DNA of 64,000 nucleotides from Kaistia soli DSM 19436 (GTDB taxonomy: Bacteria; Pseudomonadota; Alphaproteobacteria; Rhizobiales; Kaistiaceae). A program made the position numbers and the translations under genes. The stretch's first letter is position 1. Each line of letters opens with the position of its first letter. Location of the stretch: contig NZ_FQUP01000001.1 in the NCBI RefSeq assembly GCF_900129325.1, forward strand, positions 744,001 to 808,000. Direction: 5' to 3'. The notes under the pieces were generated by a model. That model worked only from the letters and a program-made list of their open reading frames with translations. It ran no database searches and was not told the DNA's origin. Below are positions 1 to 64,000 of this stretch, in pieces.

Positions 1-590
1 GCGCGAGCCGGATGGCCGTGGTCTCCGGCTCCTGTGCGCCGCAGACCGCGGCGCAGATCGCCCATGCGACCGCCAACGGCTTCGAAGCCATCGCCGTCAA
101 TGCGGCATTGGCAGTCGACGAGACCGGATGGCGGGCCGAGATCGGACGCGCCGTCGACGCCGCGCTCGCCGCGATCGGGCGTGGCCGCGATCCGCTGATC
201 GCGACCGCCAAGGGCCCGGACGATCCCTCGATCGCGGCGGTCGATGAGGCCGTCAGCACGAGCGGCGTTCCGGCGGAGATCGTGAACGAGCGGATCGGTC
301 GCGGTCTTGGATCGGCGCTCGGCCGCATCCTCGACGAGGCCCGCATCAGCCGGGCAGTGATTGCCGGCGGCGACACCTCGGGCCATGGCGCCCTCGCCCT
401 CGGCATCCGGGCGTTGACGGCGCTCGCCCCAACCATTCCGGGCGCAGCGCTCTGCCGCGCCCATTTCGAGGACCCCGCGCGGCCGCCGCTCGAGATCGCG
501 CTGAAGGGCGGCCAGATGGGCTCACCCGATTATTTCACCTGGATCAAGGAGGGCGGCGGACCCGCCCCGATGAGGAGCAAGGCAGCATGA
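1..590 (+). CDS. oiaK: 3-oxo-isoapionate kinase-like protein (DUF1537 / four-carbon acid sugar kinase family), 5' end cut off
   Basis: This is the C-terminal part, about 195 residues, of a kinase in the four-carbon acid sugar kinase family (DUF1537). The reading frame is open to the left edge, so the N-terminal substrate-binding domain lies outside the window. The family's nucleotide-binding C-terminal features are visible: a GGDTSG motif near residue 120 of the visible part and a late LKGGQMGSPDYF segment, which corresponds to the usual LKSGNFGSEDFF. The stop codon overlaps the start of the next gene by 4 bases, so the two are co-translated. That partner looks like ApnO. In known D-apionate catabolism a DUF1537 kinase next to ApnO is OiaK, which phosphorylates 3-oxo-isoapionate. 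The substrate assignment is inferred from this pairing; the family assignment is clear. Confidence 0.75.
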   Translation, partial: ASRMAVVSGSCAPQTAAQIAHATANGFEAIAVNAALAVDETGWRAEIGRAVDAALAAIGRGRDPLIATAKGPDDPSIAAVDEAVSTSGVPAEIVNERIGRGLGSALGRILDEARISRAVIAGGDTSGHGALALGIRALTALAPTIPGAALCRAHFEDPARPPLEIALKGGQMGSPDYFTWIKEGGGPAPMRSKAA

Positions 591-1435
591 CCAAGATCGC
601 ACTTCTCGGTGCCGGCGGCAAAATGGGCGTCCGCCTCGCCACCAATCTCAAGGGTTCGCGCTTCACCGTCGATCATGTCGAGGTTTCCGCCGAGGGCCGC
701 CAGCGCCTCAAGGATGCGATCGGCGCCGATTGCGTCAGCGAGGACGCTGCGCTGGCGGAAGCCGAGGTCATCGTCCTGGCCGTGCCCGACCGGCTGATCG
801 GCAAGATCGCCCATTCTATCATCGCACGCGTCAAGCCGGGATCGGCGTTGATCGTGCTCGACGCGGCGGCACCCTATGCCGGCGAAATGCCCGAGCGGGC
901 CGACGTCTCGTATTTCGTGACCCATCCCTGCCATCCCTCGGTCTTCCCTCAGAATGTCAAGGATGGCGAGCGCGACCATTTCGGGGGTGTCAGCGATCCG
1001 CAGGCGATCGTCTGCGCCCTGATCCAGGGACCCGAAGCGCACTACGCCCTCTGCGAGGAGGTTGCGCGGACGATCTATGCGCCGGTCAACCGCGCGCACC
1101 GCTGCACTCTCGAAAACATCGCCGTCATGGAGCCGGCTATGTCGGAAACAGTCGGCGCCACGCTCTGCCTCGCGCTGCGCGAGGCGACGGACGAAGCCGT
1201 GCGGCGCGGCGTGCCGGAAGCGGCGGCCATGGACTTCATGCTCGGCCATATCCAGATCGAACTCGCCATCGCCTTCAACATCTTCAAGGAAGGCAAGTTC
1301 TCCGACGGAGCGCTGCACGCGATCCGCGAGGCGCGGCCGCTGATCTTCAAGGAGAACTGGCTGCAGGCGGTGTTCAGCCCTGAGGCCGTGATGGCTTCGG
1401 TGAAGGACATCTGCAATCCGCGCGAGGCGGCCTGA
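587..1435 (+). CDS. apnO: D-apionate oxidoisomerase (ApnO-like, phosphogluconate dehydrogenase C-terminal domain family)
   Basis: This 282-residue NAD(P)-dependent dehydrogenase has an N-terminal Rossmann fold starting with the dinucleotide-binding motif ALLGAGGKMG at residues 5-14. It is followed by an all-helical 6-phosphogluconate-dehydrogenase-like C-terminal domain. The segment YFVTHPCHPSVF (about residues 108-119) is characteristic of the ApnO group. ApnO converts D-apionate to 3-oxo-isoapionate in the cytoplasm. The ATG overlaps the stop of the upstream DUF1537 kinase as ATGA, so the two are translationally coupled, as expected for consecutive steps of apionate breakdown. An apiosidase-like hydrolase and a sugar importer lie just downstream on the other strand, which supports an apiose-related role. 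Another member of the 6PGDH-like family is the alternative. Confidence 0.75.
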   Translation: MTKIALLGAGGKMGVRLATNLKGSRFTVDHVEVSAEGRQRLKDAIGADCVSEDAALAEAEVIVLAVPDRLIGKIAHSIIARVKPGSALIVLDAAAPYAGEMPERADVSYFVTHPCHPSVFPQNVKDGERDHFGGVSDPQAIVCALIQGPEAHYALCEEVARTIYAPVNRAHRCTLENIAVMEPAMSETVGATLCLALREATDEAVRRGVPEAAAMDFMLGHIQIELAIAFNIFKEGKFSDGALHAIREARPLIFKENWLQAVFSPEAVMASVKDICNPREAA

Positions 1436-1444
1436 AAACAGAAA

Positions 1445-1470
1445 CGCCGGAGCTGGTTGCAGCTCCGGCG
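1445..1470. terminator. Hairpin between convergent genes (bidirectional terminator candidate)
   Basis: A perfect 11-bp stem (CGCCGGAGCTG / CAGCTCCGGCG) closes a 4-base loop. It lies 10 bases after the ApnO stop and 42 bases before the 3' end of the opposing gene. There is no long T run, so it may terminate inefficiently or mainly stabilise the 3' ends. Confidence 0.55.
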
Positions 1471-1511
1471 CTTACCGCGATCGGGGCGTCGCCCCCAATG
1501 ATTGCCGATCC

Positions 1512-2414
1512 TTATGTAAAGACAGCCGTCTCCTGCTCACCGCGATGGAAGCGGGCGATCTTGGCGAACATGTCCTCAAGGATGAAGCGCACGTCGATCG
1601 TGTCGTAGACCTTCACCGGCCGGTTGCGGCCGGTATGGACGTAGTTCATCAGCGGGCTGAACTCCGGCGCAGCCTCATGCCGCCATGTTCCGCCGCTCGG
1701 ATTCATGATGACCGAGAGCGACGGTGTATCGCCAAGCGAACGATATTCGATGGGTCCCTGGTGGAAGCGCGTGTTGAAATCGACCAGCTGGTCGACGAGA
1801 TAGGCGCCTAGCTTGCCCTGCGGGTAGACCTTCTCATAGAGTTCGGCGTAGGAGACGGAGATCATCTGGTAGATGGTCATCGGGATCTGCCAGAGCTCGA
1901 CCTTTGACTTGAACACGACATTCGCGGCGTGAATGTCGTTGGACAAGTTGAACTCCGATCCGCCGACCGGCCAGCGGCCGCCGCCTATCCAGACCACGCG
2001 GACATTGCGCTCGGCGATACGGGGCTCCATCAGCAGCGCCGCCGCCATATCGGTGAGCGGACCGAGAAAGGCGATGTGAAGCGGACGGGCATCGTCCTTC
2101 ATCGCTTCGCGAATGATGAGCTCGGCGCCCGGTGAGGGACGCGCGGTCGTCTCGTCGGGCAGCGCCTCGGCAGCGCCATTGGCGACGGTGACCTTGCCTG
2201 CAAGGCCCATGAGATCGAGCAGCAGATCGACCTCCTCGCGGCTTTCCTCCATAGAACGTGTCGTGCGGCGCGTGCCGAAATGGGCCGGGATGATGCCGTG
2301 CAATTCGAAGGACGGCGACAGCAATGCCTGCACGACGCAATATTGGTCGTCGGCCTCGTTCTTGGCATCCGTGTTGACGATGATCCGGGTCAGCTTGTCG
2401 GGCGGCAGAGGCAT
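1512..2414 (-). CDS. Inosine/uridine-preferring nucleoside hydrolase-fold protein
   Basis: This 300-residue protein has the nucleoside hydrolase fold. A calcium-binding-type acidic motif, NTDAKNEADD, sits at about residues 12-21 in place of the usual DTDxGxDD, and a second core segment, IAFLGPLTDMA, follows in the middle. The variant motif suggests it is not a standard inosine/uridine hydrolase; a sugar N- or O-glycoside hydrolase role is possible. The ATG at 2414 was preferred over a longer upstream reading because GGAAGGA lies at the right distance before it. It is the last gene of a - strand operon with a sugar importer and an apiosidase-like enzyme, so it probably acts on an imported glycoside or glycosylated product in the cytoplasm. 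No signal peptide is seen. Confidence 0.7.
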   Translation of the reverse strand: MPLPPDKLTRIIVNTDAKNEADDQYCVVQALLSPSFELHGIIPAHFGTRRTTRSMEESREEVDLLLDLMGLAGKVTVANGAAEALPDETTARPSPGAELIIREAMKDDARPLHIAFLGPLTDMAAALLMEPRIAERNVRVVWIGGGRWPVGGSEFNLSNDIHAANVVFKSKVELWQIPMTIYQMISVSYAELYEKVYPQGKLGAYLVDQLVDFNTRFHQGPIEYRSLGDTPSLSVIMNPSGGTWRHEAAPEFSPLMNYVHTGRNRPVKVYDTIDVRFILEDMFAKIARFHRGEQETAVFT

Positions 2415-2495
2415 AAGGGTTCCTTCCGGTTTGGCGTTCAAGCAAGGGCGCGCCAAGCGCGTCCTCAAAATCTCGGCTGCATCGCGACGTTCGGC

Positions 2496-4079
2496 TCAGT
2501 GGCGCGCGACCAGCACGGCATCGAGCGGATGGCCGTCCTCATCGGCGCCTGCAGGCGCTGTGATCTCGGCCCCGTTCTGGTCGATGATCGGCGTCGTCGC
2601 CCCCGTGCGCGGATCGAACCAGGAGCGTTCGGTGGCGCCGTTCAGATCGAGGCTCGCCGCGCCGCCTGCCGGGAAATAGACGATGATCAATGAGCGATCG
2701 GCGTTCGCCAGGGCCAGCGGGCGGGTACCCTGCTGATAGTCGCCGCTGACGATGTCATTTGCCGGCAAAAGATCAGCGAAGGGAACATCGTTGCGGAAGA
2801 AGCGCTGGACGACGTCAAGGTCTGCGACACCGGGCTGGTCCGTGCCGAGCTCCATCCAGGGCGCCCAGGAATTCTCGAAGCCGGCGATGATGCCGAGGCC
2901 GGACATGACACCGCGCCAGGCGCTGCGCCGCGTATGGCTGCGATCGCAGAATTCGTGGCTCGGCAGCTTCAGATAGAAGTCCGGGTTTCGCTCATAGCCC
3001 CATTCGGCGAAGATCGCGCTGCCGCGCCAGCCTTTGAAGCTCTTTGCGATCTGCTCCTCGATCCCCGTCGCGAGCCAGCCATTGTCGCGATCGCGGGCGC
3101 CCCATTCCTGGAACATGATGGCGTCGACGGCTTCGGGATCGGCATGAAAGCGCTCGGCGAAGGGTGGCATCACCGGACCGTTGTGCATCGAGAGCACGTG
3201 GCCGTGGGGCGCCGTCCGCTTGATCCATCGCGCGATCCACAGCGCCCAGCGGTCGGCGGCCGGCTTATGATGCCAGTCGCCATTCGGGTAGTATTCGTAC
3301 TCGTTGAGCGGTGTCCAGAAATGCACCGCCGCATAGGCATCGTAGCGCGCGATCAGATAGCGCATCCACAGCTCTTCCCATTCGGGCGTGAACCACGCGC
3401 GGTGGTTGAACGGAAACTCGAAGCCCCAGCCCTCCATGATCATCTCGATGCCGAGGCCCATGCCATCCATGAGGGCGACCGTCTCGTCGACGGAGCGGAA
3501 GTAATCGAGATTGAAGATGTCGAACCGCGGCGACGTTTCGCTGCCGCCCCACGGCCAGAGCCGCTTGGTATGCCAGTCGCTGTAGCCCTCCGGCGGATGG
3601 AAACGGCTGATTGGCAGGCGGCAGCGGAACAGGTTGAAACCGCACTTCTCGCGTCGCTTCAGGAAGCCCTCGACGTCGCCGCCGCAATAGGCCATGCCGA
3701 ACAAGTCATAGACGGTGTCGCCGAGGAAGAAGACCGGCTCGCCGTTCTCATAATGAAAGCCCCAGGCTTTACCTGGCGTTGCCTTCAGGAAACCGCGCGT
3801 CTCGCGCTCGCTGACCTCGAAGCGCCCCTCGCCGGAAAGCTCCGGATCGTGCGGAATCGAGGCGACGCGATAGGTCCAACGGCCGGCCTCGCCCGGGTTG
3901 AAGCGAAGCTTCCAGACGCCGTCGCCATCGTGGAAGCCCGGCATGACGAATTCCTGGCCCGAAGGGCTGGTGAAGACGCCATCGATGCGGACATCGGCGA
4001 AAGGTGCCTTGTAGGCGCGCGTGCTCGTGAACTGCCATTCGCCGACGCTGCGGCGTGGTAGAACGCTGGGTTCCTTCAT
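2496..4079 (-). CDS. Apiosidase-like glycoside hydrolase (DUF5060 + DUF4038/GH140-type)
   Basis: This 527-residue protein has an N-terminal DUF5060 beta-sandwich (about residues 10-95, with PFADVRIDGVFTSPSG and WKLRFNPGEAGRWTYR). It is followed by a DUF4038 apiosidase-like TIM barrel (about 105-400) and a C-terminal beta domain resembling the putative collagen-binding module. Candidate clan GH-A catalytic residues are Glu260 in PLNEYEY (acid/base) and Glu359 in IFAEWGYE (nucleophile). GH140 enzymes release D-apiose from plant polysaccharide side chains. No signal peptide is visible, so it probably acts on imported oligosaccharides or glycosides. It lies between importer permeases and a nucleoside-hydrolase-like gene and faces ApnO/OiaK-type genes, which fits release and oxidation of apiose. 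The substrate is inferred. A longer reading to 4409 overlaps a permease and was rejected. Confidence 0.75.
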   Translation of the reverse strand: MKEPSVLPRRSVGEWQFTSTRAYKAPFADVRIDGVFTSPSGQEFVMPGFHDGDGVWKLRFNPGEAGRWTYRVASIPHDPELSGEGRFEVSERETRGFLKATPGKAWGFHYENGEPVFFLGDTVYDLFGMAYCGGDVEGFLKRREKCGFNLFRCRLPISRFHPPEGYSDWHTKRLWPWGGSETSPRFDIFNLDYFRSVDETVALMDGMGLGIEMIMEGWGFEFPFNHRAWFTPEWEELWMRYLIARYDAYAAVHFWTPLNEYEYYPNGDWHHKPAADRWALWIARWIKRTAPHGHVLSMHNGPVMPPFAERFHADPEAVDAIMFQEWGARDRDNGWLATGIEEQIAKSFKGWRGSAIFAEWGYERNPDFYLKLPSHEFCDRSHTRRSAWRGVMSGLGIIAGFENSWAPWMELGTDQPGVADLDVVQRFFRNDVPFADLLPANDIVSGDYQQGTRPLALANADRSLIIVYFPAGGAASLDLNGATERSWFDPRTGATTPIIDQNGAEITAPAGADEDGHPLDAVLVARH

Positions 4080-4114
4080 GGGATCGGCTCCGGACGATGG
4101 ATATCGAACGCTCG

Positions 4115-4960
4115 TCAGCCCTTGACCGCGCCGGCAGTGAGCCCGGCGACGAAATAGCGCTGCAGGAAGATGAAGATCGCGATGACCGGCACGATCGAGA
4201 TCAGGATCCCGGCCATCAGCAAGGTGTACTGCGATGAATATTCGCCCTGGAACTGCAGCAGGCCGACCGGCACGGTGCGGGATTCCTTTGCGCTGATGAG
4301 CACGAGGGCGATGAGAAACTCGTTCCACGTCGCCAGCACGTCGATGATGCAGAGCGTCGCGAGCGCTGGAACGGAGAGGGGCAGCATGACGCGCAGGAAC
4401 GCCGTCCATTCGGAGGCCCCATCAAGCCGCGCCGCCTCGAGAAGCTCCGAGGGGATGAGACGGAAGAAGCCGCGCAGAACGAAGATCTGGAACGGCAATC
4501 CGAAGGCCACATAAGGCGGCACCAGCGCGAACAGGCTGTTGGCGATGCCGAGTTGCTTCATCATCACGAGCAGCGGCTGCAGTGTCACCTGAACCGGCAC
4601 GGCGAGACCGGCCAGGAAGAAGATGAAGATCGCGCCGGAGAAGCGAAACCGGAGCTTGGCCAGCGGATAGGCGGCGAGCGCGGCGATGAAGATGCCGAGC
4701 GGCACCTTCATCGCGATCAGAAGCAGGCTGTTGCGGAAATAGATCGAAAAGTCGCCTGTGCTCCAGGCTTCTGCGAAATTTCCCCAGGCGATCTTCTTAG
4801 GCAGCGAGAACACGCCGCGCGCGAGCAGATCACCCTGACCGCGGATCGCCGACAACACCACAGTCGCAAACGGGGTCAGCCAGATCAGGGAGAGCGCCAG
4901 CAGTCCGAGGAAGATCACGGTCTGCTCGAGGCGGCGCTGGCGGCGGACATCTGACATCAT
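4115..4960 (-). CDS. Carbohydrate ABC transporter permease (MalG family)
   Basis: This 281-residue inner-membrane permease has six predicted membrane segments, beginning with [24 protein letters not shown] near the N-terminus. The MalG-type EAA loop ([24 protein letters not shown]) contacts the ATPase. It forms the channel together with the MalF-type protein encoded 11 bases upstream. Two adjacent ATGs (4960 and 4957) are possible; the first has GAGGGC upstream. No ATPase gene is present in this operon, so a shared MsmK/UgpC-type ATPase encoded elsewhere probably powers it. Context points to uptake of an apiose-containing glycoside or related sugar. Confidence 0.9.
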
Positions 4961-4971
4961 GGCGCGTGCCC

Positions 4972-5895
4972 TCAGCCGCGCGACATGCGGCGGATATAGG
5001 GGATGGCGATCACAAGCACGATCGCGGCGATGACCCATGCCAGCGCCGATCCATAGCCGGCGTGGTAATACTGGAAGGTCTGGAAATACATCCAGGTGCC
5101 GAGCACCTGCGTCGAGCGGCCTGGACCGCCATAGGTCATGGTGTAGACGAGGTCAAACACCTTGAAGCCGTTGATGACGGCGAGCGACAGCACGATGACA
5201 TGCGTCTCGGCGAGGCCCGGCATCGTCACGTGGCGGAAGCGCTGAAAGGCATTGGCGCCGTCGATGGTCGCCGCTTCGTAATATTCCTTCGAGATCGCCT
5301 GCAGGCCGGCCAGATAGAAGATCATCGGAAAGCCGACATGCGACCAGATGAAGGTCACGAAGGTCGCCGGCAGGGCCATCGTATAGTCGGACAGCCAGCC
5401 ATTCGCCCAGCTGCGCAGGCCAACGGCCTTCAGCGTGACGTTCACGACGCCGAAATGCGGATTGTACATCCACGCCCAGATCAGGCCGACGGCGACGAGC
5501 GGCAGCACGGCCGGACTGTAGAAGATGGTGCGGAACAGGGTCGAGGCCGGAGCGCGGCGATTGAGCGCCAAAGCCAGCAGGAGCCCGAACAGCGTCGGCA
5601 GCACCAGCGCACCGAGCGTCCACAGGATGTTGTTCCACAATGCGAGACGCGCGACGTCGTCGACAGCAAAGATGTTGATGTAATTCTCGAGCCCGACAAA
5701 CGTCATCGACGGCGACAGCCCATCCCAGTCGAAGAACGAGACATAAAGCGACTGGAGCATCGGGTAGACGAGGAAGGCCGCGTACCAGAGCGTCGCTGGC
5801 GCGAGGAACAGATAGGGGATGGCGGCTCCGGGAATTCGCCAGCGCCTGCGGCGGACAATGACGGGCCGGCGCGCGCCAAGAGTGATCTCGGACAT
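4972..5895 (-). CDS. Sugar ABC transporter permease (MalF family)
   Basis: This 307-residue MalF/UgpA-type permease starts with a basic cytoplasmic stretch ([12 protein letters not shown]), followed by a first membrane segment [20 protein letters not shown] and five more. Its EAA loop is [25 protein letters not shown]. The ATG at 5895 is preceded by a GAGAGAA ribosome-binding site; an upstream extension lacks one. It is the second gene of the - strand operon after the binding protein, and it pairs with the MalG-type permease downstream. Confidence 0.9.
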
Positions 5896-5972
5896 CGGTT
5901 CTCTCGTCTTGCGGGATGGCGGACGGACGGCGCCCAAAGCGCCGCCCGCCACACCTCATCAGTCCCGGGAGG

Positions 5973-7232
5973 TCAGGACTTCTGCTTTGCTTTCCAGGCC
6001 TCGGCCTTGGCCTGCATCTGCGCCGCCGCATCGGCCGGCGCGATCTTGCCGGCGACGACACCGTCCTGGACCTCGAAGAAGCCGTCGATCAGCTCCTTGG
6101 TGAAGGCTTGGTCGGTCGGCGGATAGGTCGCCGAGTCGGAGGTCAGCAGCTTCTTCCATTCGCAGTCGCGCGGGGCCACCGTACAGTCGGACTCGACGCC
6201 GATGGTTGCCGAAGCCGTGAAGGCCTCGGGATATTGCTTCTGCGTGTCGGGGATCGTCATCCAGTTGATAAAGGCCGCTGCCTGGTCCTTGTGCTTGGAG
6301 GATGTCGGGATCATCCACTGCTCGGGGAACGCAGAGTAGCGCACCGGCGTATGATCCGTCGGCGGCAGGAAGAACTTGAAGTTCTCCATCGGCTGTTCGT
6401 CGCTCTTCAGCACGCCCTCGAACCAGCCGCCCTCGAACACCATCGCCGCATCGCCAGAGTAGACCGCCATACGCGCGTCATTCGGGGCGACATTCAGGAA
6501 GTCGGGCACCAGCCAGCCGTCTTTGACCCACTGCGCCATGCGATCATAGGCCGCCACGACACAGGGCTGGTTCCAGCTCGACTGGAGCGTGTTGAGCTTG
6601 TCATGCTCTTCGGGGCCGCAGGTCGTCTCGGTGAAGTAGTCCAGTAGACGCATGGTCTGCCAGCCGAACTTGCCGCCGAACGAGGCGCAATAGATGCCGT
6701 CCTTCTTGAAGGTCGCGCAGATATTGGCGAGATCGGCATAGGTCTTCGGCTCCGAGAGACCGTATTTTTCGAACAGATCGACCCGGTACCACAGCCCCAT
6801 GCCGCGGGCATGGAACGGCACGCCGTATTTATGGCCGTCGCGCGTGATGCGATCGATGGTCCAGGGCGCCACGACCTTGTCCCAACCGTATTTCTCATAA
6901 TAGGCGTCGAGCGGCTCGACCTGCCCGGCCTTGATGAACGGACCCGCGATCTCGCCGCCCCACATGAAGAAGACGTCTGGCGGATCACCGCTGGCCATCG
7001 ACGTGCGCAGCACATCGGGATAGACGGCGGCGCCCGAACCGGCCACCGTCTCCATCTTGACCTCTATATCAGGATTGGCAGCGTTGTAAGCCGCCAGCAC
7101 CGGCTCCCAGAGCTTGACCGTCGGCGCGTCGAAAACGGTCATCAGTCGGAGCGTATCCTTCGCCTCGGCGCCGGCCGAGAAGGCAACCAACCCGGCCAGG
7201 GCCGTCGCCGCAAAGATCCTCAATCCTCGCAT
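5973..7232 (-). CDS. Extracellular solute-binding protein (sugar ABC importer, family 1)
   Basis: This 419-residue periplasmic binding protein has an N-terminal signal peptide (MRGLRIFAATALAGLVAFSAGAEA, cut near residue 24). It is followed by the TLRLMTVFDAPTVKLWEPVLAAYN start of a MalE-type fold. A strong GGAGGAG ribosome-binding site sits just before the ATG at 7232. It is the first gene of the operon and delivers substrate to the two permeases downstream. The glycoside hydrolase in the same operon suggests a plant oligosaccharide or glycoside ligand. The exact sugar cannot be read from sequence. Confidence 0.9.
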   Translation of the reverse strand: MRGLRIFAATALAGLVAFSAGAEAKDTLRLMTVFDAPTVKLWEPVLAAYNAANPDIEVKMETVAGSGAAVYPDVLRTSMASGDPPDVFFMWGGEIAGPFIKAGQVEPLDAYYEKYGWDKVVAPWTIDRITRDGHKYGVPFHARGMGLWYRVDLFEKYGLSEPKTYADLANICATFKKDGIYCASFGGKFGWQTMRLLDYFTETTCGPEEHDKLNTLQSSWNQPCVVAAYDRMAQWVKDGWLVPDFLNVAPNDARMAVYSGDAAMVFEGGWFEGVLKSDEQPMENFKFFLPPTDHTPVRYSAFPEQWMIPTSSKHKDQAAAFINWMTIPDTQKQYPEAFTASATIGVESDCTVAPRDCEWKKLLTSDSATYPPTDQAFTKELIDGFFEVQDGVVAGKIAPADAAAQMQAKAEAWKAKQKS

Positions 7233-7355
7233 GAATTCTCCTCCTCCACTGTGTTGTCGCAGGGTGGCCAATGAACTCGGCTCTCGAAGCACCGGACCTC
7301 TCGGTCACGTCGCGCGGCTCCTCTCCGCACGACCGGGTGTTATTCGACCAGATAT

Positions 7356-7392
7356 TGAGATACTCATTATACCATCAATGCGTTGGTCGCAA
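7356..7392 (-). promoter_or_regulatory. Candidate promoter and operator for the - strand sugar operon
   Basis: Reading the - strand, TTGCGA (7387-7392) and a perfect TATAAT (7366-7371) are separated by 15 bases. This is a sigma70-like promoter about 130 bases upstream of the binding-protein ATG. Just downstream of the -10 box is the short dyad TGAG-N3-CTCA (7356-7366), a size typical of GntR-type operators. The divergent gap from 7233 to 7533 holds this element and no gene that can be supported. Confidence 0.4.
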
Positions 7393-7533
7393 GCCGGCGA
7401 CTGGGTCGCGGTGACGCCAAGACCGCCAGGGAGTAGACTTCGCCCTGCCCGGACAGCGCCTCTGGTTTGACCCGACCCGAGGGCATTGCCCGGCGGACAG
7501 GGCGGCTCGTCCGCGCTGCAATCGGGGGTTCTG

Positions 7534-8577
7534 ATGACGACGATGAAGCATCTCGGCATACTCGCCGTGACGGCGCTGGCGCTTGTCAGCGTGAAGGCCG
7601 ACGCGTGTACGCGCGTTCTCTACGAGACGGGCAACAAGGGCTATATCGTGGCCCGTTCCATGGATTGGATGGAGAACCCGGGCACGGACCTCTGGTCATT
7701 CCCGCAGGGCATGAAGCGCGACGGAGGCCTCGGCGCAGGATCAATCACCTGGACTGCCAAGCATGGATCGGTCATCGCGTCGTTCTACAATATCGCGACG
7801 GTCGAAGGCATGAACGATGCCGGCCTCGTCGCCAACACGCTTTATCTCGTCGAGACCGACTACGGCGATGCGAAGGCATCGGGCAAGCCGCTGATGTCGG
7901 TCGGCGCCTGGACCCAGTACGTCCTCGACACATACGCTACCGTCGACGAGGCCGTTACGGCGCTTTCGAAGGAACCGTTCGCCATCGTGGCGCCCACCCT
8001 TCCCGATGGCTCGGCAGCAGGCGGGCATCTGTCGATCGCGGACGCTTCGGGTGACAGCGCAATCTTCGAATATATCGGCGGCAAGCTCGTCATCCATCAC
8101 GACCGCAAATACACCGTGATGACCAACTCGCCGACCTTCGATCAGCAACTGGCGCTCAATACCTACTGGACGGGCATCGGCGGGACGAACTTCCTGCCGG
8201 GCACCATCAACTCTCCCGATCGCTTCGTCCGGGCGAGCTGGGCGCTCAACGCAGCGCCGAAGCAGACCGAAGAATAGATGGAGGTTGCGGAGACCTTCTC
8301 GATGATCCGCGCGGTTTCGGTGCCGCTCGGCCTTACCGTGCCCGGCAAGCCGAATATCGCCGCGACGATCTGGCGGTCGGTCTCTGACCTCGGCGCTCGG
8401 CGCTACTACTTCGAATCCTCGTACAGCCCAATGATCTTCTGGGTCGACCTTGCCAAGCTGAAGCTCAGCCCCGGCTCGAAGCCGCAGAAGCTTGATCTCA
8501 GCAGCAAGCCGATCCTCTCCGGCGAGTCATCGGCGAAGTTTGTCGATACCGAACCGTTCAAGTTCCTCTCGAACTAA
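7534..8577 (+). pseudogene. Linear amide C-N hydrolase (choloylglycine hydrolase family), split by in-frame TAG
   Basis: The sequence encodes an Ntn-hydrolase of the choloylglycine/penicillin V acylase family. A signal peptide ends at Ala24, so cleavage would expose Cys25 (ADACTRV) as the N-terminal nucleophile. Other family residues are visible: Arg and Asp in ARSMDW, Asn in NDAGL, TNSPTF, and Arg in DRFVRASW. Translation stops at a TAG (8275-8277) after 247 residues. The same frame continues directly with ATGGAG for 99 more codons (8278-8577), giving the family's C-terminal part (FSMIRAVSVPLGL, WRSVSDLGARRYYFES, MIFWVDLAKL). All catalytic residues lie before the stop. It could be a recent nonsense pseudogene, a sequencing error, or two chains made by reinitiation at the abutting ATG. 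GGGGG precedes the start at 7534. Confidence 0.8.
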
Positions 8578-8594
8578 CGGGATCGATCGACGGG

Positions 8595-8615
8595 ACGGCG
8601 GCGCACAGCCGCCGT
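8595..8615. terminator. Hairpin between convergent genes
   Basis: A perfect 8-bp stem (ACGGCGGC / GCCGCCGT) with a 5-base loop fills the 38-base gap between the split amide hydrolase and the opposing permease gene. It directly abuts the permease stop codon. It can act on both strands but lacks a clear T run. Confidence 0.45.
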
Positions 8616-9431
8616 TCACCCTCCGGTCTCATCCTTCCAATAGCTCGACGACCAGCGGCGTGCCTTGGAACCCGAGCGCCAGGGCGTCAGCCAGTATTCG
8701 GCGGCGATGACCAGCAGGAAGCTGACAAGACCGAGCAGCGCCAGGAAGACGATCGCGGCGAAGGTGCCAGCGGTGTTCAGGCGGGAATTGGCCTGCAGCA
8801 GATAGGCGCCGATGCCGCCGCTGGTCGAGGCCGTCCATTCCGCGATCACCGCGCCGGTCACCGAGAACGTCGCCGATAGCTTCAGCGCCGAGAACAGTGG
8901 TGTATAGGTCGCCGGCAGCTTCACATGGCGAAAGATGCTGAAGCGGGACGCTCCCATCGAGCGGACAAGATTGATGATGTCCTTGTCGACGGATGCGAGG
9001 CCGTCGAGCACATTGACCACCACCGGGAAAAACACGACCAGCGCGACGATGACGAGCTTCGGGGCGAGGCCGAAGCCGAGCCAGATCGTCAGCGCCGCAG
9101 AAATGGCGACGATCGGGATCGCCTGGCTGGTGATGAGGATCGGATAGAGGATACCGCGCACGGGTCGCGACGCGTCCATCAGCACGGCGAAGACGAAACC
9201 GGCGATCGCCCCCGCCAGGAAGCCGAGCAGGAACTCCATGAAGGTCTGGCCAAAGCCTTTGACCAGCGCCGGCCAATCGTCGGCGATGTGGTTGGCGACA
9301 TCCATCGGCGAGGGCATGACATAACGCGGGATCTCGAACACATCGACCGCAAGCGCCCAGCCAGCAATGACGAGGATGAGCGCGACAAGCGGATAGACGA
9401 GCCTCAGCAGCAGCGCGTGGCGGTCAGACAT
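8616..9431 (-). CDS. ABC transporter permease (SsuC/TauC/ThiX type)
   Basis: This 271-residue inner-membrane permease has about six hydrophobic segments and the binding-protein-dependent transport signature around VRSMGASRFSIFRHVKLPATYTPLFSALKLS. That signature is typical of nitrate/sulfonate/taurine/pyrimidine importers. The start at 9431 overlaps the end of the ATPase gene by 8 bases, so the two are translationally coupled. With the ATPase and the NMT1-type binding protein upstream it forms a complete importer. The M24 and M20 hydrolases in the same operon suggest a nitrogen compound such as a pyrimidine or hydantoin derivative. The ligand is inferred only from neighbours. Confidence 0.88.
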   Translation of the reverse strand: MSDRHALLLRLVYPLVALILVIAGWALAVDVFEIPRYVMPSPMDVANHIADDWPALVKGFGQTFMEFLLGFLAGAIAGFVFAVLMDASRPVRGILYPILITSQAIPIVAISAALTIWLGFGLAPKLVIVALVVFFPVVVNVLDGLASVDKDIINLVRSMGASRFSIFRHVKLPATYTPLFSALKLSATFSVTGAVIAEWTASTSGGIGAYLLQANSRLNTAGTFAAIVFLALLGLVSFLLVIAAEYWLTPWRSGSKARRWSSSYWKDETGG

Positions 9432-10209
9432 GCGCGGGCTCCAGAGCAGGGCTGTTCTCATAGATCAGATCGATGATCCGCTGTTTGATCGTGCTGAAGA
9501 GCGGACTGGTCAGCGCGGAGACGGGGCGCGGCCGCGGGATCGGGACTTCGATGATTTCGCGGATGCGACCGGGGCGCGGCGACATGACGACGACGCGGTC
9601 GGAGAGAAACACCGCCTCGTCGATGTCATGCGTGACGAAGACGATGGTTCGCTGCTCACGCTCCCAGACGCTCAGTAGCCATTGCTGCATGGCAAACCGG
9701 GTCTGCGAGTCGAGTGCGCCGAAGGGCTCGTCGAGCAGCAGGACATCGCGATGCATGGCAAGCGTGCGCATCAGTGCCGCGCGCTGGCGCATGCCGCCCG
9801 AAAGCGCAGAGGGATAGTGATTGATGAAATCGCCAAGACCGTAGCGCCGGGCAAGCGCGACACCCTCTGCTCGTTCCTTGGGTCCAGCTTTCCCCTTCAG
9901 CAGAGCGCCGAGCACGATGTTGTCGAGCACGGTGCGCCAGGGCAGCAGCAGGTCCTTCTGCAGCATATAGCCGACTTCGCCGGCCCTCCCCGTGACGTCG
10001 CGGCCGTCGATGAGCACGCGCCCGCCGCTCGGCTGAAGCACACCGGCGATGATGTTGAACATCGTGCTCTTGCCGCAGCCGGATGGACCAACGACGGAAA
10101 CGAATTCGCCCGCGCGGACAGCGAGATCGGTCGGCGAAAGGGCCAGCGTTTCGCCGAAGCGCTGCGTGACGGCGTGAAGGGCGAGCTTGGGGGAAGCGGC
10201 TGCGGTCAT
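9424..10209 (-). CDS. ABC transporter ATP-binding protein (SsuB/TauB type)
   Basis: This 261-residue cytoplasmic ATPase has Walker [10 protein letters not shown] at residues 41-49, a Q-loop LQKDLLLPW, signature LSGGMRQRAALMRTLAMHRDVLLLDEP with Walker B, and the switch His in VTHDIDEA. The Q-loop and signature are those of the nitrate/sulfonate/taurine class. The ATG at 10209 was chosen because upstream in-frame sequence overlaps the preceding gene and lacks family similarity. It powers the permease encoded immediately downstream. Confidence 0.92.
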   Translation of the reverse strand: MTAAASPKLALHAVTQRFGETLALSPTDLAVRAGEFVSVVGPSGCGKSTMFNIIAGVLQPSGGRVLIDGRDVTGRAGEVGYMLQKDLLLPWRTVLDNIVLGALLKGKAGPKERAEGVALARRYGLGDFINHYPSALSGGMRQRAALMRTLAMHRDVLLLDEPFGALDSQTRFAMQQWLLSVWEREQRTIVFVTHDIDEAVFLSDRVVVMSPRPGRIREIIEVPIPRPRPVSALTSPLFSTIKQRIIDLIYENSPALEPAHV

Positions 10210-10222
10210 CTGATGCGGCAGC

Positions 10223-10939
10223 TCAGATGATCGTGCAGGCGTCGCGGCCGAACCAGACGAGGTCCTCGACCTTGACGGCAATATCATCGCGCGACGCGAA
10301 GGGCTCGATCGCCCAGGCGCCCCACATTGCCGCGTCGTTACTGGCATCGATGAAGTTATGCAGATAGGCGGCACCAGCCGTCAGCGAATGGCCGATATTG
10401 CCGAGAAGATCGAGCAGCACGAAGCCATCGGCGACCAGCAGTTCATGGCAGAAGCCGAACAGCTCCTTGGCCGGCATGCCGGGCCGGCAGAAATCGAGAG
10501 TCCTGGCGTGGATGCGTTCGAGATCGGCGAGCGCCGTCTTCGCCTCAGGATAGTCGCCGAGGACGCGGCAGCGCGTGCAATCGCCCCACGAGCCATCCGG
10601 CGTGATCGGATGCACGTCCAGCATCAGCACGTCGCGCTCCGCCGCCTTCATCGCGCCGGGACCGTTGGTCGGGAAGCACACCTTGGCGTTCTCCCCGAGA
10701 CCGACGACGGTGATCGTCCAGACATGCTCGATCCCGTTGCGGGCCAGGAAGTCGCTGACGACGAGGTCGATGTCCTGTTCGCTCATCCCCGGTTCCAGAG
10801 CGGCGAGCCCGACGGCGCAGGCCTGCCTTGCGAGGGCCTGCGCCCGGACCAGGCCGGGCGGAGGCGTGTCGGAAACGTCCGGGCCCGGCTTGTAGGTCCA
10901 GGCGGGTGTTATGCGCTTGACGGCGACGGGTCCGGACAT
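10223..10939 (-). CDS. M24 family metallopeptidase-fold protein
   Basis: This 238-residue protein has the pita-bread fold of methionine aminopeptidase, aminopeptidase P and creatinase. The five-ligand metal site can be traced: Asp in LMLDVHP, Asp in WGDCTR, His in GNIGHSL, Glu in WAIEPFA and Glu in VKVEDLVWFG. It lacks the N-terminal domain of creatinase or prolidase, so it is close to the catalytic core alone. The gene sits between the binding protein and the ATPase of a nitrogen-compound importer and is probably co-transcribed with them. A hydrolase acting on the imported amide or peptide-like substrate is more likely than a general peptidase. The precise substrate is unknown. Confidence 0.8.
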   Translation of the reverse strand: MSGPVAVKRITPAWTYKPGPDVSDTPPPGLVRAQALARQACAVGLAALEPGMSEQDIDLVVSDFLARNGIEHVWTITVVGLGENAKVCFPTNGPGAMKAAERDVLMLDVHPITPDGSWGDCTRCRVLGDYPEAKTALADLERIHARTLDFCRPGMPAKELFGFCHELLVADGFVLLDLLGNIGHSLTAGAAYLHNFIDASNDAAMWGAWAIEPFASRDDIAVKVEDLVWFGRDACTII

Positions 10940-10976
10940 CGTCTGACTCCCTTGTTTCTTGTTCTTGCTGCGGCGG

Positions 10977-11972
10977 CTACTTGGCGAGATAGGCGTTCGT
11001 GAAGTAGGTCGTGGGCGCGGCCACTTCCTTGACGACGCCGAACTTGGTCAGCGCAGCAAGAAGCGCGGTCCAGTCGGCTTCGTTGTTGACCATGAGATCA
11101 TCGCCCATCGCACCGAACAGCGGGATTGTATCAGTCCACTGTTGCGTGATGTACTTCTCGTCGAACGCCTTGGCGTAGAGTTCATGGAACGCCGCGACGC
11201 CTTCCGCCGGATGCTCCGCCGCATAGCGGATGCTCTTCTCGGTGGCACGCAGGAACGCCTTGGCCTGGTCGGGATGGGCCTTCAGCCAGTCGTCATTCCC
11301 GGCGAGCATGAAGATTGGCGTGTTTGGCACACCATGCTCGGTCGCGGGCAGGAACGAGGCTTTCTGGTTGCCGGCCGTCATCATCTCCGTGCCTTCGGCA
11401 TTGGTGATGCCGGTGATCGCGTCGACGCGGTTCTGCAGCAGCAGCGGCACCGTATCGTCGGCGGCAGCGACCATCTCGACATCGTCGAGCGTCAGTTTGG
11501 CGTCGGCGAGCATCATGCCGAGCTGGGCCTTGGTCCAGGCGTCGTTGTAAATGCCGATCCGCTTACCTTTGAGGTCGGCAACGGTCAGCGGCTTGCCCTC
11601 CGAACTGATGATGCCCCAGTTGTTGCCGCGCCCGTAGCGGGCGATCGCGGTCACCGGCGCCTGCTCGCCGCGGGCGAAGATCACGTCCATGACGGTAGTG
11701 AAGGCGACCTGGGCCCGCCCCGTCCCGAGGAACTTCATCGTGTCGGCGACCGTCGGCGGCACGACGATCTCGAGTTCCAGCCCTTCCTCGGCATAGAAGC
11801 CTTTTTTGGAGCCGAGGATCCACGGGATCCAGAAGCCATCGGGCGTCGGCCATTCCTGGACAAAGGTCAGCTTCGTCAGTTCAGCCGCGTTTGCTTGCAA
11901 CGGAGCGCCCATCAACGCCGCGGCAACAGCAAGGCCACCCAGGAGTGCACGTCTCGTCAGCTTCATGCTCAT
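10977..11972 (-). CDS. ABC transporter substrate-binding protein (NMT1/THI5-like)
   Basis: This 331-residue periplasmic binding protein has a twin-arginine-like signal (MSMKLTRRALLGGLAVAAAL, cleavage near ANA-AEL). The NMT1/THI5 fold follows, with LTFVQEWPTPDGFWIPWILGSKKGFYAEEGLELE at the start of the mature protein. The WTP/W-rich opening and GKRIGIYND motif resemble binding proteins for pyrimidine precursors and related heterocycles. GGATCGGAA precedes the ATG. It is the binding component for the ATPase and permease encoded downstream. Confidence 0.88.
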   Translation of the reverse strand: MSMKLTRRALLGGLAVAAALMGAPLQANAAELTKLTFVQEWPTPDGFWIPWILGSKKGFYAEEGLELEIVVPPTVADTMKFLGTGRAQVAFTTVMDVIFARGEQAPVTAIARYGRGNNWGIISSEGKPLTVADLKGKRIGIYNDAWTKAQLGMMLADAKLTLDDVEMVAAADDTVPLLLQNRVDAITGITNAEGTEMMTAGNQKASFLPATEHGVPNTPIFMLAGNDDWLKAHPDQAKAFLRATEKSIRYAAEHPAEGVAAFHELYAKAFDEKYITQQWTDTIPLFGAMGDDLMVNNEADWTALLAALTKFGVVKEVAAPTTYFTNAYLAK

Positions 11973-11994
11973 GTTCCGATCCTCGTCCTCTGGT

Positions 11995-13254
11995 TCAGTT
12001 CGACGCCCCCGGACCTCTCCGGGCCAGTCGGTGCGCCGCATCGATCGTTGCGCCTAGCAGCACGGCGGCGCCCGCCACGACATGCTCCGGCTCGACGAAT
12101 TCCCGCTCATTGTGGCTGATGCCGCCGCGGCACGGCACGAAGATCATCGCGCTCGGCGCGATCGCAGATATCGACAGCGCGTCATGAAACGCGCCCGAGA
12201 CGATGCGCTGCGATGGCAGTTGTAGCCGTTCCGCCGCGGTTTCGACCGCGGCCACGAGATCGGCGTTGAAAACCGCTGGCGACGCCGCCAGGAGAAGTTC
12301 GATGTCGAGGCTGCAACCATGACTGATGGCGGCTTCCGAGAGTACGGCGCGGATCTGTGCATCGATCGCGGCGAGCCGCTCGGGCTGGGGATGACGCAGA
12401 TCGAGCGTGCATGAGGCTTGCCGCGCCACGACATTGATCGAATCCGGCTTGGAGACGAGGCGTCCAGCGGTGAACCGCGCGGCCGGATCGCCAGGCATGA
12501 TGGCGTCCTGCAACCGCCCCAGCGCGGAAACGAGCGCTGCAGCAGCATCGCGGCGCGAGTCGCGTGGCGTGGTGCCGGCATGACTGCTCTCGCCGGTCAT
12601 CGTGACGGCAAGCCAAGTCGTGCCCTGAATACCCTCGACGATTCCGATGGGCAGGCCCGCCTTCTCCAGGATCGGGCCTTGCTCGATATGGAGTTCGAGG
12701 TAGCCGGCGATCGGAAAACCGAGCGGACGTTCAACCGCGCCGGCAAGTGCGGCGCGCGTCTCGGCGATGGCGACCCGGAGCTCCGCGCCGTTGGAATCGC
12801 GCTCCGCTCCTGCCGGCATCACGCCAGCCGCGAAGGCGCGTGATCCCATGGCGCCCGGCGCGAACCGGCTGCCCTCCTCATTCGACCAGACGACCAGCTC
12901 CACCGGTGTTTCAGTGCGAACGCTCCGATCCTCCAGGGCCTCGAGGACCTCAAAGGCGGCAAGCGTTCCGAGCGCGCCGTCGAAACGACCGCCTGTGGGC
13001 TGGCTGTCGAGATGGCTGCCAATCAGCAGCGGCGCGCCGATTTCGGCGCCGCGGCGAATGAAGAGGTTGGCGATACTGTCCTGCGCGACCGAAAAGCCGC
13101 GGGCCCGCGCAAGGTCTGCAATAAGGCTTCGCGCCTGGCGGTCGGCGGGCGAAAAGGCCGGCCGGTCGACACCGCCATTGGCAAGGCCGCCGATCGCCGC
13201 GAAAGAATCGAGACGCGACAGAAGCCGGGCGCCATCGACAGCAGCGCTCACCAT
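11995..13254 (-). CDS. Zn-dependent amidohydrolase (M20 family; N-carbamoyl-amino acid hydrolase / allantoate amidohydrolase type)
   Basis: This 419-residue cytoplasmic enzyme is of the AmaB/HyuC/AllC group. Metal-binding motifs are visible: HLDSQPTGGRFDG (His and Asp bridging ligand), NEEGSRF (catalytic and ligand Glu) and ELHIEQGP (His). This group cleaves N-carbamoyl amino acids, beta-ureidopropionate or allantoate, releasing ammonia and carbon dioxide. It is the first gene of the - strand operon, 22 bases upstream of the NMT1-type binding protein. This supports an operon for uptake and hydrolysis of ureido or hydantoin-type compounds. The start at 13254 was chosen over a longer frame that runs into the regulatory region. 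Members of this family cannot be told apart by sequence alone. Confidence 0.85.
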   Translation of the reverse strand: MVSAAVDGARLLSRLDSFAAIGGLANGGVDRPAFSPADRQARSLIADLARARGFSVAQDSIANLFIRRGAEIGAPLLIGSHLDSQPTGGRFDGALGTLAAFEVLEALEDRSVRTETPVELVVWSNEEGSRFAPGAMGSRAFAAGVMPAGAERDSNGAELRVAIAETRAALAGAVERPLGFPIAGYLELHIEQGPILEKAGLPIGIVEGIQGTTWLAVTMTGESSHAGTTPRDSRRDAAAALVSALGRLQDAIMPGDPAARFTAGRLVSKPDSINVVARQASCTLDLRHPQPERLAAIDAQIRAVLSEAAISHGCSLDIELLLAASPAVFNADLVAAVETAAERLQLPSQRIVSGAFHDALSISAIAPSAMIFVPCRGGISHNEREFVEPEHVVAGAAVLLGATIDAAHRLARRGPGASN

Positions 13255-13372
13255 GCGTGGCCTGCTTCGTCGATGACATGAAAGCGGATTGAAACGGGCG
13301 ACATTGCCCTGGTCCCCTGCTACTCTCGCACCCTGCCTATTGATGGCACAGGCTCCAACCTTCCCGGCATCA

Positions 13373-13387
13373 TTCAAGAGACTTGAA
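13373..13387. promoter_or_regulatory. Operator-like palindrome A (TTCAAG-N3-CTTGAA)
   Basis: A perfect 15-bp palindrome, TTCAAG-AGA-CTTGAA, lies in the divergent gap between the M20 hydrolase (-) and the XRE-cupin regulator (+). A near-identical copy lies at 14086-14100 upstream of the next + strand gene. Two copies flanking the regulator gene suggest this is its binding site. Confidence 0.6.
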
Positions 13388-13478
13388 CGCATGTCAATGC
13401 GGTTGCTAAAGCGCCGCTGCTGATGGAAGATGGGCTCCCGACCCGAGGTGCGGACCGGCGGAATTGATCGGAAGGACG

Positions 13479-14081
13479 ATGGCGAAGCAGGCGAAGGTCG
13501 CGGACGAGATGGTCCTCACGGCGGAGATGCGGCTCGGCATGCGCCTCAAGCTCGCGCGGCAGATCCGCGGCATGACGCTGAAGGCCGTGGCCGAAGCGGC
13601 CGGCTGTTCCGAGAGCCTCCTCTCGAAGATCGAGAACGGCAAGGCATCGCCGTCATTGCCGATGCTGCATCGGCTGGTGCAGGTGCTCGAGACTAATATC
13701 GGTTGGATGTTCGAAGAGGTGGACGGCGAGGAAGGGATCATCTTCCGGGCCGGCGCCCGGCCGCTGATCGCCCTCGATTCCCTTCGCCAAGGGGACGGTA
13801 TCACGCTGGAACGTGTCATTCCCTATTCGCCGGGACATCTCCTCCAGTGCAACATCCATCATGTCGATGAAGGCGGCGCGAGCGCCGGGCCGATCCGCCA
13901 TGTCGGCGAGGAAGTCGGCTATGTCATCTGTGGGGAAGTGGAGCTCAGCGTCGGCGAACGCAGCTTTCACCTGAAGCCCGGCGACAGCTTTGTTTTCGAA
14001 TCGGAGCTGCCGCATCATTATCGCAATGTCGGCACCGAACGGGCGAGCATCTTCTGGGTCAACACGCCGCCGACATTCTAG
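13479..14081 (+). CDS. XRE family transcriptional regulator with C-terminal cupin sensor domain
   Basis: This 200-residue regulator has an N-terminal XRE helix-turn-helix (MRLGMRLKLARQIRGMTLKAVAEAAGCSESLLSKIENGKASPS). A C-terminal cupin_2 domain (about residues 105-195) follows and includes the HVGEEVGYVICGEVEL and LKPGDSFVFESELPHHYRN motifs. The cupin binds the inducer or corepressor. GGAAGGA just before the ATG at 13479 sets the start. It is divergent from the M20 hydrolase/importer operon and upstream of a GATase-like gene and a nitrilase-family gene. Palindromes on both sides (13373 and 14086) match each other, so it probably controls all of these genes including itself. Confidence 0.88.
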   Translation: MAKQAKVADEMVLTAEMRLGMRLKLARQIRGMTLKAVAEAAGCSESLLSKIENGKASPSLPMLHRLVQVLETNIGWMFEEVDGEEGIIFRAGARPLIALDSLRQGDGITLERVIPYSPGHLLQCNIHHVDEGGASAGPIRHVGEEVGYVICGEVELSVGERSFHLKPGDSFVFESELPHHYRNVGTERASIFWVNTPPTF

Positions 14082-14085
14082 TCTG

Positions 14086-14100
14086 TTCAAGTCACTTGAC
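14086..14100. promoter_or_regulatory. Operator-like palindrome B (TTCAAG-N3-CTTGAC)
   Basis: TTCAAG-TCA-CTTGAC begins 5 bases after the regulator stop codon and ends 56 bases before the next gene. It differs from palindrome A at one half-site base and in the spacer. It would allow the XRE-cupin regulator to control the downstream GATase-like and amidase genes separately. Confidence 0.58.
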
Positions 14101-14155
14101 AATCGCGGCGCAATTCCTGACGTCTTGCGCTCAAATCAAATAAGGGAAATGGGTC

Positions 14156-14926
14156 ATGACGGGGTTGAAGGTTCTTCTGGCGGGCGAATCCTGGGTTTCG
14201 TCGGCGACCCATTTCAAGGGCTTCGACCAGTTCAACTCGGTGACGTATCACACCGGCGCCGATCCGCTGCTGGCGCTGCTTCGCGGCCGTGGCTTCGAGG
14301 TCACGTTTATGCCCTCGCATGAAGCGCAGCGCGACTTCCCGCAGACGGTCGAGGCGATCGATGCCTATGACGTCGTGATCCTCTCGGATATCGGCGCCAA
14401 CACGCTGCTGCTGCATCCCGACACCTGGCTCAACTCGAAGCGGACGCCGAACCGCCTGATCGCGCTGCGCGACTGGGTCGCGAAGGGCGGCGCGCTGCTG
14501 ATGCTCGGTGGCTATTATAGCTTCCAGGGCATCAACGGCGCCGCGCGCTATCGTGGCACAGCCGTCGAAACGACGCTGCCGGTCACCTGTCTCCCCTACG
14601 ACGACCGCGTCGAAGTTCCCGAGGGCTTCACGCCGGTCGTAACCGGCGACGCCGCTCACCCGATCCTCGCCGGCCTGGAAGGCGAATGGCCCCCGCTGCT
14701 CGGCTTTAACGAGGTGATGGTGAAGCCCGACGCCGAGGTGCTCGCCACTGTCTCGACCGAATATGGCTCGCTGCCGCTGCTGGCGACGCGCCGTCATGGC
14801 GAAGGCCGGACGGTCGTCTGGACATCCGATGTCGGCCCGCATTGGCTGCCGCCGGAATTCGTCGCCTGGGAAGGTTACGGGCGCCTGTTCGAGCAGATGA
14901 TCACCTGGGCCGTCGCCCGGACCTGA
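14156..14926 (+). CDS. Glutamine amidotransferase-like (class I GATase-fold, DUF1355-type) protein
   Basis: This 256-residue protein has a GATase/ThuA-like alpha/beta fold: an early KVLLAGESW strand, VVILSDIGANTLLL in the middle, and LRDWVAKGGALLMLGGYYSFQGI where a true amidotransferase would carry its nucleophilic Cys elbow. No Cys is present at that elbow, so it is probably not a classical glutaminase. It may bind or hydrolyse a sugar-like or amide ligand. AAGGGAAAT precedes the ATG. It lies between an XRE-cupin regulator and a nitrilase-family amidase and is probably co-transcribed with the latter (29-base gap). Confidence 0.75.
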   Translation: MTGLKVLLAGESWVSSATHFKGFDQFNSVTYHTGADPLLALLRGRGFEVTFMPSHEAQRDFPQTVEAIDAYDVVILSDIGANTLLLHPDTWLNSKRTPNRLIALRDWVAKGGALLMLGGYYSFQGINGAARYRGTAVETTLPVTCLPYDDRVEVPEGFTPVVTGDAAHPILAGLEGEWPPLLGFNEVMVKPDAEVLATVSTEYGSLPLLATRRHGEGRTVVWTSDVGPHWLPPEFVAWEGYGRLFEQMITWAVART

Positions 14927-14955
14927 CAGCCCCGCCCGCATAAGGAGCCCGGACG

Positions 14956-15837
14956 ATGCCCGCCACTCGCGTCAAGGAAGCGCCGCTGACGGTCGCATCG
15001 ATCCAGATGGAGCCGCTGATCGGAGCGACGGAGCGCAATGTTGCGCGCTCGGTCGCCCTGATCGAGGAAGCCGCCGCAAAGGGCGCGCAACTCATCGTCC
15101 TGCCTGAGCTCTGCAACACGGGGTATGTGTTCGAAAGCCGGACCGAGGCTCACAGTTTGGCAGAGGCCATCCCCGACGGGCCCTCGACCCTCGCCTGGCT
15201 CGACGTCGCCCGTCGTCTCGGCCTCGTCATCGTCGCCGGCATCACCGAGCGCGACGGCGCCCTGCTCTACAACTCGGCCGTCATCGTTGGGCCGGACGGA
15301 CTGATCGGGCGCTATCGCAAAGTGCATCTTTGGGGCGACGAGGCGCTCTATTTCGCCCCGGGCAATCTCGGCTTCCCGGTCTTCGACACGCCCTTCGGCC
15401 GGATCGGTTGTCACATCTGCTATGATTGCTGGTTCCCGGAAACCTTCCGTCTAGCGGCGCTCCAGGGCGCGGAGATCGTGTGCGTGCCGACGAACTGGGT
15501 GCCGATCCCGGGTCAGGATCCGAAGCGCGAGGCGATGGCCAATATCATCGTCATGGGCGCTGCGCATTCCAACTCGGTCTTCGTCATCTGTGCCGACCGC
15601 GTCGGGACCGAGCGCGGCCAGCCCTTCATCGGACAGAGCCTCATCGTTGGCCAAACGGGATGGCCGGTCGCTGGCCCCGCCAGCCAGGACGGCGAGGAAA
15701 TCCTCATCGCGAGGATCAATGTGGCCGATGCCCGGCGGAAGCGTAACTGGAACGACTTCAATCAGGTCATGCGCGACCGCCGTCGCGACGTCTATGACGA
15801 GATGCTCGGCAGCGGACTGAAGCCGGGCTGGTACTGA
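14956..15837 (+). CDS. Carbon-nitrogen hydrolase (nitrilase superfamily amidase)
   Basis: This 293-residue cytoplasmic enzyme has the complete nitrilase catalytic triad: Glu51 (VLPELCNTG), Lys122 (RYRKVHLWG) and Cys155 (CHICYDCWFPE). These enzymes hydrolyse amides, N-carbamoyl amines or nitriles. The length and WGDEALYFAPG segment resemble N-carbamoylputrescine amidase and related aliphatic amidases. AAGGAG lies upstream of the ATG. Downstream of the GATase-like gene and a regulator shared with an M20 carbamoylase operon, it probably completes breakdown of an imported amide or ureido compound. The substrate is unproven. Confidence 0.85.
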   Translation: MPATRVKEAPLTVASIQMEPLIGATERNVARSVALIEEAAAKGAQLIVLPELCNTGYVFESRTEAHSLAEAIPDGPSTLAWLDVARRLGLVIVAGITERDGALLYNSAVIVGPDGLIGRYRKVHLWGDEALYFAPGNLGFPVFDTPFGRIGCHICYDCWFPETFRLAALQGAEIVCVPTNWVPIPGQDPKREAMANIIVMGAAHSNSVFVICADRVGTERGQPFIGQSLIVGQTGWPVAGPASQDGEEILIARINVADARRKRNWNDFNQVMRDRRRDVYDEMLGSGLKPGWY

Positions 15838-15959
15838 CCGCCTTTCGATCGCCCATGGACTTTCGCCTGCCCGCACCGTTAGCCTGCCGCGGCTTTCGGC
15901 AAGAGTGGTAACTGAAGGCTTGGCATGCGCCGTGACGGCGGAGCGGGGATCGATCGACC

Positions 15960-16901
15960 ATGGTTTCGTCTGAGAGGCTCGAAGATGCGTCGCGGGCCGC
16001 GTGGCTTTACTACGTCGCCGAGAACACGCAGGACGAGATCGCCCGCAAGCTCGGCGTGTCGCGACAGGCCGCACAGCGACTGGTCTCGCTCGCCGTCGCC
16101 GAAGGCCTCGTCAAGGTGCGCATCGATCACCCGATCGCCGCCTGCCTCGAACTTGCGCGACGCCTGACCGACCGCTTCCAGTTGCGGCATTGCGAGATCG
16201 TGCCGGCCGACCCCGCTGCGCCCGGGGCGCTTGGCGGCATCGCCCGCGCGACGGCGGCTGAAATGGAACGCTGGCTGTCGCGCACCGAACCGCTCGTGAT
16301 GGCGATTGGCACGGGACGTTCGCTGCAGGCCTCGGTCGAGCAGCTCCTGCATATCGACTGCCCGCAGCATCGCGTGGTCTCGCTCACCGGCAGCATCCTG
16401 CCGGACGGCAGCACCTCGCATCACAGCGTGATCTATTCGCTGGCCGGGCGGATCACAGGCGCCACCTTCCCGCTCCCCTTCCCGGTCGTCGCCTCATCGC
16501 GCGAGGAAAGGGAAACGCTGCACGCTCAGTCGATGATCAAGCCGACGCTGGCGCTGGCGGAACGCGCCGAGGTCACGTTTATCGGCATCGGCGACATGGC
16601 GAGCGACTCAGCCATGGTTCTCGATGGCTTCCTCAGCGGCAGCGAGCAGGTGCTGCTGGAACGCTCCGGCGCGGTGGGCGAGATCATAGGCTGGGCGTTC
16701 GACGCCGAAGGCCAAATCCTAGACATCGGCACCAATGACCGGATCGCGTCAGCTCCCGTGCCGGACCGCGAGCTCGGGCTGGTGATCGGCATTGCAGCCG
16801 GCGCCCGCAAGCGCCATGCGATCTGCGCGGCGCTGAAGGGCCGCCTCGTGAACGGCCTGGTCACCGATGAAGTCATGGCCGCCATGCTGCTCACCGACTG
16901 A
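15960..16901 (+). CDS. SorC/DeoR-type sugar-binding transcriptional regulator
   Basis: This 313-residue regulator has an N-terminal helix-turn-helix (NTQDEIARKLGVSRQAAQRLVSLAVAEGLV, about residues 21-50) and a C-terminal SorC sugar-phosphate-binding domain (residues 60-313). The binding domain includes AIGTGRSLQASVEQL, IGIGDMASDSAMV and VIGIAAGARKRHAICAALKGRLVNGLVTDE. It is encoded directly upstream of and on the same strand as a sorbitol/mannitol importer and polyol dehydrogenase. It most likely senses a polyol or its phosphate and controls that operon through the inverted repeat at 16991-17010. Confidence 0.87.
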   Translation: MVSSERLEDASRAAWLYYVAENTQDEIARKLGVSRQAAQRLVSLAVAEGLVKVRIDHPIAACLELARRLTDRFQLRHCEIVPADPAAPGALGGIARATAAEMERWLSRTEPLVMAIGTGRSLQASVEQLLHIDCPQHRVVSLTGSILPDGSTSHHSVIYSLAGRITGATFPLPFPVVASSREERETLHAQSMIKPTLALAERAEVTFIGIGDMASDSAMVLDGFLSGSEQVLLERSGAVGEIIGWAFDAEGQILDIGTNDRIASAPVPDRELGLVIGIAAGARKRHAICAALKGRLVNGLVTDEVMAAMLLTD

Positions 16902-16990
16902 CACCCCCTACACTTCCGCCGTTTCCCATTGTGCAGCGCATGATCGAATTTCGTTGACCACCCACGCCCCTTTGTGAGTATTTTCCCGTC

Positions 16991-17010
16991 TATCGGGCAA
17001 ATGCCCGATA
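16991..17010. promoter_or_regulatory. Inverted repeat upstream of the polyol operon (operator candidate)
   Basis: TATCGGGCA-AA-TGCCCGATA is a perfect 9-bp inverted repeat with a 2-base spacer. It ends just before the ribosome-binding site AGGGAGG of the polyol-binding protein. It lies in the 122-base gap after the SorC-type regulator and is a good candidate for its operator. A 5'-UTR hairpin that affects translation is the alternative. Confidence 0.55.
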
Positions 17011-17023
17011 CAGGGAGGATGCA

Positions 17024-18343
17024 ATGAAACTCAATCGACACCTTGCGAGCATTGCCTCGCTGGTTGCGATCGCAGCGGCTGGACCGGCACTCGCCGAGAC
17101 CACGCTGACGATTGCGACCGTCAACAATGGCGACATGGTCCGCATGCAGAGCATGACGGACGACTTCACTAAGGCCAATCCGGACATCAAGCTCGAGTGG
17201 GTGACGCTCGAGGAGAACGTCCTGCGCCAGAAGGTGACGACCGACATCGCGACGAAGGGCGGCCAGTACGACGTCCTCACCATCGGTACCTACGAGGTTC
17301 CGATCTGGGCGAAGAAGGGCTGGCTGGTGCCGCTCGACAATCTCGGGGCCGACTACAATGTCGACGACCTGCTTCCTGCGATCCGCAACGGCCTTTCGGC
17401 CGACGGCAAGCTCTACGCCTCGCCCTTCTATGGCGAGTCCAGCTATGTGATGTATCGCAAGGACCTGTTCGAGAAGGCCGGGCTGACGATGCCCGACAAG
17501 CCGACTTGGGACTTCATCAAGCAGGCCGCCGACAAGATCACTGATCGCGCCAACGGCATCAACGGCATCTGCCTGCGCGGCAAGGCCGGCTGGGGCGAGA
17601 ACATGGCGTTCCTGACCGCCATGTCGAACTCGTTCGGCGCGCGGTGGTTTGACGAGAAATGGCAGCCGCAGTTCGACCAGCCGGAATGGAAGAGCACGCT
17701 GCAGTTCTATGTCGACCTCATGAAGGCCGACGGCCCCGCCGGCTCCTCCTCGAACGGCTTCAATGAAAACCTGACCCTGTTCCAGCAGGGCAAGTGCGGC
17801 ATGTGGATCGACGCCACGGTCGCCGGCTCGTTCGTGACCGATCCCAAGGCCTCGACCGTCGCCGACAAGGTCGGCTTTGCACTGGCACCTGACAACGGCC
17901 TCGGCAAGCGTGGCAATTGGCTGTGGGCGTGGTCGCTCGCAGTTCCCGCCGGTTCGGCCAAGATCGACGCAGCCGAGAAGTTCATCTCCTGGGCGACCTC
18001 GGCGCACTACACCGATCTCGTCGCCGCCAAGGACGGATGGGCCAATGTTCCGCCCGGCACGCGCACCTCGCTCTACAAGAACGCGGACTATCTGAAGGCG
18101 GCGCCGTTCGCCCAGATGACGATCGACTCGATCAATACAGCCGATCCGACCAAGCCGACTGTAAAGCCAGTGCCCTATACCGGCGTCCAGTTCGTCGCCA
18201 TCCCTGAATTCCAGGGTCTCGGCGACACGGTTGGCAAGCTGTTCTCCGCAGCGCTTGCCGGTCAGTCCAGTGTCGATGATGCGCTGAAGTCGGCGCAGGA
18301 CGTCGCCACGCGGACGATGACCAAGGGCGGCTACATCAAGTAG
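17024..18343 (+). CDS. smoE: Sorbitol/mannitol ABC transporter substrate-binding protein
   Basis: This 439-residue periplasmic binding protein has a signal peptide (MKLNRHLASIASLVAIAAAGPALA) and a MalE-type fold beginning ETTLTIATVNNGDMVRMQ. The sequence and order match SmoE of rhizobial and Rhodobacter polyol importers. AGGGAGG precedes the ATG. It is the first gene of the smoEFGK-mtlK operon and is followed by a strong hairpin, consistent with higher expression of the binding protein than of the permeases. The ligands are probably sorbitol, mannitol or related hexitols. Confidence 0.88.
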   Translation: MKLNRHLASIASLVAIAAAGPALAETTLTIATVNNGDMVRMQSMTDDFTKANPDIKLEWVTLEENVLRQKVTTDIATKGGQYDVLTIGTYEVPIWAKKGWLVPLDNLGADYNVDDLLPAIRNGLSADGKLYASPFYGESSYVMYRKDLFEKAGLTMPDKPTWDFIKQAADKITDRANGINGICLRGKAGWGENMAFLTAMSNSFGARWFDEKWQPQFDQPEWKSTLQFYVDLMKADGPAGSSSNGFNENLTLFQQGKCGMWIDATVAGSFVTDPKASTVADKVGFALAPDNGLGKRGNWLWAWSLAVPAGSAKIDAAEKFISWATSAHYTDLVAAKDGWANVPPGTRTSLYKNADYLKAAPFAQMTIDSINTADPTKPTVKPVPYTGVQFVAIPEFQGLGDTVGKLFSAALAGQSSVDDALKSAQDVATRTMTKGGYIK

Positions 18344-18362
18344 TCCATCGCACGACCGCAAC

Positions 18363-18386
18363 TGCCCGGAGCTTCGGCTCCGGGCA
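18363..18386 (+). terminator. Intercistronic hairpin with UUCG loop after the binding-protein gene
   Basis: A perfect 10-bp stem (TGCCCGGAGC / GCTCCGGGCA) closes a TTCG tetraloop 19 bases after the smoE stop, followed by a short TTTA. It sits inside the operon. It more likely attenuates transcription or protects the 3' end of the binding-protein message than ends the operon. Confidence 0.6.
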
Positions 18387-18508
18387 TTTAGAAGACGGGT
18401 GCCCAGAAGCGAAGCGCTCGCCCGCCGATCTCCGCAACAGGCGGAGGGCGCGGGGACCACGGGCGAAGGCGCCGTGCCCGATCATGGCCGGCCGGGGGAG
18501 GCAAGGAA

Positions 18509-19384
18509 ATGGCTGCGACCGTAAACACCCGCAAGCTGGCGCGGGCCATGCTCACGCCAGCGGTTGTCATCCTGTTCATCTGGATGATCGTACCGCTGCT
18601 GCTGACCATCTGGTATTCGTTCCAAAACTATAATCTGCTCAGCCCCGAGAACACCGGTTTCGCCGGGTTCATGAACTACAAATACTTCCTGACCGACCCT
18701 GCTTTCTTCCAGGCCTTCTGGAATACCCTCACCATCACGCTGTCCGTCCTGGTGATCACCGTCGTAGGCGGCATCCTCCTCGGCCTGCTGCTCGACCAGT
18801 TCATCTACGGACAGGGCATCGTCCGAATTCTCGTGATCTCGCCGTTCTTCATCATGCCGACCGTCGCGGCGCTCGTTTGGAAGAACATGCTGATGGATCC
18901 GAACTACGGCATCTTCGCCTGGATCGCGACCAGACTCGGATTCGCGCCGGTCGCCTGGCTCGAAAACTATCCGCTGTTCTCGATCATCCTGATCGTTGCC
19001 TGGCAGTGGCTGCCTTTTGCGACACTCATCCTGCTGACGGCGATGCAATCGCTCGACGAGGAACAGAAGGAGGCGGCCGGCATGGACGGCGCGAACTTCG
19101 CCAGCCTGTTCGTCTACATCACGCTACCGCATCTCGCCCGCGCCATCACGGTGGTCATCCTCATCGAGACGATCTTCCTGCTGTCCGTATTCGCCGAGAT
19201 CCTAGTGACCACCGGCGGCGGTCCCGGCTACGCCTCCACCAACATCGCCTACCTGATCTATCACCAGGCACTGCTCGACTATGACGTCGGCGGGGCCTCC
19301 GCGGGCGGCGTCGTGGCGGTCATCCTCGCCAATATCGTCGCAATCTTCCTCGTCCGCCTGGTCGGCAAGAACCTCGAAGCGTGA
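18509..19384 (+). CDS. smoF: Polyol ABC transporter permease (SmoF, MalF family)
   Basis: This 291-residue inner-membrane permease has six membrane segments from AMLTPAVVILFIWMIVPLLLTIWYS onward. Its EAA loop is EQKEAAGMDGANFASLFVYITLPHL. The ATG follows a GGGGGAGGCAAGGAA ribosome-binding site. It is separated from smoE by 165 bases that contain the hairpin at 18363 and no gene that can be supported. It pairs with SmoG to form the hexitol channel. Confidence 0.88.
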   Translation: MAATVNTRKLARAMLTPAVVILFIWMIVPLLLTIWYSFQNYNLLSPENTGFAGFMNYKYFLTDPAFFQAFWNTLTITLSVLVITVVGGILLGLLLDQFIYGQGIVRILVISPFFIMPTVAALVWKNMLMDPNYGIFAWIATRLGFAPVAWLENYPLFSIILIVAWQWLPFATLILLTAMQSLDEEQKEAAGMDGANFASLFVYITLPHLARAITVVILIETIFLLSVFAEILVTTGGGPGYASTNIAYLIYHQALLDYDVGGASAGGVVAVILANIVAIFLVRLVGKNLEA

Positions 19385-19396
19385 GGAGAGACACAT

Positions 19397-20227
19397 ATGG
19401 CCCGCGCTATCAGCCCGCAGAAGAAATGGACCTTCACGATCCTCGCCTGGGTCGTGGCCCTCATCCTGTTCTTCCCGATCCTCTGGACCATCCTGACCGC
19501 CTTCAAGACCGAAGGTGACGCCATCCTCTTCCCGCCGGCCTTCCTGCCGCCGCACTGGACGCTGGAGAACTTCGTCACGGTCCAGACACGGTCGGACTAC
19601 TTCAAGCACTTTTTCAATTCGATGGTGATCTCGATCGGTTCGTCGCTGATCGGCCTTGTCATCGCGGTGCCCGCAGCATGGTCGATGGCGTTCGCGCCGG
19701 CCAAGCGAACCAAGGACATCCTGATGTGGATGCTATCCACCAAGATGATGCCCGCCGTCGGCGTCCTGGTGCCGATCTATCTCATCTTCAAGAACCTTGG
19801 GCTTCTCGATACGCTGACCGGCCTCACCGGCATCATGACTCTGATCAACCTGCCGATCATGGTCTGGATGCTCTACACCTATTTCCGAGAGATCCCGGTC
19901 GACATCCTCGAGGCCTCGCGCATGGATGGCGCCGTGCTCTGGAAGGAGATCGTTTATGTGCTCCTGCCGATGGCGATCCCCGGCATCGCATCGACCATGC
20001 TGCTCAACATCATCCTTGCCTGGAACGAGGCGTTCTGGACGCTGAACCTGTCGGCTGCCAATGCGGCGCCGCTCACGGCGTTTATCGCCTCGTATTCGAG
20101 CCCAGAGGGACTGTTCTGGGCCAAGCTGTCCGCAGCCTCGACACTCGCCATCGCACCCATCCTGGTCATCGGCTGGTTCAGTCAGAAGCAGCTGGTGCGC
20201 GGTATGACGTTCGGCGCCGTAAAGTAG
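19397..20227 (+). CDS. smoG: Polyol ABC transporter permease (SmoG, MalG family)
   Basis: This 276-residue MalG-type permease has a first membrane segment [24 protein letters not shown] and EAA loop [28 protein letters not shown]. It starts 12 bases after smoF with a GAGGAGAG ribosome-binding site. It ends 19 bases before the ATPase gene and forms the transmembrane pore with SmoF. Confidence 0.88.
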
Positions 20228-20246
20228 ACGTGGGGAAGAAAAAAAC

Positions 20247-21251
20247 ATGGGCAAGATCGTCCTCGAAAACGTTCAGAAGCACTTCGGCACCGTGAAGGTG
20301 ATCTCGAACGTCAGCCTCACCGTCGAAGACGGATCATTCGTGGTCTTTGTCGGACCCTCGGGTTGCGGCAAGTCGACATTGCTGCGCCTCATCGCCGGAC
20401 TTGAGGATGCGACCGGCGGCCGGATCCTCATCGACGGCGCCGACGTCACAGATCTGCCGCCCACGAAGCGCGGCCTGTCGATGGTCTTCCAGTCCTACGC
20501 GCTCTATCCGCATATGAGTGTGCGCGGCAATATTGGCTTCGGCCTCAAGATGGCTGGAATGCCGAAGGACGAAATCCGGAAGAAAGTCGATGCCGCCGCG
20601 GCGACGCTGAACCTGACGCCCTATCTCGACCGGAAGCCGCGCATGCTCTCAGGCGGCCAGCGCCAGCGCGTCGCCATTGGGCGGGCCATCGTGCGCGAGC
20701 CGAAGGGCTTCCTGTTCGACGAGCCGCTCAGCAATCTCGACGCTGCCCTTCGCGTCAATATGCGCATCGAGATCGCGCGACTTCAGCGGAGCCTCGGCAC
20801 GACGGCGATCTACGTGACACATGACCAGGTCGAAGCCATGACCATGGCCGACAAGATCGTCGTGCTGAATGCCGGCTCGGTCGAGCAAGTTGGGTCGCCG
20901 CTCGAACTCTATGACCGGCCAGCCAATCTTTTCGTTGCGGGCTTCATCGGCTCACCCAAGATGAACCTGATCGGTGGCGCGACGGCCGAGCCCTATCAGG
21001 CCGCGACCATCGGCATCCGGCCCGAGCATCTCATCGTCTCGCGCGATGGCGGCGGCTGGGCCGGAACCATCAGCGTCGCCGAGCATCTTGGCAGCGACAC
21101 TTTCCTCTATGTGGAAGTCCCCGGGGTGGGCCTCGTCACGGCGCGCACGCCGGGCGAGGTATCGTTCCACGCCGGCGAGCGCGTGATGCTGCAGCCCGAT
21201 CCAGCGCGGCTCCATCGTTTCGACAAGCAAGGCCAGGCGATCCGAGGCTGA
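20247..21251 (+). CDS. smoK: Polyol ABC transporter ATP-binding protein (SmoK, UgpC/MalK family)
   Basis: This 334-residue cytoplasmic ATPase has Walker [10 protein letters not shown] at 36-44, Q-loop [14 protein letters not shown], signature [19 protein letters not shown], Walker [12 protein letters not shown] and a switch His in [11 protein letters not shown]-terminal TOBE/OB domain (from about residue 240, IGIRPEHL) is typical of the MalK/UgpC class. It energises SmoFG, and as a promiscuous-type ATPase it could also serve the importer near 4-7 kb that lacks one. Confidence 0.9.
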
Positions 21252-21257
21252 GCGCCG

Positions 21258-21273
21258 GCGGCCGAGCGGCCGC
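21258..21273 (+). terminator. Short GC-rich hairpin between smoK and the polyol dehydrogenase
   Basis: GCGGCCG-AG-CGGCCGC forms a compact stem directly after the smoK stop. With no following T run it is weak evidence for attenuation. The rest of the 113-base gap shows nothing else recognisable. Confidence 0.3.
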
Positions 21274-21364
21274 GGTTGAATGTCGGCGCCGGGCCATAGA
21301 TGATCCGGGCCGCCGACGGCAGAGAATCGATCGGCAACGCGTCGACTAGCGAGAAGACACCGAA

Positions 21365-22837
21365 ATGGCGATCAAACTGACGACCCAGACCCTGCCCGAG
21401 ATCGCCGCCAAGGCGCGCGTGCCGCAATATGACCGTTCGGCCCTCCGACCTGGCATCCTGCATTTCGGCATCGGCAATTTTCATCGCGCGCACCAAGCCG
21501 CCTATCTCGACGATCTGTTCTCCACCGGGCGTGATTTCGACTTTGCGATCATCGGGACCGGCGTCACCGAGCATGACGGCCGCATCGCGCAAGTGCTGTC
21601 GGATCAGGATCTCTTGACCACCCTCGTCGAACAGGAGGCCGGCCGCTCGGCCGCTCGCGTCACGGGCTCGATGATCGGCACCATCGGACCGACGGACCGT
21701 GACCGGATCCTCGAGACGCTCGCGGACCCGGCAATTCGCATCGTTTCGCTCACGGTCACCGAGGGCGGCTATTTCATCAATGCCGCCACCGCCGCCTTCG
21801 ACCCGCAGCATCCTCAGATCGTTGCGGATGCTGCCGATCCCGACCATGCGAAGACCGTATTTGGACTGGTTATTGCCGGATTGAAGCGCCGCCGCGCGGC
21901 CGGGATCATCCCCTTCACGGTCATGTCCTGCGACAATCTTCCCCATAATGGCGCTGTGACCCGCAACGCCGTCGTCGGTCTTGCTGCTCTGTCCGATCCA
22001 GCCTTCGCAACCTGGATCAGGGACAATGTCGCCTTCCCGAACGGCATGGTCGACCGCATCACGCCGGCGACCGGAGAGCGTGAAAAGCAGTTGCTCGCCG
22101 ATGAATTCGGCATCGAGGATGCATGGCCGGTATTCTGCGAGGATTTCCGGCAATGGGTGCTGGAGGATAATTTTCCAGCTGGCCGGCCGCGTCTCGAAGA
22201 CGTGGGCGTGCAGTTCGTGCCCGATGTGACGCCCTTCGAGATGATGAAGATCCGTATCCTCAATGGCGGCCATGCGGTGATCGCTTATGCGGGCGGATTG
22301 CTCGACATCCATTTCGTGCATGAAGCGATGGAGCATCCGCTGGTCGCGGGCTTCCTTGAGAAAATCGAGACCGACGAGATCATTCCGGTCGTCCCGCCCG
22401 TGCCGGATACGGATACCAGCGCCTATTTCGCGCTCGTCCAGCGCCGCTTCGCCAATCCGAAGATCGGCGATACCATCCGGCGCCTCTGCCTCGACGGTTC
22501 CAACCGGCAGCCGAAATTCATCATTCCGACGATCGCAGATCGGCTCGCCAAGGGTCTTTCGATCACCGGACTGGCGCTCGAATCGGCGCTCTGGTGCCGC
22601 TACTGCTACGGCACGACCGACAGCGGCGCGGCGATCGCCCCGAACGATCCCAACTGGGACCGCCTTAAGGAGACGGCTGCCCTGGCCAAGGATGACCCTC
22701 TCGCGTGGCTGGCTATGGAGGACATCTACGGGGCGGTGGGACAAAATGCAGTCTTCCGCGCGGCGTTCTCGGAGGCCCTCACGGCTCTCTGGCGCGACGG
22801 AGCGGCTGCGACGCTGACGCGCTATCTCGGTGCCTGA
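21365..22837 (+). CDS. mtlK: Mannitol 2-dehydrogenase family polyol dehydrogenase
   Basis: This 490-residue NAD(P)-dependent long-chain polyol dehydrogenase oxidises mannitol (and arabinitol or sorbitol in relatives) to fructose or the matching ketose in the cytoplasm. The N-terminal motif HFGIGNFHRAHQAAYLDDL is at residues 33-51. The catalytic residues of the family fall at Asn191 (MSCDNLP), Lys295, Asn300 and His303 (KIRILNGGH), the same numbers as in the well-studied Pseudomonas enzyme. It is encoded 113 bases after the importer ATPase and is the only polyol dehydrogenase in the operon. SmoS, a sorbitol dehydrogenase found next to such importers in some relatives, is absent here. Confidence 0.92.
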   Translation: MAIKLTTQTLPEIAAKARVPQYDRSALRPGILHFGIGNFHRAHQAAYLDDLFSTGRDFDFAIIGTGVTEHDGRIAQVLSDQDLLTTLVEQEAGRSAARVTGSMIGTIGPTDRDRILETLADPAIRIVSLTVTEGGYFINAATAAFDPQHPQIVADAADPDHAKTVFGLVIAGLKRRRAAGIIPFTVMSCDNLPHNGAVTRNAVVGLAALSDPAFATWIRDNVAFPNGMVDRITPATGEREKQLLADEFGIEDAWPVFCEDFRQWVLEDNFPAGRPRLEDVGVQFVPDVTPFEMMKIRILNGGHAVIAYAGGLLDIHFVHEAMEHPLVAGFLEKIETDEIIPVVPPVPDTDTSAYFALVQRRFANPKIGDTIRRLCLDGSNRQPKFIIPTIADRLAKGLSITGLALESALWCRYCYGTTDSGAAIAPNDPNWDRLKETAALAKDDPLAWLAMEDIYGAVGQNAVFRAAFSEALTALWRDGAAATLTRYLGA

Positions 22838-22852
22838 CGGCAGGGTGATCGC

Positions 22853-23566
22853 GTGGACAATTCCGGACTGGTGATTCTCGACTGCGACGGCGTCGTCGTC
22901 GACAGCGAGCCCGTCGCGATCGCCGCTCTTGCCGAGTTCCTGCAGGGCATCGGCCTTCCGGTCGCGGCCGATTATGTCTACCGCAACTTCCTCGGGCGAA
23001 GCTGGGCGACCGTGACCGCGCTGCTCGCCCGTGACTTCTCCATCCGGCTCTCAAGCGAAGAAGTCGAAGCCTATAAGGAGTTGCTCTTCGATCGCATCCG
23101 CACACGGGTAGAGCCCATGCCCGGCGTGGTCGATGCCATCGCAGGGTTGCGTCATCCCGTGTGCATCGCGTCGTCAAGCACGCCGGAACGGCTGGAGGTT
23201 TCGCTGGGAAAAGCGGGGCTCCGTGATCGTTTCATGCCGCATGTCTATAGCGCATCGCTGGTCAAGCGCGGCAAGCCGGCACCGGATCTCTTCCTGTATG
23301 CGGCTGCGGCGATGGGGTTCGAACCGGCCGATTGCCTTGTCATCGAGGACAGCCCCGCAGGCATCGAAGCCGGCAAGGCGGCCGGCATGATCGTCGCTGC
23401 CTTTCTCGGTGGCTCGCATATCGCGCCCGGCAAGCTGCGTCCGGTCGCTCTCGCTCTCGAACCGCATATCGTCTTCGAGCACATGGACGAGTTGCCGGCC
23501 GTTTTGGCCCGGTTCGACGCGCTCCGCGCCGCCGCTCGTCAGACCGGCCGCGCCACCCCGCCATAA
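22853..23566 (+). CDS. HAD family hydrolase (beta-phosphoglucomutase / sugar phosphatase-like)
   Basis: This 237-residue HAD phosphatase of subfamily IA carries all four motifs: DCDGVVVDSEP at residues 10-20 (nucleophile Asp and acid Asp), SSSTPERL (Thr/Ser motif II), KRGKPAPDLF (Lys motif III) and IEDSPAGIEAG (acidic motif IV). Translation starts at GTG 22853 after AGGGTG, 15 bases from the polyol dehydrogenase stop, so it belongs to the polyol operon. A role in dephosphorylating sugar or polyol phosphates is likely. Its 3' end overlaps the opposing aldolase gene by 28 bases. Confidence 0.87.
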   Translation: MDNSGLVILDCDGVVVDSEPVAIAALAEFLQGIGLPVAADYVYRNFLGRSWATVTALLARDFSIRLSSEEVEAYKELLFDRIRTRVEPMPGVVDAIAGLRHPVCIASSSTPERLEVSLGKAGLRDRFMPHVYSASLVKRGKPAPDLFLYAAAAMGFEPADCLVIEDSPAGIEAGKAAGMIVAAFLGGSHIAPGKLRPVALALEPHIVFEHMDELPAVLARFDALRAAARQTGRATPP

Positions 23567-24201
23567 TTGGCTGCAAGGCCCTTCGCGAAGGTCTCATGCA
23601 TTTCGTCCTCGGTCAGCAATACCGGACCGCCGATCAGCAGCGCGTTGAAATATTGCCGGGCGATCGTCTCCAGTTCGACGGCGCGCCACATCGCATTTGA
23701 AAGGTCATAGCCTGTCGCGATCGCCCCGTGATTGGCGAGAAGCACCGCCGAACGGCCCTCCATCGCCTTCAAAACATTCAGCGAAAGCTGCTCGGTGCCA
23801 TAGGTGGCGTAGTCTGCGCAGCGGACATCGTCGCCGCCAAACACGGCGATCATGTAATGGCAGGCGGGAATCGCACGGCGCGTCATCGCGAGGCTCGTGC
23901 AGTAGGTCGGATGGGCATGCACGATGGCGCCGACTTCGGGCCGCGCGCGCATGATGTCGAGATGGAAGCGCCATTCGGTCGATGGCGGCTTCGGTCCCTC
24001 CCAGGCGCCATAATCCGCGCCGAGCGACATCGAGACGATCTCCTCGGGCAGCATGCAATCATAGGGAATCGAGGTTGGCGTGATCAGCATGCGATCCTCG
24101 GAGCGGACCGAGATGTTGCCGGAAACACCCTGGTTGAGACCGTTGCCATTCATCTTGAGGCAATGGGCGATGATGTCCCGGCGGCGGTCGAGTTCGGTCA
24201 T
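23539..24201 (-). CDS. Class II aldolase/adducin family protein (L-fuculose-phosphate aldolase-like)
   Basis: This 220-residue zinc-dependent aldolase-fold protein shows the features of class II sugar-phosphate aldolases and epimerases: NGLNQGVSGNISVRSEDRMLITPTS at the N-terminus, Glu in PSTEWRFHLDIM, zinc ligands in VHAHPTYCTSL, and a third His in LLANHGAIA. Such enzymes cleave ketose 1-phosphates. The ATG at 24201 was chosen because the upstream extension is of low similarity. It overlaps the HAD gene tail to tail and lies 180 bases downstream of an SDR gene on the same strand. That gap (24202-24381) contains no supported gene. Confidence 0.85.
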   Translation of the reverse strand: MTELDRRRDIIAHCLKMNGNGLNQGVSGNISVRSEDRMLITPTSIPYDCMLPEEIVSMSLGADYGAWEGPKPPSTEWRFHLDIMRARPEVGAIVHAHPTYCTSLAMTRRAIPACHYMIAVFGGDDVRCADYATYGTEQLSLNVLKAMEGRSAVLLANHGAIATGYDLSNAMWRAVELETIARQYFNALLIGGPVLLTEDEMHETFAKGLAANYGGVARPV

Positions 24202-24381
24202 CGAGAGTCCTGCGCAAGCGGTTGGAGAGCGGCGGCCACCGCTCTTTGCAGGCAGCCACCGCCGGGTCAACGGGAATGAACGTGGACAACGCTGGGCGCG
24301 GCGTTTCCGTCGCATCGACAGGATCATCCGCCGAGTGTCCGGCGGCGCAGGGTCAGTGGCCGTCGTCGATGGGGGACGGCT

Positions 24382-25155
24382 TCAGCGCGCGGTCCAGCCG
24401 CCATCGACGAGGATGGTCTGGCCCGTGATCATAGCGGCGGCATCCGAGGCCAGGAAGGCGACGACGCCCGACACCTCATGCGGCTCGCCGATCCGATGCA
24501 GCGCCGCGATCCTGTCGATGACATCGGCACGAAACGCCTCGTCGGCGAGCATGTCGGCGGTGCCGTCCGTTCGGATGAAGGTCGGGGCGATGCAATTGAC
24601 CCTCACACCATAGATGCCCCACTCGATCGCAAAGCACTTCGTCATATGCGCCACGGCAGCCTTTGAAAGGCAGTAGACACCCTCGCCCGGCAGTGCCACG
24701 GCGCCGGCCTGCGAACCGATATTGATGATGGCGCCGCCACGCCGCTCGATCATGTGGCGCCCGACATATTGCGACAGGAAGAAGGTCGAGCGAACATTGA
24801 CGTCGAGCACGGCGTCGAAATCCTCCTCGCTGACACTTTCGATCGGCGCCATCGGGATGCCGCCGCCGGCATTGTTGACGAGGATGTCGATACGCCCGAA
24901 CGCTGCAATCGCCTCGTCCACGGCAAGTCGCATCTGGCCGAGATCACGGACGTCGAGCTGCAAGGGCATCGCGCGGCTGCCGAGATTGGCGATCTCCGCG
25001 ACGAGGCCGTGATCCTCGGCGGCATTGCGCAGACCAAGCGCCACATTCGCGCCGGCCGCGGCGAGCGCAAGCGCTGACGCACGGCCGAGCCCTCTTCCCG
25101 CGCCCGTCACCAGCGCGACACGGCCGCTCAAATCAAAACTGGGCAATTGGGCCAT
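24382..25155 (-). CDS. SDR family oxidoreductase
   Basis: This 257-residue classical short-chain dehydrogenase has cofactor motif TGAGRGLG (about residues 17-24), NNAGG, catalytic Ser in NIGSQAG, and YCLSK (Tyr-x-x-x-Lys). The IAPTFIRTDGT substrate loop and the C-terminal GQTILVDGGW are typical of glucose/gluconate 5-dehydrogenase-like members. Two in-frame ATGs are near (25161 and 25155); GGAGGGA is correctly spaced only for 25155. It is next to a class II aldolase on the same strand, so a sugar or polyol substrate is likely. The exact reaction is unknown. Confidence 0.88.
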   Translation of the reverse strand: MAQLPSFDLSGRVALVTGAGRGLGRASALALAAAGANVALGLRNAAEDHGLVAEIANLGSRAMPLQLDVRDLGQMRLAVDEAIAAFGRIDILVNNAGGGIPMAPIESVSEEDFDAVLDVNVRSTFFLSQYVGRHMIERRGGAIINIGSQAGAVALPGEGVYCLSKAAVAHMTKCFAIEWGIYGVRVNCIAPTFIRTDGTADMLADEAFRADVIDRIAALHRIGEPHEVSGVVAFLASDAAAMITGQTILVDGGWTAR

Positions 25156-25188
25156 GTTCATTCCCTCCGCTCCAAACGGGCGTGGCAC

Positions 25189-25998
25189 TCAGCGCCGCGC
25201 GACAGCCACGACGAGATAGCCATAGCCCCAGTCGACCGGCAGCATGCCCGAGAGACGATCATCGATCCAGCCGACGAACGGATGATGCGTCACGGCATAT
25301 TCCGGCAACAGGCTCTCGCTAGTCATGTGCTCGATGGCAAATCCGGCTTCGGCCAGTTCCGCGACGATCTCATCGCGGCGATAGAGATGATAGAAGAGCG
25401 CGATCTTGTCCTTGCCGGCATCCCGGACATAGCGGATGTCGCCAGCTTCGAGACCCGCTCGGGCACTGGCATCCGCCTGAGCTTCCCTGAAGCGTCGCTT
25501 CGCATTCGGGAGGCCCAGGATAAGCCTGCCATCCGGCGCAAGATTACGACGCAGTTCCTTCAGGAGGGCGAGGCGGTTGGCACGGCCCGCGACATGGCCG
25601 AGCACGCCAAAGCCGAGTAGTGCCACGTCGAACCGGCCCGTCTCGTCGACCAGACGTCGATAGTCGATCCCGCTCGCATCGACGACGGAGATGTGGCTGG
25701 CCAGCCCCGCTGTCGCCACGGCCGCCGTCAGGTGCTCGCGGGCGACCGGACTGATATCAACGGCCACGATCTCTGCATTTCGTTCGCGCGCCAGCGCCAG
25801 GCAGTATCGCCCCTCACCGGCGCCATAGTCGAGCAGCCGCCCGCCGACTGGCAGCGCCCGGCGCAGAAATCGCATCGTGCGGGGATTCGGGCGCGGATAG
25901 CGGCTTTGATACAGGCCGGACGAGAAATAGGCGTCGTAGCTCTCCGCCATGTCGGGGAGCGGCGGCGCCCCGTCAGGCGGGAAAGCGGTCACGAGCAT
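25189..25998 (-). CDS. Class I SAM-dependent methyltransferase
   Basis: This 269-residue protein has the SAM-binding motif I RLLDYGAGEGRYCLALA (about residues 54-70), an acidic end of beta 2 (IVAVDIS), and the motif IV region FDVALLGFGVLGHV. The rest is a typical Rossmann methyltransferase of the methyltransf_11/25 kind. The substrate cannot be told from sequence. It is encoded 33 bases upstream of the SDR gene on the same strand and may be co-transcribed with it. It has no obvious link to the neighbouring permease gene. Confidence 0.85.
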   Translation of the reverse strand: MLVTAFPPDGAPPLPDMAESYDAYFSSGLYQSRYPRPNPRTMRFLRRALPVGGRLLDYGAGEGRYCLALARERNAEIVAVDISPVAREHLTAAVATAGLASHISVVDASGIDYRRLVDETGRFDVALLGFGVLGHVAGRANRLALLKELRRNLAPDGRLILGLPNAKRRFREAQADASARAGLEAGDIRYVRDAGKDKIALFYHLYRRDEIVAELAEAGFAIEHMTSESLLPEYAVTHHPFVGWIDDRLSGMLPVDWGYGYLVVAVARR

Positions 25999-26039
25999 GG
26001 CCTTTCGCTGTCCGGCCGAAATTCGGGGTTGGACATCAG

Positions 26040-27797
26040 TCAGTGTTCGAAATGAAGCCTGAGGATCGACGTTCCCGGCTCGGGTCCCGGTCGGCTCGAC
26101 AGGCGATCGGCGAGCCGGCGCAGCAGCGTCCCGGAGATGCTCGACATCGCCGCGTCGATCGCCGAATCGTCGTCGCCGTCGAGCAGACTTTCAAGATCAG
26201 CCACTGCGACGTCGCCAACCGGCATCGGCGCGCCGGTGTGGACGAGTTCGATATCGAGGTTGAGTTCGTCGAAACTGCCGCCGACCCCCGTGACGCGGCG
26301 GTCGCCGCCGGCATGGTCGATCGCCTCTGCCGCCTCGACGGCCGCCAGCGCCGCGCGCCGCACCACGTCACGTCGCGCAGCCCAGGCGCCGCCTGCCTCT
26401 TCGATGAAGTCGGTAATCTGGATCGGCACCGGGGGACCGTCGGCGGCGAGCTTGACGCTGATCTGACGGCGGATGCCGAGCCGGAAGATGAGATTGAGGA
26501 GGATCGCGATGACGCCGGTCACGATAAAGCCGGAGCCGACGAGATGGCGCAGCGCCGGGTGCGCCCGCTCCGCAAGACCCGGCATCAGCAACACGGTAAC
26601 ACCGCCGAGTAGCGACAGGCCGACGACGAAGATGCCGCGCGTATCGAGCTCGCGCGAGGCGATCAGATCAATACCGGCCGCCATCAGGAACGCTGCGGCA
26701 TAGAGTTCGATGGCGCCGATCACCGGCGTCGGGATCAGCGTCAGCGCCAGCGTCACCTGCGGCAGGAACGCGACGGCCAGAAGCAGCACCGCCGTTGCTA
26801 GACCGACGACACGGCTGGTCACGGCACTGGCGTGCGCAAGGCCGATATTGGCCGACGATGTCGCTGTCGGCATGGCACCGATCAGCCCGCCGACGAGGTC
26901 GGTGATACCCGCGGCCAGGACGCCGCGGCTCGCCTGCTTCATGTCCGGACGCCGCCAGTCCGCGTCGTCCATCTTGTCGAGCAGGATCAGGCTGCCGACC
27001 GTGTCGATCTGGGTCAAAATGGCGATGAAGGCAAGGCCGATGAGGACGCTGACCGGTATGTCGAACACCGGCGAGACCGGCATCGGCACCGAGACTGGCG
27101 GCGTGGAAAGCAGCATGGCGCCACCATCGAGCCGGCCCATGACGAAGGCCGCCAGGATGCCTCCGACAATGCCGATCAAGAGCGCCAGGAGCTTCAGCCG
27201 CCGGTTGCCCCATACCGAAAGGCCGACGATCAGCGACAGCGTGATCGACGACATGATCAGGCTGGGAATATCGATTTCGAAGTCGTGGCCGAGGCTCCAC
27301 GAGTGCTCGACCGCCTCGGCGACCAGCGACATGCCGCCAATGAGGACCACGAGGCCTGCGACGATCGGAGGAAACAGCCCACGAAGGCGCGGCAGAAGCG
27401 GCGCGATCGCCAGCGTCGCCAGCGCTGAGACGATGGTCATCGTCACCATGCCGCCCGGGCCCGTCTGGGCGATCACCGGCGCCGCAAGCGGGACCATGAA
27501 CACCGACGGCATATGGATCATCAGCGATCCCGAGCCGAAACGCCCGCCCCAGGACTGCAGCGCGGTGCCGATGGCCATTGCGATGATGGTGACGGCGAGA
27601 AGGTCGCGGGTCTGGTCGACCGTGAGGGCCGCCGTCCGCGCCAGTGCCAGCGTATAGGCAAGCAGCGCCAGCGCCATCACCGCATGCTGGAAGCCGAGCA
27701 TGACCGATGTGGCGAGCGGGGGGCGCTCGTCGGCAGAGAAAGAGAGCTCATGCGGGCGCCGACGCGGCCGCGACGGCGGCAATTTCAATGCAATCAT
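26040..27797 (-). CDS. NCS2 family nucleobase transporter with C-terminal ATPase-like domain
   Basis: This 585-residue inner-membrane protein carries an NCS2 (uracil/xanthine permease) domain of about a dozen hydrophobic segments at residues 30-445. Recognisable parts are SVMLGFQHAVMALALLAYT, the IDTVGSLILLDKM segment and GAMPTATSSANIGLAHASAVTSR. The last 140 residues are soluble and contain SFDELNLDIELVHTG and a terminal segment like those of degenerate GHKL/RsbW-type ATPase domains, without clear N, G1 or G2 boxes. The transporter probably imports a purine or pyrimidine by cation symport. The gene is divergent from a STAS anti-sigma-antagonist gene 191 bases away, which makes a regulatory role for the ATPase-like tail possible. 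The domain call for the tail is tentative. Confidence 0.8.
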   Translation of the reverse strand: MIALKLPPSRPRRRPHELSFSADERPPLATSVMLGFQHAVMALALLAYTLALARTAALTVDQTRDLLAVTIIAMAIGTALQSWGGRFGSGSLMIHMPSVFMVPLAAPVIAQTGPGGMVTMTIVSALATLAIAPLLPRLRGLFPPIVAGLVVLIGGMSLVAEAVEHSWSLGHDFEIDIPSLIMSSITLSLIVGLSVWGNRRLKLLALLIGIVGGILAAFVMGRLDGGAMLLSTPPVSVPMPVSPVFDIPVSVLIGLAFIAILTQIDTVGSLILLDKMDDADWRRPDMKQASRGVLAAGITDLVGGLIGAMPTATSSANIGLAHASAVTSRVVGLATAVLLLAVAFLPQVTLALTLIPTPVIGAIELYAAAFLMAAGIDLIASRELDTRGIFVVGLSLLGGVTVLLMPGLAERAHPALRHLVGSGFIVTGVIAILLNLIFRLGIRRQISVKLAADGPPVPIQITDFIEEAGGAWAARRDVVRRAALAAVEAAEAIDHAGGDRRVTGVGGSFDELNLDIELVHTGAPMPVGDVAVADLESLLDGDDDSAIDAAMSSISGTLLRRLADRLSSRPGPEPGTSILRLHFEH

Positions 27798-27988
27798 CGT
27801 TCGGCTTGTCCGCCTCTTGTGCGGCGGTCATTGCCGCGACAATCCGATCGATGCATGCTGATCCTCGCCTTGGCCCCGGCCCGCGTCAACATTGCCCGGT
27901 CGCCGGATGCCTGCAAAGTCCTTTTTGCCCCTGGCGCCGTCCCACCCGTGGATTGCGCAGATCCGGGCCCAAGAAAATTGGAGTTGTG

Positions 27989-28327
27989 ATGAACGTTACG
28001 TTCGAGAGCGTCGGCGCCGCCTCGGTCATCGACCTGCTCGGCCGCCTCGACAGCGCCAATGCGGCTGCGGTCGAAGCCGAGCTTCTTTCGCGCCTTTCGG
28101 AAGGCAGCGGTGGGGTCGTGATCGATTTCGCGCGGCTCGACTATATTTCAAGCGCCGGCCTCAGGATCGTCCTCGTCATCGCGAAGCGCATGAAGCAGGC
28201 CAGCCGCAAGCTCGTGCTCACCGGCTTCCAGCCCAACATCAAGGACGTCTTCGAAATCAGCGGCTTCCTCAATATCCTCGAGGTCGCGCCGAATCGCGCC
28301 GAAGCCGTGAAGCGGACCGAGGGCTGA
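27989..28327 (+). CDS. STAS domain protein (anti-sigma factor antagonist, RsbV/SpoIIAA-like)
   Basis: This 112-residue single-domain STAS protein is the type phosphorylated by RsbW-like kinases and dephosphorylated by SpoIIE-type phosphatases. The phosphorylation loop reads LDYISSAGLRIV, with Ser55 matching SpoIIAA Ser58. The start ATG 27989 follows GGAG; longer frames run into the promoter region. A SpoIIE phosphatase and an RsbW-like ATPase fused to a permease are encoded 0.5-3.6 kb away on the opposite strand, so all three parts of a partner switch are present. It is convergent with the GFA gene (3-base gap). No sigma factor gene lies in the window, so the output is unknown. Confidence 0.9.
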   Translation: MNVTFESVGAASVIDLLGRLDSANAAAVEAELLSRLSEGSGGVVIDFARLDYISSAGLRIVLVIAKRMKQASRKLVLTGFQPNIKDVFEISGFLNILEVAPNRAEAVKRTEG

Positions 28328-28330
28328 ACG

Positions 28331-28843
28331 TCAGGTTTCATCCCGGCCGGTGGGTGGCCAATCCGTCGTGTCATGGTCGGGGTGCTGCTGGTTGCTCGAC
28401 TTGATCCGCGGGAGATAGCCCATGGGATCGTGCGAATAGGTCGGCCGATCGCCCGGCAGCGCGACGAGCCCGGCGAACCAGTCGACGCGGCTTTCGATGC
28501 CATACTGGACGACCGGCGGGACGCGAGAGGGTTCGTCGAAGGACCCGGCCATTACGCCGATATCCGGGAATTCCGGATAGTCGAAGATCATCGGCGTGCC
28601 GCACGCGCTGCAGAAGCCGCGACGGGCGAGCGCCGAGCTTCGGAACCAGGAGATCGCGCCGCGCGTCACGCGAAAGTCCGACTTCTGTACCGGGCAGATC
28701 ACCGCGAACGGACCGCCGACCGCCTTCTGGCACATGCGGCAATGGCAGACATGTACATTGCTCGGCGGTGTGTCGCAGGCGAAGCGCACCGCGCCGCACT
28801 GGCACCCTCCGGTGAGGCGGCCCTTGCCAAGCTGATCGGCCAT
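28331..28843 (-). CDS. GFA family protein (CENP-V/GFA domain, zinc-binding)
   Basis: This 170-residue protein has the GFA zinc-binding fold. Cys motifs are visible at GGCQCGAVRF, CHCRMCQKA and GFCSACGTPM. The family is named for glutathione-dependent formaldehyde-activating enzyme, but most members have no proven activity. It is the last gene of the - strand partner-switching operon, 20 bases after the phosphatase gene. Either it takes part in that pathway or it is a passenger; sequence cannot decide. Confidence 0.85.
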   Translation of the reverse strand: MADQLGKGRLTGGCQCGAVRFACDTPPSNVHVCHCRMCQKAVGGPFAVICPVQKSDFRVTRGAISWFRSSALARRGFCSACGTPMIFDYPEFPDIGVMAGSFDEPSRVPPVVQYGIESRVDWFAGLVALPGDRPTYSHDPMGYLPRIKSSNQQHPDHDTTDWPPTGRDET

Positions 28844-28863
28844 GTCGGATCTCCTTGGCTTGA

Positions 28864-30786
28864 CTACGAGACGATCGCGTCGCCGGGCGGCCCGAGATAG
28901 CGCACGACGAGACAGGTAATGTCATCGGATTGCGGGGCGCCAGCGACGAAGGCTGCGACGGCGCCTGTAACGGCCGACAGCACCGCATCGACGGGCCGCA
29001 CGGCCGAATCACGCAGCGTGGCCTCGATGCGCGCTTCGCCGAATTCGCGCCCTGCGCCGTCCATCGCCTCCGAGATACCGTCGGTGTAGAGAAAAAGCGT
29101 ATCGCCTACGGCAAGATGAGCGATCTTGTCGCCATAGGGCATGGCGGGCATCACGCCGAGCGCCATGCCGCCGGTACCCGGCAGCTCGGCGACGCTGCCA
29201 TCGCCGCGACGGATGATCAGCGGCGGATTGTGGCCGCCATTGGCGTAGGCAAGTTCGCCCGTCTCGATGTCGAGGATGGCGTAGAAGGCCGTGACGAACA
29301 TTTCCATCGGGTTGCGGGCGCAGAGCACTTCATTGGCGCGCACGAGGCAATCGCCCGGCGTGCCGCCATCGAGGGCGCTCGCCTGCAGAACCGTGCGCGA
29401 GATCGCCATGAAGAAGGCCGCCGGCACCCCCTTGCCGGAAACGTCAGCGATGACGAGACCAAGACGGCGCTCGTCGAGCGGAAAGAAGTCATAGAAGTCG
29501 CCGCCCATCTCGCGGGCGGGCACCATCGAAGCCTTGCCGGCATAGGCCGGATTGACCGGCAGTGATTCGGGCAGCATCGCCGCCTGGAGCGATTTGGCAG
29601 CCTGTAGTTCTGCCTCGACGCGGCGCGCCGACTCCTCGAGCAGCGCATTCTTCTGCTCCAGTTCCAGCGTCCGCGCCCTCACCTCCGCTTCCAGATCCTC
29701 CTCGCGCCGTTGCACCTTCACGGCCATGTCCTGAAAGACGCGGGCCAGCGTGCCGATCTCGTCGCGTCGACCGGTCAGAGGGTCAAGACTTTCGGGGTGG
29801 AAACTGCGCCCCTCGATCTCGCGCGCTGCCGTCGTCATCGCGAGCACCGGGCGGGCGATGCGCCGCGCCGACACCGACGCGATGGTGGCGCCGGCTGCAA
29901 AGACGAGCGCGGCCGAACCGACGCCGTAGACGAGAAGGTTGGAAAGCAGCTGATTGAGCTGCTGGTTCGACATCTGGATCATCACCGCGCCGATGACGAT
30001 GCCCGCCTGATCGCGGATCGGTGCCGATACCCAGAGATGGCGCTCCCTGATCTCGGAAGTCGCCTCGCCGGTCGAGATGGTCTCGGTGGGCAAGCCGACC
30101 AAATCCTTCGGGGTCTTCTCGGCGCCAACCTGTGCCAGCGACTTCTGCTGGTCGTCGAGCACTTCGATCGAAATGATATCGTTGCGGTTTAGCATCGCCT
30201 CCATGAGGACCGGGACTGAATTCGCAGCCCTCACCGCATCGAGCGCGCGGACGGACTGACCGACGATCAGGGCCCGCCCTGGTCCGGCCCGAACGCCGAC
30301 ATAGCGGACGCCGTCGACGGCGGGGCCGAAGTCGACGCTGTATCGGCGCCCCGAGACGAGACCGCGCAGCGCATCGCGCGACAGCGTTTCTGGAAGGGTC
30401 TGGCCGTTGATCACCGAGCCATAATCGCCGACGGAACTGGCGAGAATGCGCAGATCGCTGTCGATCAGCCAGATTGAATCGAGATTGCCGCGCGCCACGA
30501 TCTCGGCGAAGCGGTCGCTGACACCAGGCGTCGCGACCTGCTCGACATGGTTTGCCGTCAGCGCCAGCGTCGTCAAGACATCGGTGACGACCTCCTGTGC
30601 CTCCTCCAGCGACACCTCGGAAAGACGCGCGCTCTCGGCGATGATACGCGCGACGACCTGCGCCTGGCCTTCGGCCTGCGCGATCAGCGCATTGCGGCCG
30701 AGCATGCCGAACACGAGTGAAACGACCAGGATGGCGAAGGCGATACAGCTCGCGACGAGAATGATGAGACGACGGGTCAGCGTCAC
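28864..30786 (-). CDS. Membrane SpoIIE/RsbU-type PP2C phosphatase with periplasmic sensor and HAMP
   Basis: This 640-residue sensor phosphatase has a membrane segment at 7-29, a large periplasmic sensor domain (about 30-282), a second membrane segment (283-305), HAMP (306-360), a coiled-coil linker (355-400) and a SpoIIE-type PP2C domain (425-630). Metal-binding Asp residues are intact: Asp430 and Asp433 (GGDFYD), Asp448 (ADVSGKG), Asp569 (YTDGIS) and Asp621/622 (SDDIT). It should therefore be an active Ser phosphatase for a STAS protein. Its ATG overlaps the stop of the permease-RsbW fusion by 4 bases. The context suggests it dephosphorylates the STAS protein encoded at 27989 when its periplasmic domain senses a signal. 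Confidence 0.9.
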   Translation of the reverse strand: MTLTRRLIILVASCIAFAILVVSLVFGMLGRNALIAQAEGQAQVVARIIAESARLSEVSLEEAQEVVTDVLTTLALTANHVEQVATPGVSDRFAEIVARGNLDSIWLIDSDLRILASSVGDYGSVINGQTLPETLSRDALRGLVSGRRYSVDFGPAVDGVRYVGVRAGPGRALIVGQSVRALDAVRAANSVPVLMEAMLNRNDIISIEVLDDQQKSLAQVGAEKTPKDLVGLPTETISTGEATSEIRERHLWVSAPIRDQAGIVIGAVMIQMSNQQLNQLLSNLLVYGVGSAALVFAAGATIASVSARRIARPVLAMTTAAREIEGRSFHPESLDPLTGRRDEIGTLARVFQDMAVKVQRREEDLEAEVRARTLELEQKNALLEESARRVEAELQAAKSLQAAMLPESLPVNPAYAGKASMVPAREMGGDFYDFFPLDERRLGLVIADVSGKGVPAAFFMAISRTVLQASALDGGTPGDCLVRANEVLCARNPMEMFVTAFYAILDIETGELAYANGGHNPPLIIRRGDGSVAELPGTGGMALGVMPAMPYGDKIAHLAVGDTLFLYTDGISEAMDGAGREFGEARIEATLRDSAVRPVDAVLSAVTGAVAAFVAGAPQSDDITCLVVRYLGPPGDAIVS

Positions 30787-31937
30787 GGCACGATTCCGCC
30801 GCCGGCTGCGCCGCTGCGCATCATGACGAGCCGCAGCAGGTTGCGATCGCCCTGGCGGCGGTAGTAAGCGCGGTCGATCATATTGCTGATAAGATGAACG
30901 CCGAGGCCCCCGATGGGGCGGGTCTCGAGCGGGGCATCGAGATCGGGTTCCGGCGCGTCACGGAACGGATCGAAGGCGTCGCCGCCATAGCCAAGCTCGA
31001 CCGTTACGTCGTCGGGTCGCCGATAGATCACGACCGCAAGGCGTCCGCCTTCGGCCCCGCCATATTTGACGACATTGGTCACCAGTTCCTCGACGGCAAG
31101 CGACAGGCGGAACACGGCGGCCGAATCGAGCACGCCTTCGCCCGCCTCCTCGACCCCCGACTGGATCGTCGCGATCGAATCGTTCGAGACTGGCAGGTCG
31201 AAGGTGAGATCAAGCACGGATTGGCCGCTCACGAATACGTCTCCCTCAGGCAGGGCCTGCAAGCTCTCCTCGGCAAGCGCGCTCCGCTCGCCAATGTCGA
31301 CCCGCGCTCCGGTTGCGGTGCCGGCTCTTTGTCCGAGCCGCAGCTTGGCATAGGCCATGAGCCGGGCCAACGGCCAGCACAGCACCAGAAACCACAGCAT
31401 CGTATAAAGATAGATCCAGAGGATCGCGCGGGGATCGCCAACAGCGGCGATAACGGTGTTGGCGCGCTGAACGATCTCCGGCACGCCGATCACCGAGGCG
31501 GTGGACGAGGCCATGACGATGATCAGTAGATAGGTCGTCCAGGCGGGAATGAAGTACAGCGCCTCGACCTTCTCGCCGCGTTCCAGATGGCGAAGCGCCG
31601 CGAGCGCATTGTCGGAGACGAAGCCCGTCACCGCCACGGCAAGGGCGAGCGAAGCCTTGAGCCAATCCGGTAGCGGCAGCGAAAAGGCGCCAAGCGGAAT
31701 TTCCGGGGGCACGACATAGGCGAGGTAGTAGATCAGCACGAAGGTCGGCGGCACGCGCGCTGCTGCGGTCAAAAAGCCGGCAACCCGCGAGCCGCGCTGG
31801 CGCCCGCGCGCCAGCAGAAAGCCGAGTGGCGTCCCGATCGCCATGGTCAAGAGGGATATGCCGATATTGATCAGGAAGCCGACGCCGAGATAGGGCGTCC
31901 AGGCCAGCAGCATCGGCAGGATGTCGCGGGCGCTCAT
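30783..31937 (-). CDS. ABC permease domain fused to RsbW-like GHKL ATPase/kinase domain
   Basis: This 384-residue fusion has an amino-acid-type ABC permease domain at about residues 1-200, with membrane segments from GVGFLINIGISLLTMAIGTPLGFLLA onward and the ASSTASVIGVPEIV motif. A RsbW-like HATPase domain occupies about 235-375. The N-box is intact (EELVTNVVKYGG, Asn288) and so is the G2 glycine loop (GGLGVHLI, residues 343-350). In the G1 box the usual Asp of DxG aligns with Tyr317 (GYGGDAFDP), so ATP binding may be altered. The permease EAA loop (VEALYFIPAWTTY) lacks the conserved Gly. It overlaps its neighbours by 4 bases on both sides. It may couple ligand binding outside the cell to phosphorylation of a STAS protein inside. 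Confidence 0.85.
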   Translation of the reverse strand: MSARDILPMLLAWTPYLGVGFLINIGISLLTMAIGTPLGFLLARGRQRGSRVAGFLTAAARVPPTFVLIYYLAYVVPPEIPLGAFSLPLPDWLKASLALAVAVTGFVSDNALAALRHLERGEKVEALYFIPAWTTYLLIIVMASSTASVIGVPEIVQRANTVIAAVGDPRAILWIYLYTMLWFLVLCWPLARLMAYAKLRLGQRAGTATGARVDIGERSALAEESLQALPEGDVFVSGQSVLDLTFDLPVSNDSIATIQSGVEEAGEGVLDSAAVFRLSLAVEELVTNVVKYGGAEGGRLAVVIYRRPDDVTVELGYGGDAFDPFRDAPEPDLDAPLETRPIGGLGVHLISNMIDRAYYRRQGDRNLLRLVMMRSGAAGGGIVP

Positions 31938-33523
31938 TTTGCAAGCACCCGCCGCTCGAACAACGTGAAGAAATGCGCAACGGCGAGCACGATGACCACA
32001 TAGACGACGAGCAGAATGTTCATCATCACCGGACCGTTGCCATAATCAGCGGCGATCGCCGTGCTGGCATGGACTAATTCCGGCACAGCGATGGCGCTTG
32101 CCATGGCGGTCGCTTTCACGACATTGATCGAACTGCCCATGATCGCGGGATGCGCCAAGCGCAGCGCCCGCTTCAGCCTGTGTTGCGGCGCGGTGCCAAT
32201 GGTCGCTGCTGCCTCCGCGAGCGCCGCGGCATTGGCGGCCCCGGCATAGAAGGACAGCACGGCGACGGCGCACCAGAAGGCCGAGAGCGTCAGCCCGTGG
32301 ACCGCGACAAGCCCGCCGATGCCGAAAAAGACCAGATAGAGCTGCAGCAGCGGCGGCGTCATGCGCATCAGCGTCAGCAGCAGATGAATGAGCGGCGTCA
32401 GCAGCGGAACGCGCCGGCGCAGCACAAACGCACCGCCAAGGCCGATGCCGATGCTGCCGACAAGCACCGCGACCGCCAGTGCGAGGGTTACCTGCAACCC
32501 CTCGATCAGGCCGGCGCGGTGATAGCGATCATAGAACGGCGTCACGTCGATGCCGAAACGATCGCGCAGCATCAGCGTGAAGCCGGCAAGGCCGACCACT
32601 TCCTGGGCCTCGATCAGATCGAGCTCGCGGCAAGCCAGCGTCCAGCTGCCGTCCTCCTGGCGTCGGCAGGTGAACCGCCCGTCGGGATCGCGCGCTGTCC
32701 AGAGTTTGCCTGCATCGCGGAGATAGACAGACGGCGGCAGCTTCCACTTGGCCTCGAGAGCCGCAAGGCTTCCATCCCGCAGCCATGACGCAATCGTCTC
32801 GTCCATCTCGGTTGCGAGGCGGCCGTCGCTCGCGACGGCTACCGCCCAAGGTGATACGAAATCGGGAGGCAACAGTCGAAAGCCCGGCCAATCTCCGCTG
32901 GCAATCTGCCGTTGCAGCGCCGCCTCGTCATAGAGCCAGCCATCGCAAGCGCCATCACGGAGCGCGAGTTCGGCATCGCGAATGCTGCCAAAGGCTTCGA
33001 TGCGAGCATTCAGCCGCGTCGCGATCAGGCGATTCCACAGCGCGCCCTGCACGGCGCAGAGGTCGCGATTGCGAAGATCGGTCCAGGTCCGGATAGGGCT
33101 CTGCTCGGGCAGCAGCACGCTGGCGCCGCCGCCATAATAGCCTGGCTCGATCATGCGCACGAGGCGGCGGCGATCGACGGTATCGCCGAGGGTCGCGACG
33201 ACCGCATCGATTTCGCCGGCGACGAGCTTTTGAAGACGGTTGGCGCTGGTCACCGGAACGAGAACGAGCTTGACGCCAAGCGATTCTGCCAGCCCCTCGG
33301 CAACGTCGACGTCATAGCCGACGGTCTCACCAGCGGCGTTGCGAAAGCCGAACGGCTCGTAGTCCGTCTTGACGCCGACGATGAGGCTGCCGCGCGCCTT
33401 GATCTCGTCGAGCCGGTCGGCATGCGCCGCCAGGGTGAAGCCGGCGAGCAGCATCACGGCAAGGAAGAGCCTGAAAAGGAACACCGGCGGCTTCGCTTCC
33501 CGCACGACAGCACGCTCCGCCAT
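31934..33523 (-). CDS. Amino-acid-type solute-binding domain fused to ABC permease domain
   Basis: This 529-residue fusion has a signal or anchor segment at about 13-33, then a polar-amino-acid-binding (SBP_bac_3) domain from about 36 to 280 (GSLIVGVKTDYEPFGF, LVAGEIDAVVATLGDT, CAVQGALW). A linker with two Cys pairs follows, then an ABC permease domain from about 345 to the end (GLIEGLQVTLALAVAVLVGSIG, EAA-type loop EAAATIGTAPQHRLKRAL). GGAAGG before ATG 33523 sets the start. Its stop overlaps the permease-RsbW fusion by 4 bases. No ABC ATPase gene accompanies the pair. Binding-protein/permease fusions exist in true importers, but here the partner carries a kinase-like domain, which suggests sensing rather than transport. 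Confidence 0.85.
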   Translation of the reverse strand: MAERAVVREAKPPVFLFRLFLAVMLLAGFTLAAHADRLDEIKARGSLIVGVKTDYEPFGFRNAAGETVGYDVDVAEGLAESLGVKLVLVPVTSANRLQKLVAGEIDAVVATLGDTVDRRRLVRMIEPGYYGGGASVLLPEQSPIRTWTDLRNRDLCAVQGALWNRLIATRLNARIEAFGSIRDAELALRDGACDGWLYDEAALQRQIASGDWPGFRLLPPDFVSPWAVAVASDGRLATEMDETIASWLRDGSLAALEAKWKLPPSVYLRDAGKLWTARDPDGRFTCRRQEDGSWTLACRELDLIEAQEVVGLAGFTLMLRDRFGIDVTPFYDRYHRAGLIEGLQVTLALAVAVLVGSIGIGLGGAFVLRRRVPLLTPLIHLLLTLMRMTPPLLQLYLVFFGIGGLVAVHGLTLSAFWCAVAVLSFYAGAANAAALAEAAATIGTAPQHRLKRALRLAHPAIMGSSINVVKATAMASAIAVPELVHASTAIAADYGNGPVMMNILLVVYVVIVLAVAHFFTLFERRVLAK

Positions 33524-33625
33524 TGACCTTCCGCCCTTCCCCACGCACCGTCTGATTGTCGGCAGCGACGATAAACGCTATCCCGTCACCAAAGCCTTCT
33601 CCAGAGCGACAGGGAGCATTGCGGC

Positions 33626-34507
33626 GTGTCATCGAAGCAATCGACGATCGCGTGGGCCCTTGCGCTGATGATGAGCCTTGGCGGCCTCGCCCCGGCAAGC
33701 GGCGGAACGCTCGATCGCATCGCAGAAACCGGCGTCATCCGGGCCGGAACCCGAACCGATGCCATTCCATTCGCCTTCGACGATGGCGGCGGCAAGCCGG
33801 TCGGCTTCTCTGTCGACCTTATCGAAGAAATCCGCGCCGCAGCAGAGAAGACGCTCGGCAAGCCGATCAAGGTCGATCTTCAGGTGGTGACGCCGGCCAA
33901 CCGCGTTCAACTGGTCGCCGACGGCAAGCTCGATCTCGTCTGCGAGATCACGACGCCGACCTGGGCGCGCGAAAAGCAGGTCGACTTCTCGATCCCGATC
34001 TTCCGCGACGGCACCCGCATCCTGACCTTTCGCGACACGCTGCGCACGGTCCCCAACCCGAAGGACATGCTGGTCGGCGTCGCGGAGGGAACGACGACGG
34101 CAACGATCCTCGAGGACGCGCTGCCGGGCGTCCGCATCAAGAATTTCCCGTCGATGGACGCCGCTTTCATCGCGCTCGGCAAGGGCGAGGTCCAGGGCGT
34201 CGCCAATATCGGCGTCGTGCTGCTTGGTCTATCCCGCAAGTTTGAGCCCAACCGCAGCGTCGTCCTGCTGCCGCGCTCGGCGCCCTATGGCAACGAGACG
34301 ATGTCGTGCATCCTTCCGCAGGACGACAGCGCCTGGCGTGACTTCGTCAATCACACCATCATCAATCTCGAAGATGGCCTCTCCGACTATCGCGGCCGCT
34401 ATATGGATATCCATGACAAGTGGTTCGGCCGCGACGGCGTGATGGTCTATCCGCTCGATCGTTCGACGCGCGATTATCTGCTGCAGTCCGACATCTGGGC
34501 GCGCTGA
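33626..34507 (+). CDS. Amino acid ABC transporter substrate-binding protein (SBP_bac_3)
   Basis: This 293-residue periplasmic binding protein has a signal peptide (AWALALMMSLGGLAPASG) and a polar-amino-acid-binding fold (TGVIRAGTRTDAIPFAF, LVADGKLDLVCEITTPTW). The arginine-type motif that contacts the ligand carboxylate corresponds to the CEITTPTWAREKQ region. Translation starts at GTG 33626 after AGGGAG. It is divergent from the sensor-like fusion operon across 102 bases and is followed 3 bases later by a kinase-like gene. It is probably the free ligand-binding protein for the membrane fusion proteins, or for an importer encoded elsewhere. Confidence 0.85.
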   Translation: MSSKQSTIAWALALMMSLGGLAPASGGTLDRIAETGVIRAGTRTDAIPFAFDDGGGKPVGFSVDLIEEIRAAAEKTLGKPIKVDLQVVTPANRVQLVADGKLDLVCEITTPTWAREKQVDFSIPIFRDGTRILTFRDTLRTVPNPKDMLVGVAEGTTTATILEDALPGVRIKNFPSMDAAFIALGKGEVQGVANIGVVLLGLSRKFEPNRSVVLLPRSAPYGNETMSCILPQDDSAWRDFVNHTIINLEDGLSDYRGRYMDIHDKWFGRDGVMVYPLDRSTRDYLLQSDIWAR

Positions 34508-34510
34508 GGC

Positions 34511-35398
34511 ATGATCAGCCCGGATGTGGGCGCAGCGGAGCTGATGGACACCGTCGCCGCGGCATTCCCCGACCTAGGCGGCAGGCCGTTCCACATCCTC
34601 GGCGCCGGCTGGGACAGCGTGGCGCTCGAGGTCGATGGACGGCTGGTCTTCAAGTTTCCGCGCCACGAGGCGGCGCGCGCTGCGCTGATCCGGGAAGCAT
34701 CGCTGCTGGCTGAGATCCGGCCCCGCGTCACATTGGCGGTGCCGGATATCGAACTCGTGCAGAGCCCCCGATTATTCTCGCGGCACCAGAAAATCCCGGG
34801 CGAGCATCTGTTTTCCGAACATTATCTCCGGATGAACAGGGCGCGACGAGCGGACCTCGCCAGGACGCTGGCGCAGTTTCTCGCCGAAACGCACGCGCTC
34901 GATCCGGCTCTGATGGAGACCGCGGGCGGGCGGCCCATCAAGCCCTGGCTGGAGCCGGAGGCGATACTAGCCGGGCTGGAGACCCTGCCTCCAGACTCCC
35001 CGCGAGATTGGGCTCTCAGAACCTTCGAGGCCTGGCAGGCATTGCCGCCGGACCCGTATGGCTTGATCTACGGCCATTTTGATGGCCATGGCTGGAACAT
35101 GGCGTTCGACCATGCGCGAGTGAGGCTGAACGGCATCTACGATTTCGCCGATTCCGGCTTCGGTCCTCTCCATCAGGATTTCATCTATTCGAGCTGGATT
35201 TCATTCCATCTCACCGACCGCATCGTCGATGCCTATGAAGATCTGACGGGACGCTCGCTGGATCGTCGACGGATCACGCTTACGGCCATCGTCCTGCGCA
35301 TCACCGAATTCGTCGAACTTTCTCGGGCTCATGGTACGCCGGAACTCGGCAGGATCGTCGAACTCGCCAATCTTGCTGCGGAGTTTCCGACCCTCTGA
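34511..35398 (+). CDS. Aminoglycoside phosphotransferase-fold kinase (APH family)
   Basis: This 295-residue protein kinase-like-fold enzyme has a nucleotide-binding Lys in LVFKFPRHEAAR (near residue 48), catalytic loop YGHFDGHGWNM (His, Asp and Asn of the HxDxxxxN motif) and metal-binding Asp in IYDFADSGFG. The family phosphorylates small molecules such as homoserine, choline, methylthioribose or antibiotics. It starts 3 bases after the binding-protein stop, so the two are co-expressed. A metabolic kinase acting on the imported or sensed ligand is more likely than drug resistance. It ends 1 base before the opposing ATPase gene. Confidence 0.82.
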   Translation: MISPDVGAAELMDTVAAAFPDLGGRPFHILGAGWDSVALEVDGRLVFKFPRHEAARAALIREASLLAEIRPRVTLAVPDIELVQSPRLFSRHQKIPGEHLFSEHYLRMNRARRADLARTLAQFLAETHALDPALMETAGGRPIKPWLEPEAILAGLETLPPDSPRDWALRTFEAWQALPPDPYGLIYGHFDGHGWNMAFDHARVRLNGIYDFADSGFGPLHQDFIYSSWISFHLTDRIVDAYEDLTGRSLDRRRITLTAIVLRITEFVELSRAHGTPELGRIVELANLAAEFPTL

Positions 35399-35399
35399 A

Positions 35400-36536
35400 C
35401 TAAGCCGCCGACGCCCGGCTGCCGACCGCGCCATAGTCCTCGCGCCATGAGCGCAGCGGCGCGAGCGCCGTGCCGTCCGTATCAAAGACATGGACATAGC
35501 CCGGTGCCGCGTCATAGCCGACGAAGGCGCCCTCGGCGATGTCGTGGATGCCGCGAAGCGAAGCGATCACCCGTTCACCGGATGGCAAAGCCGAGAACAG
35601 GATTGTCTCGGCGCCGAGAAGTTCACGGGCCGTCAGCCGGCATTTGAGCGGACCGTCGGCGGCATGGATCAGATGCTCCGGCCGCACCCCTACCGTGACA
35701 GTCTTGCCGACCAAATCTCCGCTGCCGGACACCGCTGCACGCAGCGTCGCGCGTCCCTCGTCGACGCTGAGGCGCAGGCCGTGCTCGGTGACGGACTCAA
35801 CCTGCGCCACGAGAAAGTTCATCTGCGGCGCGCCGAGGAAGCCGGCGACGAAGCGATTTCGTGGCCGGGCATAGAGTTCGATCGGCGCTCCCGTCTGCTC
35901 GACGATCCCATCGCGCAGCACGACGATCCGGTCGGCCATGGTCATCGCCTCGACCTGATCATGCGTGACATAGACCATGGTCGATTTCAGACGCCGGTGC
36001 AGGGCGACGATCTCGCTGCGCATCTTGACCCGCAATTCGGCATCGAGATTGGAGAGCGGCTCGTCGAACAGGAACGCCTGCGGTTCCTTGACGATGGCCC
36101 GGCCGATGGCGACGCGCTGGCTCTGGCCGCCCGAAAGCTGCGAGGGGCGGCGCTGCAGCAGATGACCGATCTGCAGGATCTCGGCCGCCTCGTTGATGCG
36201 GCGTTCGATCTCCGCCTTCGGCGTCTTCTGGTTGACGAGCCCGAAGCGGAGATTCTCATAGACGCTCATATGCGGATAGAGCGCATAGGACTGGAACACC
36301 ATGGCCATGCCGCGCGCCGATGGCAGGAGATGATCGCACCGCCGGCCGGCGAGATGCACCTCGCCCGACGTGACCTCCTCAAGCCCAGCAATCATGCGCA
36401 GCAGCGTCGACTTTCCGCAGCCGGACGGGCCGACGAAGACCGTGAAGGACTCATCCTCGACCGCGAGATCGATGCCGTGGATCACTTCGACGGATTGATA
36501 GCTCTTGCGGACCGATTTGAGTTCGAGCCTTGCCAT
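35400..36536 (-). CDS. Sugar ABC transporter ATP-binding protein (UgpC/MsmK type)
   Basis: This 378-residue cytoplasmic ATPase has Walker [10 protein letters not shown] (36-44), Q-loop [14 protein letters not shown], signature [19 protein letters not shown], Walker [12 protein letters not shown] and [11 protein letters not shown]-terminal TOBE domain contains VGVRPEHLIHA. It is the last gene of the beta-glucoside operon and powers the two permeases upstream. As an MsmK-like ATPase it could also serve the 4-7 kb importer that has none. The start at 36536 is preferred; a longer frame overlaps the GH116 gene. Confidence 0.92.
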   Translation of the reverse strand: MARLELKSVRKSYQSVEVIHGIDLAVEDESFTVFVGPSGCGKSTLLRMIAGLEEVTSGEVHLAGRRCDHLLPSARGMAMVFQSYALYPHMSVYENLRFGLVNQKTPKAEIERRINEAAEILQIGHLLQRRPSQLSGGQSQRVAIGRAIVKEPQAFLFDEPLSNLDAELRVKMRSEIVALHRRLKSTMVYVTHDQVEAMTMADRIVVLRDGIVEQTGAPIELYARPRNRFVAGFLGAPQMNFLVAQVESVTEHGLRLSVDEGRATLRAAVSGSGDLVGKTVTVGVRPEHLIHAADGPLKCRLTARELLGAETILFSALPSGERVIASLRGIHDIAEGAFVGYDAAPGYVHVFDTDGTALAPLRSWREDYGAVGSRASAA

Positions 36537-36546
36537 GTCCGTCCCC

Positions 36547-39183
36547 TCACCCGGCCGCCTGGATGACGATCGCCTCGCCTGCCTTGAGGCTGGCCGGCCT
36601 CGGCAGGACGACCACGTCGCCCTCGCGACGAGCGGCCTCGCCATCCACGGCCACGGAGCCTGCGAGGAAAGGCAGCAAGAGCCGGCCGACGGAAAGTTCG
36701 CCGCCCAGCAGCTTGAGCGTCGCCCTGCCGCCTTCGACAACGAGTTCGCCCCAGCCCTTGCCGGCCGACCAGAAATGCGTCCCGCGCGGATCGCCCTTGG
36801 GCGCAAAGCCGATCGTGCCGCGGCGCTGGTCGAAAGTCAGCCCGGTCCAGGCATTGACCAGCGCATAGCTCGACAGCGAGCGCGCATAATAGCTGCCGCA
36901 TTCGATCTCGTTCCACGGGCTCCGATTGGAGCCGTCATGGCGGGCGCGGGCGGCGCGGACGATGGTCAGCCCTTCGTCGACGAGCCCGCGCAGGATCATG
37001 TGCGAGGCCGCCATATATTCGAGCCCGGTCCAGACCTCCTCTGCATAGGGCGCAGGAACCGCGGGCTCATGCGTCCCGTCGGGATAGGAGCAGAGTAGCG
37101 TGCCACCCTCATTTTCATAGGCATAGACGCGGCAGGGATTGAAATGATCGACGAGGGAGGCCCGGTAGTTCTCGGTGAAGATCGACTTCAGCGCCGTGGC
37201 AACCTTCTCCGGCGCCAGGATGTCGCCGATGCCGGCGATGTCGGCATGCCACTGGCCGAGGATCTGGTCGGTCAGGCAGCCTTCGCCGATCTGGTACTTG
37301 ATCTCGGAATATTCGTCCGACCAGTAGGCATCCATGAAGCTGTCGGCCAGGACGCCGGCGGCGCGACCGGTGTCAAAGCGCTGGATAAAGGCCTTGTCGG
37401 AGAGGTCGAGCCCTTGGGCAAACCAGCGGCCGTTGAAGAGATGTGCGTCGATATAGGCGCCGCCCTTGGCTGCCATTTCGGCGAGCTCAGCCGCAAACTC
37501 CGCCTCGCCCATCGCAGTCGCCATCTCGGATGCCGCTTTCAGCGCCGCGATATAGATCGACGACAGCCATGAATTCGGTCCGAACAGTTCCATGTCGAGC
37601 GTGTGATGCTGGCGGCCCCAGAGAATGCCGGTCTTCTCAGGATCCCAGAGGTCGGGATTTTCCGGCGACCAGGCATAGTCGAGGGCGCGGCGGATGTTCG
37701 GCCACAGGCCCGCGAGCCAGGCATCGTCGCCCGATTGCCGCCATTCGCGGAACGTCTTGATGATCGCGCCGAAATGACCGTCGGCGCAGGGGCCGATGAT
37801 GTCGAAGCCGGAGCCGAGCGGCAGGCGCTGGCGGAATGTGAGGCCGCCATTCGGCAGCTGGTTATGGTGCCACTCGGTGTCGCGCAGGCTGCGTTCGAGG
37901 ACCGGGAACAGCGAGGCCAGGGCCTGCTGGTAGTTCCAGACATGGGTGCAGGATCCCTCGCATGAACCCTCGCGTTCATGCTGTCCCTCCCAGCCCCAGA
38001 GCTCGCCGCCCTCGAGGCGGATGACCGTTGCGGTGCGCAGCAGCCCCATCGTGCCGGTCGCCGCGTCGATGATCTCGGAGGGCAGCGCCGCGCCGAAGAT
38101 CGAATCCCGGAAGGCGAGCGTCGCGCCGGAAAGGCTGTCCCAGCGCGCGAAGGCGTCGCGGGCGCTCGCCAGCGAGTCCGCCCACTGCGTCGCGTAATAG
38201 TTCTTCCAGGTCGGCTTCGACCCTTCGGTTGCCTGGCTGTCCGGCTTGTCGCGGCGATACCAGTAGATGCTGCCGAGCGGATAGTTCCAGGCGATGGCAA
38301 AGCGGATGGTACGCTTTTCGCCCGGCGCGACGGTGATCCGCGCCGCCAGTGTGCCATGCTCGGGCTGCGCGAACATGTTCTTCACCTGGCGCGGCTTGTC
38401 ATAGTGCCGCTCCGGCATCCGCCCGGCGCGCGCAAACTCGCGCCAATAGAGGCTGAGGCTATCGAACCACTGGCCGCGGAAATGATAGTCGACATGCTCG
38501 ACGTCGTCCGCGTCGGTCATGATGGCGAGATCGCCGCGCTGGTCTGCGGCGCGATGCTCGTCGGCCGAAGTGAGATGCAGCGCCGACGTGCCGCCCTCCT
38601 TGACGAAATGATGGATACCGCTGTCGCAGCCGAAATTGCCGAGCGTTCCAGCGATCGTGTAGTCGATTGGCGCGGCGGTGGTGTTCTCGACCTCGAAGGC
38701 GAACATTGCGACGGGAAGCGAGGAATCCCGGTCGTTGTGCGGGATGAAGGGCGATAGCGCCTGCATACGCACATCGCCGGGAAAGCGTTCGTCATGGAAG
38801 GCGAATTCCGCCACAGGGAAGCGGCCGACAAAGGTCACGTCGGCGAAATGCGGCACGCCGGCCGTGGAATCACGATTGGCGCCGAAGCCGAAGCCGTCGA
38901 ATTTGCGAACCGAAGGCGATCCCGTCGGCGTCCCCTCATAGGGTCCGTTCAGCACCAACGCCTTCAGGAGCTTGCCGTCCTGCTCCGCCTTGATGGCGAA
39001 ATGGCTGTAGCCGTTGAACTGGTGCAGCTCGGGCCGGTTGCGGATCGACCAGTCGACCATACGGCCGGCGCCGGTCATCGAGAAGCCTCCGGCCCCAATG
39101 CCGCCGAGCGGGAAGACAGCGTAGCGGCGGCGCGCATCGCGATAGACGAAGCGTTGGTCGATCGATTGAAGATCGTTCAGCAT
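36547..39183 (-). CDS. GH116 family beta-glucosidase (non-lysosomal glucosylceramidase-like)
   Basis: This large enzyme of about 878 residues has the GH116 layout: an N-terminal beta-sandwich (FPLGGIGAGGFSMTGAGRM, WSIRNRPE) and a C-terminal (alpha/alpha)6 barrel. Likely active-site segments are EGSCTHVWNYQQALASLFP (nucleophile region, around residue 400) and HHTLDMELFGPNSWL (acid/base Asp region, around residue 530). No signal peptide is visible, so it hydrolyses imported beta-glucosides (or xylosides) in the cytoplasm. Two starts are possible: ATG 39198, without a Shine-Dalgarno sequence, or 39183, preceded by GGGAACTCAGGGA. The second is chosen. It lies between permease and ATPase genes of one operon. 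Confidence 0.88.
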   Translation of the reverse strand: MLNDLQSIDQRFVYRDARRRYAVFPLGGIGAGGFSMTGAGRMVDWSIRNRPELHQFNGYSHFAIKAEQDGKLLKALVLNGPYEGTPTGSPSVRKFDGFGFGANRDSTAGVPHFADVTFVGRFPVAEFAFHDERFPGDVRMQALSPFIPHNDRDSSLPVAMFAFEVENTTAAPIDYTIAGTLGNFGCDSGIHHFVKEGGTSALHLTSADEHRAADQRGDLAIMTDADDVEHVDYHFRGQWFDSLSLYWREFARAGRMPERHYDKPRQVKNMFAQPEHGTLAARITVAPGEKRTIRFAIAWNYPLGSIYWYRRDKPDSQATEGSKPTWKNYYATQWADSLASARDAFARWDSLSGATLAFRDSIFGAALPSEIIDAATGTMGLLRTATVIRLEGGELWGWEGQHEREGSCEGSCTHVWNYQQALASLFPVLERSLRDTEWHHNQLPNGGLTFRQRLPLGSGFDIIGPCADGHFGAIIKTFREWRQSGDDAWLAGLWPNIRRALDYAWSPENPDLWDPEKTGILWGRQHHTLDMELFGPNSWLSSIYIAALKAASEMATAMGEAEFAAELAEMAAKGGAYIDAHLFNGRWFAQGLDLSDKAFIQRFDTGRAAGVLADSFMDAYWSDEYSEIKYQIGEGCLTDQILGQWHADIAGIGDILAPEKVATALKSIFTENYRASLVDHFNPCRVYAYENEGGTLLCSYPDGTHEPAVPAPYAEEVWTGLEYMAASHMILRGLVDEGLTIVRAARARHDGSNRSPWNEIECGSYYARSLSSYALVNAWTGLTFDQRRGTIGFAPKGDPRGTHFWSAGKGWGELVVEGGRATLKLLGGELSVGRLLLPFLAGSVAVDGEAARREGDVVVLPRPASLKAGEAIVIQAAG

Positions 39184-39231
39184 TCCCTGAGTTCCCATTC
39201 ATGAAAATATCGCGCGGGTGAACGGTCCGCG

Positions 39232-40071
39232 TCAGTTCTTGATGCCGCTCATCGTGACGCCCTCGATCACCAGCTTCTGGGCGAGGAGGAAGATGAGGAT
39301 CACCGGCAGCACGGCCATGCTCATGGCGGCCATGACCATCGAGAGGTTGCCCTGCCCCATGAATCCGCGAAGCATGTCCATGGCGACCGGCAGTGTCATG
39401 GATTCCTGCGGCTCGAGCAGGACGCGGGCCTGGAAATAGTAGTTCCAGGTCTGCGTGAAGGTGATGATGCCGAGCGCCGAAAGGGCGGGGCGCAGCTGCG
39501 GCAGTGAGATGCGGAAGAAGATCTTGAAATAGCCGGCGCCATCCATGAGCGCCGCTTCTTCAAGCGCCTTCGGCTGCGAGCGCATGAACTGCCGCACGAG
39601 GAACACGCCGAAGCTCGAGGTCAGATACATCAGCGCGAGGCCGATCGGCCGGTTGAGCAGGCCCGTCTCGGCATAGCCGAGATAGATCGGAATGATCGTC
39701 ACCTGAGCCGGGAACATCAGCCCGACCAGCATGATGAAGAACAGGCTGTCGCGCCCTGGAAAATCAAGTCGCGCAAAGGCGAAGGCGGCGAGCGTGCAGG
39801 TGATCAGCTGCCCGACGGTGACGAGAACCGCAATCTGGATCGAGTTCCAGTAGATCTGCAGGAACGGAATCTCGGAGGCGAGCACGGCGCGATAATTGGT
39901 GAAGTCGAAGGTCGGCGGCAGGAAGCTCGGCGGCATCTTGTAGGCGTCCGCGACCGGGCGGAACGACATCGAGAACAGCCACATGAACGGCAGCAGCATG
40001 AAGACGCCGAGCACGGCCATCACGGCAATGATGGCGCGGTCGGTCCATTTCTGGCGCGAGCGGGTCTGCAT
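39232..40071 (-). CDS. Carbohydrate ABC transporter permease (MalG family)
   Basis: This 279-residue inner-membrane permease has six predicted segments, starting with AIIAVMAVLGVFMLLPFMWLFSMSF. Its EAA loop is KALEEAALMDGAGYFKIFFRISLPQL. The start at 40071 lies 11 bases downstream of the end of the MalF-type gene. It forms the channel for the beta-glucoside importer with that partner. Confidence 0.9.
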   Translation of the reverse strand: MQTRSRQKWTDRAIIAVMAVLGVFMLLPFMWLFSMSFRPVADAYKMPPSFLPPTFDFTNYRAVLASEIPFLQIYWNSIQIAVLVTVGQLITCTLAAFAFARLDFPGRDSLFFIMLVGLMFPAQVTIIPIYLGYAETGLLNRPIGLALMYLTSSFGVFLVRQFMRSQPKALEEAALMDGAGYFKIFFRISLPQLRPALSALGIITFTQTWNYYFQARVLLEPQESMTLPVAMDMLRGFMGQGNLSMVMAAMSMAVLPVILIFLLAQKLVIEGVTMSGIKN

Positions 40072-40082
40072 CGGCGGCCCCC

Positions 40083-41027
40083 CTAGTAGCTGACCCATCG
40101 CCGCGACGCGATGAGCTGCAGCGAGGTCAGGATGAGGATGACGAAGGTGAGGATGACCGAGACCGAGGCGGCATAGCCGATCTCGAACGAACCGAAGGCT
40201 TCCTCGACGATGTAGATCGACATCGATCGCGTCGAGTCGCCGGGGCCGCCCGAGGTCAGGATGACTATGGATTCATAGACCTGCATCGCGCCGATCGAGG
40301 CGTAGACGATGTTGAAGAAGATCACCGGCGAGATCCACGGCAAAATGATCCGCGAGAACCGCCGCCAGTACGAGGCGCCGTCCATGATCGCCGCATCCAT
40401 GATCGTCTTCGGCACGCCCTGAAGAGCGGCGATGAAGATGATCATGAAGAAGCCAGTGTTCTTCCAGACATCCATGATGATGATCGACATCATCGCTGTC
40501 GAGGATGAGGTCAGCCAGCGGACAGGCGTGATGCCGAGGCGGATCAGGTAATAATTGATGATGCCGAGATCATCGCCATAGAAATAACCCCAGACGATCG
40601 ACACGAAGGCAGCCGCGATGATCACCGGCAGGAAGAAGGCAAGGCGGAAAAAGTAGAGCAGGAAGGCAGGCATGGCGCGGTTGAGCGCCAGGGCGAGCGC
40701 CAGACCGACGCCGACATTGAAGGTCACGGCGAAGAAGGCGAAGCGCAGCGTGTTCCAGAAGATCTCGAGCGACCGGCCGTCGGTGAAGAAACGCTTGAAA
40801 TTGTCGAGCCCGACAAAACTCGCCCCGTCGATCGCGTCGTAATAGGTGAAGGCCAGCAGGAAAGTGACGATGACCGGCGCCAGAACGAATGTGAGGTAAA
40901 GCGCGAAGGACGGCAGGATGAACAGGTACCCAGCGCGCGCCTGGGCTCGCTTCAGTTCCGACGGCCGATTTCCGGATGCGGATATCGACGGCGTCGCCGT
41001 CATGATGGGGGTCGCTGGTATCGTCAT
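40083..41027 (-). CDS. Sugar ABC transporter permease (MalF family)
   Basis: This 314-residue permease has a soluble N-terminal tail of about 30 residues, then AGYLFILPSFALYLTFVLAPVIVTFLL and five more membrane segments. Its EAA loop is KTIMDAAIMDGASYWRRFSRIILPWISP. The start could be ATG 41027 or ATG 41003; neither has a strong ribosome-binding site. It is second in the operon after the binding protein, separated by a hairpin-containing gap. Confidence 0.88.
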   Translation of the reverse strand: MTIPATPIMTATPSISASGNRPSELKRAQARAGYLFILPSFALYLTFVLAPVIVTFLLAFTYYDAIDGASFVGLDNFKRFFTDGRSLEIFWNTLRFAFFAVTFNVGVGLALALALNRAMPAFLLYFFRLAFFLPVIIAAAFVSIVWGYFYGDDLGIINYYLIRLGITPVRWLTSSSTAMMSIIIMDVWKNTGFFMIIFIAALQGVPKTIMDAAIMDGASYWRRFSRIILPWISPVIFFNIVYASIGAMQVYESIVILTSGGPGDSTRSMSIYIVEEAFGSFEIGYAASVSVILTFVILILTSLQLIASRRWVSY

Positions 41028-41083
41028 GGCATCACGCGCATCGATGAAGGTTGATCGTCCCGACGGCAGGCAGGTCGTCGCGC

Positions 41084-41110
41084 TCCCTCTCCCGGCTTTC
41101 GGGAGAGGGA
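41084..41110 (-). repeat. Intercistronic 11-bp palindrome (REP-like element)
   Basis: TCCCTCTCCCG and CGGGAGAGGGA form a perfect 11-bp stem with a 5-base loop, between the binding-protein gene and the first permease gene. The sequence style resembles dispersed palindromic elements common in Rhizobiales genomes. Here it could protect the binding-protein message from decay. The 117-base gap shows no gene. Confidence 0.5.
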
Positions 41111-41144
41111 CTTTTAGGAGGGCAGCCTGAGGGATGCTGCGGAC

Positions 41145-42413
41145 CTAGCCGCCCTTGGCGGCGAGACGCTTGAAGGAGGCTTCAAGCTCCTCATTGGTCT
41201 TCTTCACGCCCTCGGCAATCGAGATTTCGTCCGCCATCATGGCTTGGTAGTTGCGGATGAAGATCTTCTCGACTTCCTGGAAATTTGCCGGCGAGGGAAC
41301 AGGCAGCGTGTTCGGCAAGGACTGGTAATAAAGCGCCGCGCTCGGCGGGAAGGCCAGGAAAGCCTCGGTGTCCGCCGCCGACTTGCGTCCCGGGACGCCG
41401 CCGCCGCCCTCGCCTTCTTCCTTCTGCGTCTCGAAGCTGGTGAGTTCCGTGACGAGTGCCTTAGCGAGTTCGGGGTTCTTCGACGTGCGTGAGACCGCAT
41501 AGCCGCCGAAGCCGATCACGGTGATGCCGGTTTCCTTCTGCGGCGGGAAAGTCACGTCCATGTCGAGCTTGGCGCGCTTGGCGTTTTCGACGATCCAATG
41601 CCCGCGCGAGATCATCGCGACCTGCCCGGCGTTGAACTGGTTGTCCATCGTATCCTTGCCGGGGATCGGCGAGACCTTGTCGACATGGATGAGGTCATGC
41701 AGGAACTGAAGCGATTCCGCGACCTTCGGATCCAGCATGTTGGAGCCTGACCAGTCCTTCGTCAGGATCGACGTGCCGTTGGAGAAGAACCAGGGCTGGA
41801 TGAAGAAGAACTGGTTGGGTACCTCATAGCCAAACTGGGTGGCATTGCCGGCCGTATCTCGCTTGGTCAGCTTCTTCGCGGTCTCGCGAAACTGGTCCCA
41901 GGTCCATTCCGGCTTCGGATAATCAACTCCCGCTTCCTTGAATAAGGCGCGGTTGTAGTTGATCATGATGTTGTTCCAGCCGATGGGGATGAAATAGGTC
42001 TTCCCCTGGTAGGACGATTGTTCAAAAAGGCTGGGTGCGAAGTCGGAATAGCCTGGATTCTTCGCGATATAGTCGTCGAGCGGAATGAACAGCTTCTTGG
42101 ATTCGAATGTCCGGAAGGTTTCAATGGCCGTGCCATAGACGTCGGCGGCGTTGCGCGCGTTGAACTGGCTGAGCACGCGCGTCACGTAATCGCCCCAGCC
42201 GGTCGAGATCGGATCCATCGTCAGCTCGACGGTGACGTTAGGATAGCTCTTGTTGAAGCGGGCGATGGCGTTCTTGATCGCCGCAGTCTGGGCTTCACCG
42301 CCGAACGACATGAGTTTCAGCGTCGCCTTTTCGTCGGACTGGGCATTGGCAGCGGATATCGCGGCCAGGCCGATCGCTGCCGACAGCGCGAGTTTCGCAA
42401 GTTTCTTCAGCAC
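41145..42413 (-). CDS. Extracellular solute-binding protein (sugar ABC importer)
   Basis: This 422-residue periplasmic binding protein has a signal peptide (LKKLAKLALSAAIGLAAISAANA) and a MalE-type fold (LKLMSFGGEAQTAAIKNAIARFNKSYPNVTVEL). Translation starts at GTG 42413 after GGAGAGGAA. It is the first gene of the operon with two permeases, a GH116 enzyme and the ATPase. The ligand is therefore probably a beta-glucoside or similar oligosaccharide. Two LacI-type operators lie upstream. Confidence 0.9.
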   Translation of the reverse strand: MLKKLAKLALSAAIGLAAISAANAQSDEKATLKLMSFGGEAQTAAIKNAIARFNKSYPNVTVELTMDPISTGWGDYVTRVLSQFNARNAADVYGTAIETFRTFESKKLFIPLDDYIAKNPGYSDFAPSLFEQSSYQGKTYFIPIGWNNIMINYNRALFKEAGVDYPKPEWTWDQFRETAKKLTKRDTAGNATQFGYEVPNQFFFIQPWFFSNGTSILTKDWSGSNMLDPKVAESLQFLHDLIHVDKVSPIPGKDTMDNQFNAGQVAMISRGHWIVENAKRAKLDMDVTFPPQKETGITVIGFGGYAVSRTSKNPELAKALVTELTSFETQKEEGEGGGGVPGRKSAADTEAFLAFPPSAALYYQSLPNTLPVPSPANFQEVEKIFIRNYQAMMADEISIAEGVKKTNEELEASFKRLAAKGG

Positions 42414-42477
42414 GTTCCTCTCCTCCCCTTCGCCGCCGGCGTCTTGGCCGGCTCCGATGGACTGATCCCATCGTGGT

Positions 42478-42489
42478 CGAAACGTTTCG
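42478..42489. promoter_or_regulatory. LacI-family operator 1 (CGAAACGTTTCG)
   Basis: This 12-bp perfect palindrome has the central CG typical of LacI-family sites. It lies 65 bases upstream of the binding-protein start. An identical site begins exactly 80 bases further on, which would permit DNA looping by a tetramer or dual dimer binding. Confidence 0.75.
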
Positions 42490-42557
42490 TGAAAAAGTGA
42501 TCGAATAAGGCGGGGTCACGACCTCCTCGTCGAACCCGCTACGACATGGCTCTTGCA

Positions 42558-42569
42558 CGAAACGTTTCG
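42558..42569. promoter_or_regulatory. LacI-family operator 2 (CGAAACGTTTCG)
   Basis: This is the second identical palindrome, 39 bases upstream of the regulator's own GTG start. Its position suggests autoregulation of the LacI gene together with control of the divergent sugar operon. Confidence 0.75.
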
Positions 42570-42608
42570 AGTCTTACACTGCGATGCGCGGAAGGCAAGT
42601 GAGGAATC

Positions 42609-43658
42609 GTGGCTACCATCAAGGACGTCGCCGTCAAGGCGGGAGTCGCCATCTCGACGGTCTCGGCGGTGATCAACCGCTCGGCACCGGTCAGCGAGGA
42701 CGTTATCGCGCGCGTCGAGGCGGCGATCTCAGCGATCGGCTATCTCCCGCACGGCGCCGCCAAGGCGCTTCGCAGTGGCAATTCGCGGCTGATCGGCGTC
42801 ATTCTGCCTGACATTACGAACCCGTTCTTCTCGATGGTGGCGAGGGTCATCGAAACAGTCTGTATGAAGGCCGGCTACATGACCTTCGTCTACAACACGG
42901 ACGAGGACCCCCAGCATGAGATGCATATTCTGCGGATGATGCGCATGCAGCGCGTCGCCGGGATGATCCTGATCTCGACCCGCTCTGACGCCGAGCACGG
43001 CCGGCGGCTGATGGCCGAGATCAATGTTCCGACGGTGCTTTTCAGCTCCGCCGTTCCGGTGACGCCCTACGACGCGATCACGCTCGACGAGCGAAAGGCG
43101 AGCCGGCTCGCGATCGACTATCTCGCCGGGCTCGGCCACCGCAGGATCGGCGTCGTCAGCGGGCGACCGCTCGTCTCGACGCATGAGGAAAGACTCGAAT
43201 CCTGCCTGGAGGCGCTTGCGGCGCATGGCATCCCGCCGCAGCCGGACCTGATCGTCGCTGCCAATTTCGACCAACAACAGGCCTTCGAGGCGACGCGGGC
43301 GCTCCTCGCGCTGCCGGATCCGCCGACCGCGATCTTCGCCTTCAGCAATCTCATGCTCATCGGCGTGATGCGTGCGCTGGTCACCTCCGGACGGAGTTGC
43401 CCGCGCGACATCTCATTGGTCGGGGTCGGCGATTTCGACTGGCCCGAAATCATGAACCCGCAGGTGACCGTGGTCTCTATGCCGGCCGCCCAGATGGCGG
43501 AATTCACCATCGCGACGCTGTTGGCCGAGATCGCCGGAAAGCGCCCGCCGACGGGAAAGCGGACCCTCTTCCCGCCCGAACTCATCGTCCGCGCCTCCTG
43601 CGCATCCGCGGAGCTGATGCCCTCGCAAAAGCGACGGCAACCGGCGCGCGCCGAATGA
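42609..43658 (+). CDS. LacI family transcriptional regulator
   Basis: This 349-residue repressor has an N-terminal LacI helix-turn-helix (ATIKDVAVKAGVAISTVSAVINRSAPVSEDVIARVEAAISAIGYLP). The hinge helix (AAKALRSGNSRLIGV) and periplasmic-binding-like effector domain follow. Translation starts at GTG 42609 after GAGG. It is divergent from the binding-protein/GH116 operon and very likely represses it by binding the two CGAAACGTTTCG sites, with a beta-glucoside or product as inducer. The gap after it (43659-43749) holds nothing recognisable. Confidence 0.93.
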   Translation: MATIKDVAVKAGVAISTVSAVINRSAPVSEDVIARVEAAISAIGYLPHGAAKALRSGNSRLIGVILPDITNPFFSMVARVIETVCMKAGYMTFVYNTDEDPQHEMHILRMMRMQRVAGMILISTRSDAEHGRRLMAEINVPTVLFSSAVPVTPYDAITLDERKASRLAIDYLAGLGHRRIGVVSGRPLVSTHEERLESCLEALAAHGIPPQPDLIVAANFDQQQAFEATRALLALPDPPTAIFAFSNLMLIGVMRALVTSGRSCPRDISLVGVGDFDWPEIMNPQVTVVSMPAAQMAEFTIATLLAEIAGKRPPTGKRTLFPPELIVRASCASAELMPSQKRRQPARAE

Positions 43659-43749
43659 CAGCTGGCGCGACGATGCGACAGCAGAGATCCTGAGACAGGG
43701 AACGATCATCGCCGGGACTCGCACCGCAATAAGGCTGGAGCGAGCGCGA

Positions 43750-44190
43750 TCAGTTCAGCGGGTCGTCGTCCTCATGCGGCGTGGCGATCCGGCCTTCTTC
43801 GGCTTTGTAGTAATATTGGCTGTTGATCAGCCAACCCTTCAGCGGCCGGAGCGGCGGAATGCAGGTTGCCAGCGTGAAGGGCAAAGTCGTGAACAGGTGG
43901 ACCCAATACGGCGCGGAGAACGCGGTCTCGATCCAGAGCCCGAGTATGACGCTCGGAATACAGCCGAAGCAGATCACGAAAAAGGCAGGTCCATCGGCCG
44001 GGTCGGCAAAGGAGTAGTCCAGGCCACAGACCTCGCAAGCCGGCTTCAGCGTCAGAAAGCCGTTGAACAATCGCCCTTCGCCACAGCGCGGGCAGCGGCA
44101 GCGGATGCCGGTCTTGAACGGGTTTAGGGGCGGCCACTGCGCGCCAGACGGCCGCGGCATCCCTTTCGCATCGTCTGGGCCGTCACTCAT
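43750..44190 (-). CDS. DUF983 family membrane protein with N-terminal zinc ribbon
   Basis: This 146-residue protein has a four-Cys zinc-ribbon-like motif (CPRCGEG ... CEVCGLDYS, about residues 34-58) followed by two hydrophobic segments (PAFFVICFGCIPSVILGLWIE and PYWVHLFTTLPFTLATCIPPL). This matches DUF983, a family of unknown function widespread in alphaproteobacteria. The start at 44190 has an upstream AAAGGAAA. A perfect palindrome, TGTATGCATACA, lies just upstream at 44226. Confidence 0.85.
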   Translation of the reverse strand: MSDGPDDAKGMPRPSGAQWPPLNPFKTGIRCRCPRCGEGRLFNGFLTLKPACEVCGLDYSFADPADGPAFFVICFGCIPSVILGLWIETAFSAPYWVHLFTTLPFTLATCIPPLRPLKGWLINSQYYYKAEEGRIATPHEDDDPLN

Positions 44191-44225
44191 GGGGCATTTC
44201 CTTTCACGACGTTGTTCGGTGCAAA

Positions 44226-44237
44226 TGTATGCATACA
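44226..44237. promoter_or_regulatory. Palindrome TGTATGCATACA upstream of the DUF983 gene
   Basis: This 12-bp perfect palindrome, with AT-rich flanks, lies in the 81-base gap between the DUF983 and MocR genes. Its half-site TGTATG also forms the inverted repeat at 45726-45752 on the other side of the MocR gene, so both may be targets of that regulator. Confidence 0.5.
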
Positions 44238-44271
44238 ATTCAAGATTTGTAAGCATGACACTGCGCCGCAG

Positions 44272-45639
44272 TCAGATCACCACCATTTCTTCCCCGGGAG
44301 TCCGCGAAAGAAGCGTTGCGAGTTCGTCGATTGTTGCCTCGAAGCTCTCGCGATCGGTGGCAGCGCCGAAGCCGAGCCGCACCGCTTCCGGAGCGGATTC
44401 GAGGGCGAAAGAGTCGCTTGCGACGAGGCCGAGCCCGGGCGGTTGGAAGCGGCCGAGGAAAGCGGCGCGGGTCCAGCCGACGGGAAGCGTCAGCCAGGCA
44501 TGAAAAGCCGCCGGATCGGATTGCAGCAGGCCTGACGGCAGTCGCGCCGCCGCGATCGCCTGCAGCGCGGCCGTCTCGGACCTGATGGCACCGAGCAGCG
44601 CGGCGGCGGTGCCGTCGGTGATCCAGCGGGTGGCGAGCGCTGTGGTGAGCGGAGATGCCATGGTAGCGAGGGCACGGATCGAACCCGCCAGGCGCTCGGC
44701 GACGGCTTCGTCGGGCAAGGCGAGATAGGCGATGCGCAGCGCAGGCGACAGGCACTTGGCGAGACCCGCGACGTGGTAGGTCCGCTCCGGCGCCAGGGCC
44801 GCGAAGCTGGCAGGGGGATGCAGCGGCAGCGCGCCATAGGCGTCGTCTTCGATGATCGCGAAATCGTGCCGACGCGCCACGGCGGCGATGGCCTTGCGGC
44901 GCTCCGACGAGAGCGTGATCGTCGTCGGATTATTGAGGGTGGGATTGAGGTAGAGTGCGCGCGGGGCATGTCGCGCGGCCCAGTCTTCGAGCGCATCCGG
45001 CCTCATGCCGCCCGCGTCAGCCGGCACGCCAGCGAGCGTGATGCCGAGCCGGCCGGCCAGCGCGCGGAACCCCGGATAGGTCAGGCGGTCGGTCAGAATG
45101 ACGTCACCGCGCGTGGCAAGATGCATCGTCACGACGGCCAGCGCACCCTGCGCGCCCGGTGCCACAAGGACGCGGCCAGGATCGGCGCCCGGAACGCGCG
45201 GGGCGAGGAAGGTCGCACCCGCGGCCCGGTCCTCGGCGGTCCCGCCCGGGGCCTGGTAGCGCATCAGGAGATCGAGCCCCTGCGTCTCGTTAAGAGCCGC
45301 CATGCCCTGCCAGAGACGGGCGGCGAGACGCGGATCGGAAGGGCGTGGCGGCAGGTTCATCGCGAGATCGATCCGGCCGGATGGCGGACGCTTGAACGGC
45401 CGCCGCACGAAGGTACCGCGCCCGACCCGGGCCTCGACCAGACCCTGGCGCTGCGCCTCTGCATAGGCTCGTGTCACCGTGGTGAAGTCGATCGAGAGCG
45501 CCTCGGCAAGCGCGCGCTGCGGCGGCAGGCGCTCTCCAGCGGCGAGGCGCCCCGCGGCGATATCGGCGGCGAGCGCCTCGACGATGGCCCGGAAAAGCGG
45601 CCCGGACGAACGATCGACAGTGGGTTTCCAACCGGACAT
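44272..45639 (-). CDS. MocR/GntR family regulator with aminotransferase-like domain (PdxR type)
   Basis: This 455-residue regulator has an N-terminal GntR winged helix (LFRAIVEALAADIAAGRLAAGERLPPQRALAEALSIDFTTVTRAYAEAQRQGLVEARVGRGTFV) and a fold-type I aminotransferase domain. The latter has a probable PLP-binding Lys in HVAGLAKCLSPALRIAYLALP. Such proteins sense pyridoxal phosphate or an amino compound. The ATG at 45639 is preferred over a TTG at 45666. It is divergent from an HlyD/FUSC efflux pair, with a 27-bp inverted repeat between them. It probably controls that pair and itself. Confidence 0.88.
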   Translation of the reverse strand: MSGWKPTVDRSSGPLFRAIVEALAADIAAGRLAAGERLPPQRALAEALSIDFTTVTRAYAEAQRQGLVEARVGRGTFVRRPFKRPPSGRIDLAMNLPPRPSDPRLAARLWQGMAALNETQGLDLLMRYQAPGGTAEDRAAGATFLAPRVPGADPGRVLVAPGAQGALAVVTMHLATRGDVILTDRLTYPGFRALAGRLGITLAGVPADAGGMRPDALEDWAARHAPRALYLNPTLNNPTTITLSSERRKAIAAVARRHDFAIIEDDAYGALPLHPPASFAALAPERTYHVAGLAKCLSPALRIAYLALPDEAVAERLAGSIRALATMASPLTTALATRWITDGTAAALLGAIRSETAALQAIAAARLPSGLLQSDPAAFHAWLTLPVGWTRAAFLGRFQPPGLGLVASDSFALESAPEAVRLGFGAATDRESFEATIDELATLLSRTPGEEMVVI

Positions 45640-45725
45640 GACCGGATTTTGCCTATTCGTTACCAAGATTACGCTCGATCACGACTGAGGCCTGACAAGC
45701 GGCAACGGCCGAGCCCCGCGCGATG

Positions 45726-45752
45726 ATCCATACATTTTAACATTGTATGGAT
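45726..45752. promoter_or_regulatory. 27-bp inverted repeat between MocR regulator and efflux genes
   Basis: ATCCATACA-N9-TGTATGGAT is a perfect 9-bp inverted repeat around an AT-rich 9-base spacer (TTTTAACAT). It lies in the divergent 215-base region. It shares the CATACA/TGTATG half-site with the palindrome at 44226. It is the best candidate for the MocR operator controlling the efflux genes. Confidence 0.6.
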
Positions 45753-45854
45753 CAAGCGGCGGAAGCTCGAAAACGAGGAGGCGACGATGGACAGAGGGCC
45801 TGCGGCGGGCGAACATGGCCGCGAATTCCAAGCAAGTCAGGAAACTCAACGACG

Positions 45855-46835
45855 ATGCTGCGCCGGTTGCTCGACCACCCTGTCCGGCTGATCGTCGGGA
45901 TCGCGCTTGCGCTCTTTCTCGCCTACGAGGTCAGCGTCCAGTTCTTTGCCTATACCGGCGATGCCTATATCACGACGGATGTCGTCGTGCTCTCGGCCGA
46001 GGTCGCGGGCCCGATCGACGCCATCCATGTCGAGAACAACCAGGCGGTGGCGGCGGGCGACGGGCTGTTCTCGATCGAAGCGACGCCCTATCAGCTCGCG
46101 GTGACGGAGGCGGAAGCCGTGCTGGCGCAGGCCAAGGCGGGTCAGTCGCTCGCGGGCGATCAGGTCGGAGCCGCCAAAGCAGACGTCGCCTCGGCGCAGG
46201 CCGTGCTCGACAACGCCAATGCGACGCTGACGCGGGTGCGCAGCCTGTCCGGGCAGGGATTTTCGACCGATGCGAGCCTCGACGAGGCGATCCGCGACGC
46301 GGCAACGGCCAATGCAAATCTCCTGGTGGCCCAGTCGGGGCTCGGCGTCGCCAACCAGCGCGTGACGGTCGCGGCAGCCGACGAGAGCGCGGCCGAGGCG
46401 GCGCTTGCCACGGCACGCTATCGTCTTTCCAAAACCAATGTCGCCGCGCCCACCCCCGGACGCATCGCGCCCTTCACGCGCCGCCGGGGCGATTCGCTGT
46501 CGCCGGGGACCGAGGTCATGGCGATCGTCACGGCCGAAAGGCCGCGGATCGTCGCCAATGTCGCCGAGCGGCATCTCTCCCATCTCGCGCTCGGACAACC
46601 CGCCTTCGTCACCATCGGCTCAAGGCCCTGGCACGTCCTCAGCGGCCATGTCAGCGGGATCGCGGCCGGCATCGCGCGGTCGCAGGAAGCGCAGCGGATC
46701 ATTCCCTATGTCGACCCGACTACCGACTGGGTCCGCCTGCCACGGCGCTTTCCGGTGGAGATCACCCTCGACGACCTGCCGCCCGATACGGCGCTGCCAC
46801 TTGGCGCCGATGCACGCGTCCTGATCCGGTTCTAG
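45855..46835 (+). CDS. HlyD family efflux adaptor (membrane fusion protein)
   Basis: This 326-residue periplasmic adaptor has one N-terminal membrane anchor (LIVGIALALFLAYEVSVQFFAY) and biotinyl-lipoyl half-motifs (VLSAEVAGPIDAIHVENNQAVAAGDGLFSIE). A long alpha-helical hairpin with Ala-rich heptads (about 95-200) and a beta-barrel follow. It resembles AaeA/EmrA-type adaptors. The ATG at 45855 is the first that gives a proper anchor. It is followed 3 bases later by a FUSC-type membrane protein, so the pair forms an AaeAB-like exporter, possibly for aromatic acids or xenobiotics. Confidence 0.87.
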   Translation: MLRRLLDHPVRLIVGIALALFLAYEVSVQFFAYTGDAYITTDVVVLSAEVAGPIDAIHVENNQAVAAGDGLFSIEATPYQLAVTEAEAVLAQAKAGQSLAGDQVGAAKADVASAQAVLDNANATLTRVRSLSGQGFSTDASLDEAIRDAATANANLLVAQSGLGVANQRVTVAAADESAAEAALATARYRLSKTNVAAPTPGRIAPFTRRRGDSLSPGTEVMAIVTAERPRIVANVAERHLSHLALGQPAFVTIGSRPWHVLSGHVSGIAAGIARSQEAQRIIPYVDPTTDWVRLPRRFPVEITLDDLPPDTALPLGADARVLIRF

Positions 46836-46838
46836 GCC

Positions 46839-47855
46839 ATGACGGCGACAGCGGCGGCACAGGGCGACCCGTCCGACACGCTGACGCGCAAGGCCATCGC
46901 GACGACGGTCGGTGCGGTCGGTGCGGTCTATATCGCCCTGCTCGCCGGCTTCGATAATCCCTACTGGGCCGGCCTCAGCGCCATGGTGATCGCCAACAGC
47001 GATCGGGACGAGCTGTTCACCAAGGGTCTGCTTCGCATCGCCGGTACCTTTATCGGCGTGTTCGTGGGCTATGTCGGGGCGCAGCTGCTGGAAGGATTTG
47101 CGATCGGTCAGGCTGCCGCGGCCGTCGTTGCGGCGGGTATCGCGATCTATGGCCGTCAACGCAGCGCCTTCGGCTATGCCTGGTTCTATGGTGGCGCCAC
47201 GTTCCTGCTGGTCATTGTGGCCAGCATCAGCGATCCCGGCGGGCTCTACGATTTCGCGCAGAACCGCTGCTACGAGATCGTGACGGGCGTCACCGCCGCG
47301 ACACTTGCGAGCTGGGCGCTTGGACCGGGCGCAGGCGGGACGACGCGGATCGTGGCCCACCCGCCTTCGGTGACGCCGGCGGATGCACGCCGGCTCGCCT
47401 ATGCGGCGGCCCTCGGCACGCTGGCCATCCTCATCGCCTGGACCTCCTTCTCGCTGCCATCCCTGACGCAGGTCATCGTTTCCAGTCTCATCGTGATCGA
47501 CGCCAATCCCGTCTCGACACGTCACCGTGGGCTGCAACGGATCATCGGTTGCTTCATCGGCGGCGCGGCCGGCCTGATGGTCATCGGCATCGACGCGACC
47601 AGCTTCATCTGGTGGATCGCGGCGCTGTCGCTTGGCATCTATCTGGCGGCCCGCATCCATCTCGGCGGCACCGCAAATGCCTATATCGGCACCCAGACTG
47701 CCATCGCCTTCCTGGTCACAATGGTCGACAGCGGGCCGCCGACATCGATCTTGCCGCCGGTGGAGCGGCTGGTCGGGATCATTCTCGGCGTAGCCTTGAT
47801 GAGCCTCGTCACATGGGCGGTTGCTGGACGCCCGCGCGCTGCAGCACAGGCCTAA
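46839..47855 (+). CDS. FUSC family inner-membrane protein (AaeB-like efflux component)
   Basis: This 338-residue protein has two blocks of short hydrophobic segments typical of FUSC/aromatic acid exporter proteins. The first block starts AIATTVGAVGAVYIALLAGFDNPYWAGLSAMVIA, and the repeat-like second block includes YAAALGTLAILIAWTSFSLPS. It is shorter than E. coli AaeB, which also has large soluble parts. It is coupled to the HlyD-type adaptor and probably exports an organic acid or aromatic compound. It ends 4 bases before an opposing gene. Confidence 0.85.
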   Translation: MTATAAAQGDPSDTLTRKAIATTVGAVGAVYIALLAGFDNPYWAGLSAMVIANSDRDELFTKGLLRIAGTFIGVFVGYVGAQLLEGFAIGQAAAAVVAAGIAIYGRQRSAFGYAWFYGGATFLLVIVASISDPGGLYDFAQNRCYEIVTGVTAATLASWALGPGAGGTTRIVAHPPSVTPADARRLAYAAALGTLAILIAWTSFSLPSLTQVIVSSLIVIDANPVSTRHRGLQRIIGCFIGGAAGLMVIGIDATSFIWWIAALSLGIYLAARIHLGGTANAYIGTQTAIAFLVTMVDSGPPTSILPPVERLVGIILGVALMSLVTWAVAGRPRAAAQA

Positions 47856-47859
47856 GTTC

Positions 47860-49680
47860 TCAGACGACCGCGTCAGCGTAACGGCCCGAAAGACGCCGCG
47901 TCGTGACAGCGACGTCGGCGGGCTTCGCAAAGAGATAGCCCTGACCAAGCGTGCAACCGAAGGACAGCAACCTGTCGGCCTGCAGCTGCGTCTCGACGCC
48001 CTCCGCTACGACGCGCTTGCCAAGCTTGAGGGCGATATCGACGAGCGATTCAACGATCACAGCGCTGCAGGGATCAGTCACCAGACGATCGATGAAGGAA
48101 CGGTCGATCTTGATGATGTCGCTCGGAAAGGTCAGCAGATGGGTCAGCGACGCGAAGCCGGTGCCAAAATCGTCCAACGCGACCCGGGCGCCGCGTTTTC
48201 GCAGATCCTCGACCAGATCGGCAACATTGTGCCTTGGATCATCCATGAAGATGATTTCGGTGATCTCGACGACGATCCGGCTCAGCGGCACGCCAGCTTT
48301 TGCCATTGCCGCTTCCAACCGGACGCCAAGGCTTTCCCCGATGAAATCGGCCGGCGCGACGTTGATACCGACATGGCCGCAGTCAATTCCCGCCGCCGTC
48401 CAGCCAGCGATATCCTTCGCGACCTCGGCGATCAGGTGATCAGTGAGATGATAGGCGAGCCGTGGATCCGAGAACACCTCCTGAAACTCGGCCGCGGCGA
48501 CGATACTCCCGTCGCGCCGCCGCATGCGCAGCAACGCCTCGAGACCGACGATCCGCCCGCTATCGAGACGCACGACAGGCTGGTAATGCGGAATGATGCG
48601 TTGTTCAGCGAGTGCCGTCTCGACGTCAAAGAACGCGGCTCGCCGCTGCAAAGCGGCTGTCCTCAGATGCGGCTCGAAGTCGACATACCCGGAATGAAGG
48701 TTCGAACGCGACGCGGCGCGGGCGAGCTCGGCGTTCTGGCGCAGCACTTCAGGTGTCGAGCCGTCGGAGCCGGACAGAGCTCCGCCAAGACTTACACCGC
48801 GATCAACGGCCACGGACAGCCAATCGCGTGGCCGATGCAGGACCGAAAGAACACGGAGGCCGAATTCGCGAAGCTCCTCACGATCGGCGCAGGGTGAAAT
48901 GAGAACCGCAAAGAGACCGCCGCCAAGGCAGAAGATAGATGCGTCGGGCCCTAGCTCCTGCAGCCGGTGAGCGATTTCGCGAAGCAGATTGTCCGACGAC
49001 AATTCCTCGATGCCGATGTCGATCAGGTCGAGTCGCTCAACGCCGACGAGCAGCAGGCCGAACTGCTCCTTGCCTTCGTTGCAGAGCTTGCCAATGGCCG
49101 CATCGAACGAGCGTCGATTAGGCAGACCGGTCAAAGGGTCGTAGCTGGCCAGCTGGCGGACGACCTCCTCGGCATCGCTACGCTCTATCGCAATCGCGCT
49201 GAGATGGATGCACGCCTTTACCAGGCTTCGCTCGAGCGGCGTAGGACCGCGCGCCTCTCGATAATAGAGGGCGAATGTCGCGAGCACACTGCCATCAGTC
49301 GCTATGACCGGGCTTGACCAGCACGCCCTCAGCCCCAGCGGCAGCGCAAGATCGCGATAGTCGGCCCAAAGCGGATCCGTTTCGATGTCGCGGACTTCGA
49401 CGGGACCGGCGGTCCAGGCCGCGGTGCCGCAAGAGCCGACATTGGGACCAATGGCCAGACCATTGAGCGCGTCCGAATAGGAACATGGCAGGCTCGGGGC
49501 CGCGACTGGCTGAAATCGCCCCTCTTTGATGCGGATGAGCGTGCAGATGGTGCCGGGCGCCAATGCCTCCACGTTCAGGCAGATGAGCATCGCAACATCA
49601 GGAAATGAAATCCCCAGCGCGATCGCTTCAAGAACATCGTGCTGCAACCTCTGAAGCACCGATCCGGCCGGCTCGCCCAT
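47860..49680 (-). CDS. GAF-GGDEF(degenerate)-EAL cyclic-di-GMP phosphodiesterase
   Basis: This 606-residue cytoplasmic protein has an N-terminal GAF domain (about 1-165), a GGDEF-fold domain whose active site reads GGGLF instead of GGDEF, and a complete EAL domain. EAL motifs are LEALLRMRR, the NVAPADF Asn, EITEIIF, DDFGTGFASL, KIDRSFI, AEGVET and GQGYLFAKP. The cyclase site is broken, so it is probably a phosphodiesterase that lowers cyclic di-GMP, with GTP or a GAF ligand as modulator. The ATG at 49680 with GAGG upstream is preferred over a TTG at 49797. The 276-base gap to the next gene shows no other gene. Confidence 0.9.
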   Translation of the reverse strand: MGEPAGSVLQRLQHDVLEAIALGISFPDVAMLICLNVEALAPGTICTLIRIKEGRFQPVAAPSLPCSYSDALNGLAIGPNVGSCGTAAWTAGPVEVRDIETDPLWADYRDLALPLGLRACWSSPVIATDGSVLATFALYYREARGPTPLERSLVKACIHLSAIAIERSDAEEVVRQLASYDPLTGLPNRRSFDAAIGKLCNEGKEQFGLLLVGVERLDLIDIGIEELSSDNLLREIAHRLQELGPDASIFCLGGGLFAVLISPCADREELREFGLRVLSVLHRPRDWLSVAVDRGVSLGGALSGSDGSTPEVLRQNAELARAASRSNLHSGYVDFEPHLRTAALQRRAAFFDVETALAEQRIIPHYQPVVRLDSGRIVGLEALLRMRRRDGSIVAAAEFQEVFSDPRLAYHLTDHLIAEVAKDIAGWTAAGIDCGHVGINVAPADFIGESLGVRLEAAMAKAGVPLSRIVVEITEIIFMDDPRHNVADLVEDLRKRGARVALDDFGTGFASLTHLLTFPSDIIKIDRSFIDRLVTDPCSAVIVESLVDIALKLGKRVVAEGVETQLQADRLLSFGCTLGQGYLFAKPADVAVTTRRLSGRYADAVV

Positions 49681-49956
49681 GGCGACCTCGATCTTCAAGC
49701 CGTGACCCTCGTTCGCTTCACGAGAGGCCCAGTCCGTTGCAAGGCGCGGGATTATAACCCATTCTCCGACAATACATTCAAATTGGACGCCTTCCAAAGC
49801 CGATACTCAAGGCCCAGCTATCATTGCCTCCAATGAATAACAGGCGCTTTCGACAGGCTCGCCATTTGGTGCGGAATTCTTCAAATCTGCCGCCCCTTGA
49901 CCTCCGCATACCTGGCGCACACAACACAATCGCGACGCGACCCCAAGGAGGACAGA

Positions 49957-50172
49957 ATGAAGAGCGAGACGGAACGGGCGTTTTTCGGACCCCTCTGGCG
50001 GCGCGTGGCCATGGTGGTACTCATCGCCGCATGGTTCGGCTACGAGGCCCTGTTCATCCGCGATCCGCTCTGGATGGTCATTGTCGGCGGCATGCTGGCC
50101 TACGCGACTTGGACCTATCTCATCCGCTGGAACAGCATGGAGCTGCCAGCCGCGCCGAAGGGCGACCAATAG
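49957..50172 (+). CDS. Small membrane protein of unknown function
   Basis: This 71-residue protein has two hydrophobic segments (VAMVVLIAAWFGYEALFI and LWMVIVGGMLAYATWTYLI), charged ends, and an excellent AAGGAGG ribosome-binding site. It is not recognised as a named family; the size and pattern resemble DUF3329/DUF-type small inner-membrane proteins of Rhizobiales. It lies alone between an EAL protein and an opposing esterase gene. The strong ribosome-binding site and amphipathic layout argue that it is a real gene. Confidence 0.75.
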   Translation: MKSETERAFFGPLWRRVAMVVLIAAWFGYEALFIRDPLWMVIVGGMLAYATWTYLIRWNSMELPAAPKGDQ

Positions 50173-50175
50173 CGA

Positions 50176-51150
50176 TCAGAGGCCGAGACGACGCGCCAGC
50201 CACGGAGCAGCGAGGTTGAACACCGCTGCTTCCTCGGGGAGACCGATGTCCAGGCTGACGAAGCCGTGGTTGACCCCGGAAACATGGACGAGCAGCACCG
50301 GCACGCCCGCCTCGCTCATGCGCAGGGCGACCGACCTGCCCTCGTCATAAAGCACGTCGTGCTCTGCCAGGACGACGAGCGCCGGCGGCAATCCAGCAAA
50401 GCTTTCAGCACGGACGGGCGAGGCCAAGGCTTCGCCGCGCCGCGACCGGTCGGGCACATAGCAGTCGACGAACCAGTCGATATCGCGGGTTGAGAGGCCG
50501 GCGATGCCCGAACCAAAGGCGCGGTAGCTGTTGCCCACGCCAATATCGATGAGATCGGCCATCGGATAGAACGGCACCATGCCGGCGATCGCCGGGCCAT
50601 CCTCGTCGCGCGCGCGTAGCGCCGTCGCCAGGACAAGCATGCCCCCGGCACTGTCGCCGGCCAGCGCGATCCGGGCCGGATCGCCGCCGATCGTCTCCCC
50701 GGAATTCGCGGCGAAGAGCAGGCCGGCATAGGCATCGTCGACAGGAGCAGGATAGGGGTACTCGGGCGCCAGACGATAATCGACCGACAGCACCAGCCAG
50801 TCGGCCCGGGCGGCAAAGCGCCGGCAGACGATGTCGTGCGAATCGAGATTGCCGAGGACAAATCCGCCGCCGTGAAAATAAACGAGGATCGGCAAGGGCC
50901 GCTCTGCCCCGGGCCTGCGATAGAGTCGCACGGGAATGGGCCCGGCCGGGCCCGGGATGGTCCGATCCTCGGTCAAGATGCCGTCGCCGGTACGCAGCGG
51001 CAGGCGCGCCTCGATGAAGAGCCGTCGCGCCTCGTCGAGAGGCCGCTCAAAGACCTGCGGCTGGCTCGCACGCGCGGCTGCCAGCGCCGCGAGAGTGGGA
51101 TCCAGCGGGCGGGCGGGCTTGCCCTCGGGAATGATGATCTCTTCGAGCAA
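50176..51150 (-). CDS. Alpha/beta hydrolase (HSL-type esterase/lipase)
   Basis: This 324-residue esterase is of the hormone-sensitive-lipase family (family IV). The oxyanion motif FHGGGF is near residue 95, the nucleophile Ser is in GDSAGG (about 170), the acid Asp is in AEHDVLYDEG and the His is in GVNHGFVS. It probably cleaves short acyl esters in the cytoplasm. The start appears to be TTG 51150 with AGGAACAGAACC upstream; no better ATG precedes the conserved part. The 159-base gap before it shows nothing recognisable. Confidence 0.87.
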   Translation of the reverse strand: MLEEIIIPEGKPARPLDPTLAALAAARASQPQVFERPLDEARRLFIEARLPLRTGDGILTEDRTIPGPAGPIPVRLYRRPGAERPLPILVYFHGGGFVLGNLDSHDIVCRRFAARADWLVLSVDYRLAPEYPYPAPVDDAYAGLLFAANSGETIGGDPARIALAGDSAGGMLVLATALRARDEDGPAIAGMVPFYPMADLIDIGVGNSYRAFGSGIAGLSTRDIDWFVDCYVPDRSRRGEALASPVRAESFAGLPPALVVLAEHDVLYDEGRSVALRMSEAGVPVLLVHVSGVNHGFVSLDIGLPEEAAVFNLAAPWLARRLGL

Positions 51151-51309
51151 GGTTCTGTTCCTGAAGGATTGCCGTCGCGGGAGCTGGTCGAGAATCGCCG
51201 GCGGACAAAGTCCGCTGGCGAAGATGCCGCCTGATTTATCGGCGATTTCGCTTGGATGTCCACGTCGGATGCTGCGTGTGCGACGGTCCTTCAGCGACTG
51301 TGAGGCTGG

Positions 51310-51735
51310 CTATTCGGCCAGAACGATCTCGGGCGCGCCCCGCAGCGTATTGCTGACCGTGCAGATATCGCCCTCCGCCGCCGCGATGATGGCTTCGCGC
51401 GTGGCATCATCGAGATCGCCCTCGATCTCGAATCGCACGATGAAGCGGTCGATCCGGCTCGGCCCCGCCTCGGCCTTGTCGCCCGAGACATGGACACGGA
51501 CATGGTCGAGCCTGTCGAGCACGCCGAGCTGGCTCGCCGCGATGCGGGCGCTCAAGGCGAGGCAGGCCGCGAGCGCGGAATGAAGCAGATCGAGCGGGCT
51601 GAAGCCGGCCTCGGTCGCATGGGTGGTGACGGCTAGCGTTCCGCCCGTATCGGTCGTCAGCGCCACCCGGCCGGCCTTTGCCAGCGAGGCCTCGGCGCCC
51701 GCCTGCCGCGTCTTCACTCTTCCCTGCGCCATCAT
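51310..51735 (-). CDS. OsmC family peroxiredoxin-like protein
   Basis: This 141-residue OsmC/Ohr-fold protein has the two reactive Cys in place: ALAACLALSARIAA and GDICTVSNTLRG. Such proteins reduce organic or hydrogen peroxides using thiols. Adjacent ATGs at 51735 and 51732 both fit, with GAGG upstream. It is divergent from the acyltransferase gene across about 145 bases. The family assignment is clear; the peroxide preference is not. Confidence 0.88.
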   Translation of the reverse strand: MMAQGRVKTRQAGAEASLAKAGRVALTTDTGGTLAVTTHATEAGFSPLDLLHSALAACLALSARIAASQLGVLDRLDHVRVHVSGDKAEAGPSRIDRFIVRFEIEGDLDDATREAIIAAAEGDICTVSNTLRGAPEIVLAE

Positions 51736-51881
51736 TGATCCTCGAAGTATAAGCTGGCCGATGAAGTCTAGCAGACGATGCGATGCTGCGGCGTATAGTG
51801 TCGCGCCGGACAAGCGTCCTTGCCGTGATCTTGCCGATGCCGCATAAGGCGGCGTCTTTTTCGCGAGCATGGGATTGCCGC

Positions 51882-53978
51882 ATGCGCCTCGGCGCCGATG
51901 CCATAGCGGGGAAACCCGGCCTCGACGGAGCACAGGCCCGCGGCGCGGACGGCTACAAGCCGCATGTCGACGGCCTCCGTGCCATCGCTATCGTCGCCGC
52001 CGTCGCCTATCACGCCGAGGTCCCTGGCTTCGCCGGCGGTTTTGTCGGTGTCGACATCTTCTTTGTCATCTCCGGCTATCTGATCATCAACCAGATCCTC
52101 GGCCAACTGGCGGCCGGCCGGTTTGGGATCTTCGACTTCTATGCCCGCCGGGCGCTTCGCATCCTGCCGAGCTATGGCGCGATGCTGCTGTTCACGCTCA
52201 TTGGCGCCACGCTGGTGATGCGCTCGCCGGGCGAGCTCGGCAACTATGCCGTTTCGGCGCTGCTGGCACCGCTGTTCCTGACGAATGTCTATTTCCTGTT
52301 CCGAAGCGGCTATTTCGACACCGGCTCGGCGCTGAAGCCGCTGCTGCACACATGGTCGCTTGCCGTCGAGGAGCAGTTCTACCTGATCGTGCCGCTGCTG
52401 CTGATTGGGGTGGCGCTGCTCGCCCGGCGGCGGCAGTGGCCGATGGCGAGACTGCTCGCCATAGCTGCGACCGTGATCGGCCTCGCCAGCCTGATCGGCT
52501 GCATCCTGGCCACGCCGCACGACGCCAATCCCTGGGCGGCCGAGCGCAATCCGGCCTTCTTCCTCACCTGGTGGCGCGCCTGGGAGTTCGTCGCCGGCGG
52601 CATCCTCGCCGCGCTGGCCGCGCCCTTCGTGGCGGGGCGGCGGACCATGTTGCCCGGCACGCTTGCCGGGATCGCGGGGCTCGCGCTGCTCGCTCTCAGC
52701 ATCACCTTCACCGGCCTCGAATGGATGGGAGTCCGCCACGCCGAGCTCGGCCGGGTCATGGGATTTCCGGGCGCGGCCGCGCTGATGCCGGTTGCCGGCG
52801 CGATGCTGGTCATCTGGAGCGGCCTCGTCGCGCCGCGCGGGCCGGTCGCGCTGCTCTTGTCGCTGGCGCCCGTCGTCTATCTCGGCCAGATCTCCTACGC
52901 GCTCTACCTCTGGCACTGGCCGCTGCTGGTCTTCGGCCGCTTCCTGCCGCTGCAGGTGTCGCCCACCACCGTCGATGCGATCGCGCTGGCGATCGCCGTG
53001 CTGCTGTCCATCGCGACACGCTATGCGATCGAGCTGCCGATCCTCGCCTGGCGCCGGCGTGTGAAGCTCGGCAGCGACCGCCGCCTGCCGGTCCGCATCT
53101 TCCTCGCCAGCGTCGCCGGCTGCATCGCCGTCACCGTCGTCTCGGGCGGCGTCGTGGGGCTCGCCTATCGCAATGCCGGCGACAATCCAATGGTCGCCGC
53201 CATCGCGGCCTCAGAAGTCCATCCCAACAACCCGTGTGCCTCCGAGGATATCGACGTCCAGACGAGCTGCCTCGACGGCATCGGCGCAGCTGGCCTGCTC
53301 ATCGGCGATTCCCATGCCTTCGCCATGATGCCGCGCATCGAATATGAGGCGGAACAGCAGGGCCTTGCGATCCTGCAGCTCGCCATGCCCGGCTGCGACC
53401 CGATCGACGTCATGCTCGACCGCGCCGCTGCGGCGGCCAACAGCTTTTGCCGGCCGCTCGTCGAGAAGTTCGATCGCTTCATGCCGCGTATCGGGGGCGC
53501 GAAATTCGCGATCTTCGACGGCTATTGGAACGCCCGCTTCCGCCAGACCGGCGATGACCATGCGGTCAGCGCGGACCGGCTGCGCACCGGCTTCGCGGCG
53601 CTGATGAAGACATTTGCCGGGAACAGCGACAGGCGGATCCTGGTCGTGGCGCCGCTGCCGTCGTTCTGGCGCACCGACCCGTTCAACTGCCTTGATCTTT
53701 CCAGGGCGCTCGGGCTTTCGGCCGATCGCTGCGGCGTGCCGCGCGCCATCGAGGAAGACTGGCGGCGCGAGACGATCGCGATCATGCAGGAGATCGTCGC
53801 GACCTATCCGAATGCGCGCATGATCGACCCGATCGATCTCTTCTGCGACGAGCGCATCTGCATGCCGATCAAGGATGGCACCCTCGCCTTCTTCGATTCG
53901 AACCATCTCAACGCTTATGGCACCAAGGTGCTCTTCGACGCGTTCCGCGCCGATTATCTCTGGGCGTTCAAGGGCTAA
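51882..53978 (+). CDS. Membrane acyltransferase (OafA/YrhL family) with fused SGNH domain
   Basis: This protein of about 698 residues has an N-terminal acyltransferase-3 membrane domain with roughly ten segments (DGLRAIAIVAAVAYHAEV, FFVISGYLIINQI, VEEQFYLIVPLLL). A C-terminal periplasmic SGNH hydrolase-like domain follows, with block I GDSHAFAM and block V DSNHLNAYG. Such proteins O-acetylate cell-surface or exported polysaccharides. The N-terminus is uncertain: ATGs at 51783, 51837 and 51882 are in frame, and the last has GGGATTG before it. It stands alone and has no polysaccharide genes nearby in the window. Confidence 0.88.
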   Translation: MRLGADAIAGKPGLDGAQARGADGYKPHVDGLRAIAIVAAVAYHAEVPGFAGGFVGVDIFFVISGYLIINQILGQLAAGRFGIFDFYARRALRILPSYGAMLLFTLIGATLVMRSPGELGNYAVSALLAPLFLTNVYFLFRSGYFDTGSALKPLLHTWSLAVEEQFYLIVPLLLIGVALLARRRQWPMARLLAIAATVIGLASLIGCILATPHDANPWAAERNPAFFLTWWRAWEFVAGGILAALAAPFVAGRRTMLPGTLAGIAGLALLALSITFTGLEWMGVRHAELGRVMGFPGAAALMPVAGAMLVIWSGLVAPRGPVALLLSLAPVVYLGQISYALYLWHWPLLVFGRFLPLQVSPTTVDAIALAIAVLLSIATRYAIELPILAWRRRVKLGSDRRLPVRIFLASVAGCIAVTVVSGGVVGLAYRNAGDNPMVAAIAASEVHPNNPCASEDIDVQTSCLDGIGAAGLLIGDSHAFAMMPRIEYEAEQQGLAILQLAMPGCDPIDVMLDRAAAAANSFCRPLVEKFDRFMPRIGGAKFAIFDGYWNARFRQTGDDHAVSADRLRTGFAALMKTFAGNSDRRILVVAPLPSFWRTDPFNCLDLSRALGLSADRCGVPRAIEEDWRRETIAIMQEIVATYPNARMIDPIDLFCDERICMPIKDGTLAFFDSNHLNAYGTKVLFDAFRADYLWAFKG

Positions 53979-54097
53979 CGACCTGGTTGCCGCGATGCGG
54001 TCAAAAATTAATTCCGTCCGCGGCATCGCATCTGGGTCATCCTAAATATAACCTTGCGCTCTCGCGGACGAATCGCGCGCGGCACAAGGTGACACCC

Positions 54098-56986
54098 ATG
54101 AGAAACAAGCCCGTCTTGTCCAGCCTTCCGCGCGCGCGCGCCTTGAAGATCCTTGCGGTCGGCCTCGGAGCTGGTGCCTCGGTATCTTCGGCGCAGGCGA
54201 TAACGCCGTTCGACTTCAGCTATGAGACGTTGAATTACGGCTCGAGCGGGACGTTTCTCACAGGCATTCGCGGCGACAATATCGTCGGCAACTACACGAT
54301 CCCCGGGTCGACCGAAACCGGCGGCCTCTACTACAATCTCGCCACTGGGACCTGGGCGGCGATGCCGGAGGCAACCGCCAATGGCGCGAATTTTCCGGGC
54401 GCGATCGGATCCTCGCCCTATGGGCCGAGCTTCGGCACGCCGGACGGCATCCTGCGCGTGGTCGGCAGCTACCAGACCGAGACCTCTGCGCCGTACGATC
54501 TCAGCTATCTCTATGACGGCGCCGCCCCGGCAGGGCAGAGCCTGATCACCCTCGCCTATCCGGACGGATCGGGCGCGCAGACGCTCTATACGATCGCGCA
54601 CAGCAATTTCGGCAACCAGGCGGTCGGCGATTACGACACGGATCTCGCGACCGGCAATGCCTTCATCTACGATATCGACACCGGGACCTACACCACGAAC
54701 AACATCCCCGGTGCGATCAGCACGACCGCCTACGGCATCTATGGCGACAAGATCGCCGGCGGCTATGCGATGGCCGAAATCGGCGGCGGCGCCGGCCCGG
54801 AACATGGCTACATCTTCGACCAGACGACCGGCACCTATACGACCTATGACCATCCCGGCGCGGTCGCGACGCATTTCGAAGGCATCACCAGTGCCGGGCG
54901 ATCGGGCGAATACAACCTCGTCACGAACTGGATCACTGCCGATGGCATCGCCCACCCGGCGATCATGCATCTTGCGGCCGACGGCAGCGTCACCTGGTAC
55001 GACATCGACATTCCCGGCGTCGTCGTGTCGTCCAATTCCGCCTATGGCGACAATGTCGTCGGCGTGTACATCGCCGACGGCCAGGTCAACGGCTATGTCG
55101 CGACCATTCCCGGCATGTATAATCCGATCCGCAACGAGGGCACGCTGACCTCCAGCGCCGACAACGAAGCCGCGCTGTCGGGCCGCAAGGGCGATGACAT
55201 CGTCAACAGCGGCACCGTCGCCGTCAGCGGCAATGGCGGCATCGGCCTGCGCGGCGAGACCTATGGCGTCTTGAAGAACACAGGCACGGTGACGGCCTCC
55301 GGCATCGCCGGCGCTGCCGTCGAGATGCACGGGCTCTATGGCACGCTGCTGAATTCGGGGACCTTGCAGACGGCCTTTGTTGCCGACGCGCTGCGGACCG
55401 GGCCCGACGCCTATGGCACCGTGATCGTGAACACCGGGATCATCGACGGACGCCTCGCCGCGACCGCTGGCCTCAACAAGCGGTTCGAGAACAGCGGCTG
55501 GCTCGGCATTTCCGGCACCGGACTGCCGGTCACCGACCTCTTCAGCGGAACCTTCGTGCAGACCGCAGCCGGCACGCTCGCTTTGCGGATGACCGACAGC
55601 GGCAACGATGCGCTCGACGTCGTGGGAACGGTGCGGCTTGCCGGCACGCTGGCGGCGACCTTCCAGACCTCCGACTTCCTGAAATCCTACGCGCTTGTCG
55701 GCGCCACGGACGGCGTGACCGGCGCATTCGACACGTTCACGACATCAGGCCTGCCTGCTCTCTTCGCCGCATGGCTCGACTATGCGCCGACCACCGTCAC
55801 GATGGACGTCGCCGCGGCCCTCGGGAGCCTGCCAGGCACCACGGCGAATGAGCGCGCGGCCGGCCGGGCCATTGATTCCATGATCAACGATACCGGCGAC
55901 AACACGCTGGCGCAGTTGCCTGATGCCCTGGAGCCGCTTTACGCGCTCTCGGCGAGCCAGCTTCCGGCAGCGCTTGGCGCGCTCTCCGGCGAGGCCTATG
56001 CCAGCGAGCAGTCGGTGCTGGCCGGCGACAGCCTCTATGTGCGTCAGGCCGTGCTCGGCCGTCTCCGCCAGGGCAGCTATGCCGAGGCGCTCGGCGCAGT
56101 GGCGGCCCTCTCCGATGGCAATGCGACGGTTGCCAGCGCTCCCTCCTCTTCGCCCAGCGGCGCGACCCTGTGGGGTCAGGCCTATGGCGGCTGGTCCAAT
56201 CTCGACGGCAACGGCGACACATCCGATGTCAGCGAAAACATCGGCGGCATCATTTCGGGCGTCGACATGCGCGTCGATCGCTGGCGGGTCGGCGCGGCGG
56301 TTGGCTATTCGCAATCGAATGCCGACGTCTCCGCGCTCGGCAGTTCGTTCAATGTCGACAGCTTGCAGGTCGCGCTCTATGCCGGAACCGAGACCGGTCC
56401 CTGGAACTGGCGCTTCGGTGCCAGCTATGCCTTCAACCAGATCGACGCGGATCGCACCATCGCCTATTCCGGCTCGCTGCAGCAGGCAAACGCCCAGTAT
56501 AATGGCGGCACCGCGCAGGCCTTCGGCGAAGTCGGCTACGGCTTCGCGGTCAGCAAGCTGGCGCTGGAGCCGTTCGCCGGCCTGGCCTTCGTCAATGTCA
56601 ACACGCAGGATTTCGCGGAGAGTGGGGCGACGGCCGGATTGTCGGGTTCTTCCGAAAGCCTCGGCATCGGCTATTCGACGCTCGGCATCCGCGCGGCGAC
56701 CAATTTCGCGCTTTCCGGCGGCATGGTGTTGCAGCCGCGCGCGGCGCTGGCCTGGCAATATGCGTTCGGCGACACCGCCACCGCCGCCAATCTGGCCTTC
56801 CTCAGCGCGCCGGGGGCGGCCTTCTCCGTGAGTGGCGTGCCGATCGCCGAGAACACAGCGCTGGTGGAGCTTGGCGCCGACCTCCTGGTCAACCCACATG
56901 CGCGGGTGGGCCTCTCCTATACCGGCCAGTTCGCCGACAATGTCAGCGACAACGCCCTTCAGGCCAATGTCGCCTGGAGCTTCTGA
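54098..56986 (+). CDS. Autotransporter with beta-propeller-like extracellular repeats and outer-membrane beta-barrel
   Basis: This 962-residue autotransporter has a signal peptide (residues 1-38, ending SSAQA), a passenger with repeated units, a low-complexity Gly/Ser/Asn adhesin-like part (about 350-450) and a C-terminal autotransporter barrel (about 690-962, WGQAYGGWSNLDGNG onward) ending in Phe. The repeats contain motifs such as GDNIVGNY, GDKIAGGY, GDNVVGVY and GTYTTxxxPGA spaced about 40-50 residues apart. They resemble the HAF-type extracellular repeats of rhizobial surface proteins. ATG 54098 follows AAGGTGACACCC. It is probably a surface-exposed adhesin or sensor-like protein. Confidence 0.88.
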   Translation: MRNKPVLSSLPRARALKILAVGLGAGASVSSAQAITPFDFSYETLNYGSSGTFLTGIRGDNIVGNYTIPGSTETGGLYYNLATGTWAAMPEATANGANFPGAIGSSPYGPSFGTPDGILRVVGSYQTETSAPYDLSYLYDGAAPAGQSLITLAYPDGSGAQTLYTIAHSNFGNQAVGDYDTDLATGNAFIYDIDTGTYTTNNIPGAISTTAYGIYGDKIAGGYAMAEIGGGAGPEHGYIFDQTTGTYTTYDHPGAVATHFEGITSAGRSGEYNLVTNWITADGIAHPAIMHLAADGSVTWYDIDIPGVVVSSNSAYGDNVVGVYIADGQVNGYVATIPGMYNPIRNEGTLTSSADNEAALSGRKGDDIVNSGTVAVSGNGGIGLRGETYGVLKNTGTVTASGIAGAAVEMHGLYGTLLNSGTLQTAFVADALRTGPDAYGTVIVNTGIIDGRLAATAGLNKRFENSGWLGISGTGLPVTDLFSGTFVQTAAGTLALRMTDSGNDALDVVGTVRLAGTLAATFQTSDFLKSYALVGATDGVTGAFDTFTTSGLPALFAAWLDYAPTTVTMDVAAALGSLPGTTANERAAGRAIDSMINDTGDNTLAQLPDALEPLYALSASQLPAALGALSGEAYASEQSVLAGDSLYVRQAVLGRLRQGSYAEALGAVAALSDGNATVASAPSSSPSGATLWGQAYGGWSNLDGNGDTSDVSENIGGIISGVDMRVDRWRVGAAVGYSQSNADVSALGSSFNVDSLQVALYAGTETGPWNWRFGASYAFNQIDADRTIAYSGSLQQANAQYNGGTAQAFGEVGYGFAVSKLALEPFAGLAFVNVNTQDFAESGATAGLSGSSESLGIGYSTLGIRAATNFALSGGMVLQPRAALAWQYAFGDTATAANLAFLSAPGAAFSVSGVPIAENTALVELGADLLVNPHARVGLSYTGQFADNVSDNALQANVAWSF

Positions 56987-57027
56987 CCCAAGGCCGCTCC
57001 CCGCCAGACATTGCCTTGGAAAGTTCT

Positions 57028-57062
57028 CCTGTCATTGCCGGGCTTGACCTCGCAATGACAGG
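57028..57062. repeat. Palindromic element between convergent genes (terminator/REP-like)
   Basis: CCTGTCATTGC and GCAATGACAGG form a perfect 11-bp inverted repeat around a 13-base loop. The core TGTCATTGCCGGGCTTGACC resembles a dispersed repeat common in Bradyrhizobiaceae and other Rhizobiales. It may also terminate both flanking genes. The surrounding gap (56987-57144) has no gene. Confidence 0.5.
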
Positions 57063-57144
57063 CGGAGACGAATGACGAGCCACGATAACTAACGTCTGTC
57101 GCCGCATCACCAAGCTCTGACGTCGCCGGCAAGATCGATCCGCT

Positions 57145-58236
57145 TCAGTTGAGCGGCTGCAGCCTCTCAATTCCGACCTCGTCGGCAAGCGCGTCGAAGG
57201 CGAGCTTGAGCCCCGGTGCGAGGGGGATGCCGTCGCGGCTGCGCTCGGCCTCGACCTTCCATTCGCGGTCGCCTGGCGCCATGACGCTCTTGCCCGGCCG
57301 GGCCGGGGCGGCCCTGATGCTCGCGAGATAGGCGGCCATGCCGGCGTCATAGACCGCGCGCGGCACGAAGCGTTGCGGGTCGATGACGATAAAGAAATGG
57401 CCGAGGCGGCGCGGCGTGGACTGATCGGGTCCGACCATCCCAAGCAGGTCCGCGCAATGCGGCATGCCCGTCATGACGGCGGAGAGAATCTCCATGAGGC
57501 TGGCGAGCCCCGCGCCCTTGTGGCCGAAGCCGAGGCCGCCGAGCGGCAGCAGCGCAGCCGAGCGCAGCGGCTCTGTCGTCGGCTGTCCGGCCGCATCGAC
57601 CGCAACCTCGGGCGGCAGCGTCATCCCCTTCACAGCCATGTCCTGGACCTTATTCCAAGGGACCATGCTGGTGGCCATATCGAGAAGATAGGGCCGGCTT
57701 CCCGAAACCGGCGCCGCGAAGGCGAGCGGGTTCGTGCCGTGGAATGGCGCGACACCATCATGCGGCAGCACGAAACTGTCTGAATTGCAGAACGCGAAGC
57801 CGGCCATGCCGGCTTCGGCGGCACGCAGCGCATAGCAGCCGGCGGCGCCGAAATGCGAGGAATTGATCACGGAAGCGGCCGCGATGCCGGCCGACCGGGC
57901 GAGTTTCACCGCCTCGTCGACCGCGAAGAAGCTGGCGTAATGGCCGAAGCCGTTGTTGCCGTCGACGATCACCGTGCCGGGCCCCGTGACCTCGGCAGAG
58001 AGCTTTGGCGCCGGATTGATGCGGCCGGTGCGGACGACCTTGGCATAGTGAAGGACCAGCCGGGCGCCATGGCTGTCGACGCCACGCAGCGAGGCCTCGG
58101 TCAGCGCGTCGGCGACAGATCGCGACGCATCCTCGGCGGTCCCCGCCGCCCGCAACACCTCGAGGACGAAGGCATGCACGGCGGCGCCGCTCGCCCGGAA
58201 TTCGGCCGTTTCCGCCGCAGCCCTGTCGACTGTCAT
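57145..58236 (-). CDS. Ldh family oxidoreductase (malate/L-lactate/ureidoglycolate dehydrogenase type)
   Basis: This 363-residue NAD(P)-dependent dehydrogenase of the LDH2/MDG2 family is unrelated to classical lactate dehydrogenase. Family segments are RGVDSHGARLVLHY near residue 50, the catalytic His in INSSHFGAAGCY, NPLAFAAPV and GGLGFGHKGAGLA. It reduces 2-oxo acids or oxidises 2-hydroxy acids, with substrates ranging from malate and sulfolactate to ureidoglycolate and diketogulonate. The ATG at 58236 is chosen because AAGGGAAC precedes it, whereas 58260 lacks a ribosome-binding site. It is divergent from a thiamine-diphosphate enzyme; the two may handle linked 2-oxo acids. Confidence 0.85.
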   Translation of the reverse strand: MTVDRAAAETAEFRASGAAVHAFVLEVLRAAGTAEDASRSVADALTEASLRGVDSHGARLVLHYAKVVRTGRINPAPKLSAEVTGPGTVIVDGNNGFGHYASFFAVDEAVKLARSAGIAAASVINSSHFGAAGCYALRAAEAGMAGFAFCNSDSFVLPHDGVAPFHGTNPLAFAAPVSGSRPYLLDMATSMVPWNKVQDMAVKGMTLPPEVAVDAAGQPTTEPLRSAALLPLGGLGFGHKGAGLASLMEILSAVMTGMPHCADLLGMVGPDQSTPRRLGHFFIVIDPQRFVPRAVYDAGMAAYLASIRAAPARPGKSVMAPGDREWKVEAERSRDGIPLAPGLKLAFDALADEVGIERLQPLN

Positions 58237-58378
58237 CGCGCTTGTTCCCTTCACGCTCATCGAGGCGGCAAGGGCCTTATCACGCCGGCGCGACCGTCGT
58301 CATCCTTCGTCGACGCGCGCCGCCTTCGGCGCTAGTCTCTCATGCCGGCTGTGCCTGGCCGGACGAGGGAGGATGCCG

Positions 58379-60823
58379 ATGCCGGATGCGACTTCGACGG
58401 ATGCGATACCATCCGCCGCGATCCTGGCCGAGCTGGAGCGCAAGGTGCTCTGGCTGGCGGCCTGGATGATCCACAACGCCAACCACCTGCGCGACAATGA
58501 CGAGGGCATCAAGGTCGGCGGCCACCAGGCATCGTCCGCCTCGCTCGCGACGATCATGACGGCGCTCTATTTCGACGCGCTGCAGCCGGAGGACCGCGTC
58601 GCGGTCAAGCCTCATGCCAGTCCGATCTTCCACGCGATCCAGTATCTCTCCGGCCGGCAGAGCCTCGAAAAACTGCAGAACTTCCGCGCCTTTCGCGGCG
58701 CGCAGAGCTATCCCTCGCGCACAAAGGACACCGACGACGTCGACTTCTCGACCGGATCGGTCGGCCTCGGCGCTGCACAGACATTGTTCTCGGCGCTGGT
58801 GCAGGACTATGTCCGCGCCAAGGGCTGGACGTCTGGCGGCAAACCCGGCCGCATGGTGGCGCTGGTCGGCGACGCCGAGATGGACGAGGGCAACATCTTC
58901 GAGGCCCTGCTCGAGGGCTGGAAACATGGCCTCCGCAATTGCTGGTGGGTCGTCGACTACAACCGGCAAAGCCTCGATGCGGTGGTCCGCGAGGGCCTCT
59001 GGCAGCGCTTCGAGGCGATCTTCGCCAATTTCGGCTGGGACGTCGTCATCCTCAAATATGGCGTGCTGCTGCAAGCGGCCTTTGCCGAGCCGGGCGGCGA
59101 GGCGCTGCGCCACTGGATCGACACCTGCCCGAACCAGCTTTATTCCGCGCTCTGCTTCCAGGGCGGCGCTGCGTGGCGGAAGCGCCTCACCGACGAGATC
59201 GGCGATCAGGGCGCTGTCACGGCGCTGATCGAGCGACGCGACGATGCGGAACTCGCCCGTCTCATGACCAATCTCGGCGGCCATGACCTGCCGACCCTGA
59301 CCGAGGCTTTTGCCAAGGCGCGGACACATGAGCGGCCGACCTGCTTCATCGCCTATACGATCAAGGGCTTCGGCCTGCCGCTCGCCGGCCACAAGGACAA
59401 TCACGCCGGCCTGATGACGCCGACGCAGATCGAGACGTTGCGCGAAAGCCTCCATGTGCGGCCTGGGCATGAATGGGACCGCTTCGAGGGGCTCAGGGCG
59501 CCGGAGGCCGAACTGGAGCGCTTCCTCGCCGACGCGCCGTTCGCTCAACGTGGCAAGAAGGCGCTGGCGCCGGTCGTCACGGTGCCCGCAACGCTGCCCG
59601 TCCCGCCGGCAGCCGGCAAGCTGCTTTCGACGCAGGCCGGGTTCGGCCAGATCCTGAATGAGGTAGCGCGCGGCGATGATGATTTCGCGCGGCGGATCGT
59701 GACGACGGCCCCCGATGTCACGGTCTCGACCAATCTCGGCCCCTGGGTCAACCGGCGCGGGCTGTTCGCCCGCGAAAGCATGGCCGACCTCTTCAAAGCC
59801 GAGCGCATTCCCTCGACCTTTAACTGGGACTTCTCGCCGGACGGCCAGCATCTCGAACTCGGCATCGCCGAGATGAACCTCTTTCTGATGTTGTCAGCGC
59901 TCGGCCTGAGCCACGCTATCAATGGCGAACGGCTGCTGCCGATCGGCACGCTCTATGACCCGTTCATCTATCGCGGCGCCGACGCTCTCAACTATGCCTG
60001 CTACCAGGATGCGCGCTTCATCCTCGTCGCGACGCCTTCAGGCGTGACGCTGGCGCCAGAGGGCGGCGCGCATCAATCGATCGGCACGCCGCTGATCGGC
60101 ATGGCGCAGGATGGACTCGCCGCCTTCGAGCCGGCCTTCGTCGACGAGCTGGCGGCGATCCTTGCCTTCGGCTTCGACTATATCCAGCGCTCCAAGGACG
60201 ACAGCGCGGGCGACGAGCGCACTGTGCTGCCCGACGAGCAGAGCTGGCTGCGCGATGAGACGGGCGGCTCGCTCTATCTCCGCCTTTCGACACGGCCGCT
60301 CGAGCAGCCGCAACGCGCGATGACGCCCGCGCTGTCGCGCGCCATCGTCGACGGCGCCTACTGGCTGCGCGAGCCAGGGCCCAATCCCGAACTCGTCATC
60401 GCCTATCAGGGCGCGGTGGCGCCGGAAGCCATCGCGGCGACCGGCCTGCTCGCCGAGGATCGGCGCGATATCGGCCTTCTCGCCGTAACCTCGGCCGACC
60501 GGCTCAATGCCGGCTGGACGGCGGCGGGGCGGGCGCGCGAGCGCGGCCTCGTCCATGCCCGCTCGCATGTCGAACGGCTGTTCGAGAAGCTCCCCGCCCA
60601 TTGCGGCCTCGTCACGGTCATCGACGGGCATCCGGCGACGCTTGGCTGGCTCGGCGCGGTCGCAGGCCACCGCACGCGCTCGCTCGGCGTCGAGCATTTC
60701 GGCCAGACCGGCACGATCGCAGATCTCTATCGCCATCACGGCATCGACGCCGCGGCGATCGCCCGGGCGGCGTCCGCGCTGGCGCCGTTCCATCCGGTCC
60801 GCCACCTGAAGCCGGCGTCCTGA
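58379..60823 (+). CDS. Homodimeric pyruvate dehydrogenase E1-like / transketolase-like ThDP enzyme
   Basis: This 814-residue thiamine-diphosphate enzyme has the AceE-type layout: an N-terminal ThDP-binding domain with VALVGDAEMDEGN ... WWVVDYNRQSLD (the GDx motif and the downstream Asn, about 160-197), a middle pyrimidine-binding domain with HLELGIAEMNLFLM, and a C-terminal transketolase-like domain. No E2 or E3 genes are near, so it may not feed a standard dehydrogenase complex. The start at 58379 is chosen because GAGGGAGG is correctly spaced; ATG 58373 is adjacent to the Shine-Dalgarno. It overlaps nothing and is followed 1 base later by an ATC-hydrolase-domain gene. Confidence 0.82.
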   Translation: MPDATSTDAIPSAAILAELERKVLWLAAWMIHNANHLRDNDEGIKVGGHQASSASLATIMTALYFDALQPEDRVAVKPHASPIFHAIQYLSGRQSLEKLQNFRAFRGAQSYPSRTKDTDDVDFSTGSVGLGAAQTLFSALVQDYVRAKGWTSGGKPGRMVALVGDAEMDEGNIFEALLEGWKHGLRNCWWVVDYNRQSLDAVVREGLWQRFEAIFANFGWDVVILKYGVLLQAAFAEPGGEALRHWIDTCPNQLYSALCFQGGAAWRKRLTDEIGDQGAVTALIERRDDAELARLMTNLGGHDLPTLTEAFAKARTHERPTCFIAYTIKGFGLPLAGHKDNHAGLMTPTQIETLRESLHVRPGHEWDRFEGLRAPEAELERFLADAPFAQRGKKALAPVVTVPATLPVPPAAGKLLSTQAGFGQILNEVARGDDDFARRIVTTAPDVTVSTNLGPWVNRRGLFARESMADLFKAERIPSTFNWDFSPDGQHLELGIAEMNLFLMLSALGLSHAINGERLLPIGTLYDPFIYRGADALNYACYQDARFILVATPSGVTLAPEGGAHQSIGTPLIGMAQDGLAAFEPAFVDELAAILAFGFDYIQRSKDDSAGDERTVLPDEQSWLRDETGGSLYLRLSTRPLEQPQRAMTPALSRAIVDGAYWLREPGPNPELVIAYQGAVAPEAIAATGLLAEDRRDIGLLAVTSADRLNAGWTAAGRARERGLVHARSHVERLFEKLPAHCGLVTVIDGHPATLGWLGAVAGHRTRSLGVEHFGQTGTIADLYRHHGIDAAAIARAASALAPFHPVRHLKPAS

Positions 60824-60824
60824 C

Positions 60825-61343
60825 ATGGCTGAGGATGAAGACCCCGCCGCCACGGTCGAGACCGCAGTCAACGGTCTCGGCATCCTCGCGCGGCGCAAGA
60901 TCGAGGCGGAGATCATCAAGCCGATCTATGAGGAGATGGTCGGCCGCTTCGGCAAGGAAGCAGCGCGCGCGGCGCTGAAGGCCGCGATCACCAGGGCGGC
61001 GATCGAGAGCGGCCGGCGCCTCGCGGCGGCGGAAAAGGGCCCGACCGACCTTTCGACCTTCGCCGCACTACAGCCGAAATGGCGGCAGGACGACGCGCTC
61101 CGCTTCGAGGTGCTCGCCGAGACGAAGGACCGCTTCGACTATGACGTGACGCGCTGCCGCTATGCCGAGATGTATCACGCGATGGGGCTTGGCGAGATTG
61201 GCGACATCCTCTCCTGCCAGCGCGACGGAACGTTCTGCGAGGGCTATGACCCGCGCATCACCATGACGCGCACGACGACCATCATGTCGGGCGCGAAACG
61301 CTGCGACTTCCGCTACCGCATCAAACCGGACGCGAAAGTCTGA
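60825..61343 (+). CDS. L-2-amino-thiazoline-4-carboxylic acid hydrolase domain protein
   Basis: This 172-residue protein matches the ATC hydrolase family: a helical N-terminal half, then GLGEIGDILSCQRDGTFCEGYDP and RTTTIMSGAKRCDFRYRI, with conserved Cys and the CDFR signature. The founding enzyme opens a thiazoline ring in cysteine synthesis in Pseudomonas, but most family members are uncharacterised. It starts 1 base after the E1-like gene and is certainly in the same operon. Its role there is unknown. Confidence 0.82.
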   Translation: MAEDEDPAATVETAVNGLGILARRKIEAEIIKPIYEEMVGRFGKEAARAALKAAITRAAIESGRRLAAAEKGPTDLSTFAALQPKWRQDDALRFEVLAETKDRFDYDVTRCRYAEMYHAMGLGEIGDILSCQRDGTFCEGYDPRITMTRTTTIMSGAKRCDFRYRIKPDAKV

Positions 61344-61349
61344 CGCCCA

Positions 61350-62156
61350 TCAGGCGAGCTCAGGATAGCCGCTCTCGATGGCAAAGCGCCGGCTGGCGGC
61401 GATCGGGTCATAGGCCTCGCGGCCGAGCGGCTCGAAGCCTGTAATCAGCAGCGCTGCGCACTCTTTCGCAAGGCGGGGATCGATGACTGTTTTCGCCAGC
61501 GCGCCGCGGAGGGAGCGAACCTCATCCGGCGTACTCCGCCCGGCTGTGATCAGCGGCAGGCCCGGCGCCGGGGCGGTGCGGCCGATGATCCTCAGGCCCG
61601 ACACGGCGGCAGGATCATGACGGGCGATGAGCGCGAAGCTGATGCTATCGATCGCCGCGAGATCGGCCTTTCCGGCACGCACATGATCGACGGAACGGCG
61701 ATGCGCGCCGGTCTCAACCGCGCACCTGAAGAAACTTCCATTCACGGCGAGCGGTGCAACGAGCGCGCGCAGCGCATTGTAGCCGGACTGGGAATCGGCA
61801 GCGTTGTAGGCAACGGTGCGACCGCGGAGGTCAGCGAGCGTATTGGCCGAATCGTCGTCGCGCACGATGAGAACGCTCGCATAATCCGTTCCCGAAGCAC
61901 CCGGTGCATCGAAGCGAAAGGCGCCGACAACGGTCACAGCGCTGTCGAGCCCTTCGACGAGGGGATAGCCGCAGGTCTGGCTCAGCAGCAGATCCGGATC
62001 GCGCCAATGCGCGGCGAGATCATCCGGCCAGGCGGGCGCATCGGGCACGTCATCGAAGCCCTCCGCGCGCAAAGCCGCGGCAAGGCCTCGCCAGAAAGCC
62101 GCGACCGCGACGGGATCGATCCCATACATCGGCAGCGAAGCCGGCCGCAGCGTCAT
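61350..62156 (-). CDS. PhnD/SsuA/transferrin-type substrate-binding-fold protein without signal peptide
   Basis: This 268-residue protein has the PhnD-like periplasmic-binding fold (LLLSQTCGYPLV, DLRGRTVAYNAADSQSGYNALR, VRAGKADLAAIDSISFALI). However, it begins MTLRPASLPMYGIDP with no signal peptide or lipobox, so it is probably cytoplasmic. Its ATG overlaps the desaturase stop by 4 bases (ATGA), so the two are co-translated. No importer genes accompany it. A ligand-binding or regulatory role linked to the desaturase is possible; transport is unlikely from the context. Confidence 0.8.
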   Translation of the reverse strand: MTLRPASLPMYGIDPVAVAAFWRGLAAALRAEGFDDVPDAPAWPDDLAAHWRDPDLLLSQTCGYPLVEGLDSAVTVVGAFRFDAPGASGTDYASVLIVRDDDSANTLADLRGRTVAYNAADSQSGYNALRALVAPLAVNGSFFRCAVETGAHRRSVDHVRAGKADLAAIDSISFALIARHDPAAVSGLRIIGRTAPAPGLPLITAGRSTPDEVRSLRGALAKTVIDPRLAKECAALLITGFEPLGREAYDPIAASRRFAIESGYPELA

Positions 62157-63109
62157 GGCGGCGACCCGTCGCCCAATGGTGCCCGGCCCAGCGGATGGGC
62201 CGGCGCGTCATGCGGCTTCAGCAGATAGCGCCGCGCGACATCGAGATAACTGCGATAGACGAGACCGCCATTGGCGCCGACGAGCTGCGCGCGATGCGCA
62301 CGGTACCAGGCGGGAATCCGATACCAGGGCAGCGTCGGCTTCGCATGGTGCGCGGCATGCAGATTGTTGAACAGGAAAAGCGGTCCGAGCAGATAGGAGC
62401 GCTCGACGATCGCGGTGCGCTGGATCACGGCATGCTCCGCCTTGTGCTCGGCGAATGACCGGATCAACAGGATCGCAGTGCCCGGATAGACGATGCCGAA
62501 GATGTAGAAGAGCATATCCATCCGCGCCACGAAGACCAGCCAAAGCACGAGCGGCACCAGATGCATGAGATGTCTGGCCCAGATACGCCGGCTCGGACCG
62601 TTACCGGCGCGGATCGCCTTGGCTTCGACAGCCAGGAAGCGCGCGACGTTCCAGAACGGGCCGATCAGCATGCGCCCCAGCAAGGTTCCCTGCGCCCGGA
62701 CCAGAAAGCGGCCAACGGCCGAAAGCCTGCGCCAGTCCTCATCCGTCCAATAATAGGATTCCGGATCGTCGAGCGGATCAGTCAACCGATCGTCGCGATG
62801 ATGCACGAGATGGGCGATGCGATAGCTGTCGAAGGGCAGCCAGAGCGACAGCGGCGGCAGGGCCAGCGCCCGGTTGAGCCGCCGCAAGCGGGTCGGATGG
62901 CCGTGGATCAATTCGTGCTGCAGCGAGGAGTGAAGCGCGATCAACACCGCTCCGGCGACGACGACCAACGCTGTTGGCAAGCTCCGGTGGCAGGCGGTGA
63001 GCGCAGCGAAGGCCAGATAGACACCGACGACGAGGGTCAGGGTCGGCCATTCGACGGCGGCGCGCAGGCGGGCGCGCGGCACCACGGCACCGGACGTAAT
63101 GTCGGTCAT
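62153..63109 (-). CDS. Fatty acid desaturase
   Basis: This 318-residue integral membrane desaturase has the three histidine boxes that bind the di-iron centre: HELIHGH (about residues 65-71), HLVHHRDD (about 99-106) and NNLHAAHHAKP (about 248-258). Hydrophobic segments such as LTLVVGVYLAFAALTACH and LIGPFWNVARFLAV flank them. It introduces double bonds into acyl chains or related lipids. It is translationally coupled to the PhnD-like protein. The 3' boundary and start are clear. Confidence 0.87.
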   Translation of the reverse strand: MTDITSGAVVPRARLRAAVEWPTLTLVVGVYLAFAALTACHRSLPTALVVVAGAVLIALHSSLQHELIHGHPTRLRRLNRALALPPLSLWLPFDSYRIAHLVHHRDDRLTDPLDDPESYYWTDEDWRRLSAVGRFLVRAQGTLLGRMLIGPFWNVARFLAVEAKAIRAGNGPSRRIWARHLMHLVPLVLWLVFVARMDMLFYIFGIVYPGTAILLIRSFAEHKAEHAVIQRTAIVERSYLLGPLFLFNNLHAAHHAKPTLPWYRIPAWYRAHRAQLVGANGGLVYRSYLDVARRYLLKPHDAPAHPLGRAPLGDGSPP

Positions 63110-63464
63110 GTCATCAGACTTTGATTAGGAAAGGGAAACGACGCGCGCGTTGAGCGAAGACAAAATTCGGCTCGACTTCACCTCATCTGATATTCTTCGC
63201 CTTTGCCGCGCTGCTGCGGCACGCTTGACTACAGTGACGTTAGCAAGGCGGCTGCGCAGGCGTAACAGCGCGAGTTTCTTTTCTTTCGTGCCAAAGAGAA
63301 CGCCGTTCCGTCTCCTGGACGCACCGCGAAAAATGCGGTTGGGGCGATGCGGCGCACTGCCCTCCGGAAGCATCCGGCGTTGGCCGACTCATGCATCTTG
63401 CGCATAGACGGCGGGGCGGCACGGAGGCACACTTGTCTTTGCTGCCTTCGAATGGGGATCGATC
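63110..63464. other. Divergent intergenic region without a supported gene
   Basis: This 355-base gap lies between the desaturase (-) and peptide-binding-protein (+) genes. Its first 120 bases are slightly richer in A and T than the coding DNA, which fits promoters for both genes. No convincing sigma70 boxes, hairpin terminator or RNA gene could be identified. Short open frames inside it lack ribosome-binding sites and family similarity. Confidence 0.5.
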
Positions 63465-64000
63465 ATGAGATTCAGAGCACTTCGCGCCGGGCTCACGGCC
63501 ACGCTGCTTGCGGTCGGCCTCATCGGACCCGTCGCAGGTCCGGCGCTCGCGGCGACGCCGAAGGATACGCTGGTCCAGGCCTGGCAGATCGACGACATCA
63601 TTTCGCTCGATCCGGCCGAGCTGTTCGAATTCTCGACCACCGAGATCGCCGGAAACACCTATGAGCGGCTGATCGGCTACGACCTCGACGACGTCTCCAA
63701 GATGTTCGGCGTGGTCGCCGAGAGCTGGACCGTGTCGGACGACGGCAAGACGATCAGCTTCAAGATCCGCGAAGGGCGAAAATTCGCCTCGGGCAATCCG
63801 ATCACGGCCGCAGATGTCGAATTCTCGCTGCAGCGCGCAGTGCTGCTCGACAAGTCGCCGGCCTTCATCATCACGCAGTTCGGCATCACCAAGGACAATG
63901 TGAAGGACGCCATCAAGGCGACCGGCGACTACACGCTCGACTTCACGATGGACCGCCCCTATGCGCCGAGCTTCGCGCTCTACGCGCTGACATCGTCGGT
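63465..64000 (+). CDS. Peptide/nickel-type ABC transporter substrate-binding protein (SBP family 5), 3' end cut off
   Basis: This is the first 178 residues of a periplasmic binding protein, running off the right edge. A signal peptide (residues 1-27, ending GPALA) is followed by the family-5 pattern DTLVQAWQIDDIISLDPAELFEFSTTEIAGNTYERLIGYD and LAESW-type VVAESWTVSDDGKTISFKIREGRKFASGNPITAADVEFSLQRAV. These proteins deliver oligopeptides, nickel or sugars (as in the CD/opine subgroup) to DppBCDF-type importers. The permease genes are expected just beyond the window. Confidence 0.88.
   Translation, partial: MRFRALRAGLTATLLAVGLIGPVAGPALAATPKDTLVQAWQIDDIISLDPAELFEFSTTEIAGNTYERLIGYDLDDVSKMFGVVAESWTVSDDGKTISFKIREGRKFASGNPITAADVEFSLQRAVLLDKSPAFIITQFGITKDNVKDAIKATGDYTLDFTMDRPYAPSFALYALTSS

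Follow-up and report, generated by a model that had tools for sequence, protein, structure and literature searches.

Gene Content and Organization of the Locus

The window (the whole stretch of DNA analysed, 64,000 nucleotides) contains a minus-strand operon that begins with a gene at 31934..33523. This encodes an SBP_bac_3 domain (91 bits in Pfam) fused to a PAAT-type permease, which we refer to as permease A. It overlaps a gene at 30783..31937 (minus strand) that encodes permease B (approximately residues 1–205) fused to an RsbW/SpoIIAB-like GHKL ATPase domain (approximately residues 245–375; Pfam HATPase_c_2, 54 bits with a cut-off of 27.4). This in turn overlaps a gene at 28864..30786 (minus strand) for a membrane SpoIIE/PP2C phosphatase with a HAMP domain (Pfam, 169 bits for SpoIIE and 33 bits for HAMP). 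The initial annotation had described these three genes as an operon with 4-base ATGA-type overlaps. The genes are as described and permeases A and B do overlap by ATGA, but the overlap between permease B and SpoIIE is GTGA. The divergent gene at the 5′ end of the operon (33626..34507, plus strand), which had been proposed to encode a free amino-acid-type binding protein, was confirmed as SBP_bac_3 (Pfam, 79.7 bits) and has homologues beside the cluster in relatives.

Downstream of the operon is a co-directional gene for a GFA-family protein (28331..28843, minus strand; Pfam, 81 bits), followed by a gene at 27989..28327 for a single-domain, RsbV/SpoIIAA-like STAS protein (Pfam STAS, 63 bits; TIGR00377, 66.7 bits with a cut-off of 53.45). 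The STAS gene had been placed at the 3′ end of the operon, and its position is right, but because it lies on the plus strand and is convergent with GFA, it is not a member of the operon. Beyond it on the minus strand are two genes that were missing from the earlier list of parts. One, at 26040..27797, encodes an NCS2-type (xanthine/uracil) permease (Xan_ur_permease, 151 bits) with a C-terminal extension (approximately residues 450–585), and the other, at 25189..25998, encodes a SAM methyltransferase (Pfam Methyltransf_23, 63 bits). A promoter scan found one site with 0.9 expected, which is the level of chance. Terminator-like sites (10 found with 4.7 expected) were scattered, most of them within genes.

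Distribution of the Cluster

To follow up the proposed association of importer parts with a partner switch, we read the locus in 17 genomes, and in these, components of a partner switch are encoded together with components of an importer. All belong to one class, and the shared proteins are approximately 35–45% identical in the most distant of them. A SpoIIE gene lies beside the permeases at all 17 loci and a STAS gene at 15; this co-occurrence is more than chance. In 9 of the 17 clusters the HATPase domain forms part of the permease B protein, and in a further 6 it is encoded at another place in the locus. The 26 kb read from G208 showed neither HATPase nor STAS, and the 20 kb read from G229 showed no STAS. 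Within the window's genus the locus occurs in 6 of 14 genomes only.

The neighbouring genes differ in how consistently they accompany the cluster. The methyltransferase is present at 15 of 17 loci, and it also lies beside permeases in G929, a genome of another class. The NCS2 permease is present at 8 of 17 loci. The GFA gene adjoins the cluster in only two of the 17 genomes (the window's and G007), so that we do not retain it as an operon-encoded part of the system, as it had been listed; it is probably an unrelated neighbour.

The Permease Pair and Its ATPase-Docking Loops

An amino-acid-type solute-binding domain and paired permeases, both features of PAAT importers, are present in the window. 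Pfam did not report the permease halves of either fusion protein, and the NCBIfam model HEQRo_perm_3TM recognized permease A (43.5 bits with a cut-off of 42.2) and scored permease B under its cut-off (20.8 bits), but both halves align clearly with ordinary permeases. In the fused binding domain of permease A the ligand Arg and Asp columns are both kept. In the free binding protein the Arg column is kept and the Asp column is Ile.

The EAA, or coupling, loop is the cytoplasmic part of a permease that is gripped by the ABC ATPase. This ATPase-docking feature of PAAT importers was found intact in neither window permease: the loop is 57 residues rather than 73 in permease A (16 missing) and 57 rather than 77 in permease B (20 missing). 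The same holds across the relatives without an ABC ATPase. The permease B loop is 57 residues, with 20 missing, in 13/13 clusters without an ABC ATPase, as compared with 77 residues in 4/4 ATPase-bearing clusters and 6/6 ordinary PAAT permeases. Likewise, the permease A loop is 55–64 residues, with 9–18 missing, in 12/12 readable clusters without an ABC ATPase (in G349 a contig end interrupts the gene, and this genome is excluded here), as compared with 73 residues in 4/4 ATPase-bearing clusters and 5/5 ordinary importers, some ordinary permeases serving in the comparison sets of both permeases. The trees of permease A and of permease B each unite the ATPase-less rows with a support of 100/100 and place the ATPase-bearing rows in another group, supported at 93/92 for permease B (G349 left out) and 97/98 for permease A.

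An ABC ATPase for these permeases, which the initial annotation had named as a finding that would speak against its proposal, does occur in the clusters of four relatives (G195, G296, G784, and G378), where the EAA loops are intact; the one ATPase of these four that was scanned is GlnQ-like. We take these clusters to represent an earlier stage, at which the importer is complete and the switch is attached to it. By contrast, no PAAT-type ABC ATPase was found in the window's cluster. The ABC ATPase encoded nearby at 35400–36536 was considered as a partner and rejected, being of the sugar type and sitting with GH116 hydrolase and SBP_bac_1 genes.

The four ATPase-bearing clusters speak for an ordinary ABC amino-acid importer that borrows its ATPase from elsewhere and has its activity or expression placed under the neighbouring partner switch. 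However, the docking loops are shortened in every readable cluster that lacks the ATPase, the window's included, and the three PAAT-type ATPases found in the window's genome at E≤1e-50 all lie beside permeases of their own, leaving no spare one at this threshold. We therefore consider an ordinary importer very improbable. Because the loops are shortened in ATPase-less clusters and intact in ATPase-bearing ones, the data support conversion of an importer to a receptor, as was first proposed. This support is qualified by two genomes of another class, G929 and G1033, in which a loop-less permease pair is present with no match to HATPase, SpoIIE, or STAS in the 20 kb read; loss of the loop therefore does not need the switch. 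These two genomes speak for a permease pair that has become a channel or facilitator needing no ATP, with the partner switch gating or regulating it and transport still its main function. The methyltransferase that travels with the permeases, which could be metabolic, and the conserved ligand columns of the fused binding domain also fit with this. Against it, permease B carries the ATPase domain on the same chain in 9 of the 17 clusters, which suggests signal passing, and no way is known for a type I importer to cycle without its ATPases. A channel or facilitator thus seems distinctly unlikely to us. Judging from sequence comparison, the permease pair is probably a receptor that derives from an ABC importer of the polar-amino-acid type and feeds the switch.

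The Partner-Switch Proteins

The HATPase profile matches the solved structure of RsbW (6m36, E 1.9e-16) and structures of SpoIIAB, and the domain in the window is the best HATPase_c_2 match of its genome (57.1 bits, with the next at 34.2). Its GHKL motifs include an intact N-box (EELVTN) and G2 box (GGLG), but the Asp of the G1 box, which serves ATP binding, is replaced by Tyr. This Asp is Tyr (five) or Phe (one) in all six fusion-bearing genomes of the window's genus, whereas it is kept in 19/19 other aligned HATPases. Because the G1-box Asp is lost, kinase activity in this genus is doubtful. We also calculated dN/dS for the window against G007, G013, and G004, which are part of the six genus members. 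The value for the HATPase domain against G004 (0.57) was the highest among all comparisons; against G007 the cluster genes gave 0.03–0.19 and GFA 0.25.

The other two components keep their catalytic residues. The metal ligands of SpoIIE had been reported as intact, and the metal-binding motifs GDFYD, DVSGKG, TDG, and SDD are kept in 13/13 aligned rows. In the STAS protein the phospho-acceptor Ser, assigned on the model of SpoIIAA/RsbV, is kept in 16/16 aligned rows, 10 of which are from the 17 loci.

One explanation for these observations is that the RsbW-like domain in the window's genus is a pseudokinase that only binds STAS, and that another kinase phosphorylates STAS or binding alone acts as the switch. 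Replacement of the Asp in every fusion of the genus and in none of the other 19 HATPases, with the N-box and G2 box kept, is in line with this, and the domain may dock STAS without being catalytic. On the other hand, these genomes retain both the Ser of STAS and the motifs of SpoIIE, which fits continued phosphorylation, and no other HATPase_c_2 match in the window's genome scores as well as this one. We regard a pseudokinase as a tentative possibility, somewhat short of even.

Candidate Outputs

A scan for sigma factors took in the window and G037. In the window, the ten genes scanned on the flanks of the cluster include none. In G037, and at this one locus, an ECF-type sigma factor is encoded approximately 4 kb from the STAS gene.

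The C-terminal extension of the NCS2 permease was compared with the HATPase profile. With 31 rows, two of them duplicates that arose because loci overlapped, hhalign gave a probability of 96.3% (E 1.6e-9) and controls gave at most 1.5%. The probability depended on depth, being 0.2% with 6 rows and 46.6% with 10, and reaching 96% only with 31; a comparison of 20 rows against 14 gave 96.8%. Pfam did not name HATPase in the extension of any NCS2 protein scanned, and with the HATPase HMM most NCS2 proteins, including the window's, fell under the inclusion threshold. Against solved structures, the extension profile matched a histidine kinase at E 0.11, one other at 0.76, and nothing else. AlphaFold models of the NCS2 protein and the permease B/ATPase fusion, built on 3-row alignments (window, L003, and L004), had a mean pLDDT of 36.7 and 41.9, respectively, too poor for use. 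From these profile comparisons, the extension is likely a degenerate RsbW-like domain.

These results bear on two possible outputs. In one, the switch is conventional and ends on a sigma factor, with the importer-derived receptor as its input only. The STAS and RsbW-like proteins belong to the anti-sigma type, and G037 has the ECF gene near its STAS gene, but this gene was seen at just that locus, no sigma factor was among the flanking window genes covered by the scan, and ECF sigma factors usually pair with anti-sigma partners of other kinds. We consider a sigma-factor output somewhat unlikely. In the other, there would be transporters at both ends of the switch: the importer without its motor would be the receptor, and the STAS protein would have the NCS2 tail as its output partner and, when free, would directly gate purine-type uptake with no sigma factor involved. 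This is unlikely. The arrangement would be the mirror image of SulP/SLC26 transporters, which share the fold of NCS2 and carry the STAS domain themselves.

A Model for Signaling

In the receptor that we favour, the fused and free binding proteins would deliver an amino-acid-like ligand. The permease pair would then change conformation as in an importer, but with the RsbW-like domain, rather than a motor, receiving the change. The RsbW-like domain would bind the STAS protein and, in most lineages, phosphorylate it. The HAMP-SpoIIE protein, answering a signal of its own, would dephosphorylate STAS, and the free STAS protein would then act on an output, for which the neighbouring NCS2 permease and the RsbW-like tail that it carries are one candidate.

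If this is true, present-day relatives preserve the stages by which a pump became a sensor: a full importer with a switch (4 genomes), then absence of the motor and shortening of the loops (13 genomes), and then fusion of the ATPase domain (9 of these 13). Partner switches would gain a defined transmembrane input, and signalling by the conformational cycle of an importer would become testable. With the NCS2 tail there would also be an output that acts directly on a transporter.

Comparison with Known Systems

Among the matches listed from PMC full-text literature, we found no description of this architecture. The locus is like the RsbU-RsbV-RsbW and SpoIIE-SpoIIAA-SpoIIAB switches in having a GHKL kinase-type domain, a STAS protein with a phospho-Ser, and a PP2C phosphatase. 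It differs in that the ATPase domain is joined to a membrane pair derived from an importer or is encoded alongside it, in that the scan of flanking genes found no sigma factor, and in the loss of the G1 Asp in the window's genus. PAAT importers such as GlnHPQ, which include fusions of binding protein and permease like GlnP, share the SBP_bac_3 domains, the HEQRo-type permease and, in the ATPase-bearing relatives, the GlnQ-like ATPase. The window-type cluster differs from them in its shortened EAA loops and the absence of an ABC ATPase.

SiaABC is not known to include importer parts. The best NCBIfam match of the SpoIIE protein is SiaA (NF038263, E 3.2e-33), with 115.2 bits, well under the cut-off of 700. 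SiaABC(D) of Pseudomonas aeruginosa resembles the locus in having a partner-switch PP2C phosphatase (PMC7647112). A transporter domain is fused to a signalling kinase in CbrA of Pseudomonas putida, as in this locus, but the CbrA fusion joins an SLC5 domain to a two-component histidine kinase and still transports L-histidine (PMC7096432). The 5TMR receptors likewise have a transporter fold, and one type is fused to a SpoIIE-type phosphatase domain; their fold is that of an S-component, whereas the receptor proposed here would be built on the permease pair of a type I importer (PMC11109136).

Organization and occurrence of the locus

The locus is real, conserved and unusual. The initial annotation had proposed a partner switch built from ABC importer parts at 27989-34507, and its account of the locus was correct, small points aside. 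The minus-strand operon starts with permease A, an SBP_bac_3 binding domain joined to a permease of the polar amino acid ABC importer (PAAT) type (31934-33523). It continues with permease B, a permease half fused to an RsbW-like ATPase domain (30783-31937), and a SpoIIE phosphatase with a HAMP domain (28864-30786). Permease A overlaps permease B by four bases (ATGA), as does permease B the SpoIIE gene (GTGA). A GFA gene (28331-28843, minus strand) comes after the SpoIIE gene; facing it is the convergent STAS gene (27989-28327). At the other end, the gene for a second, free binding protein (33626-34507) points away from permease A. The fused binding domain retains both the Arg and the Asp columns, which contact amino-acid ligands; in the free binding protein the Arg column is retained and the Asp column holds Ile.

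Of 14 genomes in the genus, six were found to carry the complete fusion of permease B to the ATPase domain (the window's genome, G007, G013, G005, G004 and G003). Wider searches matched at least 16 of 385 genomes in a class-wide sample (E ≤ 1e-20; nine of the 16 to the ATPase domain alone) and at least 6 of 397 in an order sample (E ≤ 1e-25; five of the six within the genus). Family searches matched 4 of 4 genomes around G296, at least 1 of 16 around G321 and at least 3 of 7 around G229. The large searches scored few candidates per genome, and G378 was present in the class sample yet absent from its hits, so these counts are lower bounds.

In total, 17 loci were read in which a SpoIIE gene adjoins these permeases, namely the genus six and those of G229, G797, G798, G037, G208, G321, G349, G195, G296, G784 and G378. 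The ATPase domain is fused to permease B in nine (the genus six, G229, G797 and G798) and is a separate near neighbour in G037, G195, G296, G784 and G378. In G321 about 9 kb separates it from permease B, which lies downstream, and a second STAS gene accompanies it; in G349 it is on a different small contig, and in G208 it was not seen at the locus read. All but two of the 17 loci, those of G229 and G208, include STAS (15 of 17). A methyltransferase gene, given no specific function by NCBIfam or Pfam, is also present in 15 of 17; in G229 it adjoins an NCS2 gene on another contig.

Loss of the ATPase-docking loop

Between fixed anchors, permease B measured 57 residues in all 13 clusters without an ABC ATPase, and 77 residues both in the four clusters with one (4/4) and in ordinary PAAT permeases (6/6). 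The 20 absent residues are within the EAA loop, the cytoplasmic element that docks the ABC ATPase. Permease A measured 55-64 residues in 12 of 12 readable clusters without the ATPase, and 73 in 4/4 ATPase-bearing clusters and 5/5 ordinary permeases. These alignments used six ordinary PAAT permeases for permease B and five for permease A, some serving in both sets, with four and three, respectively, from the window's own genome.

The ATPase-bearing G784 and G378 have single-strand operons in the order STAS, SpoIIE, methyltransferase, binding protein, permease A, permease B, ABC ATPase and RsbW-like ATPase; G195 and G296 have the same gene set spread over two strands. In G784 the best NCBIfam matches were GlnQ for the ABC ATPase and RsbW for the ATPase domain, both below the equivalog cut-off. 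With 150 of 222 first-look candidates scored, a PAAT ATPase query of the window's genome gave at least three matches (E ≤ 1e-50), and each of the three adjoins PAAT-type permease genes of its own. The ABC ATPases inside the window resemble other types more closely than PAAT, and no partner ABC ATPase for the permease pair was found in the genome with this query and threshold. By two tested features, the locus is not an ABC importer.

In trees of both permeases, ATPase-less rows formed a single group (support 100/100 in each). ATPase-bearing rows also formed a single group (93/92 for permease B, 97/98 for permease A), and ordinary PAAT permeases fell outside both on long branches flagged by the tree program. 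This pattern fits one loss of the motor, after which the ATPase domain was joined on. In the permease and SpoIIE trees G037, whose genes are separate, is placed within the fused group or close to it, so either fusion or splitting took place more than once or genes were exchanged among lineages.

Loop-less permeases also occur in two genomes of another class, G929 (L137 7654-10674, with a methyltransferase, permease A and permease B) and G1033 (L138 9206-11475, permeases A and B), with 57 and 63 residues between anchors in both. No partner-switch match was found in the 20 kb read around either pair, so loop loss is not tied to the switch. Such a pair may act as a facilitator or serve another signalling output. 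About 6 kb from the G1033 pair is a T6SS VipA gene.

Partner-switch components

A 14-row profile of the ATPase domains matched the solved RsbW structure 6m36 (E 1.9e-16) and SpoIIAB (E 2e-11 to 4e-11). Ser was kept in its STAS column in 16/16 aligned rows, and all 13 aligned SpoIIE rows retained the metal motifs; some of these rows are proteins of other loci, and the rows cover part of the 17. The G1-box Asp was present in 19/19 ATPase domains from outside the genus; inside it the position is Tyr in five of six and Phe in one, with the N-box and G2 box intact. In GHKL proteins, losing this Asp normally abolishes nucleotide binding. Judged from its sequence, the window's own ATPase domain may lack kinase activity. 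Its dN/dS between the window and G007 was 0.042 (other cluster genes 0.03-0.19; GFA 0.25), and this low value indicates that the domain is maintained. In the comparison with G004, a more distant genome, it was 0.57, which makes the domain the least constrained piece. The locus looks like a working partner switch; in the genus one defining residue fails.

The only other SpoIIE match of the window's genome is at G000:C7:270850-271443 (L051), and genome-wide searches gave no STAS or HATPase_c_2 match in the 20 kb around it. In one relative, G037, an ECF-type sigma factor gene (L040 2621-3151) lies about 4 kb from the STAS gene.

The NCS2 permease and other transporter-linked pairs

An NCS2 permease adjoins STAS in 8 of 17 loci (the genus six, G797 and G798). 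Its last ~135 residues are common to a wider NCS2 subgroup, found in 13 of 385 class genomes (E ≤ 1e-5); members with the C-terminal domain include 26040-27797 in the window and loci L116-L134, across the class. Sequence-only tests do not name this domain, nor did Pfam in the NCS2 proteins scanned. By profile comparison the tail is likely related to RsbW-like GHKL domains: hhalign aligned 128 columns with the cluster ATPase domains (96.3%, E 1.6e-9), and gave 96.7% from 19 rows outside the clusters alone and 94.7% with genus rows dropped from the target. Controls (six unrelated profiles, a reversed profile and five column shuffles) gave ≤1.5%, and comparisons with fewer rows were negative or undecided. 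In the profile alignment, the window's tail has Ile in the N-box Asn column and His in the G1 Asp column; with both replaced, it would serve for docking without catalysis. The ~1.5 kb on either side of the subgroup's other NCS2 genes showed no STAS match, so the tail has no fixed link to STAS.

Further RsbW-like/STAS pairs that accompany transporters are leads. In G024 (L041, scanned) the transporter is a Na/Pi cotransporter, found together with a Peripla_BP_6 binding protein and a SpoIIE protein that bears a TorS sensor; G026 (L042) has the same arrangement by gene map. In G016 (L045, scanned), RsbW-like ATPase and STAS genes lie beside a Na/Pi cotransporter gene. In G043 (L044 9384-19619), STAS and HATPase genes lie near a SpoIIE gene, an ABC_sub_bind protein and an MFS protein whose Cache-like match is weak; in G031 (L043) they lie near an MFS transporter and an ABC_sub_bind protein, and the ATPase domain there shares one protein with a guanylate-cyclase-like domain. 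An ammonium transporter gene is followed by a STAS gene in G321 (L070/L104) and G245 (L073); G321 also has GPP34, a second STAS, an RsbW-like ATPase and a type III glutamine synthetase.

Comparison with known systems

Full-text literature searches gave no description of this architecture among the matches listed. CbrA, in which a kinase carries a fused transporter, is capable of both transport and signalling (PMC7096432). Among the 5TMR receptors, a SpoIIE-type domain occurs attached to a transporter fold (PMC11109136). Biofilm formation is under the control of SiaABC, a partner switch whose phosphatase is of the PP2C type (PMC7647112). The preferred reading of the present locus is a receptor, derived from an importer, that feeds a partner switch, with a putative ligand, kinase step and output.
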